A stretch of DNA of 38,619 bases. It comes from Deltaproteobacteria bacterium. Its GTDB lineage: Bacteria > Desulfobacterota > GWC2-55-46. Shown here one piece after another: positions 1-38,619 of this stretch. Numbering within the stretch: the stretch's first letter is position 1; every line of letters begins with the position of its first letter. Position numbers and translations under genes: made by a program. The DNA is taken from NCBI GenBank assembly GCA_016213015.1, contig JACRCE010000040.1, positions 1 to 38,619 of the forward strand, written 5' to 3'. The notes under the pieces were generated by a model. The model made no database searches and had not been told where the DNA came from. It worked only from the letters and a program-made list of their open reading frames with translations.

Positions 1-37
1 CCGTTCACCCTCGCCTTTGAAATGCCCAAAAAAATGC

Positions 38-67
38 TTGACAACTTCATAATGAAAATGATATTCA
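38..67 (+). promoter_or_regulatory. Putative sigma70-type promoter for the iron operon
   Basis: A perfect TTGACA -35 hexamer lies at 38-43. Eighteen bases downstream there is only a weak -10 candidate (TATTCA, 62-67). The whole -10 region lies inside the Fur-box palindrome, as expected for a promoter blocked by Fur-Fe2+. The weak -10 makes the exact start of transcription uncertain. Confidence 0.45.
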
Positions 68-81
68 TTTTCATTATGAAG
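45..81. promoter_or_regulatory. Fur box (perfect 17-bp inverted repeat)
   Basis: The arm CTTCATAATGAAAATGA (45-61) is repeated exactly in inverted orientation at 65-81 around a TAT spacer. The core resembles the Fur consensus GATAATGATAATCATTATC. It precedes iron-transport genes and overlaps both the putative -10 region and the start codon of the FTR1 gene (76-78). Iron-responsive repression by Fur is inferred from family knowledge. Confidence 0.85.
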
Positions 82-1299
82 AAGCGTTTCCACGCGAAGA
101 CAGTCAAGACGTTGGGCCTCTTCCTTGTATCCGTGTGCCTCCTTGCCTCGTCGTCCTTTGCAGCCGGTCAACGGTGGCGCACGGTGGCCGATGAAACCGC
201 CGTCGTACTGGATAAGGCGGCGGCCGCTTACGCGGGCCGCAGGGCCACAGAAGCAAAGGCCCTGTTATCAGAGGCGTATTTCAGCCGGTTCGAGGAAAGC
301 GGCATGGAAGGCGCGGTTGCCGCGCATATCTCGGCGCGCAGGAAGGCCGAGCTTGAGTCCATGTTCGGCGGTATAAGGAACGCCGTCGACTCCGGAGCGC
401 CGGTTGACGAGGTGAGGGACAAGGCCGCTGCCCTCGCGTCGGCCCTCAGGCGCGACGCCGACAGGCTGACCGGAGACGGGAGCGACGCCGGCGCGTATTC
501 CGCGTTCTTCAATTCATTCATGATCATACTCCGTGAGGGCTTCGAGGCCATCCTCGTCCTGAGCGCCATCTGCGCTTATCTTGTGAAGACCGGACAAAAG
601 CCGAGGGCAAGGGTGGTATACAAGGGCGCCGGACTGGCTGTCGCCGCGAGCGTCCTTACGGCCGCGCTCTTGAGCACGATAATCAGGACAAGCGGCGCGG
701 GCAAGGAGGCGGTCGAGGGCGTCGTCATGCTCTTGGCTGCATCCGTATTGTTTTACGTGAGTTGGTGGCTTATATCGAAGATGGAGGCCGTCAGGTGGCG
801 GGATTACATAAGAGCGAAGGTGGAAGGCTCATCAGGGAAGGGGAACTTCCTTGCCCTCGGCCTTGCCGCGTTCCTCTCTGTTTATCGGGAGGGGGCGGAG
901 ACCATCCTTTTTTACGAGGCTCTATACTCAGGCGCGCCTTCTCAGGGAGCGGCGATAGCAGCCGGTTTGGGCGCTGGGTGCCTGCTTCTCATCGTTTTAT
1001 TCATCCTGATCAGATACGCGGGCGTCAGGATACCGACAAGGCCCTTCTTCGCCGTTACCTCGGCGCTGCTTTATCTCCTTGCTTTCAGCTTCGCCGGAAA
1101 AGGGGCGCTTGAGTTGCAGGAGGCGGGCTATCTCTCGTCCACGTCCGCCCAATGGTTGCCGACCATCGGCCTTTTCGGGATATATCCGACGTGGGAAGGG
1201 GCGGCGCTTCAGATGCTTCTTATCATGGCGCTTGTCGCAGGCGTCGTCTACGGCCTTGTTTCAAGGGCATATCTAAAGGGAGACGGCAACGCCGTATGA
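76..1299 (+). CDS. FTR1-family high-affinity iron permease with N-terminal periplasmic domain
   Basis: Inner-membrane permease that takes up iron, 407 aa from the chosen start. Residues about 1-30 look like a signal peptide. Residues about 31-140 form a charged helical periplasmic domain, and the rest is a multi-helix FTR1 membrane domain. Both iron-binding RExxE motifs are present: REGFE at 153-157 and REGAE at 271-275. An upstream in-frame ATG at 22 exists, but starting there would encode the Fur box as an odd hydrophobic extension in front of a good signal peptide, so ATG 76 is preferred although no Shine-Dalgarno is visible. The stop overlaps the next start (ATGA). Its neighbours resemble FtrABCD/P19-type iron systems in which the FTR1 permease works with a polyferredoxin and a periplasmic P19-like protein. 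The N-terminal domain has a separate paralogue at 2622. Confidence 0.92.
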   Translation: MKKRFHAKTVKTLGLFLVSVCLLASSSFAAGQRWRTVADETAVVLDKAAAAYAGRRATEAKALLSEAYFSRFEESGMEGAVAAHISARRKAELESMFGGIRNAVDSGAPVDEVRDKAAALASALRRDADRLTGDGSDAGAYSAFFNSFMIILREGFEAILVLSAICAYLVKTGQKPRARVVYKGAGLAVAASVLTAALLSTIIRTSGAGKEAVEGVVMLLAASVLFYVSWWLISKMEAVRWRDYIRAKVEGSSGKGNFLALGLAAFLSVYREGAETILFYEALYSGAPSQGAAIAAGLGAGCLLLIVLFILIRYAGVRIPTRPFFAVTSALLYLLAFSFAGKGALELQEAGYLSSTSAQWLPTIGLFGIYPTWEGAALQMLLIMALVAGVVYGLVSRAYLKGDGNAV

Positions 1300-2612
1300 A
1301 CGACGTAATCAAACAGATCGAGCGGTTCTTCGTAAGGCATAGGGATAGATTCCCATACGTCCATGCCGTTATGTTCGTCGTCTTCGCGATCTTGATCCTC
1401 GTTCCGCCGTTTCTGCCCGTTCCGGCGGAGGGTGCCGCCATACTCGACGATATCTCGCTCATGGCGAGGTTCATCGTATGGGGTGTGTGGTTTCCGCTCG
1501 TTCTGCTCTCGGTCGTCTTTCTCGGAAGGTTCTGGTGCGGCGTGCTGTGCCCGCAGGGTGCGCTGGCCGAACATATCGGCAAGAAAGGGCTGAACAGGCC
1601 GCTGCCCAAGTGGTTGCGATGGGAAGGGACGCCTGTAATCAGTTTTATAGCGGTTACGGCGCTGGGACAGTTGACCGGCGTCAGAGACTATCCTTTGCCG
1701 ACCCTTGAGATACTCGGCGGAACGATGCTCGCAGCTGTACTCGTCGGCTTCCTTTACGCAAGCGGGAGGAGGCCGTGGTGCCGGTATCTGTGTCCGATAG
1801 GGCCTCTGCTTGGGATATTCGCAAGGCTCGGCGCGCCGAGTTTTGAAAGAAACGGCGCGGGCGCGGGGAGGTGCGCCTGCCCGACCTTCATAAATACCGC
1901 GAACAAGGTCTCAAGTTCAGCCTGCATAGAGTGCTTCAGATGCGTTGCCCCCGACGGCTCCATGCGCCTGACCATCAGGCGTCCCGGGCTTGAGATAGAG
2001 GAGATAGAGAAAAGGGAACCGGGCTTATTCGAGGCGGCCTTCCTGTTCATGGCGACCGGTCTTGCCCTTGGCGCATTTCACTGGCAGGCGAATCCCGCGT
2101 ATATCCGGTATAAGCAGGTCCTCGGCAGCCTTTTGTTGTACCTTGGCGTCGGCGAGTTCATGGGAAAGGGCGGGCCTTGGTGGATCATGGCCGCATATCC
2201 AGAGGCCGGGGAGGCGTTCAACAGGCTCGACGTCGTTACGATAACGACGTTCATGCTTATCTGCATGGCGTGTGTTGCCTGTAGCCTTTTCACGCTTACC
2301 GCGTTGTCGGCGTTCATTTCAGGGGGGAAAGACGGGCTGATGACGAGGGCGACAAGGCTTGGATACCTCTATGCGCCCGTTGCGCTCATCTCCCTCGTCA
2401 TCGGGCTTGGCCTGCCTTTGTTCCAGTCGTTGGCCTCGCTCGGCGCGGCCAAGGGCGCGGTTCGCATGACGCTTGTCATTTTATTCGTTGCAGGCTCGGC
2501 GTGGAGCGGCTATCTGGCGATAAGACTCAATAAGGGCAGAGGCGTTGCGGCGCTCCCGAACTTCATCGGCATCGGCCTTGTTGCAACGGCATGGCATAGT
2601 GTCTTGTTCTAA
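1296..2612 (+). CDS. Polyferredoxin-type 4Fe-4S membrane protein (NapH/FtrD-like)
   Basis: A 438-aa integral membrane protein with several hydrophobic segments. It has two Cys-x3-Cys-Pro motifs (C81/C85 and C162/C166) of the NapH/CcoG polyferredoxin class. A further cluster has Cys at 193, 195, 210, 213 and 216, a less regular arrangement than a textbook double 4Fe-4S ferredoxin. In FtrABCD-like iron systems a protein of this class is thought to pass electrons across the membrane to support iron uptake; that role is inferred here from context. Translation is probably coupled to the permease, because the ATG at 1296 overlaps the permease stop. A longer in-frame start at 1152 is rejected since it lies well inside the permease gene. 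A C-terminal half of hydrophobic helices follows the cluster. Confidence 0.85.
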   Translation: MNDVIKQIERFFVRHRDRFPYVHAVMFVVFAILILVPPFLPVPAEGAAILDDISLMARFIVWGVWFPLVLLSVVFLGRFWCGVLCPQGALAEHIGKKGLNRPLPKWLRWEGTPVISFIAVTALGQLTGVRDYPLPTLEILGGTMLAAVLVGFLYASGRRPWCRYLCPIGPLLGIFARLGAPSFERNGAGAGRCACPTFINTANKVSSSACIECFRCVAPDGSMRLTIRRPGLEIEEIEKREPGLFEAAFLFMATGLALGAFHWQANPAYIRYKQVLGSLLLYLGVGEFMGKGGPWWIMAAYPEAGEAFNRLDVVTITTFMLICMACVACSLFTLTALSAFISGGKDGLMTRATRLGYLYAPVALISLVIGLGLPLFQSLASLGAAKGAVRMTLVILFVAGSAWSGYLAIRLNKGRGVAALPNFIGIGLVATAWHSVLF

Positions 2613-2621
2613 GGAGGTTAC

Positions 2622-3038
2622 ATGGTCAGACGCGGCTTGGCGTTGGTTTTATCGGCAATCGTTTTTTTCTACCTGACCGGCTTTGCAACGGCCGGACAGG
2701 GCAATTGGGCGCGCGTCGCGGACGGGATCGGCAAGGCGTTGCATACGGCCCAGAGGTCTTATGATGAAGGCAGGGCGAATGAGGCGATGGAGGCGGTAAG
2801 CGACGCCTATTTCGGCCTGTTCGAGGGGACTGACGCCAACATGGAGATAGCGGTCAGGCGGTTTTTGTCGCTCAGGAAGGCGGCCACGCTTGAAAAAGGG
2901 TTTTCCGACATAAGAAAGGCGATGTCGAGCAAGGCGCGGGCCGACGATGTTAGAAGGCTGACGATGGAGCTGGCAAGGGCGCTGAAGGAGACGGCGCTAA
3001 GGCTGGATGAGAAGGGGGTGAAGTTCGATTTGGAGTAG
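2622..3038 (+). CDS. Exported paralogue of the FTR1 periplasmic domain
   Basis: A 138-aa protein with an N-terminal signal peptide ending near residue 25 (..FATAGQ). AAGGAGGT at 2611-2618 is an excellent Shine-Dalgarno and overlaps the polyferredoxin stop codon. Its mature part aligns throughout with residues about 31-135 of the FTR1 protein at position 76: a W(A/T)RVAD-like opening, then EA..A(V/L)S(D/E)AYF..FE, then a (S/A)(L/A)R(K/R)KA.LE..F..IR.A block, and a closing ALR(R/K).A.RL. The shared pattern shows a domain duplication. Function is unknown. It may bind or hand over iron in the periplasm, or act as a partner of the permease domain. No membrane domain follows it, so it is a soluble or loosely membrane-associated periplasmic protein. 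Confidence 0.8.
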   Translation: MVRRGLALVLSAIVFFYLTGFATAGQGNWARVADGIGKALHTAQRSYDEGRANEAMEAVSDAYFGLFEGTDANMEIAVRRFLSLRKAATLEKGFSDIRKAMSSKARADDVRRLTMELARALKETALRLDEKGVKFDLE

Positions 3039-3091
3039 CGTTGCGTTCAAATGCGGTGGCTCAAAAAAAAGAGAAACAGGAGGGTTTGAAG

Positions 3092-3631
3092 ATGAGAACG
3101 TTTAAGACGATGTTGCTTGCGGTAATCGCGGTTGCGCTGTTCCAAGCGACGGCCTCGGCCTTGGAGACGCCGATAGGAGTGCCTCAGTCCCTGTACGGCA
3201 TGGAAATAGCGGCCGTCTATCTTCAGGCGATAGAGATGGATCCAAAGGGGATCATGAAGCCGCGCGCCGAGTCGGACATCCATCTGGAGTGCGACATCCA
3301 CGCGGCGGAAAATAACCCCAACGGATTCGCGGCGGGCGAGTGGATGCCGAACCTCGTCATCTGGTACACCATAGTCAAGATGGACACCAAGCAGAAGATA
3401 GAGGGGCAGATGATGCCCATGGTGGCCAATGACGGCCCGCATTACGGCGACAACGTGAAGATGATGGGCGCTGGAAGATACAAGGTTGTGTACAGGATAA
3501 CCAGTCCGCGCGAAAAGGGCGAGTTCGGCAGGCATACGGACAGGGAGACCGGCGTGAGGGACTGGTTCAAACCATTCGAGATAGAGTGGGAGTTCGACTA
3601 CTTCGGGGCGGGCAAGAAGGGCGGGTACTGA
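3092..3631 (+). CDS. P19/Tp34-family periplasmic iron-transport protein
   Basis: A 179-aa exported protein, signal peptide to about residue 22 (..TASA). The mature sequence matches the P19/Tp34/FtrA family (Pfam Fe2+ transport protein): an early Met in YGMEIAAVYLQ, the HLECDIHA segment with candidate metal-binding His residues, the NPNGFAAGEWMPNL segment, a MMPM motif, and an aromatic C-terminus. Family members are periplasmic beta-sandwich dimers that bind copper and iron and feed the FTR1 permease. ATG 3092 follows AGGAGG at about 3079-3084. An in-frame start at 3041 would add a basic extension before the signal peptide and is rejected. It closes the four-gene iron operon that begins at 76. 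I saw no terminator hairpin, only a T-run after the stop. Confidence 0.9.
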   Translation: MRTFKTMLLAVIAVALFQATASALETPIGVPQSLYGMEIAAVYLQAIEMDPKGIMKPRAESDIHLECDIHAAENNPNGFAAGEWMPNLVIWYTIVKMDTKQKIEGQMMPMVANDGPHYGDNVKMMGAGRYKVVYRITSPREKGEFGRHTDRETGVRDWFKPFEIEWEFDYFGAGKKGGY

Positions 3632-3647
3632 TTTTTTTTGGGTAGTT

Positions 3648-3672
3648 ATTGAAAATGATAATCAAATTCAAT
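3648..3672. promoter_or_regulatory. Second Fur box
   Basis: The palindrome has arms ATTGAAAATGA (3648-3658) and TCAAATTCAAT (3662-3672) around TAA. Nine of eleven positions pair, and the left arm is the same AATGAAAATGA-like half-site as the first Fur box. It sits directly upstream of the DUF2325 gene, so the DUF2325-porin pair probably forms a second iron-regulated transcription unit. Confidence 0.75.
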
Positions 3673-3689
3673 TATGACGGAGGTGGAAG

Positions 3690-3992
3690 GTGTGCGTGGC
3701 GATAGTCGGCGGGATGGGCGGGTCAAGGGCGGCCTACCGCATGGTGGCGGGCGAATACGGCGCGACGTTGCGGCATTTCGAGGGAAGCGGCAGCGGGCTT
3801 GAGAAAAGGCTTCGCGCCGCGGACGTAATCGTCGTCTTCACCAACATGGTCTCCCATGACGCGAGGAACAGGGCTTTGTCAGCCGGTTCCGGCGCAGGGA
3901 TACCGGTGTTCCAGATTCATTCATGCGGCGTCTCAAGCCTGAGAAGATGCCTTGAGTCCGCGACAAACAGATCGAAAGGAGCTATTAGATGA
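3690..3992 (+). CDS. DUF2325 domain protein
   Basis: A 100-aa protein starting at GTG 3690, six bases after GGAGG (3679-3683). An ATG at 3674 is out of frame. It matches the DUF2325 pattern end to end: an opening VAIVGGMGG, a central hydrophobic strand followed by TNMVSHDARN, and a C-terminal SCGVSSLRRCLE. The fold suggests a small Rossmann-like domain, but the biochemical role of DUF2325 is not established. Cysteines at residues 2, 79 and 87 could bind a metal. It lies between a Fur box and a porin gene, with an ATGA overlap to the latter, so it probably belongs to the iron response. It may be regulatory; the sequence does not decide this. Confidence 0.8.
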   Translation: MCVAIVGGMGGSRAAYRMVAGEYGATLRHFEGSGSGLEKRLRAADVIVVFTNMVSHDARNRALSAGSGAGIPVFQIHSCGVSSLRRCLESATNRSKGAIR

Positions 3993-5353
3993 GGGTAATA
4001 AGACAAATGTTCGGCCTGCTCGTCGTAGTCGTATCGCTCGCTGTTTTTTCCGCATCAGCGGGCGCGGACGACATTCAGGGCGCCGGAGGCTCGATCGAGC
4101 GGCGTCTCGGCGAGCTTGAGAAAAAGACGCTGGAACTTGAAAGAGAAGTGATGGAGGAGCACAAGCCTCTCCTTAAGGAGATGGGCGAGCATATAACCAC
4201 CCTTGACGTGGGTCTTGACATGGTGGACTACCGGACGGGCAGGATAAAGGCCCTCAGTGAGCGCGTGGACAAGATGAGCGTCGGCGGCGACCTTTCGTTG
4301 TTCCTGCAGGGCATAGGGAGTAACAGCGGAGGTTACGGAGAGAAGGCCGATGCCTCCTACTCGGCTGACCTCTTTATAGTCATACCGACCGGCCCTTACG
4401 GCAACACCTATTTCAGGGGGGATATAGGTCAGGGGGACGGCATCGGCCCGTTTATGCCGCCGACCTTCTCAGGCCCGAATGCCGACCTCGAGTTCAACGC
4501 GCCGTCGTTTGAACTTGCGGAGGCATGGTACTCCACGGAGTTTGCCATCCCCGACGTAAAGGATAGAAGGCTCGCGCTTATCATGGGCAAGATGGACCCG
4601 ACGGCCCTGTTCGACGCCAACGCGGCCGCCAATTCGGAGACGAGTCAGTTCATGGCCGACATCTTCGTCAATAATACCGCCATCGAGTTCGGCGGCGACG
4701 CCAACGGCTATGGCCCTGGCCTGTCCGTCGGGTACCGGTTTACCTCCATATACGACAAGGGCATGAGGGTGGCCGGCAGGGTCGGGATGTTTGAGGGGGA
4801 CGGCGACTTCAGGGACGTCATGGACCGTCCGTTCCTCATCGCCGAATTGGACGCTCAGGTTCCGTTTTACGGACTCAAGGGCAATTGGCGCGTCTATGGA
4901 TGGGTCAACAACAACAGACATACGGACCTTCTTGATCCGGGCAGGGACAACCTGTCGAATCACGGCTGGGGGATAAGCCTTGACCAGCAGGTATCGAGCG
5001 ACATAACCCTGTTCGCGCGCTACGGCGTGCAGGACCGGGATGTCTCAAGGTTCGACAGGGTCTTCACGGCCGGCGCTCAACTCATAGGAAACGACTGGAG
5101 ACGGGCAAATGACGCGATAGGCATAGCCTACGGCGCCTCTCGCGTGAGCAGCAAATTCAAGGAGGCATCCGTCGCTCTCGACGGCTATCCGGCCGATGCA
5201 CTGCATGAGCATTACGTAGAGGCGTACTACAGATACTGGGCCAACGCCAACCTGAGCATATCGCCGGACGTGCAATACATACGCAATCCGGGCGGGGACG
5301 ATGGAAAAAGCGGCATATTCATATATGGGGTAAGGGTGCAGACGACGTTTTAG
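3989..5353 (+). CDS. OprB-like outer-membrane porin with N-terminal coiled coil
   Basis: A 454-aa exported protein, signal peptide cleaved near residue 26 (..SAGA). Residues about 30-95 are a heptad-rich coiled coil with many E, K and L. The remainder is a beta-barrel with alternating aromatic and polar strands, ending in the C-terminal Phe (..VRVQTTF) needed for outer-membrane insertion. Segments such as DPTALFDANAAANSETSQF and the following GPGLSVGYRF resemble carbohydrate-selective (OprB-type) porins. The ATGA overlap with DUF2325 and the upstream Fur box suggest expression under iron limitation, so the cargo may be an iron complex rather than a sugar. The coiled coil could trimerise or reach the peptidoglycan. 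No TonB plug domain is visible. Confidence 0.8.
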   Translation: MRVIRQMFGLLVVVVSLAVFSASAGADDIQGAGGSIERRLGELEKKTLELEREVMEEHKPLLKEMGEHITTLDVGLDMVDYRTGRIKALSERVDKMSVGGDLSLFLQGIGSNSGGYGEKADASYSADLFIVIPTGPYGNTYFRGDIGQGDGIGPFMPPTFSGPNADLEFNAPSFELAEAWYSTEFAIPDVKDRRLALIMGKMDPTALFDANAAANSETSQFMADIFVNNTAIEFGGDANGYGPGLSVGYRFTSIYDKGMRVAGRVGMFEGDGDFRDVMDRPFLIAELDAQVPFYGLKGNWRVYGWVNNNRHTDLLDPGRDNLSNHGWGISLDQQVSSDITLFARYGVQDRDVSRFDRVFTAGAQLIGNDWRRANDAIGIAYGASRVSSKFKEASVALDGYPADALHEHYVEAYYRYWANANLSISPDVQYIRNPGGDDGKSGIFIYGVRVQTTF

Positions 5354-5412
5354 CGCTGAAGGCCGGCGAAGACGACAGGCCGTTGCCGGGGGTTGGAATT
5401 CCGAACAACCCC

Positions 5413-7719
5413 TCAGCGGTACGCCGTCTTCCCCGCACCAAGCCATCCCCTCAGTATCATTATCGCCCCGCGCTTATCCAGAGGCTCGTTGTTGTTGCCG
5501 CATTTGGGGTCTTGCGTGCAGGACGGGCATGAGACCTCGCACCCGCACTCGCTCATCAGTTCCAGCGTGGCGGTAAACCACTCCTCGCAACAGTCAAAGC
5601 CGCGCTGGACAAGTCCTACGCCCCCCTCGTGTCCGTCGTAGATGAATATGGCGCTCGCTTCAAGCGCTGGGTTGAAGGCATAGCTTACGCCGCCTAAGTC
5701 CATCCTGTCGCATAAGGCAAAGAGCGGCAGAGCCGCAATGGCGGAGTGTTCGAGAGCGTGAAGGCTTCCCGCGACGCTAAAACCCTTTGCCTTGACCTCG
5801 TTCAATATTGCCTCGTCAACCTTCATCCAGATGCCCTTTGTCGTGAATACGGAGGGAGGGAAACCGTCAAGGACGTATTCGTTGATAAGCTCGCCTGTGC
5901 CGATCCTTTTCTTTCTGTAGCCGGTGATCGTCTCGGTTATCCTGAGACTGCCAAGGTGGACAATAACGCCTTCGAGGTTTTTTTCAGCGTCAACGGATAT
6001 GGTTTCCGAGGTTTCATGCGTTATGGCGCTTGTGTAAAAGTCAATGTCGCCCGCCGGGCAACATACGATTGTCCTATTGTACAGGTCAAGCCTTTTGACG
6101 AGATACGGCGCGCCTTTGTGAAGGTATATCGCGCCGGGATGGAGTTCGTAGAAGACCCTGCCGTAGCTCGCCTCGCCAAGCAGGGCGTTGTTTTCCAGTC
6201 TTATTGAAAAACTCTCTCCGATGCCTCTGATGGATACTTCCCTGTGGGGATAGCGCCTTCGCGGATACCATATTCCGCCCTTTGCCCAGTAACGTACCTT
6301 GCCTTCCTTTTCAAGCGTTGACAACAGAGGCGCGTATTTGGGCACGTCATATACCGTGTCATCGGTCTTGAGATACGCCTCGGCAACGGCGCAGTTCAGG
6401 TGCGCCTTGGCAATCATCGGGTTTTCAGCGTCTATTACGGCGGCCTCGCTCGGCTTCGAGAAGAAGTCCGTTGGGTTTCGCATGAAGTGCTGGTCAAGCG
6501 CGTCGGACATGGCAACGAGAGCGATGAGCGAGGCCCTGCCGCTTCTTCCCGCCCTGCCCGCCCTTTGCCACGTCGAGGCTATTGACCCAGGGTATCCGAC
6601 GAGGATGCAAACGTCGAGCCCGCCGATGTCAACGCCGAGTTCAAGGGCGCTTGTCGAGATGACCCCTGAGAGCGCCCCGCTTTTGAGGCCCGATTCTATC
6701 TCCCTGCGCTCCGCGGGCAGGAAACCGGCCCTGTACGAGCTGATGGTCTGGGCCAGTTCAGGGGCTGATTTTATCGCCCATGAGTGCATCAGCTCCGTTA
6801 TCTTTCTTGCCTTGGCAAAGGCGATGGTCTTCCAGCCCGCCCTGATTGAAGCTATGAAAAGTTTCGTGGCCAGCGTGTACGGCGACGCCCCTTCAGCCGG
6901 GTTTATGAAGATGAACCGCCGCTCGCCTTGAGGCGCGCCGTTTTTTGAAACAAGCTCAAATGTTTTTCCAATAAGCGCCTCGGCAAGACCGGTCGGATTC
7001 GCTATCGTTGCGGAGCATGTTATGAAAACCGGATCGCTCCCGTAGAGCCTTGCTATGCGCCTCAATCTTCGCAGGACGTGCGCCACGTGCGAGCCGAACA
7101 CGCCCCTGTAGGCGTGGAGTTCGTCAATGACGACGTAGTTGAGATTCCGGAAGAATTGCTCCCACTTCCGATGAAAGGGGAGGATGGCAAGGTGGAGCAT
7201 ATCGGGATTGGTAAACAGAACGGACGGAGGGGCAAGGCGTATCTTTTGCCTCTTATACGCGCTCGTGTCGCCGTCGTATATTTCGCATATCACAGGGGAA
7301 AGGGGCGAGTATGACTTGCGCTTTCCGGCAACTTTTTTCTCAAGCCCCGCTGCCTTTGCAAGCGAGGCAAAGGCATTGAGCTGATCCTGCTCAAGCCCTT
7401 TTAGCGGAAAGAGATACAACGCCTTGCTTTCCGGGTTTTTAAGGAGCGATTCTATGACAGGGATATTGTAGACGAGGCTTTTGCCGCTTGCCGCCGGGGT
7501 CATTATTACTAAGTCCGCGTCCTGTCTTATGAGGGTTATGCCTTCGGCCTGATGACTGTAGAGCCTTTGTATGCCGAGCCTGCCGAGGGCGCCTTTCGTC
7601 CTGTCCTCAAGCTCAAAGCGCTCATCGGCCCAAACAGGGAGCCTCTCAGGGAGGGCCTCTTCGTGCGCCACGTCCTTGAGGTTCTTGTCGTTTCTGATCT
7701 GTAGTAGAAATGAGTTCAT
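5413..7719 (-). CDS. MrfA/YprA-like DExH helicase with C-terminal Cys4 (MZB/DUF1998) domain
   Basis: A 768-aa superfamily 2 helicase. In order from the chosen start it shows a Q-motif-like SHQAEGI (55-61), Walker A TPAASGKS (74-81), DELH (199-202), SAT (236-238) and motif VI QRAGRAGR (385-392). A long C-terminal part ends in a four-Cys cluster (CGCEVSCPSC..C), as in the MZB domain of MrfA, a DNA-repair helicase acting on mitomycin-damaged DNA. The reading frame stays open to a TTG at 7800, but that codon lies on the -35 box of the divergent promoter at 7794. The family-like beginning is at MNSFLLQIRN, so ATG 7719 is preferred. No strong ribosome-binding site precedes either start. It converges on the porin gene with a ~60-bp gap. 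A repair role is inferred from the family. Confidence 0.88.
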   Translation of the reverse strand: MNSFLLQIRNDKNLKDVAHEEALPERLPVWADERFELEDRTKGALGRLGIQRLYSHQAEGITLIRQDADLVIMTPAASGKSLVYNIPVIESLLKNPESKALYLFPLKGLEQDQLNAFASLAKAAGLEKKVAGKRKSYSPLSPVICEIYDGDTSAYKRQKIRLAPPSVLFTNPDMLHLAILPFHRKWEQFFRNLNYVVIDELHAYRGVFGSHVAHVLRRLRRIARLYGSDPVFITCSATIANPTGLAEALIGKTFELVSKNGAPQGERRFIFINPAEGASPYTLATKLFIASIRAGWKTIAFAKARKITELMHSWAIKSAPELAQTISSYRAGFLPAERREIESGLKSGALSGVISTSALELGVDIGGLDVCILVGYPGSIASTWQRAGRAGRSGRASLIALVAMSDALDQHFMRNPTDFFSKPSEAAVIDAENPMIAKAHLNCAVAEAYLKTDDTVYDVPKYAPLLSTLEKEGKVRYWAKGGIWYPRRRYPHREVSIRGIGESFSIRLENNALLGEASYGRVFYELHPGAIYLHKGAPYLVKRLDLYNRTIVCCPAGDIDFYTSAITHETSETISVDAEKNLEGVIVHLGSLRITETITGYRKKRIGTGELINEYVLDGFPPSVFTTKGIWMKVDEAILNEVKAKGFSVAGSLHALEHSAIAALPLFALCDRMDLGGVSYAFNPALEASAIFIYDGHEGGVGLVQRGFDCCEEWFTATLELMSECGCEVSCPSCTQDPKCGNNNEPLDKRGAIMILRGWLGAGKTAYR

Positions 7720-7793
7720 GGACAGCGGATGCACATCCCTTGATAGCGGTTCGGACGCGGGCACGGAGGAAAATTTAGCATAACGTGGCTTTG

Positions 7794-7822
7794 TTGACAA
7801 GAATCTCTTTTAGGGATAAAAT
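7794..7822 (+). promoter_or_regulatory. Strong sigma70-type promoter
   Basis: TTGACA at 7794-7799 and TAAAAT at 7817-7822 are separated by exactly 17 bases. It reads toward the zinc-ribbon gene at 7885, with a leader of roughly 55 nt. It is divergent to the helicase gene. Confidence 0.7.
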
Positions 7823-7838
7823 CCGGTCATTCATACGG

Positions 7839-7863
7839 CGGGCATGAATGCCCGATATTTTTT
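7839..7863 (+). terminator. Hairpin plus T-run in the leader of the zinc-ribbon gene
   Basis: CGGGCA (7839-7844) pairs with TGCCCG (7849-7854) around a TGAA tetraloop and is followed by ATATTTTTT. This has the form of a small intrinsic terminator. It lies between the promoter at 7794 and the start codon at 7885, so it could attenuate the downstream gene. Confidence 0.5.
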
Positions 7864-7884
7864 GAAGGGAAGGCGGTAATATTA

Positions 7885-8193
7885 ATGAAAGAACTCAAGT
7901 GCAACGGCTGCGGCAAGACACTTAAAAAAGGCGCTTTGAAGTATATCGTGGAGATAAAATCCTTTGCGGACTTCGACGGGTATCTTGAGGATTACGATGG
8001 AGATATAGAGGAAGGCATAAACGAGCTTATCGTTGCAATTGAGAACATGGACCAGCGCGCGCTTGAAGAGGACGTGGCGAAGGAAATAATATATATCCTT
8101 TGCAAGACCTGCCGCGATATGTTCACAAAAGACCCTTTTTGCGCCGTCAGCGGGGCGCCGCACGAAGAGGAGGCCAAGGGCACGCTGCATTGA
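7885..8193 (+). CDS. Small zinc-ribbon protein of unknown function
   Basis: A 102-aa cytoplasmic protein with two Cys pairs, CNGC (C6/C9) and CKTC (C73/C76), separated by an acidic helical stretch of about 60 residues. This is typical of a treble-clef or zinc-ribbon knuckle with a large insert. I do not recognise the family. The leader carries a consensus promoter and an attenuator-like hairpin. The metallophosphoesterase begins immediately downstream, so the two may form an operon. No DNA-binding or catalytic motif is evident beyond the putative zinc site. Confidence 0.75.
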   Translation: MKELKCNGCGKTLKKGALKYIVEIKSFADFDGYLEDYDGDIEEGINELIVAIENMDQRALEEDVAKEIIYILCKTCRDMFTKDPFCAVSGAPHEEEAKGTLH

Positions 8194-8216
8194 ACGAGGC
8201 GCAGTCCGCTCATCAC

Positions 8217-8951
8217 ATGCGTTACGCCGTAATCTCGGACATACACTCCAATCTTGAGGCGCTTTGCGCCGTGCTTGAGAGGATAGACGGCCTTGCCGTT
8301 GACAAGGTTGTCTGCCTTGGCGACATCGTGGGCTACAACGCCAACCCCAACGAGTGCATCGAGATAATCAGGGAAAGAAAGATAGTCTCTGCGATGGGCA
8401 ACCACGACGCAACCGTTGCCGGGTTGCATGATACGCAAGGGTTTAATCATTTGGCCGCAAGCGCAATTGACTGGACGCGCATGGTTCTAACGGATGACAA
8501 TAGGGAGTTCCTGAAAACCCTTGCTCAAGGGCTTCCCATAGATAAAAGGTTCTTATGCGTACATGGCTGGCTAAACAACTATTTCCGTTATATAACGGGC
8601 GCTCAGGACGCGAAGGAGAACTTTGATCTTCTTGAGAAAGACGGCAATCTCAAACTCTGTTTTTTCGGCCACACGCACGTGGCCATATCGTACATTGAAA
8701 ACGAGGGTTCCGTTCTAATTAATATGGATAGCGCGTTCACGCAGCCAAAGGACGCTGTTATGCTCGTAAATCCCGGCAGCGTCGGACAGCCGAGGGACGC
8801 CGATCCAAGGGCCTCGTTCGTCATATACGACTCCGTCGCTCAATCAATAACCTTTCACAGGGCCGATTACGATATACAGACGACGGCAAGAAAGATAATA
8901 GAGGCAGGGCTGCCGGAGCGGCTTGCCGAGAGGCTGAAGTTGGGCTGGTAG
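8217..8951 (+). CDS. Calcineurin-like metallophosphoesterase (YfcE/ApaH-type)
   Basis: A 244-aa phosphoesterase with all the metal-binding blocks: DIHSN (D8, H10), GDIVGYN (D36), GNHD (61-64), CVHG, and FGHTH near the centre. These bind two metals in the calcineurin-like fold, which hydrolyses phosphomono- or diesters; the substrate is unknown. ATG 8217 is chosen because the protein then begins right at the first beta strand (MRYAVISDIH). A TTG at 8190 overlaps the upstream stop and would add nine residues; it is possible if translation is coupled. No signal peptide, so cytoplasmic. It probably shares the promoter at 7794 with the zinc-ribbon gene. Confidence 0.85.
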   Translation: MRYAVISDIHSNLEALCAVLERIDGLAVDKVVCLGDIVGYNANPNECIEIIRERKIVSAMGNHDATVAGLHDTQGFNHLAASAIDWTRMVLTDDNREFLKTLAQGLPIDKRFLCVHGWLNNYFRYITGAQDAKENFDLLEKDGNLKLCFFGHTHVAISYIENEGSVLINMDSAFTQPKDAVMLVNPGSVGQPRDADPRASFVIYDSVAQSITFHRADYDIQTTARKIIEAGLPERLAERLKLGW

Positions 8952-8955
8952 ACAG

Positions 8956-9057
8956 GGGCCGTGTCCGTGACCGTGAACCGTGTAAAAGGAAGGTCCTTTC
9001 ATGGTCGCGGCATGCGGTCTTTATCCACCTGTCTTTTTTACGAAAAAGGTAGGTGGA
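8956..9057. repeat. CCGTG-rich repeat and long hairpin in the intergenic gap
   Basis: At about 8956-8982 the motif CCGTG recurs four times at 6-7 base intervals (gtGTCCGTGACCGTGAACCGTG). The same words recur at 17119-17182. At 9024-9057 an imperfect inverted repeat (TCCACCTGTC...GGTAGGTGGA with a T/A-rich inner stem) could act as a transcription terminator after the phosphoesterase gene. No ORF is convincing here. Confidence 0.5.
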
Positions 9058-9121
9058 CTTTGGCGGCGTTGTTATGTAATATGTTTTTTATCCGTATATC
9101 AATCAAGGAAACAGGTAAACC

Positions 9122-10327
9122 ATGTTTTTAGCGCGGATCATCGGCTCAAGACGGTTGCGTATCAGGACGATTGTCGCGGTCGTTATGGCGCTACTTCTCT
9201 ACTCTTCCCCTGCTCCGGCCGAGGAGACTCAGGAGGAGCTTAAAACCGTTGACGCCGACGGCTTTTCGCAGATAACCGGCGACAACGCGCTCATTGCACG
9301 TGACGCGGCAATCTCCGACGCCCTTAGAAAGGCCGTGGAACAGGCCGTAGGGACGTTCATAAGCGCCGAGAGCGTGGTGGAGAACTATCAGATATTGAGC
9401 GACAACGTATATACGAAGACACAAGGCTACGTCAAAAACTACAAGGTCATAGGCGAGACGCAAACGCAGGGGCTTTTCAAGGCAACGGTGCGCGCAACCG
9501 TGGCGGTCGGCAGCATACAGCACGACCTCGATGCGCTCGGCCTTCTCATGGCCAAGGTCGAGAAGCCGAGGGTGCTGTTTATCGTGAGCGAGGATATACC
9601 GGGGCATCCGTCCGATACGCTCAGGCGTCTTGGCGACAACGGCGACGTTTCCATGCCTGCGGCCGAGAGCGCCATGAAGGAGATATTCCTTAACAAGGGC
9701 TTTAACGTGGTTGACGTCGAGTCGAGCGCGGATAAGGTTGACGTGAGGCCCTCGGCAAAGTCGTCAGGCCTTACCAATGATAAGGCCAAAAGGCTCGGAA
9801 AGGCGCTTGACGCCGAGATAGTCGTGCGCGTCAAGGCGGTTGCAAGGCAGGGCGGCAAGACCCCGGGTAGCGAGGTTAGCGCCTATCTTGCCGATATTTC
9901 AGCCGACGCCATCCGCGTTGACGACGCAAGGGTCATGGCCAGCGTCTTGAGCCGAGGGACGGCAAGGAATATATCGGACGTTTCAGGCGGCATTGACGCC
10001 ATATCAAAGGCATCAGGCGATGCGGCCGAAAAACTGATGGATCAGATAATAGCAAAATGGTCCAAGGGTAACATCATAGTCATCAAACTCACCGGTATTG
10101 CCGGTTATACCGATATAGTTGACATCATCAACATGCTGAAAAAAGAGGTGAGGGGCACAAAGGCCGTGTATCAGAGAAGGTTTGCAGGCGACGAGGCGAC
10201 CCTTGAGGTAGAGGCCAATGTTCCGGCAAAGGCCATTGCGGACGCGCTTGCAAGACATTCAAAGAGACCGGCCAAGATACTTAAGGTAACGCAAAACGCC
10301 ATAGAGGCCGAGTTTCAGGTCAGATGA
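9122..10327 (+). CDS. FlgT-like exported envelope protein
   Basis: A 401-aa protein with a basic N-terminus and a signal peptide ending near residue 33 (..APA|EE). Residues about 45-140 match the FlgT N-terminal/LPP20-like fold: ALIARDAAISDALRKAVEQA, then a GTFISAES..V.NYQ..SDNVYTKTQGYVKNYKV block. The central part resembles the FlgT middle (TolB-N-like) domain, with VLFIV.ED and a DAEIVVRVKAVA strand. In Vibrio, FlgT builds the flagellar H ring. No flagellar genes lie nearby; the neighbours are CsgG-, GNA1162- and LPP20-type proteins, so it is more likely a periplasmic scaffold of another outer-membrane assembly. The stop overlaps the next start (ATGA-type, 10324). Confidence 0.8.
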   Translation: MFLARIIGSRRLRIRTIVAVVMALLLYSSPAPAEETQEELKTVDADGFSQITGDNALIARDAAISDALRKAVEQAVGTFISAESVVENYQILSDNVYTKTQGYVKNYKVIGETQTQGLFKATVRATVAVGSIQHDLDALGLLMAKVEKPRVLFIVSEDIPGHPSDTLRRLGDNGDVSMPAAESAMKEIFLNKGFNVVDVESSADKVDVRPSAKSSGLTNDKAKRLGKALDAEIVVRVKAVARQGGKTPGSEVSAYLADISADAIRVDDARVMASVLSRGTARNISDVSGGIDAISKASGDAAEKLMDQIIAKWSKGNIIVIKLTGIAGYTDIVDIINMLKKEVRGTKAVYQRRFAGDEATLEVEANVPAKAIADALARHSKRPAKILKVTQNAIEAEFQVR

Positions 10328-11088
10328 GATTGAAGAATTACATACGGCTTGTGCCGCTATTGTGCGTGGCGTTTGTCGTATCATGCGCCCCTGTTATAAA
10401 GACAAGGCCGAATCCGTCCAATCCGGTGCGGACTATCGCGGTGTTGCCCATGTACAACGCGACCAACGACGTTGACGGGCCGCAGATGATACGCCGGATG
10501 ACCTTCGAGAGCATTGAGGGTCTCCACTATGACGCAATGCCGCTTGGCGAGTTGGATGTGAAGTTAAGCGACAGCTTCGGCGTAACGATCGGGTCTCAGC
10601 TTGACCTGCTTGATCCGATCGCGCTTGGAGATGGCCTTGGCGTTGATGCGCTCCTTTACGGGTATCTTTTGGACTTCGACACCGTTACCACCGGACTTTA
10701 TAACGTCAAGAAGGTCAGGGCCGGTTTCAAGCTGATCGACGCGAAGACAGGGCGGCTTATATGGGCCAACGGACGCGGCGTAAGGAGCGAGGTTATAAGC
10801 GAAGGAGCGGCGGGTAGAGCCGTGGCAACCCTTGCCGCGCCGAGCAACAACCTTGACGACTTCAAGACCATAAAGGGCATCGAGGCCATACCCGGACTCA
10901 ACGAGTGGAAGCTGATAACAAAGCATGAGAAGAAGGCCGGGGATGCCGCGATACTCTCCCTTGGAGAGAGGCTTATCACAACTGCGGTGGGCGCGCATCT
11001 CAAGATGGAGTCATCCGAACTGCTTGAGGCGATACTGGCCGGTTTCCCGGCCGGGCCGGTCGTTACAAAACCGTCAAAGCGGAAGTAA
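10324..11088 (+). CDS. GNA1162/DUF799-family outer-membrane lipoprotein
   Basis: A 254-aa lipoprotein. The lipobox VVSC places the modified Cys at residue 21 after a hydrophobic segment. The mature N-terminus IKTRPNPSNPVRTIAVLPMYN and the central ALGDGLGVDALLYGYL segment match the GNA1162-like (DUF799) family, whose fold resembles the TolB N-terminal domain and CsgG. In other bacteria this family sits beside a CsgG/HfaB lipoprotein gene, as it does here (CsgG at 12991) once the AT-rich islet is ignored. It overlaps the FlgT-like gene by four bases. Its function is unproven; a structural part of a CsgG-like outer-membrane complex is the best inference. Confidence 0.82.
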   Translation: MRLKNYIRLVPLLCVAFVVSCAPVIKTRPNPSNPVRTIAVLPMYNATNDVDGPQMIRRMTFESIEGLHYDAMPLGELDVKLSDSFGVTIGSQLDLLDPIALGDGLGVDALLYGYLLDFDTVTTGLYNVKKVRAGFKLIDAKTGRLIWANGRGVRSEVISEGAAGRAVATLAAPSNNLDDFKTIKGIEAIPGLNEWKLITKHEKKAGDAAILSLGERLITTAVGAHLKMESSELLEAILAGFPAGPVVTKPSKRK

Positions 11089-11148
11089 CCTGCCTATGGC
11101 TAAACGCGCTGTTTTGTAAAAATTAAAAGCTGGAAGGAGGGTAAAATC

Positions 11149-11625
11149 ATAGTTAAAAAGTATAGAATAGTCTTGGTAGTCATTGTTGTTCTATTTCTTG
11201 GGTTTAGTTTGAGGCAAGGGCTTGCCAATGCACAGGAACAGGAGGTAACGATTGAAGCATTAAAACAACGACCAGAGGTATATGTAGAAAAATCAATTAA
11301 ATTGCGTGGAAAGTTAAAGGGCATCGGTGGTGAGTCTTGGCAACTAAAAAAAGAATTTGTGTTTGAAGATGAGAAGGGTAATAGGTTTCCGGTAACCGCA
11401 TGGCGTCCTCTCTCAGTAGCACTCATCTTCCTAGGCGAAGGTAAATTTTCCGCCGGTGATCCGAAAGAAATTATGAACTACTATCTAAATAAAAATCTTT
11501 TGCTTAGAGGACGCATAATGTCTAAAAGAGACGTGAAGATGTTAGAGATAGAAGGAGAACATTATTTACATGTAAAGGAGGTGGAAGAGCTTGATAATCC
11601 ACAGAAAGGAGGAGACATCAGATGA
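11149..11625 (+). pseudogene. Small exported OB-fold-like protein, paralogue A (start codon apparently ATA)
   Basis: An AT-rich gene. The natural start position, eight bases after GGAGG (11136-11140), reads ATA instead of ATG. The following sequence (V-K-K-Y-R-I-V, a hydrophobic core, then LANAQE) matches the leader of paralogue B at 11964, which has ATG at the same place. If ATA is not used, a TTG at 11173 would give a 150-aa protein with a shortened signal peptide. The mature part shares with B and C the pattern VTIE.L..RPE.Y....(I/V)..(R/S)GKL, KGNRFPV, then (N/E)LL(L/I)RG, suggestive of an OB-like beta-barrel; function unknown. The stop overlaps the M6 remnant start (ATGA, 11622). Base composition differs strongly from its GC-rich neighbours, so it was probably acquired. 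Confidence 0.6.
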
Positions 11626-11971
11626 GCTATCGCGGATTTCTATCGTGGTTGTTGCTTGTAACAATCTTTGGGTTATTATTCTATCCTGCACATGCAAATG
11701 CGAGGAGTACCGGCACGATACAAACATTGGTTATTATGGTTGATTTTAACGATGTTCCATTTACATACACACCAGATAGTTTTCAATCTCTCTTTTTCTC
11801 CTGTGGCACCAAATCAGTTGTTGATTATTACTATGAAGTCTCTTACAGTCAATTGAACATAGGTGGCAGGTAAACGATGGCATAACCAACTGGTATCGTC
11901 TACCTCAGCCAAGTAGTTATTATCCATGTCCAGTGGGTTGCTATTGGAAAGGAAGGTTAAATTATGGTTAA
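11622..11971 (+). pseudogene. Truncated, frameshifted M6-family metalloprotease remnant
   Basis: ATG 11622 opens a signal peptide (ending ..AHANA) and then the N-terminal M6-protease pattern LVIMVDFNDVPFTY...SVVDYYYEVSYSQLNIGG. The frame stops at 11871-11873. From 11867 the -1 frame continues the family pattern without a gap (QVNDGITNWYRLPQPSSYY) to a stop at 11969-11971. A single-base indel near 11865 therefore broke it. The sequence then runs into paralogue B, so the catalytic HExxH region and everything beyond is missing; full M6 proteases are several hundred residues longer. It is a dead fragment in an AT-rich islet. Confidence 0.75.
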
Positions 11972-12439
11972 AAGATACACTTCAATCTTTACGCTCCTTA
12001 TCGTTCTATTCCTTGGGCTTATCTTGGCGGAGGGGTTTGCGAATGCTCAGGCACCGGAGGTTACGATAGAAACCTTAAGTAACAGGCCTGAGGCGTATCT
12101 GGATCAGGAGGTTGTTGTCAGTGGAAAACTGATCGTCATTGGCGATTATTGGCGGTATCCGAAGTTTGTAATAGTGGATGGCAAGGGAAATAGATTTCCT
12201 GTACCAACTTTTGCTCCGTTAGAGGTAGTTCCCCCCCTCCGCACGAGGATAAGAAGCTTTGGGCCAAAAAAAGACCTCGGTTAATGAGTGACTATCTCGA
12301 TGAGAATCTTTTGATCAGAGGTAAAGTGGAGGCCAAAAGAGGCAAAAGGATATCAGAAATAGAAGGTGAATATTATCTAAGGCCAACAAAAGAGATAAAG
12401 GTACTGGATGAATACTGGGAAGGAGGGACTATCAAATGA
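11964..12439 (+). pseudogene. Small exported OB-fold-like protein, paralogue B (frameshift at A7)
   Basis: ATG 11964 follows GGAAGG and begins a clear signal peptide (..EGFANAQ). The mature part matches paralogue A (VTIETLSNRPEAYL.., KGNRFPVP). Frame 0 ends at 12282-12284, just after a run of seven A at 12266-12272. The -1 frame, read directly from that run, continues the family C-terminus (MSDYLDENLLIRGK then EIEGEYYLRP) to a stop at 12437-12439, parallel to NYYLNKNLLLRG in paralogue A. Eight A in the run would restore one ~158-codon gene. It could be a real indel, an assembly error, or productive slippage at A-AAA-AAA. Confidence 0.7.
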
Positions 12440-12508
12440 AGCAAAGATATCACATATCATGGTATACCTCAATAGCTGTTGTCTATAAGTTTGTTACAAG
12501 CAATCCTA

Positions 12509-12946
12509 ATGAGAAAATATATTTTCATCATTCCGATAACGATAGCAACGGGTTTGTTCCTGAATAATGCGATAACTTTTGCCAATGATTTTCAGGTAAC
12601 AATCAGGCAGGTTCTGGAGAGGCCGACTCAATTTGAAAATCAAAGCGTGGAGGTAAGCGGTCGGCTTATGACTATCCCTACCAGAGCGAATCCATACGGT
12701 GAATACGTCTTGCGTGATGATTCCGGCAACTGGATGCATGTTAAACCATGGCTCCCAAAAGGGCAAAGGATTAAGCCAGGTCAAAGGGCATTTGGAAAGG
12801 GCGGTACCATGGCTCATCAAGCAGGAAAACGATTTTTGATTAAAGGTGAACTAAATGCTAATATCGAACCTGTGTCAGGGAAACCAAAGAGGGGGATAAG
12901 CGGGAGCCATTATCTCATCGTTAAAGCCGCGCAAGAGATGCCGTAA
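12509..12946 (+). CDS. Small exported OB-fold-like protein, paralogue C
   Basis: A 145-aa exported protein with a signal peptide (MRKYIFIIPITIATGLFL..). It is the only intact member of the three-gene family. It shares VTIRQVLERPTQFENQ.VEVSGRL and (F)LIKGEL with A and B, fitting an OB-like small barrel of unknown function. An in-frame TTG at 12479 would extend it by ten residues, but ATG 12509 gives the normal signal peptide; no good Shine-Dalgarno precedes either. From 12436 a short in-frame stretch (MKQRYHISWYTS..) overlaps the stop of B and may be the vestige of another lost gene. The stop TAA overlaps an ATG (12946), linking the islet to the CsgG gene. Confidence 0.65.
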   Translation: MRKYIFIIPITIATGLFLNNAITFANDFQVTIRQVLERPTQFENQSVEVSGRLMTIPTRANPYGEYVLRDDSGNWMHVKPWLPKGQRIKPGQRAFGKGGTMAHQAGKRFLIKGELNANIEPVSGKPKRGISGSHYLIVKAAQEMP

Positions 12947-12990
12947 TGAGAAGAATAAGACGGCAAAAAAGAATCGTCATGGAGGCAAAC

Positions 12991-13965
12991 ATGGTTTCTG
13001 GACATTTTTGTGCAAGGTTTAAAACAACGCTCGCCGTAACGTTTGCCGCTGTCATGGTCATGGGCGTGTCTTCATGTACGCCTACGATGATCGGCGCGGT
13101 CAAGGAGGACGTGAGCCTTACCGGACAGACCGCAAGGCTTGAGGCGCAGGGCGTAGAGTACAGAGGCCCTGAGTATAACGTGGCCATACTTACATTCGCC
13201 AACAAGACCCCGGGAAAGGTGCTCGGCATAGGCGAGGCCGCGACCGATATACTGAGGACGATCGTAAAAAAGGCCGGGCTTGAGCCGATAACCGTGTCGA
13301 ACGACGAGATGCGCCAGCAGGAGGAGCTTATCCGGCTTCAGCAGACCGGCGCGATAAAGACCGGCAAAAAGAGCGCATCCGAGGGCTTCGAGTCCATCGA
13401 CTACAGGGTTTCCGGCGCAATAACCTCTTATGCCGAGCTTGAGGAAGGCTCCGATATAATCGTCCATAAGTCGAAGACGCAGGTTGCGCGTGTGCAGGTG
13501 GACTACGCGCTCGTTGACGTGGCAACCGGAAAAAGCCTTTTGGCCGAATCCGGCATGGGCGAGTATAGAAAGACGACCGGCGGGGTGCTCGGACTCGGCT
13601 CGAAGTCAACCGCTGACGCCGGACTAAGGGAGGGCGCCTTGCGGGACGCCATGACAAAGGCGATGACCCGGATGATCGAAAAGCTCAATGCCGAGCCGTT
13701 TCAGGGCAGGGTGCTTGTGGTCGAAGGCTCCACCATAGTTATAAAGGCCGGGGAGAGGAGCCGCCTTGCCGTTGGCACGGTCTTCGACGTGTTCAGACCC
13801 GGTCAGGATTTGATTGACCCGGACACCGGGCGCGTCATAGGCAAGCGTGAAAAGAAGATAGGAGAGATACTGCTTACCGGACATCAGGGACCCAAGATTT
13901 CAGAGGCGAGCGTTAAAACAGGTTCAGGCTTTGCGGCAGGAGACTTGATAAAGGCGGTCAAATAG
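12991..13965 (+). CDS. CsgG/HfaB-family lipoprotein with FlgT-C-like C-terminus
   Basis: A 324-aa outer-membrane lipoprotein. The lipobox VSSC follows a hydrophobic segment. The CsgG/HfaB domain covers roughly residues 50-225: YNVAILTFANKTPG, the GIGEAATDIL helix, YRVSGAITSY, a VQVDYALVDVATG strand and an EGALRDAMTKAMTRM helix. CsgG forms the outer-membrane pore for curli export. Residues about 230-324 (FQGRVLVVEGSTIVIKAG, ..GTVFDVFRPG) resemble the C-terminal domain of FlgT. ATG 12991 follows GGAGG at 12981-12985; the upstream ATG at 12946 lacks a ribosome-binding site. No curlin subunits are nearby, so the exported substrate, if any, is unknown. Confidence 0.87.
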   Translation: MVSGHFCARFKTTLAVTFAAVMVMGVSSCTPTMIGAVKEDVSLTGQTARLEAQGVEYRGPEYNVAILTFANKTPGKVLGIGEAATDILRTIVKKAGLEPITVSNDEMRQQEELIRLQQTGAIKTGKKSASEGFESIDYRVSGAITSYAELEEGSDIIVHKSKTQVARVQVDYALVDVATGKSLLAESGMGEYRKTTGGVLGLGSKSTADAGLREGALRDAMTKAMTRMIEKLNAEPFQGRVLVVEGSTIVIKAGERSRLAVGTVFDVFRPGQDLIDPDTGRVIGKREKKIGEILLTGHQGPKISEASVKTGSGFAAGDLIKAVK

Positions 13966-14048
13966 CAGGCTGTTGAAAAAACGCCCATCTGCGGCGTTGG
14001 CATCAAAGCTCCTCGACGCCTTGTATCTGAGCGTTTTTGAACAGTCTG
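13966..14048. repeat. CAGGCTGTT-ended palindromic repeat, copy 1 (family C)
   Basis: CAGGCTGTTGAAAAAACG at 13966 pairs with CGTTTTTGAACAGTCTG ending at 14048. The interior (CATCTGCGGCGTTGG..CTCCTCGACGCC) is shared with copy 2 at 19188. A further arm, GTTTTTCAACAACTG at 14061-14075, could pair with the same left end. It begins at the base after the CsgG stop codon. No B element is inserted in this copy. Confidence 0.75.
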
Positions 14049-14098
14049 AACGGACAGAGTGTTTTTCAACAACTGTATCATAAAAAGGAGGTCATATC

Positions 14099-15322
14099 GT
14101 GAAACACGTGGGACAGCAGATTAGAACACTGAGCGCCTTTTTGTTGCTTGCCGTTTTAGTGGCAACAGGTTGCGCCAAGCCCGCGCCTAAGTGCACGGCG
14201 CCGGAGGACAACCCTCAGCATCATTACTTGAAGGGCATGGAGCTTATAGACAACGGCAAGTTGGAAGAGGCCGCGGCAAAGTTCGACAGGGCGTTGTTTT
14301 GCGATGCAAAGACGAGCATCGCTCATTCGGGGCTTGCGATAGTAAGCGCTGAAAAGGCATTAAAGCAGAAGGCCGAGTACAGGAAGGTTGACGCCGAGGC
14401 GGCCTTTGCTCATCTTGAGTCCGCGTCAAAGACCGCGGAGACCGGCGAGGACGCATTCGCCTACCAGTTGGCAGTGATGAGGGTGAACATCGCGCTCAAG
14501 AGCGGCAAATGGCTTGATAAAACCGAGGATGCCTACAAAGATGCCATGAAGGCCAAGGTAGACGAGAAAAAACTCATCTACTACAACGGCAGGGAAGCGG
14601 CCATGTTCTTCATGGGCAGGGCATACCTTGACGCAAGAGAGTTCAACAAGGCGCGCGATTCATTCAGCAGCGTGCTCGGCGAGAAGCGCGACAGCCGTTG
14701 GAATGCGCCGGCCGAGAAGTATTGGAAGAAGTTGGATAAGATAGTCAGGGCGCTTGCGGGCATAACCGTGGGCGACGTGGGCAAGGTCATAGCCATGCAG
14801 GAGTCCGTAACAAGGGGCGATATGGCCGCGCTCCTCATAGACGAGATGAGGCTTGAGAGGCTACTTGCCGGAAGGATTCCGGTAGAGTCCGCGGTTGATA
14901 AGATGAAGGCCGACTTTACCCCGGCGGATGTATTGAACAGCCCGTTCAAGGAGGAGATACTGACCCTTATGAAGTGGAAGGTCAGGGGCTTGGAGCCGGT
15001 GTTCGACGAGACCACAAAGGCATACCTCTTCAAATCGGACGAGCCGGTAACAAGGAAGCAGTTCGCATTCGTGCTTGAGGACGTGTTGATAAAGCTTACG
15101 GGCGACGAAAAGATCGCCACCGCATTTTTCGGTCACGACAAGTCCCCGTACCCGGACGTGCTCCCGACGGCCGCTTGGTACAACGCGGTAATGAACGTAA
15201 CGACGCGCAGTATCATGGAGTCCGAGCTTTCAGGCGAGTTCAGGCCCGACGCGAACGTTGACGGGGCCGAGGCCATGCTCGCCATAAGGGTATTGAGGCA
15301 GAGGCTCAACATAAACAACTGA
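14099..15322 (+). CDS. TPR lipoprotein with C-terminal S-layer-homology-like domain
   Basis: A 407-aa lipoprotein starting at GTG 14099, after AAGGAGG at 14085-14091. The lipobox VATGC puts the lipidated Cys near residue 25. Residues about 40-220 are tetratricopeptide-like helical repeats (YLKGMELIDNGKLEEAAAKF, MGRAYLDAREFNKARDSF). The C-terminal ~150 residues resemble SLH modules: VTRGDMAALLIDEM, then SPYPDVLPTAAWYNAV with a GEFRPDANVDGAEAM closing. SLH domains bind cell-wall polymers, so the protein may tether the CsgG/FlgT-like complex to the cell wall. It sits between the CsgG and LPP20-like genes on the same strand, about 130 bp after CsgG. Confidence 0.8.
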   Translation: MKHVGQQIRTLSAFLLLAVLVATGCAKPAPKCTAPEDNPQHHYLKGMELIDNGKLEEAAAKFDRALFCDAKTSIAHSGLAIVSAEKALKQKAEYRKVDAEAAFAHLESASKTAETGEDAFAYQLAVMRVNIALKSGKWLDKTEDAYKDAMKAKVDEKKLIYYNGREAAMFFMGRAYLDAREFNKARDSFSSVLGEKRDSRWNAPAEKYWKKLDKIVRALAGITVGDVGKVIAMQESVTRGDMAALLIDEMRLERLLAGRIPVESAVDKMKADFTPADVLNSPFKEEILTLMKWKVRGLEPVFDETTKAYLFKSDEPVTRKQFAFVLEDVLIKLTGDEKIATAFFGHDKSPYPDVLPTAAWYNAVMNVTTRSIMESELSGEFRPDANVDGAEAMLAIRVLRQRLNINN

Positions 15323-15358
15323 GGCGATGACGACACGCTAATCCAAGGAGGATATGGA

Positions 15359-16219
15359 ATGAAAAAAATCTTGATGAATAAACTTCTGTTGTTGCCGATG
15401 TTCCTGTTTTTGGCGGCCTTTGCATCGGCCTCCACGGCTTTCGCCGAGAACATGCAGGAGATACGCGACACAAAGCAGGCGTTGATGGCCGGAAAGCTCG
15501 TGGTAAAGGGCGAGGCTACCGCTGACCAGACCTTGCCGGTCGGGCAGAGAAAACTCATGGCCATGAGGGGCGCGAAGGTCATTGCCCTTCGTGAGATAGC
15601 CGAGGTCATCGACGGCGTGGTCGTGTCCGGCGAGAGCACGGTCGCCAACATGTCGGCCCAGTCCGACATCGTGCGTTCGAGCGTGCAGGGGCTTGTAAAG
15701 GGCGCTCAGATAGTGAAAGAGGATTACGACCAGCTCTCCGGCATAGCAACCGTCTGGGTCGCGGTCTCGATGAGGGGCGTTGACGGGCTTTTACCGTCTC
15801 TTCTGCCGCAGGCCATACAGGCTCTGCCAACGGCGCCGTCGTACCAGCCCACGCCCGAGCAGGCGAGGGTGGCTGTTGTCAACTATGACGGGCTTATATT
15901 GGACGTAAGGGAGCAAGCCTTCAGGCCCGCGCTCATCAACCGCGTCCTCAGCCAGAGCGGAGACGTGGTATACGATCCTGCGAAGGTTGCACAGAACATA
16001 CTCGTGGAGAGGGGCGCGGCCGAGTACACAAATGACGTAGGCAAGGCAAAGGCCCTGCTTTCCGAGAGAGGTTCAACGAACCCGGTGGTCATCAAGGCGA
16101 GCGGCCTCGTAAAGTCAACGGACGTGCAAATAGGCAAGGACGACGCAACGGCCATATATGCGTCCAATCAGGCGAAAAACTTCCTCGAAGGGGCAAAGGT
16201 GGTCTTTGTCCTCAAGTAG
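15359..16219 (+). CDS. LPP20-family (FlgP-like) exported protein
   Basis: A 286-aa protein with a signal peptide ending near residue 29 (..STAFA|EN), with no lipobox Cys. AAGGAGGA at 15345-15352 is a strong ribosome-binding site. Residues about 45-140 match the LPP20 fold: VVKGEATADQTLPVGQRKLMAMRGAKV, then ALREIAEVIDGV and a strand ending ATVWVAVSM. FlgP and other LPP20 proteins form basal-disk-like rings under the outer membrane. The C-terminal half (GLILDVREQAFRPAL, SGDVVYDP, NDVGKAKALL) resembles the 'LPP20-associated' region that binds or senses ligands in related proteins; that part is unassigned. It is the fourth ring-type protein in this cluster. Confidence 0.75.
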   Translation: MKKILMNKLLLLPMFLFLAAFASASTAFAENMQEIRDTKQALMAGKLVVKGEATADQTLPVGQRKLMAMRGAKVIALREIAEVIDGVVVSGESTVANMSAQSDIVRSSVQGLVKGAQIVKEDYDQLSGIATVWVAVSMRGVDGLLPSLLPQAIQALPTAPSYQPTPEQARVAVVNYDGLILDVREQAFRPALINRVLSQSGDVVYDPAKVAQNILVERGAAEYTNDVGKAKALLSERGSTNPVVIKASGLVKSTDVQIGKDDATAIYASNQAKNFLEGAKVVFVLK

Positions 16220-16250
16220 TCGTGCCGACGCCTGACAGTGCTTATATGTC

Positions 16251-16291
16251 GCGGGAAGCGGTAGAAGTCTTTCACCGCTTCCCGCATTCGC
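16251..16291 (+). terminator. Hairpin after the LPP20-like gene
   Basis: GCGGGAAGCGGT (16251-16262) pairs perfectly over 12 bp with ACCGCTTCCCGC (16274-16285). No T-run follows (ATTCGCATC), so it may be a factor-dependent terminator or an mRNA 3' stabiliser rather than a classical intrinsic terminator. Confidence 0.6.
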
Positions 16292-16328
16292 ATCGAGAAG
16301 CCCGCATCCCGTTATCTTAAAGGGGGAT

Positions 16329-17093
16329 ATGAAATTGAGAAGGATAAAACTTTTTTCCGTTGCCGCGTTGCTCGTCGTTCTCTTCGGCTTCTCGACCGCT
16401 CACGCGGTTGTGGAGGTCGAGGGCAGGTATTGGTTTACAAACCTTGACAGCTCGTTTAAGTCGTCGAGCACGTCCATCGTCGGCACTGAGGTAGACCTTG
16501 TGGACGATCTCGGCATTGACGACAAGAGAAACTTCTGGGAGGGCAGGATTTCTCTTAACCTCGGAGGCTCTAAGCTGCGCTATGCCTACATGCCCATGTC
16601 GTGGAGCGGCTCGAAGCACATAACGAAGTCCGTTGTTTTCGCGGGCAAGACCTATTCGGCCTCGACAAAGGTAGACACTGAACTCGATGTAAAGTACCAC
16701 AGGCTCGGTTACGAGTATGACCTCGTAAATACGCATGACAACAAGCTCGGCGTCATATTCGACGTGAAATATTTTGTCATTGACGCGAACGTCAAGGCCG
16801 ACGCGCTCGGCTTCAACGAATCGGAGAGCGTAAAGGCCCCTGTGCCCACGATCGGTCTTGCCATGCAGGCCGCCCTGCCGCTTACCCTCAACGTCGGGGC
16901 CGAGGCAACCGGCATAAAGCTCGGCAAAGGCAAGTACCTCTTTGACGGCGAGGCAAGATTCAGCGTACATCCTGTCTCGTTTGTTACGGCCACCCTTGCC
17001 TACAGGGTGTTGAAGATACACCTTGAGGAGGGCGACGACATGGGCGAGATAAAGCTGAAAGGGCCGTATGTGATGTTGGTGGCGGGGTTTTAG
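16329..17093 (+). CDS. Outer-membrane beta-barrel protein
   Basis: A 254-aa protein with a signal peptide ending near residue 26 (..AHA). The mature part is a run of amphipathic strands (VEVEGRYWFTNLDSS, GRISLNLGGSKLRYAYMPM, LDVKYHRLGYEYDL, KLGVIFDVKYFVID) and ends in a C-terminal Phe (..YVMLVAGF), the usual outer-membrane insertion signal. Its length suits an eight- to ten-strand barrel. I cannot assign a specific family. AAAGGGGGAT precedes the start. It lies last in the envelope cluster after a hairpin, so it may be the membrane-embedded partner of the preceding lipoproteins or an independent gene. Confidence 0.75.
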   Translation: MKLRRIKLFSVAALLVVLFGFSTAHAVVEVEGRYWFTNLDSSFKSSSTSIVGTEVDLVDDLGIDDKRNFWEGRISLNLGGSKLRYAYMPMSWSGSKHITKSVVFAGKTYSASTKVDTELDVKYHRLGYEYDLVNTHDNKLGVIFDVKYFVIDANVKADALGFNESESVKAPVPTIGLAMQAALPLTLNVGAEATGIKLGKGKYLFDGEARFSVHPVSFVTATLAYRVLKIHLEEGDDMGEIKLKGPYVMLVAGF

Positions 17094-17118
17094 CGAAGTA
17101 AGACATCGGTTAAAATAC

Positions 17119-17182
17119 AGTGACCGTGTACGTGAACCGTTAAAATATTTTTCTTTACACGGTAAACGGTCACGGTTCACGG
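17119..17182. repeat. Inverted repeat of ACCGTGAACCGT type
   Basis: The left arm CAGTGACCGTGTACGTGAAC (17119-17138) pairs imperfectly with the right arm GGTAAACGGTCACGGTTCAC (17161-17180) across an A/T-rich loop. The words match the CCGTGA-rich repeat at 8956-8982 and the GTAAACGGTAATCGGT sequence near 38415. This is probably a small dispersed palindromic repeat. Confidence 0.6.
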
Positions 17183-17239
17183 CATTATCAGCATAATCCA
17201 GAGGAGGCCGCTTAGTCGGGCTCTTCTGGATATGTTTTT

Positions 17240-17345
17240 TAGAGAAGGTTAGAGAAGGTTCAGGGTTAGAGAAGATTATGCAGATGAACCGTACTTTCAA
17301 CCTTGAACCCTGAACCGTCTCTAACCACATATTCAACCTTCAACC
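17240..17345. repeat. GGTTAGAG/TTCAACCTT inverted and direct repeat tract
   Basis: Direct repeats of GAGAAGGTT and GGTTAGAGAAG on the left (17240-17276) face their complement (AACCTTGAACCCTGAACC, then TCTCTAACC, then TTCAACCTTCAACCTT) on the right. They form an imperfect stem of about 25 bp just upstream of mlaE. Related words (TTCAACCTCCTCTCAACCTT) occur at 38450-38470. No gene is visible between 17094 and 17355. Confidence 0.55.
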
Positions 17346-17355
17346 TTATGTCTTT

Positions 17356-18165
17356 ATGGGCATAACTCGAATCGAAGTCGCACCCGCCTTCCGCGCAATC
17401 GGCGCAGGGGCGATCCTGCGTATTCAGGACGCATGGGCCATCGGAAGGATCGCCGCCTCGTCCCTTTACGGCGCGTTTTTGCGCTTCGGCAATGGACGCG
17501 CGGTTACGCTTAGCGTATTTTACAGGCAGTTGTATTTTACCGGCTTTCAGGCCATCCCGATAATATCGTGGATCGCCATGATACTCGGTCTGATAATCGT
17601 AACGCAGTCGCTCTCCATCCTGCCGCGTTTCGGAGGCGAAAGGCTCATCGGCGAGGCGCTGGTCTGGGTCGTCATACGCGAGGCGGGACCAGTGTTCGCG
17701 GCGGTCATAGTCATAGCGCGGAGCGGCACGGCAATAGCCTCGGAACTCGGCAGCATGAAGATAAATCGGGAGCTTGAGGCGCTCAACCTCATGGGCATAG
17801 ACCCCATGCGCTATCTTGTCATGCCCCGCGTGATAGGAACGACGGTCAGCGTCTTCGTGCTGACCTTCTATTTCGAGGTCGTAACGCTCCTCGGCGGGTA
17901 TCTGCTTGCCGGGTTCGGAAAGAGCGTTACCTTTACGGCCTATTCGTCAAGCATCCTCGAGTCAATGGGTTTTGCCGAGGCAACGGCTTCCTTGTTGAAG
18001 AGCGCGTTGTTTGGGCTTATAATAGGCTCGGTATGTTCGTATCACGGCCTCATGGCGGGCAAGAGCATAACCGAGATACCCCAGAAGACCACAAAGGCCG
18101 TTATAGGGAGCCTGACCGCCGTGTTCTTCGTGGATGCGGTTATAACCTTTGTATTCTACATGTAG
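17356..18165 (+). CDS. mlaE: MlaE-family ABC transporter permease
   Basis: A 269-aa inner-membrane permease of the MlaE family, which moves phospholipids or other lipids between the membranes together with MlaF, MlaD and partner proteins. Family blocks are present: VFYRQLYFTGFQAIPIISW, LVWVVIREAGPVFAAVIVIARSGTAIASELG as the central conserved stretch, the coupling-helix region NREIEALxxMGIDPxRYLVxPR (here NRELEALNLMGIDPMRYLVM), and the final KAVIGSLTAVFFVDAVITF helix. The start ATG 17356 has no strong Shine-Dalgarno; the repeat tract upstream ends ten bases earlier. It is the first gene of a split Mla operon. Confidence 0.9.
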   Translation: MGITRIEVAPAFRAIGAGAILRIQDAWAIGRIAASSLYGAFLRFGNGRAVTLSVFYRQLYFTGFQAIPIISWIAMILGLIIVTQSLSILPRFGGERLIGEALVWVVIREAGPVFAAVIVIARSGTAIASELGSMKINRELEALNLMGIDPMRYLVMPRVIGTTVSVFVLTFYFEVVTLLGGYLLAGFGKSVTFTAYSSSILESMGFAEATASLLKSALFGLIIGSVCSYHGLMAGKSITEIPQKTTKAVIGSLTAVFFVDAVITFVFYM

Positions 18166-18475
18166 CAGGCCGCTGACCGGTTGTTCGCCGACTCGCGAAG
18201 CGATAAGGCGAACTCTCAAAAAGATATCTTTGTTCCATACCGGTAATACCAATCGTCATAAAGACGATTGGTATTACAAAAGCCGCATTTGCTTTGTTGT
18301 CTCGTCGCTTGGAACTGCGCCCAGCACCACTTTGGATTACGAAAGCAAGTTGCTTGACAAATTTCATCGTACGCAAAGTGGTGCTGGGCTCATTCGTTGC
18401 AACTTCCCATTGCATTGTGCTTCGCACGCAATGGGAACCCTGCCGCCTCGCATATACGGCTTTTTGAGCGGCCTT
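18166..18475. repeat. Composite palindromic repeat between mlaE and mlaF (family C, copy 3)
   Basis: The ~350-bp gap carries no credible gene. CAGGCCGCT at 18166 directly follows the mlaE stop and pairs with GAGCGGCCT-type sequence near 18466-18473. Inside, in order: a perfect 14-bp hairpin (TAATACCAATCGTC/GACGATTGGTATTA, 18244-18276), family C interior words (GCATTTGCTTTGTTGTC..GTCGCTTGG), the B1 element (18320-18388), a 10-bp hairpin (TTCCCATTGC/GCAATGGGAA, 18404-18437), and GCCTCGCATATACGGC as in copy 2. This is a mosaic of nested insertions. Confidence 0.7.
18320..18388. repeat. B element copy 1 (14-bp terminal inverted repeats)
   Basis: CCCAGCACCACTTT at 18320-18333 and AAAGTGGTGCTGGG at 18375-18388 are perfect inverted repeats. 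The 41-bp interior (GGATTACGAAAGCAAGTTGC..) is nearly the same as in copies at 19242 and 31124. Confidence 0.9.
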
Positions 18476-18517
18476 CGTCAGTATTGGGTTTTTCAGTAGC
18501 AAGGTAGACATGAATCC

Positions 18518-19198
18518 ATGAGCGTCCTTGTTGAATTCAGCGGCGTATCGGCTTATGCAACCGACGGCAGGAGCCTGTTCGACGGCCTTGATATGACGCT
18601 CAATGGCGGCGAAAAGGTCTTGCTTACAGCGCCGCTTGCGTCGGGTAAGAGTCTTATCATAAAATGGATGACAGGGCTTGCGCTTCCCGATAAGGGCGCA
18701 GTGTCGGTCTTCGGAAAGCCGCTTGCCGGTCTTTCCGATCATGCGCTTAACCGGATAAGAAGCCGCATCGGCGTGGTGGCGCACGAGAGCGTACTCATAA
18801 GCAATCTCAAGGTGGTGGAGAACTGCGCCCTGCCGCTGCAGTATCATCTCGATATGCCGTATGATGACGCCATCGACAAGGCGATGGGGTTATTGAAGAA
18901 GGCTGGTTTTACCGGCAACCCGTGGGACATGCCCGGCAACCTGCCCATGTATGCGCGAAAACAGGCGGTATGTGCAAGGGCGCTTGCCAATGACCCTGAG
19001 ATCGTTATCTGCGAGGCCCTGTCCGACGGTCTCACGCCGATTGAGAGGGAACATCTTTTCGCCATGCTGCTGGATTATCATAAGGCCGGCAAGGGAAGGC
19101 TTTGTTTCTTTACGGGCAACGATGCGTCGGACGAGCCGGTCATAAAGCCGGATCGTATGTTGAGGATTGAACGAGGCGTTATCATAACAGGCTGTTGA
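18518..19198 (+). CDS. MlaF-like ABC ATPase with degenerate catalytic motifs
   Basis: A 226-aa ABC-type nucleotide-binding protein between mlaE and mlaD, so it is the MlaF position of the operon. Walker A is acceptable (APLASGKS, 38-45, with Lys44). Aligned without gaps to MlaF, the other motifs are altered. The Q-loop Gln is His89. The LSGG signature is LPMY (142-145). The Walker B Asp is Glu166, and the catalytic Glu is Ala167 (IVICEALSDGL). The H-loop His is Asn201 (FTGND). This protein may bind ATP but looks unable to hydrolyse it normally. ATG 18518 is used. The last residues (..GC-stop) are encoded by the repeat element that begins at 19188. Confidence 0.8.
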   Translation: MSVLVEFSGVSAYATDGRSLFDGLDMTLNGGEKVLLTAPLASGKSLIIKWMTGLALPDKGAVSVFGKPLAGLSDHALNRIRSRIGVVAHESVLISNLKVVENCALPLQYHLDMPYDDAIDKAMGLLKKAGFTGNPWDMPGNLPMYARKQAVCARALANDPEIVICEALSDGLTPIEREHLFAMLLDYHKAGKGRLCFFTGNDASDEPVIKPDRMLRIERGVIITGC

Positions 19199-19362
19199 AA
19201 AACGTCCATCTGCTTTGTTGTCTTCGTCGCTCCTCACTGCGCCCAGCACCACTTTGGATTACGAAAGCATGTTGCTTGACAAATTCCTTCGTGTAGCAAA
19301 GTGGTGCTGGGCTCATTCGTCGCTCCTCGACGCCTCGCATATAGGCGTTTTTGAACAGCCTG
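19188..19362. repeat. CAGGCTGTT-ended palindromic repeat, copy 2 (family C) with B element inside
   Basis: CAGGCTGTTGAAAAACG at 19188 pairs with CGTTTTTGAACAGCCTG ending at 19362. Removing the B element (19242-19311) leaves ~105 bp that aligns with copy 1 at 13966. The left end supplies the last codons and stop of the MlaF-like gene. Confidence 0.85.
19242..19311. repeat. B element copy 2
   Basis: A 70-bp unit with the same 14-bp terminal inverted repeats (CCCAGCACCACTTT / AAAGTGGTGCTGGG) and an interior nearly identical to copies 1 and 3. It lies inside family C copy 2. Confidence 0.9.
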
Positions 19363-19396
19363 TTCAAATTTCGAGTTTTCGCAACCTAATGAGCTT

Positions 19397-20392
19397 ATGA
19401 GCGAAGAAAAAGACGGTAGGTTCAAGAATCTGGAGTTGAAGATCGGCGTGATGGTCGTGTGCGCCGTAGCCGGTATAATATTGGTCATCGTCTCCATCGG
19501 CATCCAGAAGGACCTCTTTACCAAGAAGTATGACCTGTATTTTCTCTCCACGAGCGGCGTGGGCTTCAAGGTGGGGATGCCGGTAAAACTCTCTGGTTTC
19601 AAGATAGGCAGGATAAAGACGATAGAGCTGACCGAAGGCGCCAAAGTCAAGGTTGTTGCCGAGGTCAACAAAAAGTACGAGAACTGGCTACGCGCCGGGG
19701 CAAGGGCCACGACTGGCAAGGAAGGTCTTTTCGGCGAGCCGTTCATCGAGATTGCGATGGGCGAGGCGAAGGGGCGTCCTCTAACGGACGGCGAGAATAT
19801 CCCGTATGACAAGACCGGCGGTTTCGAGGAACTGGCCGAGGAGGCAAGGCCCATACTGAACGAGGTCAAGGAGATAATCCATTACGTCAACAGCCCGGAC
19901 GGAGATTTTAAGAAGTCCTTCGGCAACATACGCGAGTTTACGGCCGAACTTAGGCAGACCCGCGCCCGTCTTGACGGCGCGATAAAGGACGCGGACGAGA
20001 CTATAAAGAGGACTGGGCAACTCGTTTCCGACGTGAATACAAGAACGGCCTTGATGCTTGACAGCGCCGGGAAAGCGGCAAAGAATCTGGAGACGTTCAG
20101 TTTGAGCCTTGAGCCTGTTGCCGGAAGGCTTCCAGGCGTCGTTGAAAAGTTGGACAACGCGGCGCAAGACGTAAAGAGCCTCACCGGTTCGCTTTCAAAG
20201 GAGGGGCCGCGTATAGGCAGGGTGATTGCAAACGCAGAGGACGCCTCAGCCGAGGCCGGTCGGCTTGTAAAGGGGATAAACGAGAGTTGGCCGGGCCGTC
20301 TGGTGGCGCCCGAAGCCAAAACGCCCGCGCTCGTTCCGCTTGACGGATACGTATTTCGGAAAATGGCGCGCGGAGAGACGAAGAGCAGATGA
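19397..20392 (+). CDS. mlaD: MlaD-like MCE-domain protein
   Basis: A 331-aa protein with an N-terminal membrane anchor (about residues 15-37) and a periplasmic MCE domain from about residue 45 to 125 (YDLYFLSTSGVGFKVGMPVK, then KLSGFKIGRIKTIEL and GLFGEPFIEIAMG). A long helical tail follows, rich in Ala, Glu and Leu, as in longer MCE proteins that build periplasmic tunnels. MlaD forms hexamers that bind MlaE and receive lipids. It follows the repeat element at 19188-19362, which separates it from the ATPase. Its stop overlaps the next gene by four bases (ATGA, 20389), so those two are translationally coupled. Confidence 0.88.
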   Translation: MSEEKDGRFKNLELKIGVMVVCAVAGIILVIVSIGIQKDLFTKKYDLYFLSTSGVGFKVGMPVKLSGFKIGRIKTIELTEGAKVKVVAEVNKKYENWLRAGARATTGKEGLFGEPFIEIAMGEAKGRPLTDGENIPYDKTGGFEELAEEARPILNEVKEIIHYVNSPDGDFKKSFGNIREFTAELRQTRARLDGAIKDADETIKRTGQLVSDVNTRTALMLDSAGKAAKNLETFSLSLEPVAGRLPGVVEKLDNAAQDVKSLTGSLSKEGPRIGRVIANAEDASAEAGRLVKGINESWPGRLVAPEAKTPALVPLDGYVFRKMARGETKSR

Positions 20393-21330
20393 AGAAAAGA
20401 CGCGACGGATATTTATCGGCTCAATGGATGCCGTTATTTTTAGGCGCTGTTTTTTTAGCGGGGTGCGCCGGGTCTCCCGTAGAGAGGCCGCGGACGATCA
20501 TGAAGGCCGAGGCCGCGGGCAACGCGGGCGTTGATGCCTTCAAGTCAGGCGATTATCAAAGGGCGTTGGACAGGTTCAAGGAGTCGTTGAGGCTTGACAG
20601 GGCAACGGATAACAGCCCAGCAACGCTCATTGACCTGATGAACGTTGCGAGAACCCTTGTGGCCGTCGGAGATCCAAAGGCCGCGCAAGCATATCTGGAC
20701 GAGGCCGTGGAACTGGCCGTTGTTCTCAAGAACGATAAGATGCTGAGCGAGGCGTATGCGACATACGCCAAGTCCGCGCTCGTTCTCGATAATCCGACCG
20801 ACGCGCGCGCCTTGATCGAGAAGGCGCTTGCCATCGACGCAAAGACGGGCTATAAGTCGGGCGCAAGGCTCAATCTCAAGGCGCTGATTCATATAGCGGC
20901 GGGCCGCTGGGCAGAGGCCGAGGTCTTGCTTGCGGACGCGCTTAAACTCAACGAATCATCCGGCGACAAGGTTGAGGCGGCCAATTCGTTGCGCCTCTTG
21001 GGCGAGGTTATGACCATTCGCGGCGAGTATGAACGGGCTGTCCGGTACTACGGCGCGGCGATAGAGATAGACAGGGTTAACGCCGACACGTCGAAGTTGA
21101 TCGTCGACATGGAACGCATGGCCGCCGCTCAATCGAAATTCGGCGGGCATTACGAGGCCGCTTTTACCCTTGAAAGATTGTTCAGGATGTATGAGGATAT
21201 GGGAATGAAGGATGAGGCGGCCACGGCGCTCGACGCGGCCATAGCCGAGAGCAAGGCGAGCGGCATGATTGAAAAGACGAGGCGGCTTGAGGGCATGAAA
21301 GCGACGCAATCATCGGGAAACCGGCAATAA
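20389..21330 (+). CDS. TPR-repeat lipoprotein of the Mla operon
   Basis: A 313-aa lipoprotein. A basic N-terminus and hydrophobic segment end in the lipobox LAGC (Cys near residue 26). The rest is a solenoid of tetratricopeptide-like repeats (GNAGVDAFKSGDYQRALDRF, AYATYAKSALVLDNPTDARA, GEVMTIRGEYERAVRYYGAA). It is coupled to mlaD, where other organisms have MlaC or the ABC_trans_aux lipoprotein (PqiC-like), but it resembles neither. A scaffold in the outer membrane for the MCE tunnel is a reasonable inference. Alternatively it serves in another envelope complex. Confidence 0.8.
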   Translation: MKKRRDGYLSAQWMPLFLGAVFLAGCAGSPVERPRTIMKAEAAGNAGVDAFKSGDYQRALDRFKESLRLDRATDNSPATLIDLMNVARTLVAVGDPKAAQAYLDEAVELAVVLKNDKMLSEAYATYAKSALVLDNPTDARALIEKALAIDAKTGYKSGARLNLKALIHIAAGRWAEAEVLLADALKLNESSGDKVEAANSLRLLGEVMTIRGEYERAVRYYGAAIEIDRVNADTSKLIVDMERMAAAQSKFGGHYEAAFTLERLFRMYEDMGMKDEAATALDAAIAESKASGMIEKTRRLEGMKATQSSGNRQ

Positions 21331-21331
21331 T

Positions 21332-22441
21332 ATGGAGAAAATGAAGCCGAGGATACTCCTTGTTGACGACGAGGAGATAAACCTTACGCTCCTTGCGGCC
21401 AAGTTCGAGCGCGTGGGCTACGAAATAGAGAAGGCGACGAACGGCATAGAGGCCGTTGTCAAGGTAAAGGAGTTCAAACCGGATATCATACTCATGGACG
21501 TGGTCATGCCGCAGATGGACGGCTACGAGGCCCTGCGGGTATTGAAATCCCGCGAGGAGACGAGTTACATACCGGTCATACTCGTTACCGGCAGGAGCGA
21601 GGTGGAGGACAAGGTGCTCGGCTTCGAGGTCGGGGCCGAGGACTACATAAGCAAGCCCTACAGCCTTCAGGAGGTGGTGGCCCGCGTCAAGAGCCTTTTG
21701 AGGATGCGCGCGCTTCAGACAAAGCTCGCCGAGACCGAGAAGATGGCCGCCCTCGGCGGGATGGTGGACGGCATAGCCCACGAGGTCAGAAACCCGCTAA
21801 TGGCGATAGGCGGCATGGCAAGGCGGCTCAAGGAGCATGAAACGGACCCTCAGCACAAGGACTACGCCGACAGGATAATCAGCGCGGTAGAGAGGCTTGA
21901 GAGGATGCTTCGCAGGGTGGACGAGTACAAGAGGATGCTCGTCTCGACGCGCGCGAGCGGGGACATAAACAACGTCCTTACGGTTTGTGCGGGCGACATA
22001 AAGGAGTTCATCGACAATCAGGGCAAGGAGATCGAGGTAAAGGTCGCGCTCATGCCTGAGCCGCCGCCGATCAACATGGACGCCGGCAACATGCGGGTGG
22101 CCATCTACAATATCCTTCAGAACTCGGCGGACGCCATCGAGAAGAAGGGCGTTATAACGATAGAAACCCTGCCGGCGATGGATCAGAGCATAACGCTCAG
22201 GATAACGGACACCGGATGCGGCATAAAGGAGGAGGATATAAGAAAGATATTCAACCCCTTTCAGACCTCCAAGATTTCAGGGGCCGGACTCGGACTCACC
22301 ATATCGTACAGGATCATACGCGACCACGGCGGAGAGATCGAGGTGGAGAGCAGGCCGGGCGAGGGAACCGTGATGACCATAAGGCTCCATCCGGCTAAGA
22401 TCGGCTCTCATCTCCCGCATCTCGGAGAACCAACGGCGTAG
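21332..22441 (+). CDS. Receiver-histidine kinase protein
   Basis: A 369-aa cytoplasmic protein with an N-terminal receiver domain (phosphoacceptor Asp56 in ILMDVVMP, Lys108 in ISKPY). A short linker leads to a HisKA dimerisation domain (GIAHEVRNPL, His150) and a HATPase domain with N box (NILQNSADAI), G1 (DTGCGI) and G2 (GAGLGLTI). This order, with receiver first and no transmembrane segment, suggests a kinase controlled by an upstream phosphodonor rather than by its own sensor. The start ATG 21332 has little ribosome-binding sequence; a second ATG nine bases downstream is possible. No partner effector gene is next to it, so its target is unknown. Confidence 0.88.
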   Translation: MEKMKPRILLVDDEEINLTLLAAKFERVGYEIEKATNGIEAVVKVKEFKPDIILMDVVMPQMDGYEALRVLKSREETSYIPVILVTGRSEVEDKVLGFEVGAEDYISKPYSLQEVVARVKSLLRMRALQTKLAETEKMAALGGMVDGIAHEVRNPLMAIGGMARRLKEHETDPQHKDYADRIISAVERLERMLRRVDEYKRMLVSTRASGDINNVLTVCAGDIKEFIDNQGKEIEVKVALMPEPPPINMDAGNMRVAIYNILQNSADAIEKKGVITIETLPAMDQSITLRITDTGCGIKEEDIRKIFNPFQTSKISGAGLGLTISYRIIRDHGGEIEVESRPGEGTVMTIRLHPAKIGSHLPHLGEPTA

Positions 22442-22498
22442 AAAAACCCTATAAAGGCGGGTTGCAAGTTGCGGCTTAATCTGCTATAGATTAGAGGT

Positions 22499-23062
22499 AT
22501 GGAAAAGAGACGAGAGATACTTTTAAGCGCTTTGCAGGACAAGGATGACGAGATAAAGAAGGCCGCGGCTGAGGCCATTGAGAACCTTGCCGCGCGCGGC
22601 CGTCTTCTCGATCTGACTCAAAAGATCGCGTCGGCCCCGATGATCGAGAAGGTGAGGGCGATATATGTGATCGGCGCTCTAAAGGGCCCCTCCGTTGCCG
22701 AGGCGCTGATCAAGGCTGCCAAGGATCCGTCCGAGGACGTGCGCGCCGCGGCAATTAGAGTGCTTGGCGGCGTACCCGACGCCAACGTCCTTCCTCATAT
22801 CGTCGAGGCGCTGAAGGATGCGAGTGCGGTTGTCCAGCGAGTGGCGCTTGAGGCAATGGCCAACTTCAGAGATGCGCGCATACTTCCAGCGGTCATGCAG
22901 GTGCTCAAGAATCAGGACTCAGGGGTCGTGGAGAGGGCGGTTGAGCTTGCCGGGCGCATCGGGGACAAGCGCACCGAGGAGGCCATGCTGTACTTTGCGG
23001 TCAAGGGCAACCACAAGATGCGGCTTGCCGCCATCAAGGCGCTCGGAGAGATGGACGTTTGA
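22499..23062 (+). CDS. HEAT-repeat protein
   Basis: A 187-aa all-helical protein with about five HEAT-like repeats of about 31 residues (DEIKKAAAEAIENLAARG, SEDVRAAAIRVLGGVPD, SAVVQRVALEAMANFRD, SGVVERAVELAGRIGD). Such proteins are usually scaffolds; sequence gives no specific partner. AGAGG lies just before the ATG. A TTGCAA-N17-TATAGA pair (22462-22490) could be a promoter, but it would place the transcription start almost on the ATG. It follows the receiver-kinase gene by about 60 bp and may be co-transcribed with it. Confidence 0.8.
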   Translation: MEKRREILLSALQDKDDEIKKAAAEAIENLAARGRLLDLTQKIASAPMIEKVRAIYVIGALKGPSVAEALIKAAKDPSEDVRAAAIRVLGGVPDANVLPHIVEALKDASAVVQRVALEAMANFRDARILPAVMQVLKNQDSGVVERAVELAGRIGDKRTEEAMLYFAVKGNHKMRLAAIKALGEMDV

Positions 23063-23144
23063 GCGTCCCGTGCGTTGATGGCAACTTTTTTACCCGCCGG
23101 TTATTACTCACGCTTCACGGCTGAGACCGTTTCTTCCTGATGCC

Positions 23145-23498
23145 ATGATAAAGACAAAATCCATTTATGAAGCGCCCTCGGACGATGATGGCCTTCGCGT
23201 ACTCGTAACGCGCTATTGGCCGCGCGGCGTGAAGAAAGAGGTAAGGGCGCTCTGGGTCAGGGAACTTGGGCCTGAGAGTGAGCTTATCAAGAGATGGAAG
23301 TCCGGCGCCATGAGCTGGGCCGAGTTCAAGGCCGCCTATAGTCTGGAGCACAAGGGCCATGTAAAGAAAACGGCGTTGGATGAACTGAGACAAGCCATGA
23401 AGGCCGACGATAGCGGGGTCGTTACCCTGCTTTGTGTCTGTGCCGATGAGAAGCGTTGCCACAGGACGATACTCAAGCGTCTGCTCGACGGCGGATAA
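23145..23498 (+). CDS. DUF488-family protein (YeaO-like)
   Basis: A 117-aa cytoplasmic protein that matches DUF488 along its length: a VLVTRYWPRGVKKE opening, the LWVRELGPES region, a central WAEFKAAYSLEH and the C-terminal signature CVCADEKRCHR. The family is small and widespread, with a conserved Cys-rich C-terminus; no activity is firmly established. ATG 23145 lacks a good ribosome-binding site, and the gene sits alone between a HEAT-repeat gene and the NfeD gene. Confidence 0.82.
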   Translation: MIKTKSIYEAPSDDDGLRVLVTRYWPRGVKKEVRALWVRELGPESELIKRWKSGAMSWAEFKAAYSLEHKGHVKKTALDELRQAMKADDSGVVTLLCVCADEKRCHRTILKRLLDGG

Positions 23499-23578
23499 GC
23501 CTTCAAAGCGCCGATAAGTTCACAAGCCGTTGGTGCGCCGTTGAAAACATCCTGTTTTAAGAACGGAGGGTTTGCTGG

Positions 23579-24022
23579 ATGCCGGAGTTGAGTTTTTCAC
23601 CAGCCGTCGTATGGGCTATAGTCGGCCTTGCGCTCATTATACTTGAGCTTGCCACCTTTACGTTCGTTCTGATCTTTCTCGGTCTCGGCGCGATTATAAC
23701 GGCGGCCTTGACGTATGCGGGCGCAACGCCTGATACGAACACGCAGCTCATCGCGTTTTCAGCCTCATCCCTATTGCTTCTCGTCGTCCTGCGAAAGACC
23801 GCTCGTTCCTTATTTGCGGCCACGGGCGCGCCCCTGTCCGACGACATCGGGCAAAGGTGCGAGGTGACAAGGGTCATCCCAAGGGGCGGAGAGGGCGAGA
23901 TACGGCATAGAGGCTCTATATGGACGGCAATAAGCGACGCGCCTGAAGAGATCGCGGAGGGGACGAGCGTGGAGATAATCGCCATTGAAGGCATAAGGGT
24001 GAAGGTCAAAAAAGTCGGTTAA
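23579..24022 (+). CDS. NfeD-family membrane protein with OB-fold domain
   Basis: A 147-aa protein with two or three N-terminal transmembrane helices (about residues 8-72) and a C-terminal soluble OB-fold barrel (IGQRCEVTRVIPRGGEGEIRHRG, ..TSVEIIAIEGIRVKVK). This is the short NfeD1b/YuaF type without the ClpP-like protease domain. NfeD proteins work with SPFH proteins, and the SPFH gene follows 22 bp downstream in the usual order. GGAGGG at 23565-23570 precedes ATG 23579. It probably helps organise membrane microdomains or membrane protein quality control. Confidence 0.88.
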   Translation: MPELSFSPAVVWAIVGLALIILELATFTFVLIFLGLGAIITAALTYAGATPDTNTQLIAFSASSLLLLVVLRKTARSLFAATGAPLSDDIGQRCEVTRVIPRGGEGEIRHRGSIWTAISDAPEEIAEGTSVEIIAIEGIRVKVKKVG

Positions 24023-24044
24023 TCGCGTCAAGGAGGTTCAAACC

Positions 24045-24959
24045 GTGGAATACGTTCTTTTGGGCATCGCCATTATCGTGGTTATCGGCATAATCAGGGG
24101 CGTTCGCGTAGTCCCTCAGCAGAGCGCCTTTATCGTCGAGCGCCTCGGTCAGTTCAACAGGACGGCTTACGCGGGCGTTACATATATAATCCCGTTCGTT
24201 GATACCGTTGCCTACAGGCACTCGCTCAAGGAGCAGGCCGTGGACATCCCTGAGCAGATATGCATCACGCGGGACAACGTGCAGGTCGGCGTAGACGGCG
24301 TGATATTCACGCAGGTGGTTGACGCGAGGATGGCCTCTTACGGCATCAGTAGTTTCATATTCGCCATTACCCAGCTTGCCCAGACCACCATGCGAAGCGA
24401 GATGGGCAAGATAGACCTTGACAAGACCTTTGAGGAGAGGACGCTGATAAACGCGGCCATCGTCAGCGCCATCAACGAGGCGGCCAAGCTCTGGGGCGTG
24501 AAGATATTGAGATATGAGATAAAGAACATAGTGCCTCCCAAGACCGTTCTCCTCGCGATGGAAAAACAGATGCAGGCGGAAAGGGAGAGGCGCGCCGTGA
24601 TACTCCAGTCAGAGGGTGAAAAGCAGTCCGCCATAAACGTGGCCGAGGGCCAGAAGCAGAAGGTGGTGCTCGAATCCGAGGCGCTTCGTGAGAAGCAGAT
24701 AAACGAGGCCACCGGACAGGCCGCGGCCATACGCGCAATCGCCACGGCCACGGCCGACGGTCTGAAGGCCGTTGCCGCCGCGACAAAGGCCGATGGCGGC
24801 ATGGAGGCCGTTCAGCTAAGGGTAGCCGAGAAGCTCGTGGAGCAGTTCGGCCATCTTGCAAAGCAGAACAACACGCTCATACTGCCGGCGAACTTCGGCG
24901 ACATATCCTCTCTCATCGCCACGGCAATGACGGTCGTTAAACAACAACAGGTGAAGTAG
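24045..24959 (+). CDS. qmcA: SPFH/stomatin (paraslipin, QmcA-like)
   Basis: A 304-aa protein with one N-terminal membrane helix and an SPFH domain (VVPQQSAFIVERLGQFNRTA, GVTYIIPFVDTVAYRHSLKE, then VGVDGVIFTQVVD and the LRSEMGKIDLDKTFEERTLI-type block). A charged helical region follows, rich in Glu, Lys, Ala and Gln, with the ERERRAxILQSEGEKQSAI-type motif. This is the paraslipin subgroup that pairs with short NfeD proteins. GTG 24045 is the start because AAGGAGG (24030-24036) precedes it at good spacing. It likely forms large membrane-bound oligomers with the NfeD protein just upstream. Confidence 0.9.
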   Translation: MEYVLLGIAIIVVIGIIRGVRVVPQQSAFIVERLGQFNRTAYAGVTYIIPFVDTVAYRHSLKEQAVDIPEQICITRDNVQVGVDGVIFTQVVDARMASYGISSFIFAITQLAQTTMRSEMGKIDLDKTFEERTLINAAIVSAINEAAKLWGVKILRYEIKNIVPPKTVLLAMEKQMQAERERRAVILQSEGEKQSAINVAEGQKQKVVLESEALREKQINEATGQAAAIRAIATATADGLKAVAAATKADGGMEAVQLRVAEKLVEQFGHLAKQNNTLILPANFGDISSLIATAMTVVKQQQVK

Positions 24960-24971
24960 GCGGAGTAGGAA

Positions 24972-24992
24972 AGGGCGGGCAATGCCCGCCCT
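24972..24992. terminator. GC-rich hairpin after the SPFH gene
   Basis: AGGGCGGGCA (24972-24981) and TGCCCGCCCT (24983-24992) are a perfect 10-bp inverted repeat around one base. No T-run follows directly. It contains an ATG (24982) that would be an unlikely start codon because it would be locked in the stem. Confidence 0.55.
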
Positions 24993-25026
24993 GCAAACTG
25001 AGTTTTCGAGGAGCGTGGGGGCATAT

Positions 25027-25335
25027 TTGACAGATTTTTTTTTCAAAGTAAAAACGCCTCTTGATGTCGAGGTAAGTGTTACTGCCCTGTATTGGCGATA
25101 TTTCATTACCGTAAAGCATCCGGTAGTGGAAGGTAAAGAAGATGTCGTAACAGCCGTTTTGCGATGTCCCGACGTGATAAGGCGGAGTAAGATCGACAAA
25201 GAGGTTTTTCTTTATTACAGGTAATTGGATAGGCTGTATTGTGTAGTCGCAAAACACGCGGCATCGGATGGTTTCTTTATAACCGCTTATCCGTCGGATA
25301 AAATAAAGGAAGGTGAAATAATATGGACAAGGTAG
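25027..25335 (+). pseudogene. Toxin-like nuclease-fold ORF interrupted by one TAA
   Basis: The frame runs YWRYFITVKHPVVEGKEDVV..LRCPDVIRRSKIDKEVFLYYR and stops at TAA 25222-25224. It then continues in the same frame with LDRLYCVVAKHAASDGFFIT..YPSDKIKEGEIIW to TAG 25333-25335. The complete pattern is that of small proteins found immediately before DUF2283 genes (PBECR/DUF4258-like, RelE/barnase-like toxins). Reading through shows one nonsense change in an otherwise intact gene. TTG 25027 is preferred as start, after GGGGG at 25017-25021; an ATG at 24982 is buried in the hairpin. The end overlaps the next start by 13 bases, as in a two-gene unit. Toxicity is inferred only from architecture. Confidence 0.7.
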
Positions 25336-25535
25336 CCGTTCATTATCATACGGGAACCGACACGATGGACATCTGGTTTGCCGACCCTAAGGATGAGTTC
25401 TCATGCGAAGAGGCGGGGGAAGGCATTATCTTCAAGAAGAATAAGGATGGGAAGATAATAGGCATAGAGAAATTATACGTCAGCAAGACAGTCGGCATCG
25501 ACCAGCCTTTGCCTTTTGAGCTGATAGTTGCTTAA
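25323..25535 (+). CDS. DUF2283 protein, probable antitoxin
   Basis: A 70-aa protein that matches DUF2283: an opening VAVHYHTGTDTMDIWFADP, GEGIIFKKNKDGKIIGIEKL, and a final PLPFELIVA. The gene starts inside the end of the upstream toxin-like ORF (ATG 25323), the usual arrangement when the pair is one toxin-antitoxin-like module. The AAGGAAGGTG before it is an adequate ribosome-binding site. It is intact while its partner carries a nonsense codon, which suits loss of the toxin with retention of the antitoxin. The assignment as antitoxin is inference. Confidence 0.75.
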   Translation: MDKVAVHYHTGTDTMDIWFADPKDEFSCEEAGEGIIFKKNKDGKIIGIEKLYVSKTVGIDQPLPFELIVA

Positions 25536-25637
25536 GCGAGGCAGGACGGGTTCGGCAAAGCAGACCTTATCGGAAAGGCCGGCACGATGCGTAACGACGG
25601 TTATGAAAACATCTCAAAAAAAACAGGAGACAAGCGC

Positions 25638-26033
25638 ATGAAAACAATCTTTGCCGTAATATTTGCGTTCGTTTTGGCACTTGTCCACTTAGGTTCAGCC
25701 CATGCCGCAACGTCTATATCGGCGGCCGAGGCGTCGCTGTCCGCGTCAATGAACGGCCTCGTGCCGGAAGGCGTTGGGGACAAGTTCAAGGCGGACGGCA
25801 GCAAGGTCTACATGTACACCAAGGTCGTTGGCGGCGCGGCCGGCGATTCGATTAAGCATGCGTGGTATCACGGCGACAAAAAGGTGTTGGAGGTTGAGCT
25901 TGGTGTCAAAGGATCTTCACACAGGACGTACAGCAACAAGACCATCTACCCGGGCATGACCGGGTAGTGGCGGGTGGACGTGATTGCAAGCGACGGCACG
26001 GTGATAAAGACGTTGAACTTCACGGTCGAGTAG
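25638..26033 (+). pseudogene. DUF2914 exported protein interrupted by one TAG
   Basis: ATG 25638 follows AGGAG (25625-25629) and starts a signal peptide (..GSAHA). The mature part follows the DUF2914 pattern: GDSIKHAWYHGDKKVLEVEL, then SHRTYSNKTIYPGMTG. TAG at 25965-25967 then interrupts the frame. It continues directly with WRVDVIASDGTVIKTLNFTVE to a second TAG at 26031-26033, completing the normal family C-terminus, where TG(E/K)WRV is expected. One base change (GAG or AAG to TAG) accounts for it. Either the gene is newly inactivated, the base is a consensus error, or the stop is read through. DUF2914 proteins are periplasmic with unknown function. Confidence 0.75.
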
Positions 26034-26042
26034 CAGCGGTTT

Positions 26043-26077
26043 ACCTCGTTTTCAGAAGCTCTCCGGCTTGGGAATGA
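26043..26077. repeat. CAGAAGCTCTCC..GCTTGGG repeat, copy 1
   Basis: CTCGTTTTCAGAAGCTCTCC followed by GGCTTGGGAATGAG resembles 31000-31034 (CTCGCTTCCAGAAGCTCTCC, CGCTTGGGGGCGAG), so the same short repeat occurs in two unrelated intergenic gaps. Confidence 0.5.
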
Positions 26078-26092
26078 GCTTGCAGCTTGTAG

Positions 26093-26146
26093 GTTGGGTT
26101 AGCGAAGCCCCCGCTTTAAGCATGCGGGGGCAGGCAGTAACCCAAC
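26093..26146. repeat. Two-part hairpin between the DUF2914 and folE2 genes
   Basis: An outer stem GTTGGGTTA (26093-26101)/TAACCCAAC (26138-26146) encloses an inner stem GCCCCCGC (26107-26114)/GCGGGGGC (26124-26131). It lies between two converging genes and may serve as a bidirectional terminator. GTTGGGTTA-type hairpins are common interspersed repeats. Confidence 0.65.
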
Positions 26147-26159
26147 GTTCATGCCCACA

Positions 26160-26945
26160 CTATCCTCTACCCCTCTCCACGAACGCATACGCGCTGTGGT
26201 TGTGGATGGACTCCCAGTTTTCGGCCTCGACGCTAAACCATTTTATCTTTTTCATCCTGCCGAGGTTCATGGCCACCTCCCTGACGACGTCCTCTACGAA
26301 CATGGGGTTGTCGAATGACCTTTCCGTTACGTGCTTCTCGTCCACCCTCTTGAGGAGCGAATAGACCGGGCTGGACGCCGACGCCTCCACCGTTTTTATT
26401 ATGTCCTCTATCCAGACGAAGCCGGCCAAACGCATGGAGACCGTTACAAGCCCCCTCTGGTTATGCGCGCCCCTGTCGCTTATCTCCTTTGAGCACGGGC
26501 AGACCGTCAGGACCGGAACGCGCACGTCAACGACAAAGTCGCGCTCCGTGTGAAGCGTGCCCCTGTATGCACAACGATACTCCATAAGCCCCTTTGCCTT
26601 TGAAACCGGCGCGGCCTTTTCTATGAAATACGGAAACTCCACCTCAAGATGCGCGGTTGACGCATTGAAGCGTTTCTTCATCTTCTCAAGTATTATCGGA
26701 AAGTTATGAACCGTTATCTCGCGCCGGTGCTCGTTCAATATCTCGACGAACCTGCTCATGTGCGTACCCTTGAACTGATGCGGAAGGTCCACGTACATGT
26801 TGATCGAGGCCACGGTGTGCTGGAATTTGTTCTTCTTGTCGAGGACTATGATGGGATAGCTGACGCCCTTGACGCCGACCTTGTCTATGTCGATGCGTCT
26901 GAAGTCCGGGCCGGACTGTATGTCGCTCAGAGCCTTCTTACTCAT
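26160..26945 (-). CDS. folE2: GTP cyclohydrolase FolE2 (type IB)
   Basis: A 261-aa enzyme that converts GTP to 7,8-dihydroneopterin triphosphate, the first step toward folate and queuosine. Diagnostic blocks include GVKGVSYPI near the start, a MYVDLPHQFKGTHMSRF block, the active-site TVCPCSKEISDRGAHNQRG (catalytic Cys), and the C-terminal WESIHNHSAYA. Type IB enzymes use metals other than zinc and are often favoured when zinc is scarce. It is encoded on the minus strand directly after queD, overlapping it by eight bases (26938-26945), so the pair is one operon with queD first. Confidence 0.95.
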   Translation of the reverse strand: MSKKALSDIQSGPDFRRIDIDKVGVKGVSYPIIVLDKKNKFQHTVASINMYVDLPHQFKGTHMSRFVEILNEHRREITVHNFPIILEKMKKRFNASTAHLEVEFPYFIEKAAPVSKAKGLMEYRCAYRGTLHTERDFVVDVRVPVLTVCPCSKEISDRGAHNQRGLVTVSMRLAGFVWIEDIIKTVEASASSPVYSLLKRVDEKHVTERSFDNPMFVEDVVREVAMNLGRMKKIKWFSVEAENWESIHNHSAYAFVERGRG

Positions 26946-27306
26946 AATAGGCCGCGCCTGCGTTGTCCGACTCCCACACCAGCACCTTGGCGACGTTCAA
27001 CTTCCTTTCGGCAAGACGCTCTTTTAGCGTCAGGAATATGTGTCTTGAGATCAACTCGGCGGTCGGGTTTTGCTTGTCGAACGGCGGCGTTTCGTTGAGA
27101 TACTTGTGATCAAGCGAGGCGATTATCTCCTTCACGTGAGCCTTCAATTCCTTGAAGTCCATTACCATGCCGTCAGAGGCGCACCCCAAGGCCTTGATCG
27201 ACACCTCCACGCGCCAGTTGTGTCCGTGAAGGTTCTCGCACGCGCCGTTGTATTCGCGCAGATTATGCGCCGATGAGAATGATGTCAGTATGGTCAATTC
27301 AAACAT
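26938..27306 (-). CDS. queD: 6-carboxy-5,6,7,8-tetrahydropterin synthase QueD
   Basis: A 122-aa enzyme of the PTPS/QueD family, which turns dihydroneopterin triphosphate into 6-carboxytetrahydropterin in queuosine biosynthesis. The zinc-binding His residues are visible: H14 (SSAHNL) and H27/H29 in the C-x3-HGH motif (C23). DHKYLNE follows in the centre, and the C-terminal VWESDNA contains the family Glu. Pairing with folE2, rather than with folate genes, favours queuosine. QueC and QueE are not in this window. The divergent gene resB begins about 110 bp away. Confidence 0.93.
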   Translation of the reverse strand: MFELTILTSFSSAHNLREYNGACENLHGHNWRVEVSIKALGCASDGMVMDFKELKAHVKEIIASLDHKYLNETPPFDKQNPTAELISRHIFLTLKERLAERKLNVAKVLVWESDNAGAAYYE

Positions 27307-27416
27307 TTTTTCATTCTATCATAAAATTCAGACCGCGCCACAAGAAATCCCTTCATTCGATAGTCGCCTCCGTGGTACATTATATCTCCTTGAAATCGCG
27401 CGAAGGCATAGACGTA

Positions 27417-28457
27417 ATGAAACGGCTCTGGACTCTTCTTGTATCGTTAAAACTTACCATTGTCTTTACGGTCGTTATATGCGCCCTTGCAGTGTGGGGT
27501 TCTCTGCTCACCGTAAGGCATCCACAACTATACGGGCAAATGGACGAGGCCGTTCTGCTGCCGTTCCTTGCGCAAGAGGGCGCCAGGATGTCGGTTCACG
27601 CCTTCTGGATTATCGCGCTCATAGTCATAATGGCCGGCTTTGCCATGCACCTTGTGTTCTGCACCGCTGACAAGGTCTATTCAATCCTGAAAAACAGTCT
27701 GCCTTGGCGCTCCTTCCTGCCGCACGTCGTGCATATCGGCTTTCTTGCAGCTCTCCTTGGACACCTCGTCGGGAGCGTCTGGGGCTTCAGGAGTCAAGGG
27801 AACATCATCATGCAAGGTCAGGCTTATCCCGTGCCCAATGCCAAAGGACTCTACATGCGGCTTGACGACGTGGAGGTAAAGACATCAGGGAAGGGCAACA
27901 TGGAATATCTCAGGTCAAGGGTAACGCTCCTTGACGAGGGTAAGGAGATAGTTACAAAGGACATAGAGATAAACAACCCTCTCATATACAAAGGCATCGC
28001 CTTCTATCACGTTGATCATGGCGCTGCCACGACCGGACTCGTGCTTGACGTTGACGGGGCAAGGGTTGACGCGACGCTTGGGGGCGTTTTCAAAACTCCT
28101 GACAAGGCAACGCTCGCGCTAGGAGCCGTGTTCCCGGACTTCGACGTAGACTCGGGCGGACAAGCGTATTCCCGCTCGAACGAATACCGCAACACGCATG
28201 TAGAGATAATGTCGAGCGACGGAGGGGTGGCGTATCTTGCGCTTTCAAGGCCGGGCGCGGAGGCAAGGCTCGGAAAAAGGCGTATAAGGCTTGTGGACTA
28301 CATATCCAGCCGGTTCGCGGTCTATACGATAAACAAAGACCCGGGCATCTGGCTTATAATCATCGGCTCAACGTTGCTTGTCGGCGGCTCGGCAACGTTG
28401 CTCTTTGCAAGGGGAGAGAAAAACGAACTGGTGAGTCGGGAACAGTCGGGAAACTAA
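27417..28457 (+). CDS. ResB/CcsB-type cytochrome c biogenesis protein
   Basis: A 346-aa membrane protein. The start MKRLWTLLVSLKLTIVFTVV and the LAVWGSLLTV region form the first helix typical of ResB. A His-rich central membrane region follows (LPHVVHIGFLAALLGHLVGSVWGF). Then comes a periplasmic beta-rich domain with NNPLIYKGIAFYHVDHG, and a last helix (GIWLIIIGSTLLVGGSATLLF). ResB works with CcsA/ResC to deliver and attach haem to apocytochrome c. CcsA does not follow; a Ca2+/cation exchanger gene does. The protein is shorter than typical ResB. ATG 27417 removes an unrelated upstream extension. Confidence 0.85.
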   Translation: MKRLWTLLVSLKLTIVFTVVICALAVWGSLLTVRHPQLYGQMDEAVLLPFLAQEGARMSVHAFWIIALIVIMAGFAMHLVFCTADKVYSILKNSLPWRSFLPHVVHIGFLAALLGHLVGSVWGFRSQGNIIMQGQAYPVPNAKGLYMRLDDVEVKTSGKGNMEYLRSRVTLLDEGKEIVTKDIEINNPLIYKGIAFYHVDHGAATTGLVLDVDGARVDATLGGVFKTPDKATLALGAVFPDFDVDSGGQAYSRSNEYRNTHVEIMSSDGGVAYLALSRPGAEARLGKRRIRLVDYISSRFAVYTINKDPGIWLIIIGSTLLVGGSATLLFARGEKNELVSREQSGN

Positions 28458-28468
28458 AGGAGCAACAA

Positions 28469-29488
28469 TTGGCCTACGAACTACTTACGCTCGCCTTTTA
28501 CCTTGTCGTCATAGTAGCGGCAAGCGAGATATTCACCAACGCGGTCGAGACGCTCGGCGCAAGGCTCAAATTCTCGGAAGGCGTTACCGGCTCTCTCTTT
28601 GCCGCCGTGGGCACTGCCCTGCCCGAGACCATGGTGCCGCTCGTGGCGATATTCGCGGGCAACTCGGCCAAGATGAGCGAGGAGGTCGGCGTCGGCGCGA
28701 TAATGGGGGCGCCGTTCATGCTCTCCACGCTTGCCATGTTTCTCATAGGCGTCGGGCTCTTGGTATTCAAAGGCTCAAGGGGAGGGGCTCCGTTCACGCC
28801 GGAAAAGACGGGATTCAAGCGGGACATGGAGTTTTTCCTCTTCGCCTTCACCTTCTCGTTCCTTGTCGCCTTTACGCCTTACGAGTACAGGCTCCTTCGC
28901 ATGTTCGTCTCTTTAGTGCTTGTCCTTACCTACTTTTATTACGTGATGGAGACGATAAAGGCAAGCGCTTCGCTCGTGGGCGAGGGGCATTCTACAGAGG
29001 AGTCCAAGCCGCTCTATCTGTCGAGGATATTCACGGAGCATCTTTTCTGGGTGCTCGTTCAACTGCTCGTCGCGCTCGGCCTTATCGTCATCGGGGCAAA
29101 GGGCTTTGTGCACGGGGTAGAGCGCCTTGCCGAGGTGGTCGGCATCCCGGTCATAGCGTTATCCCTCCTCATCGTGCCTGTTGCCACCGAACTGCCTGAA
29201 AAGATAAACAGCCTCCTGTGGACAAGGAACGGTAAGGACACGCTCGCCGCGGGGAATATCACCGGCGCAATGGTTTTTCAAGGGAGCCTCCTGCCTGCGA
29301 TCGGCATCTTTCTTACGCCGTGGACCATAAACCTTACCGTGCTTGCAAGCGGACTCCTTACCATAGTTGCAGGCGCATGGCTTTACTACCTTGCGTTGAG
29401 GGGCAAAGGCATTACAACGAGACTGCTTATGGTCAATGGCCTATGCTATTTAACGTTTTTAGTTATAGCATTCTATATGATGCTATAA
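28469..29488 (+). CDS. Sodium/calcium exchanger-family antiporter
   Basis: A 339-aa inner-membrane protein with about ten hydrophobic segments in two halves. It shows the paired alpha repeats of the CaCA superfamily: GTALPETMVP in the first half and PVATELPEKINS in the second, each with the conserved Glu used for ion binding. The two halves are joined by a loop around FTPEKTGFKRD. It should exchange a cation such as Ca2+ for Na+ or H+. TTG 28469 is the start, preceded by AAGGAG. The spacing to resB (11 bp) suggests co-transcription, without obvious functional linkage. Confidence 0.85.
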   Translation: MAYELLTLAFYLVVIVAASEIFTNAVETLGARLKFSEGVTGSLFAAVGTALPETMVPLVAIFAGNSAKMSEEVGVGAIMGAPFMLSTLAMFLIGVGLLVFKGSRGGAPFTPEKTGFKRDMEFFLFAFTFSFLVAFTPYEYRLLRMFVSLVLVLTYFYYVMETIKASASLVGEGHSTEESKPLYLSRIFTEHLFWVLVQLLVALGLIVIGAKGFVHGVERLAEVVGIPVIALSLLIVPVATELPEKINSLLWTRNGKDTLAAGNITGAMVFQGSLLPAIGIFLTPWTINLTVLASGLLTIVAGAWLYYLALRGKGITTRLLMVNGLCYLTFLVIAFYMML

Positions 29489-29602
29489 GTGAGTAGCGGG
29501 TTAAGGCGCACCAAAAAATACATTAAAAACACCAAAAGGTGCAAATATGGAGAGGCGCTGATTGAAAAGATGCTCAACTCTTCGATTCTAAAGAGTTTAT
29601 TT

Positions 29603-29624
29603 ATATGGCACATTTTGTGCATAT
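29603..29624. promoter_or_regulatory. Operator-like palindrome upstream of the Lys/Ala/Pro-rich gene
   Basis: ATATGGCACA (29603-29612) and TGTGCATAT (29616-29624) form an inverted repeat around TTT in the A/T-rich region just upstream of the gene at 29667. It has the shape of a dimeric repressor site or a small hairpin. The rest of the 29489-29666 gap shows no gene. Confidence 0.4.
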
Positions 29625-29666
29625 GTATAGCTTAGTTTGCAAAATTTCTTATTAGGAGGCTTTTCA

Positions 29667-29945
29667 ATGAAGAGAATGTTCGTAGTAGCAGTTGCCATGA
29701 TGGCAACAGTGGCGTTCGGCACGATGACGCTTGCAACGGCAGAGGAAAAGGCCGCAGCCCCGGCACCGGCGGCAACAGCAGCACCGGCAAAGGCGCCGGA
29801 GGCGAAGAAGGAAGAGAGAAAGCCTGAAAAGAAGGCGGAAAAGAAGAAGAAGAAGGCCGCAAAGAAGGAAGAAGCAAAGAAGAACCCATGCGCCGCAAAG
29901 CCGGCCACACCGGCAGCAGCACCAGCACCGGCACCGGCCAAGTAA
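29667..29945 (+). CDS. Lys/Ala/Pro-rich exported small protein
   Basis: A 92-aa protein starting at ATG 29667, ten bases after AGGAGG. Residues about 1-27 are a signal peptide (..TLATA). The rest is nearly all Ala, Pro, Lys and Glu: AAAPAPAATAAPAK-type segments, then EKKAEKKKKKAAKKEEAKK, a single Cys in NPCAAK, and a Pro/Ala tail. The low-complexity basic stretch resembles histone-H1-like or acid-shock-type proteins, but export would put it in the periplasm. I do not recognise a family. It is followed by a strong terminator at 29970, so it is a single-gene unit with its own promoter region. Confidence 0.75.
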   Translation: MKRMFVVAVAMMATVAFGTMTLATAEEKAAAPAPAATAAPAKAPEAKKEERKPEKKAEKKKKKAAKKEEAKKNPCAAKPATPAAAPAPAPAK

Positions 29946-29969
29946 TCAGAGACGACAAGGCAAACGCGC

Positions 29970-30015
29970 AAAAGGCATCGCAGGCATATATCGCCTGCGA
30001 TGCCTTTTGTTTTTC
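29970..30015. terminator. Strong intrinsic terminator
   Basis: AAAAGGCATCGCAGGC (29970-29985) pairs perfectly over 16 bp with GCCTGCGATGCCTTTT (29993-30008), followed by GTTTTT. The A-run on the left side also makes it usable for the converging EamA gene on the minus strand. Confidence 0.9.
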
Positions 30016-30026
30016 AGCAGGCTTTT

Positions 30027-30935
30027 TTAGTCCCTCTCCGCCAGTCCAGCGTCTGTAACGCTCTCCTTTTGAAGCGATATGGCAAGCACCCCCGCCATGA
30101 CAAGCGTCATGCCTATTGCCTGTATCGCGTCAATGGTTTCTCCAAGGATGAGATAGGCAAGGATCACGGTAGAGACAGGGCCTATCATGCCGGCAACCGC
30201 GGCGCGTCTTGCGCCTATCCTTTTGATGCACATTGCCGTGGCCAGCACCGGAATAAACGTGCAGGCAACGGCCATTATCAAAATCAGCCACCATACGCCA
30301 TAAGAAGCAGGGATCGGCGCGCCTTCAAAGCCCCAAGCGCCGACAAAGGCAAAGGTAGCGGTTGTCGTGGTGTAGGCCGATATCCTGACGCTCGATACCC
30401 GTCTGCCGATGGACTCGGTAATCAGATAGCTTACCGCGAATATCACGGCCGATATGAATACCAGCCCTGCGCCAAGAAGCTCAGATCGCCCCACGCCTTC
30501 ATGGAGCTTGAGCGTTATCGCAAGCCCGGCATAGATTATTGCGATTGAAGCCCAGAACCTTGCCCCTGCCTTTTCCTTGAAGAATATAAGCGTAAGTATC
30601 GCCACGATTGACGGATACACATACAGTATTATCCTTTCAAGCGATGCGTCAATGTACAAAAGACCGTAAAAATTGGCCATTGCCGCGCAAAAAAGGCCGA
30701 GAAATCCGCTCAATGCAAGGATTATCATATCCTTCGCGCCTACCCTTGGGCCCGGAAAAAAATACAGGGCAATCCAGAAAAGCGGCGCTGTAAGCAGAAA
30801 CCTCAAGGCAAGAAGCGTCTCAGGGTCTACCCCGTACCCGAACACAAGCTTTGCCAGTATGCTCTTTGCTGAAAACGCGACTGAGGCAATCACGGCAAGG
30901 GAATAACCGGCCGCTGAATTTTTGTTGTGTTGCAT
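30027..30935 (-). CDS. EamA-family (DMT superfamily) transporter
   Basis: A 302-aa inner-membrane protein with ten hydrophobic segments in two EamA repeats. Recognisable motifs include ALRFLLTAPLFW in the first repeat and the ANFYGLLYIDASLERIILYVYP helix pair. Near the end, GPVSTVILAYLILGETIDAI is the classic end-of-repeat motif. DMT carriers export or import small metabolites; the substrate is unknown. ATG 30935 is preferred to an upstream in-frame start at 30992, because GGGAGGA precedes it closely and the longer version would be encoded in the hairpin. Minus strand. Its leader holds the attenuator-like hairpin at 30956-30987. Confidence 0.87.
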   Translation of the reverse strand: MQHNKNSAAGYSLAVIASVAFSAKSILAKLVFGYGVDPETLLALRFLLTAPLFWIALYFFPGPRVGAKDMIILALSGFLGLFCAAMANFYGLLYIDASLERIILYVYPSIVAILTLIFFKEKAGARFWASIAIIYAGLAITLKLHEGVGRSELLGAGLVFISAVIFAVSYLITESIGRRVSSVRISAYTTTTATFAFVGAWGFEGAPIPASYGVWWLILIMAVACTFIPVLATAMCIKRIGARRAAVAGMIGPVSTVILAYLILGETIDAIQAIGMTLVMAGVLAISLQKESVTDAGLAERD

Positions 30936-30955
30936 ATTCCTCCCGCCTTGCCGCA

Positions 30956-30987
30956 ATAAAAAAGGGCTGTCTATCGAGAAGACAGCC
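30956..30987 (-). terminator. Attenuator-like hairpin and T-run upstream of the EamA gene
   Basis: Read on the minus strand, GGCTGTCT (30987-30980) pairs with AGACAGCC (30972-30965) and is followed by CTTTTTTATT. It lies only about 20 bases before the EamA start, so a full terminator would silence that gene unless an antiterminator forms. No gene upstream on this strand needs a terminator. No recognised riboswitch is seen in the short leader. Confidence 0.55.
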
Positions 30988-30999
30988 GTCAAACGTTTA

Positions 31000-31034
31000 A
31001 CTCGCTTCCAGAAGCTCTCCCGCTTGGGGGCGAG
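31000..31034. repeat. CAGAAGCTCTCC..GCTTGGG repeat, copy 2
   Basis: Matches the repeat at 26043-26077 closely over about 35 bp, with slightly different GC-rich ends. It lies in the leader of the EamA gene. Confidence 0.5.
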
Positions 31035-31082
31035 TGATGAATTTTACCCGTGTGCATGGATAAAGTCAAATTCAACGCGCAA

Positions 31083-31286
31083 TTAAGGAAGCTCTGATTT
31101 ATTTTCTTTTCTGTCATTGCGAGCCCAGCACCACTTTGGATTACGAAAGCATGTTGCTTGATAAATTTCCTCGTGCAACAAAGTGGTGCTGGGCGCGGCA
31201 ATCTCTAAGTTGTTGATTTCCTTGAAGACGGGATTGCTTCGCGGAGCGAGAATGACGGGTCGGCGAATAAATCAGAGCTTCCTTAA
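31083..31286. repeat. MITE-like element, copy 1 (21-bp terminal inverted repeats, TTAA ends)
   Basis: TTAAGGAAGCTCTGATTT.. at 31083-31103 is repeated exactly in inverted orientation at 31266-31286 (21 bp). The interior holds CATTGCGAG and CAATCTC/GATTGCTTCG words shared with copy 2 at 38475. A 70-bp B element (31124-31193) is inserted in it. The outer TTAA could be a target-site duplication. It ends 43 bp before the corrinoid-protein start codon. Confidence 0.85.
31124..31193. repeat. B element copy 3 (nested in the MITE-like element)
   Basis: The same 14-bp inverted ends (CCCAGCACCACTTT / AAAGTGGTGCTGGG) and nearly the same interior as copies 1 and 2. Relative to the MITE-like copy at 38475 it replaces a short C/G-rich stem. 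Confidence 0.9.
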
Positions 31287-31328
31287 GTACATATTGTTTC
31301 GGAGGCTTTTATCTGCTAAGATAGACGT

Positions 31329-32003
31329 ATGTCCAATGTAGCCGAACTTGCAAGACTCGTCGAGGCAGGGGAAAACGTCAAGGCAGTGGCCGAGGCGGAG
31401 CGTCTGTTTTTGAGCGGGGTTTCCGTGCAGAACATCCTGACGGAAGGGCTTGTCGCGGCGCTCCGCGCATTGAGCCACAAGTGCACCACCGAGAACTTTC
31501 AGCTTCTTGACGTGCTCCTCGCTTCCCGCGCAATGGTGGAGGTTATCGATCAGGTCGTGGCGCAGGAGATTGAAAATGGGATGGATCGGATAGCCGCAAT
31601 GCACGAAGCGCGGATGGACGGCGATAACTGCAAGAAAACCCTTGTGATAGGCACCATAGAAGGCGACGTGCACGACCTCGGCAAACACCTCGTTGCCACG
31701 GTCTCGCGCATATCCGGGATCAGGGTCGTCAACCTCGGCAAGGACGTGCCGCCGCAGGCCTTCGTTGACGCCGCGGTCAGGGAGAGGGCGCATATAATCG
31801 GCGTGTCGAGCCTTATGACCGTGTGCCTTCCTTCCATAAACAAGATAAGACCGCTTGCCGAAAAAAGCGGCATATCTCCCGTCATAGTAGCCGGTGGAGC
31901 GGCGGCTCAACAGGTGGAAAAGGGCTATCTCGACGTTGATTACGTCGCGTTCGACGTCTTCGACGGCCTGAACTATTTTACGAAGCTCCCCTACCTTTCT
32001 TGA
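31329..32003 (+). CDS. Corrinoid (B12-binding) methyl-transfer protein
   Basis: A 224-aa cytoplasmic protein of the MtaC/MtbC/MtgC type. Residues about 1-95 form a helical cap (B12-binding 2, MtaC-like). Residues about 105-220 form the Rossmann-like B12 domain, with the DxHxxG base-off/His-on motif as DVHDLG (His115), then IIGVSSLMT and VIVAGGAA. Such proteins carry a methyl group on cobalt between two methyltransferases. No substrate-specific methyltransferase (MtaB, MttB or MtgB) lies in the window; the next gene encodes a UroD-RACo fusion that may reactivate this protein. GGAGG at 31301 is too far to be the ribosome-binding site of ATG 31329. Confidence 0.88.
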   Translation: MSNVAELARLVEAGENVKAVAEAERLFLSGVSVQNILTEGLVAALRALSHKCTTENFQLLDVLLASRAMVEVIDQVVAQEIENGMDRIAAMHEARMDGDNCKKTLVIGTIEGDVHDLGKHLVATVSRISGIRVVNLGKDVPPQAFVDAAVRERAHIIGVSSLMTVCLPSINKIRPLAEKSGISPVIVAGGAAAQQVEKGYLDVDYVAFDVFDGLNYFTKLPYLS

Positions 32004-32028
32004 AAGACCGGTTGCCGGACGGCTCGCG

Positions 32029-32095
32029 CCCAGCACCACTTCGTGGCGCAAAAGTGTAGCGCTTGAGAAGTCTCGTATTGCAAAGTGGTGCTGGG
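32029..32095. repeat. B element copy 4 (diverged interior)
   Basis: CCCAGCACCACTT at 32029 and AAGTGGTGCTGGG ending at 32095 keep the terminal inverted repeats, but the ~40-bp interior differs from copies 1-3 (CGTGGCGCAAAAGTGTAGCG..). It lies between the corrinoid-protein gene and the UroD-RACo gene. Confidence 0.8.
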
Positions 32096-32130
32096 CGCGA
32101 TAAGGCCGGCTTCAAAATGAACAATTCCTT

Positions 32131-32220
32131 GCCGGGGCTAACCGCAGGTTAGCCAGCGGTAGGCCCAAAGAACTTTAATTGGGGATAAACAGCAAGACAA
32201 GTAAAAACTTGTGCCGCCCG
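32131..32220 (+). promoter_or_regulatory. Structured leader before the UroD-RACo gene
   Basis: Two short perfect hairpins, GGCTAACC/GGTTAGCC with a GCA loop (32136-32154) and ACAAGT/ACTTGT with an AAAA loop (32197-32212), flank the unpaired GGGGATAAACAGCAAG region. Together they resemble a compact structured RNA leader. It lacks a B12 box and does not match any riboswitch I can name. It may be a regulatory RNA or only a degraded repeat. Confidence 0.3.
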
Positions 32221-32239
32221 CGAAGCTCCCTTAAACGCC

Positions 32240-35125
32240 ATGATGACATCTTATGAACGTGTAAAGGCCGCGATAAGGTTCGAGAGAACGGACAGACCTC
32301 CGGTCATACCTGAGGTGGCCGGAGTTACGGCCGTGCTCAAAAAAGCCAACGTTCGGAAGTATGTTACCGACGGAGCTTTTCTCGCCGAGTGCCAACTGGC
32401 CGCTCAGGAGCATTTCCGGTATGACGCCGTGATCGCGTTCGCTGACCTGTGCGTCGAGGCCGAGGCGATCGGGTGCGAGCTTAAGTTCCCTGAAGACAAC
32501 TACCCCTACGTTACGAAGTGCGCCATTGATTCCATAGACGGCCTATCGTCCCTGTCCGTGCCCGACCCCCTTTCCAGCGGCAGGATGCCTGAGGTCGTCA
32601 AGGCCGTAGAGATCATGAAGAACAGATGCGGTTGCGCTGTCCCTGTCGTAGCCCACGTCCTCGCGCCCATGACCATAGCGGCGCGGATTATCGATATAGA
32701 AAAGATGCTCTACATGATCGTGGACAGGCCCGATGATTTCAAGAGGCTTCTTTCGTATACGCTCGACGTGGCTCTGCGCTACGCAAGGGCGCTGATAGAG
32801 GCCGGAGCGGATTGCATCATCATGTTCGACCCGGCGGCCTCCCCGGCGGTGCTTCCGCCGAGGCTCTTCAAGGAGTTCGAACTGCCGTGTCTCAACAGCC
32901 TTTTTCGTTTCATCAAGGAACTCAACAGTGAGGCTATAACGTGGTACAGCGTAGCCGGTCCCACGCAGGATCTGCTCAAAGACCTTGAGTCCACCGCGCT
33001 CGACATAATGACCATAGACTATCTCGTCCCCTTGGACGTCGCCTTTGAGCGCTCATCCACGTTGTGTTTCAACGGCAACGTCAAATCCATCTCCTTCACG
33101 GAGGCCGGCCCGGATGAAATATACGGGGCGGCGTCAAGGTTGTTGGAGACCTCCTTAGACCGCGGCGGCTTCATACTCGGGTCAGGATGCGAGGTTCCAC
33201 CCGACGCGAAACCGGAGAACGTCCATGCGCTTGTCAGGGCGGCTGAGGATATTTCGTCGAGATACGGCGAGTACGGGACGAGCGGACTTGACAAGAGATG
33301 CGTTACGTTCCATCCATATCAGAAAAAGGTCTGGGTCCACGAAGGGACAAGCCTTATGGACGTTGCCGGCGCCGGCGACATTACCATCCCTCATCTGTGC
33401 CAGAAGGCCGGGGTATGCGGATCGTGCGTCGTGCAGGTGGAGAGCGGCGAGAAAAGCGATATGACGGCAAAAGAAAAGCTGGTGTTGACCACTGAGCAAA
33501 AGGCGAAGGGCTACAGGCTCGCGTGCCAGACCCGCGTCTCTTCGGACATGGATATCTTCGTGCCGAGGTCCTATCGGATAGGTCATTCACAGCGATTATA
33601 CAGGAAAGACCGTTTCGACGGCTCGGTTGAACGTCTGCTGGCACAGTATCCCCTCAGCCCGGCGATAAAGACGGTTGAGCTAAAGACGGGACAGGGGCCG
33701 GGCGTATCCGACATAGACACGGTGCTCGGGCCTGTAGCCGATGGAATCGAGATAAAACCGGAACTTCTTCAGAAAATGACGAAGCTTGCGAGGCTGGAAA
33801 ACGGCCGGATGTGCGCCGTAACGGACAGGGACGGCAAGAGGCTGTTGAATATCGCGGTGGCCGGGACGGTCCTCGGCGTTGCGTTGGACATAGGCACCAC
33901 CACCATAGCGGCCTATCTGCATGACCTGAAAACAGGCGCGTTTCTCGGGAGCGCCTCCGCGATAAACCCGCAATCGCCTATGGGCGACGACGTTATGACA
34001 AGGGCCGCAAAGGAGATAAGCGGCAACGGCGCGGCCCGCGGCAGGTTGCGGCGTCTCCTTGTTGACGGCGTAAACCGCTTGATCCTGAATATAACAAGGG
34101 AAGCCGGGGTGGATTACAACAACATATACCATCTGGTGGCCGTGGGCAACGCCGTGATGCACCACAGCTTTCTCGGCCTCGATCTGAAATACCTCGTCCG
34201 GTCTCCGTTTGTTCCGGTATTGACCTCGTCGTATGAATATTCCAACAACGACACGGACGCCGGCAACAGGCTTGCAATGAATGCGAACGGAAGGATAACC
34301 TGTCCGCCCATAATCGGCAGTTTCATAGGCTCGGACATCTCCACGGGCTTGATAGCGGTAGGGTTTCATAGGTCAAAGGAGACCGTCCTTTTCATTGACC
34401 TCGGCACAAACGGCGAGATAGCGCTCGGAAACAAGGACAGGGTGCTCGCCACGTCCATTGCGGCCGGCCCGGCCTTCGAGATGTCATATACGTCAGGCGG
34501 CTCCACCGCCGCCGCCAATATTATATATGAAGTGGATATAGACGACGACTACAGGGTAAGCTACAAGACGATAGACAACGGCAAACCGGCAGGCTACTGC
34601 GGGAGCGCCCTGATCGACACGGTGGCCTCCTTCCTCAAGCTCGGCATCCTCGATGAGAGAGGGCATTTCGTCGAAAAACAAGGATGTATGTCCTTGGACG
34701 ACGGGCGCTACATACTCCTGCCCAAACAGGAGACCGCCTTTTTCGAGCCTATCGTTATAACCGCAGGGAATATCGAAGAGGTGCAGAAGGCAAAAGCGGC
34801 GGTAAAGGCGGCCATAACCGTGATTACAGGGAGGTACGGCATAACCCTTGAACGGATAGACAGGGTCATCCTCACGGGCGCCTTCGGGATGAACCTGCGC
34901 GTGGACAACGCCGCGCGCATCGGATTGATACCGGAGGCCGTCAGAGGCAAGGTCGAGTTCATGCAGAATGCGGCCGGGGCCGGAGCCAGGCTTTGCCTGC
35001 TCTCGACGAAGGCCGTGGACGACCTCAATGAATTTGCTGGAAAGATCGAGTACATACACGCCGCCACGGACGAAAGGTTCAACGACATATTCATAGATTC
35101 GATGTTCTTCCGACCAACGGCATGA
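32240..35125 (+). CDS. UroD/MtaA-like domain fused to RACo-type corrinoid activator (DUF4445)
   Basis: A 961-aa cytoplasmic protein with three parts. Residues 1 to about 340 are a uroporphyrinogen-decarboxylase-fold domain like methylcobamide:thiol methyltransferases (MtaA/MtbA). About 350-445 is a plant-type 2Fe-2S ferredoxin with Cys387, 393, 396 and 429 (C-x5-C-x2-C-x32-C). From about 548 is the ASKHA/DUF4445 part (LDIGTTTIA; DLGTNGEIALGN near 717; TGAFGMN near the end) of RACo-like ATP-dependent corrinoid reductive activators. MtaA-type enzymes bind zinc through a His-x-Cys and a later Cys. Here the His-x-Cys positions are Tyr236 and Val238, with only Cys317 kept, so methyl transfer to a thiol looks unlikely. 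It probably reduces and reactivates the corrinoid protein encoded just upstream. ATG 32240 or the next codon. Confidence 0.87.
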   Translation: MMTSYERVKAAIRFERTDRPPVIPEVAGVTAVLKKANVRKYVTDGAFLAECQLAAQEHFRYDAVIAFADLCVEAEAIGCELKFPEDNYPYVTKCAIDSIDGLSSLSVPDPLSSGRMPEVVKAVEIMKNRCGCAVPVVAHVLAPMTIAARIIDIEKMLYMIVDRPDDFKRLLSYTLDVALRYARALIEAGADCIIMFDPAASPAVLPPRLFKEFELPCLNSLFRFIKELNSEAITWYSVAGPTQDLLKDLESTALDIMTIDYLVPLDVAFERSSTLCFNGNVKSISFTEAGPDEIYGAASRLLETSLDRGGFILGSGCEVPPDAKPENVHALVRAAEDISSRYGEYGTSGLDKRCVTFHPYQKKVWVHEGTSLMDVAGAGDITIPHLCQKAGVCGSCVVQVESGEKSDMTAKEKLVLTTEQKAKGYRLACQTRVSSDMDIFVPRSYRIGHSQRLYRKDRFDGSVERLLAQYPLSPAIKTVELKTGQGPGVSDIDTVLGPVADGIEIKPELLQKMTKLARLENGRMCAVTDRDGKRLLNIAVAGTVLGVALDIGTTTIAAYLHDLKTGAFLGSASAINPQSPMGDDVMTRAAKEISGNGAARGRLRRLLVDGVNRLILNITREAGVDYNNIYHLVAVGNAVMHHSFLGLDLKYLVRSPFVPVLTSSYEYSNNDTDAGNRLAMNANGRITCPPIIGSFIGSDISTGLIAVGFHRSKETVLFIDLGTNGEIALGNKDRVLATSIAAGPAFEMSYTSGGSTAAANIIYEVDIDDDYRVSYKTIDNGKPAGYCGSALIDTVASFLKLGILDERGHFVEKQGCMSLDDGRYILLPKQETAFFEPIVITAGNIEEVQKAKAAVKAAITVITGRYGITLERIDRVILTGAFGMNLRVDNAARIGLIPEAVRGKVEFMQNAAGAGARLCLLSTKAVDDLNEFAGKIEYIHAATDERFNDIFIDSMFFRPTA

Positions 35126-35138
35126 GAATCGTAAAGAC

Positions 35139-37109
35139 ATGGTAAAGAGCCTGAAAGAGTCGGGCGCCCATATCGGGTTCGGGATAAAGGCGAAGTTCCT
35201 CGCGATGGTCTTCCTGTTGTTTGCGATAGTAGTCGTGAACTTCTTCATAATGTTGATGATGTTGGAGACACAGAGGCAGGACGCCTTTCTGATCAACATC
35301 GCGGGCAGGCAGAGGATGCTCTCGCAGCTCATACTCAAGCTCGCCAACCGGAATCTGCTTGAAAAGAACAGGTTGCTCAATTCAAGGGCTGGCGGGAGCG
35401 CGGACACGCTCAAGGAGATAACCGCTTCTCGCCTGCATTTCCATAATATTGCACACGCGATGATGAACGGCGGCGACGTTACCGACGCCCTCGGCAATAC
35501 CGTCAGGATAAAAAAGGTAGAGTCCGTTGAGGCCGTGGCCGCGCTTAACGAGATGCGCCTCAGGTGGCGCCTGTTCGACGACATCCTCTTAAACGACCTC
35601 ATTGGAAATGGAGGCATAGCGGCCAGTACCGCGGCCTTCAAACGGCTCGACGAGCTTGACCTTCTCGGGTCTATAGATACGGCGGTCAACGTCATAGCAA
35701 GGGAGGCCGAAGAAAAGGTTACTCTGCTTCGCAACATCCAGATAATCGTCCTCGGCTTCGGCTTCGCGCTCCTCGGCGCGGTAATATGGTTTTTCAGAGT
35801 ATCGGTGTTAAGGCCGGTAGAGCGCCTCGTCGAGACGGTCATGGCAATCGGCGACGGCGACGTGGGAAGAAGGGCCGTGGTCATGAGCGGCGATGAGATA
35901 GGCTTTCTCGCAAGGTCGTTCAACGCGGCCATGGACAACCTCGAGAAGACGACCGTATCGAGGGACTATCTCGGCCACGTCGTCAACGCGATATGCGACT
36001 CGCTCATCGTAACCAACAGGAACAGGGAAATAGTGATGGTCAACCCGGCAACGGCTCAACTGCTCGGCAACGCCGACGAAAAGGAGATCATCGGCCTGCG
36101 CGTGGACGAAATAGCCGTGGCGGCCGCGCCGACGAAGAGGAACAGGAGGCTTTTTACGCCGCAGACGTTTGAAAAACTCCTTGAGCAGGGCTTTATAAGA
36201 AACTATAACGTCGCGTACCGCGGCAAGACCGGCAACCTCATACCCGTCTCCTTCAGCGCCAGTATACTGCACGGCAAGGCGGGGGGCTTCGACGGGCTTG
36301 TATGCGTGGCAAAGGACATGCGGGAATACAACATGATGCAGTCGTCGCTGATGCAGTCGGCCAAGCTCGCGGCGCTCGGCACCATGAGCGCGGGCATGGC
36401 GCACGAGTTGAAAACGCCCTTGACCGTAGTGAAGGGAAAGGCGCAGTTCCTCATCTTTCAGCTCATGGAGGGCAAGGAGCCTTCAAAGGACGACATCATC
36501 AAGGACATGGAGCTGGTCATCGCAAGTTCGGACAGGATGGCCTCGATAATAAACCACCTGAGGAACTTCTCAAGAGAGTCCAAGGATCGGGACTGGACAT
36601 ACCTGAGCGTGGAAGAGGTCATTGACGACTCCCTGATATTGATAGGAAAAAGGTTGAAGGGAAAGGGGATAACCCTTGTACGGGATATCCCGGCCGGTCT
36701 GCCTCAGATATGGGGGGACAGGAACAAGCTCATATCGGTCTTTCAGAATCTTATGTCGAACTCCTTTGACGCCTTTGAGCCTGTAACTGACGCAAGGGAA
36801 AAAACGATACGCATATCCGTTGCGCCGGAGGAGGGCGACAAACTGCGCGTAACGTTCGAGGACAATGCAAGCGGCATGGAAAAAGAGATACTCAACAACA
36901 TATTCACCCCGTTTTTTACTACCAAGGACGTGGGCAAGGGCACCGGCCTCGGCCTGTCTCTATTGTATGGTATAATAGAAGAGCACGGGGGGAACGTTAC
37001 CGTAACCTCCGTCCCTGACAAAGGAACCGCATTCACCATCGTCTTCCGGCTTAACGGGCAAAACGCAAGGAACGGCAACAAGGCCGCGGGAGGGCGGGAT
37101 GGGCAATAA
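35139..37109 (+). CDS. Sensor histidine kinase with PilJ-type, HAMP and PAS domains
   Basis: A 656-aa membrane kinase. A transmembrane helix near residues 18-42 is followed by a periplasmic PilJ-type sensory domain with the GRQRMLSQ motif (NIAGRQRMLSQL, as in nitrate-sensing-like proteins), a second helix near 205-225, a HAMP linker and a PAS domain (VNPATAQLLGN..). HisKA has His422 in GMAHELKTPL, and HATPase shows NLMSNSFDAF and KGTGLGLSL. It should sense a periplasmic ligand, possibly an anion, and phosphorylate the receiver protein encoded next, whose gene it overlaps by 11 bases. The start follows the previous stop by 13 bases. Ligand and output are unknown. Confidence 0.88.
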   Translation: MVKSLKESGAHIGFGIKAKFLAMVFLLFAIVVVNFFIMLMMLETQRQDAFLINIAGRQRMLSQLILKLANRNLLEKNRLLNSRAGGSADTLKEITASRLHFHNIAHAMMNGGDVTDALGNTVRIKKVESVEAVAALNEMRLRWRLFDDILLNDLIGNGGIAASTAAFKRLDELDLLGSIDTAVNVIAREAEEKVTLLRNIQIIVLGFGFALLGAVIWFFRVSVLRPVERLVETVMAIGDGDVGRRAVVMSGDEIGFLARSFNAAMDNLEKTTVSRDYLGHVVNAICDSLIVTNRNREIVMVNPATAQLLGNADEKEIIGLRVDEIAVAAAPTKRNRRLFTPQTFEKLLEQGFIRNYNVAYRGKTGNLIPVSFSASILHGKAGGFDGLVCVAKDMREYNMMQSSLMQSAKLAALGTMSAGMAHELKTPLTVVKGKAQFLIFQLMEGKEPSKDDIIKDMELVIASSDRMASIINHLRNFSRESKDRDWTYLSVEEVIDDSLILIGKRLKGKGITLVRDIPAGLPQIWGDRNKLISVFQNLMSNSFDAFEPVTDAREKTIRISVAPEEGDKLRVTFEDNASGMEKEILNNIFTPFFTTKDVGKGTGLGLSLLYGIIEEHGGNVTVTSVPDKGTAFTIVFRLNGQNARNGNKAAGGRDGQ

Positions 37110-37470
37110 GGCCAGAATATTGGTAGTGGACGACGACGCCCGGTTGATCGAGCTTTATATGATCTGGCTTGCCGCATGGGGCTATGACGTTACCCCGGCT
37201 GAAGGCGGCAGGGAGGCGCTGACGCTTATAGACAGCGACGACTACGCGCTCGTGATATGCGACGTGAAGATGCCGGAGATCTCCGGCATTGACGTGCGAA
37301 AGAGGCTTACGGAGAAGCACCCTGACACCCCTTGCATCCTGATTACCGGCTGCGACAGGGAAGACAACCAGATTACGGCGATGATGAACGCGAAGCTGGA
37401 TCATTACATGGAAAAGCCGGTTGACTTCAGCGCGCTGAGGAAGGTGATCGAGGAAGCCGTCAAACATTAA
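37099..37470 (+). CDS. Single-domain response regulator
   Basis: A 123-aa receiver-only protein with acidic triad DDD near residues 11-13, phosphoacceptor Asp55 (LVICDVKMPE), a Thr in LITG, and Lys106 (HYMEKPVD). It has no output domain, so it may act by protein-protein contact or in a phosphorelay. It overlaps the kinase gene and is surely its partner by position. The gene is followed by the 37479 inverted repeat. Confidence 0.88.
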   Translation: MGNKARILVVDDDARLIELYMIWLAAWGYDVTPAEGGREALTLIDSDDYALVICDVKMPEISGIDVRKRLTEKHPDTPCILITGCDREDNQITAMMNAKLDHYMEKPVDFSALRKVIEEAVKH

Positions 37471-37478
37471 TAGCAAAA

Positions 37479-37546
37479 GGGGTCAGGTCTACTTTCTTGA
37501 CATTACATAACCCCCTATGTGCTGGCAACAAAGTAGACCTGACCCC
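37479..37546. repeat. GGGGTCAGGTCTACTTT inverted repeat
   Basis: GGGGTCAGGTCTACTTT (37479-37495) is perfectly repeated in inverted orientation at 37530-37546 (17 bp). The loop carries CCCCCTATGTG, which also follows the right arm as a direct repeat. This is the kind of palindrome mobilised by or left behind by REP-associated (RAYT) elements. It lies between two convergent genes and could act as a terminator for both. Confidence 0.75.
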
Positions 37547-37563
37547 CTATGTGGTCTGAAAAC

Positions 37564-38244
37564 TCAGTCCTTGTACAGCACCTCTTTCACCTTGAGCTTC
37601 AACTCCTCCACCCAGAACGGGTTGCCCTTCTGAATGAAGCCCTTGACGTGCAGGTCGAACCACTTGTGGTCCGCTATCATGTCGTCAAGGATGTCCTTGC
37701 CCGTGGTGATTATGGCCGGCAATTCGACGCCCGAGTCTATTATCCTCTTGATCAGTTCTTCTCCGTCAAGCTGAGATTCCGGGTCGGCCTGATTTTTAAG
37801 GTGCAGGTCCGAGACGATGAGGCTGAACTTCTGTTTCTTTATCGCCCTGAGCGCCTCCGAGCTGTTCTTGGCCATTACCACCTCGATGCCCGAATCGAAA
37901 AGCTGGCTCTCGACCATTGCCCTGGCGATCATGTCGTCTTCGATCATGAGTATTCTGTCGGTTATCGGAACAGGGGCCTTTATCTTTGCCGCGACGTCGC
38001 TCAAAGCGGCAGAGGGAGTCGATCCCTCGCCGGCTTCTTTGATCGCAACGATGCTGAATCCGTCCGTGGTTTTCTTGGCCTGATATTTGGCCCCGCACAG
38101 CACGCAACTCAGCGTAAGTCCCTGTTTCGCGGTTTCATGGATGATGGCAAGAGGCAACCACAGCCTGAATCTTGAGCCGCAGGCAACGCAGTCGATCTCA
38201 AGCGGTTCTTTTTTCTGTGTCATGGTAGTTGTTGTCTGGGACAT
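37564..38244 (-). CDS. Zinc-ribbon/receiver-domain protein
   Basis: A 226-aa protein, minus strand. Residues about 15-60 contain two CxxC pairs (C19/C22 and C47/C50), as in a zinc-ribbon or MJ0042-type finger. A linker leads to a receiver domain (ILMIEDD near 98-104, phosphoacceptor Asp146 in LIVSDLHL). It has no output module beyond the zinc ribbon. ATG 38244 is used; ATG 38223 is an equally possible start. It converges on the PilJ-kinase/response-regulator pair across the 37479 palindrome. A role in two-component signalling is clear from the receiver, but partner and target are not known. Confidence 0.8.
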   Translation of the reverse strand: MSQTTTTMTQKKEPLEIDCVACGSRFRLWLPLAIIHETAKQGLTLSCVLCGAKYQAKKTTDGFSIVAIKEAGEGSTPSAALSDVAAKIKAPVPITDRILMIEDDMIARAMVESQLFDSGIEVVMAKNSSEALRAIKKQKFSLIVSDLHLKNQADPESQLDGEELIKRIIDSGVELPAIITTGKDILDDMIADHKWFDLHVKGFIQKGNPFWVEELKLKVKEVLYKD

Positions 38245-38474
38245 GAACCGGATGCCTGTCAGTCCGCTGGATACGCGATTGTCTATGCCGTTAGGCTGAT
38301 ACGTTTCGCGTAAGACGTGCTGCGCGGCGTTTTTATATTCAGCTTTGCAGTTTAACTCATTAGGGCAGGGGTGTCAATACCGCCTGTGGCCATAAGTATG
38401 GTTGTCGGTGGACTGTAAACGGTAATCGGTGGGTGATAATTAAGACGGTGTTCAACCTCCTCTCAACCTTCTTC
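38245..38474. other. Intergenic stretch without a gene
   Basis: No convincing ORF. The sequence contains GTAAACGGTAATCGGTGGG and TTCAACCTCCTCTCAACCTT words related to the repeats at 17119 and 17240. It leads into the MITE-like element at 38475. Any promoter for the zinc-ribbon/receiver gene would lie here, but I saw no clear one. Confidence 0.5.
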
Positions 38475-38619
38475 TTAAGGAAGCTCTGATTAATTCACTA
38501 ACACGTCATTGCGAGCAACGCGAAGCAATCTCGTCTTCAAGGAAATCAACAACTTAGAGATTGCTTCGCCGCAAAAGCGCGGCTCGCAATGACAGAAAAG
38601 GGAATTAATCAGACCTTCC
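38475..38619. repeat. MITE-like element, copy 2 (runs to the window end)
   Basis: TTAAGGAAGCTCTGATTAAT.. begins at 38475. ..AATTAATCAGACCTTCC ends at the last base, so the final TTAA is probably cut off by the window edge. Inside, CATTGCGAGCAACGCGAAGC and a nearly palindromic GCAATCTC/GAGATTGC pair match copy 1 at 31083 without its B insert. One of about 17 terminal positions differs (GAGC versus GACC). Confidence 0.8.

Follow-up and report, generated by a model that had tools for sequence, protein, structure and literature searches.

CdmB and the related UroD-fold methyltransferases I MtoB, MtvB, OdmB and VdmB are catabolic and operate with a methyltransferase II (PMC13222342). Among them, CdmB is a zinc-free, substrate-selective scaffold that lets a substrate reach the Co(I) of its corrinoid partner, and it depends on an ATP-driven activator that is a separate protein (PMC13222342). 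Two other groups of proteins link related chemistry to signalling. RdmS and MsmS of Methanosarcina acetivorans are reported to be redox-sensing kinases without an H-box that are linked to metabolic methyltransferases (PMC11784639), and CarH and the photocobilins are B12-dependent photoreceptors, in which a cobalamin-binding domain serves as the input and which have links to diguanylate cyclases (PMC11796333). Here, we compare these systems with a locus in a 38,619-nucleotide stretch of DNA (JACRCE010000040.1, positions 1 to 38,619 of the forward strand; hereafter, the window) from a Deltaproteobacteria bacterium (Desulfobacterota, GWC2-55-46; GCA_016213015.1). All features of the window described below are on the + strand.

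Domains of the fused protein and the zinc site

One uninterrupted ORF (positions 32240–35125) encodes a protein of 961 residues, and the ORF check, the Pfam matches and the structure matches bear out the UroD, 2Fe-2S ferredoxin and RACo architecture that had been read from it in a preliminary description. The protein consists of a UroD/MtaA-type barrel (residues 4–336, positions 32249–33247; PF01208, 1e-71), a 2Fe-2S ferredoxin domain (residues 361–433, positions 33320–33538; PF00111 (Fer2), 1.4e-13), a RACo middle domain (residues 545–711, positions 33872–34372; PF17651 (Raco_middle), 3e-43) and a RACo C-terminal ASKHA ATPase domain (residues 714–959, positions 34379–35116; PF14574 (RACo_C_ter), 2e-67). 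The last 3 domains all exceed their Pfam cut-offs and are arranged as in RACo-type activators, and the ferredoxin cysteines (C387, C393, C396 and C429) lie exactly where the preliminary description had placed them.

Residues 355–957 match RACo (3zyy) with 306.9 bits and 31% identity, and the AlphaFold2 model of the fused protein (mean pLDDT 85.8, pTM 0.62) gave a predicted structural match to 3zyy in Foldseek with an E of 1.7e-45; the AcsV family score is 356 against a cut-off of 800. The activator resembles RACo/AcsV and the O-demethylase activating enzymes in its 2Fe-2S cysteines and its middle and ASKHA domains, but differs from them in that (i) it is located behind a UroD barrel; (ii) it is paired with an MtbC-like corrinoid protein in place of CoFeSP; and (iii) the activators of this kind of locus precede a sensor and in one case are fused to one (described below).

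The best characterised structural match of residues 6–337 is MtbA (4ay7), to which the modeled barrel aligns in Foldseek with a TM of 0.91 to the target and an rmsd of 2.0 (phmmer, 2.4e-27). The barrel scores below the curated cut-offs of TIGR01463 (174.7; cut-off 235.4), MtaA (141.4; cut-off 400) and MtbA (106.7 bits; cut-off 600). It shares with MtaA/MtbA (4ay7; TIGR01463) the UroD fold, the corrinoid protein partner and the distal Cys, but has no His-x-Cys zinc pair, and no CoM pathway is evident. In a pairwise alignment with MtbA and an alignment of 74 rows, the His-x-Cys zinc ligands of MtaA/MtbA correspond to Ser237-x-Ala239 (positions 32948–32956), and the distal ligand position is retained as Cys317 (positions 33188–33190). 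The loss of 2 ligands with Cys317 alone remaining, as first described, was thus confirmed, whereas the numbering, given as Tyr236 and Val238, was one residue off. The Cys of the His-x-Cys pair is replaced by Ala or Thr in 56/56 members of the clade to which the UroD domain belongs and is kept in 18/18 outgroup proteins; the distal Cys is invariant in both groups (56/56 and 18/18). A complete zinc site, which the preliminary description had considered for closer relatives, was found by alignment in none of the 56. The predicted loss of zinc, judged from residues, is a mark of this 56-member clade and is older than the fusion of UroD with RACo.

Neighbouring genes and the linkage of the clade to signalling

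The gene upstream of the fusion (positions 31329–32003) encodes an MtbC/MtaC-like corrinoid (B12-binding) protein of 224 residues (B12-binding, 9.8e-20; B12-binding_2, 1.1e-5), which carries the cobalt-ligand motif DxHxxG as DVHDLG, scores 86.7 bits with TIGR02370, under its cut-off, and is the sole short stand-alone B12-binding protein of its genome. Downstream, 13 bases past the stop codon of the fusion, starts a gene for a 656-residue histidine kinase (positions 35139–37109) with a PilJ-type N-terminal sensor, HAMP, PAS, HisKA (9.4e-11) and HATPase_c (1.5e-23) domains. It overlaps by 11 bases with a gene for a single-domain response regulator (positions 37099–37470; PF00072 (Response_reg), 1.8e-23), and the kinase and the adjoining receiver protein have the layout of a two-component system. 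The order in the window is thus corrinoid protein, fusion, PilJ-HAMP-PAS kinase and response regulator. The kinase and response regulator were absent from the preliminary description, and the main result of this study lies outside the coordinates it covered.

Searches of the window genome for the families PF01208, PF06253 and PF00809 revealed (i) no MtaA, with a single further UroD protein (PF01208) that is HemE-like; (ii) no MttB (PF06253); and (iii) no corrinoid:THF-type methyltransferase, the Pterin_bind (PF00809) matches being a FolP-like ORF and an 811-residue MetH-like ORF. The absence of a free MtaA or a substrate methyltransferase, originally noted for the window, thus extends to the whole genome for these families.

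In the clade, the UroD protein has a corrinoid protein as its companion and, in nearly all cases, a RACo-type activator as well. The corrinoid ligand motif and the RACo cysteines are preserved across these cassettes, with C-x5-C-x2-C and RLAC motifs in nearly all cassette RACo proteins. We searched the 3.5 kb downstream, in the same orientation and independently of gene calls, for a histidine kinase, a GGDEF or the sensor domain described below. A signalling gene (histidine kinase or diguanylate cyclase) follows the cassette in 60/62 evaluable clade loci from approximately 13 phyla, a count that is not fully independent, since MAG contigs make up many of the loci and several of the loci nearly duplicate one another. 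By contrast, the same test was positive in 0/20 ordinary RACo loci and in 1/14 zinc-bearing UroD loci. The outputs behind the cassette (n = 51) include 26 HATPase and 16 GGDEF proteins, and any further neighbour family recurs in at most 4 clade loci.

A dedicated sensor domain (AQYL) is present in 56 of the 62 clade loci and occurs almost exclusively behind the cassette. In the phylum, it was found in 3/395 genomes, every time behind a cassette, and in 9 cassette genomes it shares a contig with the sole cassette UroD. In one locus (L088), RACo, the AQYL domain and GGDEF are in one ORF. The AQYL domain is predicted to have a GAF fold: its model (pLDDT 95.3) matches 1vhm with a VIA Z of 14.7 (143 residues, rmsd 3.4), and its Z is above 12 for many other GAF domains. 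Of 29 members, 7 are recognised by the Pfam model GAF_2, with 2.5e-8 as the best value, and the reference member is not. The AQYL domain is absent from the kinase of the window and from its fused relatives. Four loci (L056, L072, L073 and L081) lack RACo and keep the sensor. L053, the closest relative, has neither a downstream sensor nor an adjacent corrinoid gene.

The cassette is widespread and appears to be undescribed. No description of it was found in a search of open-access journal papers, and a census of c-di-GMP stimuli makes no mention of cobalamin or corrinoid.

A proposed corrinoid-based sensory input and its alternatives

The best reading of the cassette is that half of a corrinoid methyltransferase system has been reused as a sensory input, and the fused protein, known here from genomes, is probably the core of such a corrinoid-based input module. 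This reading is favoured because (i) signalling genes are found at nearly all clade loci and hardly at the control loci; (ii) the outputs vary, as expected of an input module; (iii) the AQYL domain is tied to the cassette and, in L088, joined to both RACo and GGDEF; (iv) the zinc Cys is lost throughout the clade while the corrinoid motif and the RACo cysteines are kept; (v) the window genome has no MtaA, MttB or corrinoid:THF-type methyltransferase in the families searched; and (vi) biochemical work has established both a UroD scaffold without zinc and the ATP-driven reduction of corrinoids (PMC13222342, PMC6739815). The absence of the AQYL domain from the window kinase and its fused relatives, the missing sensor and corrinoid gene beside L053 and the members without RACo weigh against it.

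From the observed gene order (a corrinoid protein, then the zinc-free barrel and the ferredoxin-RACo activator, and last a histidine kinase or a diguanylate cyclase), domains, residue loss and clade-wide signalling linkage, we infer a mechanism of 4 steps. RACo, through its 2Fe-2S cluster and ATP, would set the corrinoid protein to Co(I). The zinc-free barrel, which may plausibly present or gate the corrinoid protein, would dock it and control access to the cobalt, comparable to the substrate channelling of CdmB. A methyl donor (which we favour), an oxidant or another cobalt ligand would then convert the cofactor to CH3-Co(III) or Co(II), and the altered corrinoid or UroD complex would be the message, with no second methyltransferase to take the methyl group off. 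The adjoining sensor would read this state, mostly via the GAF-type domain and in the window via the PilJ-HAMP-PAS kinase, and would relay it through phosphoryl transfer or through c-di-GMP. The fusion found in the subclade of the window would fix the stoichiometry of barrel and activator. Light sensing of the CarH type was set aside because the corrinoid protein is, by family, of the methyltransferase kind; CarH and the photocobilins are light-based single proteins, whereas the cassette has its own barrel and an ATP-driven activator. More tentatively, and at somewhat less than an even chance, the cassettes may represent a previously undescribed class of B12-dependent chemosensors, in which the methyl-accepting corrinoid/UroD/RACo half feeds kinases and cyclases through a GAF-type domain, in about 13 phyla of bacteria and, it appears, some archaea.

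The cassette could instead sense redox state or oxygen, with oxidation of Co(I) to Co(II) as the signal, RACo and ATP setting the threshold and the reset, and the barrel as a substrate-less cap or dock; we regard this as unlikely. Corrinoids in the Co(I) state are oxidised very readily, and ATP and the activating enzyme are needed to reactivate them, with midpoint potentials near -500 mV (PMC6739815). The zinc chemistry is gone, and 3 cassette sensors carry a Tll0287-like domain, and one of these sensors, that of L096, has a CxxCH haem-type motif. However, a threshold set by RACo leaves unexplained the sensors kept in members without RACo, and the barrel is complete in all clade members, which seems more than a dock needs, a weak argument.

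An ordinary catabolic or detoxifying methyltransferase, with a CdmB-like methyltransferase I, RACo for upkeep, a distant second methyltransferase and a kinase or cyclase that is merely co-regulated or regulating, is improbable. CdmB demonstrates that a UroD-fold protein may lack zinc and still be a genuine methyltransferase I (PMC13222342), and the clade resembles CdmB in its UroD fold, its lack of a zinc site (by residues) and its corrinoid neighbour. Methyltransferase-associated kinases are likewise known in Methanosarcina, where RdmS and MsmS, compared by description, have genes linked to corrinoid/UroD-type methyltransferases, but no RACo cassette has been described for them (PMC11784639). 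One holder of the cassette, Acetobacterium tundrae, is an acetogen with 33 UroD matches. In the tree, which contains no sequence labelled CdmB, the clade is separated from all sampled A. tundrae UroD proteins (support 100/100), and those with HHSD-type motifs are in another part. Where the CdmB group has a methyltransferase II, the cassette has a signalling gene, and its recurrent neighbours among the clade loci include no second methyltransferase, substrate enzyme or transporter. The methyltransferase families missing from the window genome, the diguanylate cyclase outputs, the sensor–GGDEF fusion of RACo in L088 and the retention of the sensor where RACo is lost also argue against a catabolic role.

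Very improbable is the original proposal that the UroD domain only docks the corrinoid protein and delivers it to the fused activator, with no part in signalling. The loss of zinc ligands, the constant corrinoid partner and the RACo company agree with it, and the activator is fused in 5 genomes including that of the window. These are L096, in which the fusion arose independently on the UroD tree, and L053, L111 and L112 (Brocadiaceae, Planctomycetota and Nitrospinales MAGs), which form one clade with the window (support 100/99). However, UroD and RACo are separate genes in most clade members, including the cultured A. tundrae DSM 9173, Desulfobacter latus AcRS2 and Thiorhodococcus minor DSM 11518, and some UroD proteins have no RACo, so delivery is not a general role; the signalling linkage is left unexplained, and the zinc site was lost before the fusion arose. 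Separate genes in homologues, which the preliminary description had named together with an assembly join as speaking against its idea, were thus found, and the join was not. The fusion was found in 0/40 relatives from the family and order of the source genome, most of which hold just a separate RACo-like gene, and no relative of it was found in the viral contigs searched. Within the putative, sensory-looking input cassette, the fusion is a late feature. An artefact joining 2 genes by a frame or contig error has a negligible probability: the parts are separate in most relatives, and in L046 (same record as L069) they lie in one frame and are separated by just one TAA, but 4 other genomes from 2 origins carry the fusion, which rules out an assembly join.

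Implications for corrinoid biology

If the sensory reading is correct, the methyl-transfer chemistry of B12 would serve as a chemical or redox sense, beyond metabolism and light sensing, in a receptor with a built-in, energy-driven reset. Such UroD and RACo genes would be unsafe as markers of C1 catabolism. The reading would also account for the zinc-free UroD proteins and RACo-type activators of organisms that have no evident corrinoid methyltransferase pathway.

Architecture, zinc site and origin of the fused protein

The preliminary description read a single ORF as a fusion of a UroD/MtaA-type barrel, a ferredoxin, and a RACo activator. The ORF runs without interruption (32240–35125, 961 aa), and all of these parts were found by Pfam above the cut-off, namely URO-D (residues 4–336), Fer2 (residues 361–433), Raco_middle (residues 545–711), and RACo_C_ter (residues 714–959), and were matched in the AlphaFold2 model. 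The closest solved relatives are MtbA 4ay7 for residues 6–337 (98.7 bits) and RACo 3zyy for residues 355–957 (306.9 bits). The model (mean pLDDT 85.8; pTM 0.62, which leaves relative domain placement uncertain) matched 4ay7/4ay8 with a TM-score of 0.91 to the target and an rmsd of about 2, and 3zyy with an E-value of 1.7e-45.

The claimed loss of two zinc ligands was borne out by alignment, except that the residues named (Tyr236 and Val238) were one position off: the His-x-Cys of MtbA corresponds to Ser237 and Ala239 of the fusion, and the retained distal ligand is Cys317. Among the 56 members of the zinc-less UroD clade to which the fusion belongs, 48 have Ala and 8 have Thr at position 239 and none has Cys, whereas all 18 zinc-bearing outgroup relatives have Cys there; loss of the zinc Cys is therefore a mark of the entire clade. 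Position 237 is His in 39 clade members, Asn in 9, Ser in 5, Phe in 2, and Gln in 1, compared with His in 18/18 of the outgroup. Cys317 is invariant in both groups, Trp235 is retained in 55/56 clade members, and the residue after the GN[IL] motif, acidic in 15/18 outgroup proteins, is Lys in 50 clade members and Arg in the other 6. The additional His loss marks the subclade of the window and some others, and neither loss is tied to the fusion.

Genome contigs were searched with a profile built from five aligned UroD domains, which yielded 80 loci. Judging by the length and content of their contigs, genomes G204, G359, G179, and G082 of the phylum search correspond to the records of loci L096, L069, L067, and L081, respectively. 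A branch with full support (100/100) separates the zinc-less clade (56 rows) from the rest of the UroD tree. The window protein groups with those of L053 (Brocadiaceae), L111 (Planctomycetota), and L112 (Nitrospinales), every one fused (support 100/99); the fifth fusion, L096, sits with the split L099, and two changes are thus needed on the tree. The fusion was not found in 40 genomes of the window's own family and order, which suggests that the window genome acquired it horizontally.

A cassette linked to signalling genes

Gene maps of most loci show the order corrinoid protein, UroD, ferredoxin-RACo, and signalling protein, the genes often overlapping or lying ≤20 bases apart. In the window, the corrinoid gene (31329–32003) precedes the fusion; a histidine kinase gene with PilJ-type sensor, HAMP, and PAS domains (35139–37109) starts 13 bases past the fusion's stop and overlaps a response regulator gene (37099–37470) by 11 bases. 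Convergent to the latter is a gene (37564–38244, minus strand) whose receiver-like product bears cysteine pairs at its N-terminal end (CVACGS, CVLCGA). The ORF at 29637–29945 (plus strand) encodes a small protein that is probably exported and ends in a low-complexity tail rich in Ala, Lys, and Pro.

A search independent of gene calls covered the 3.5 kb that follow RACo on its own strand (or UroD, where RACo was missing). A kinase core, GGDEF, or the shared sensor domain (described below) was present in 60/62 evaluable clade loci, counts that are not fully independent owing to near-duplicates (e.g., L062/L079, L077/L085, L087/L094, and L072/L081). The same test was positive in 0/20 loci with an ordinary RACo in the phylum of the window and in 1/14 zinc-bearing UroD outgroup loci. 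Pfam matches among 51 downstream proteins comprised HATPase_c (26), HisKA (25), GGDEF (16), and PAS_4 (28), and comparison of 415 neighbouring proteins revealed no further family in >4 loci. By record label, the clade covers 14 phyla, named strains included, with a sensor present in 13; L057 (Armatimonadota) is without one. In L056, L072, L073, and L081, UroD is followed by a sensor and RACo is missing. A Desulfobacterales MAG (L071:2305–8042) carries two tandem corrinoid-UroD pairs, the second corrinoid ORF being short (165 aa), which precede a single RACo and a single kinase of 1291 aa. The cassette also occurs on archaea-binned contigs (L073, Lokiarchaeota MAG; L122, Methanothrix MAG), where binning error is possible.

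The shared sensor domain and its replacements

A homologous domain of ~165 residues with the motif FIKxAQYLAxL was found in 56/62 downstream regions. In its model (pLDDT 95.3), a long helix follows a GAF-like fold, yet Pfam GAF_2 matches just 7/29 members. The domain occurs in 3/395 genomes of the phylum, behind the cassette in all three. Nine cassette genomes were searched whole, and in each the domain shares a contig with the sole cassette UroD and lies ≤3 kb from it; in one of the nine, G425, a further partial match turned up on a different contig, either a second copy or a fragment of the same gene.

The domain was not found in the genomes of the window, L111, L112, and L053, nor at locus L080. 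These members constitute the fused subclade and its sister, in which the partner is a PilJ/HAMP/PAS or a PAS kinase. The stop codon of the fusion and the start of the kinase gene overlap in L112. In L053, no sensor was found downstream and no corrinoid gene is adjacent; a HATPase-receiver ORF lies upstream at the contig end. In a Nitrosomonadales MAG (L088:5034–7790), RACo with ferredoxin, the shared GAF-type domain (residues 553–715), and GGDEF form a single 919-aa ORF that reaches the contig end, a direct fusion of activator to signal. Three sensors (L096:4492–6300, L099:9604–11421, and L071:8057–11929) have an added N-terminal part ahead of the shared domain; the L096 sensor has a CxxCH haem-type motif (CLSCH), and a Tll0287-like match occurs in three downstream sensors.

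Possible function of the cassette

At 2.27 Mb in 117 contigs (98.7% complete), the genome of the window contains one other UroD, which is HemE-like, and no MttB was found; Pterin_bind is limited to a FolP-like ORF and an 811-aa MetH-like ORF. Its 21 B12-binding matches all lie in frames of 451–881 aa, except for the corrinoid protein of the window, which alone is short and stand-alone. Thus, no methyl-unloading route was found among the families searched (UroD, MttB, and Pterin_bind). A second RACo-like protein (L052:8181–9437, contig C29; 418 aa, without ferredoxin) is encoded upstream of purH/purD/purE-like genes, has similar genes in most of the 40 family and order relatives, and is possibly a reactivator for the MetH-like protein.

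RACo-kind enzymes drive Co(II) corrinoid to Co(I) with ATP, as established for CoFeSP and O-demethylases (PMC6739815), and the zinc-free UroD-fold protein CdmB is a substrate-selective scaffold whose partner corrinoid attacks haloalkane through Co(I) (PMC13222342). By analogy with both, the cassette would set its corrinoid to Co(I); like CdmB, it may select what alkylates or oxidises the corrinoid, which would then be reset. In contrast to the CdmB and O-demethylase systems, a sensor occupies the place of methyltransferase II, and the signal would lie in the corrinoid's state or in that of the corrinoid-UroD complex. We lean towards a methyl donor rather than redox as the stimulus because the full barrel is conserved, a weak argument.

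Each component belongs to a known family, and methyltransferase-associated kinases (RdmS and MsmS; PMC11784639) and B12 photoreceptors (CarH and photocobilins; PMC11796333) have been described. No account of the cassette or its dedicated domain was found in the open literature, subscription papers being outside its scope, and there is a real chance that the cassette represents a new class of sensor.
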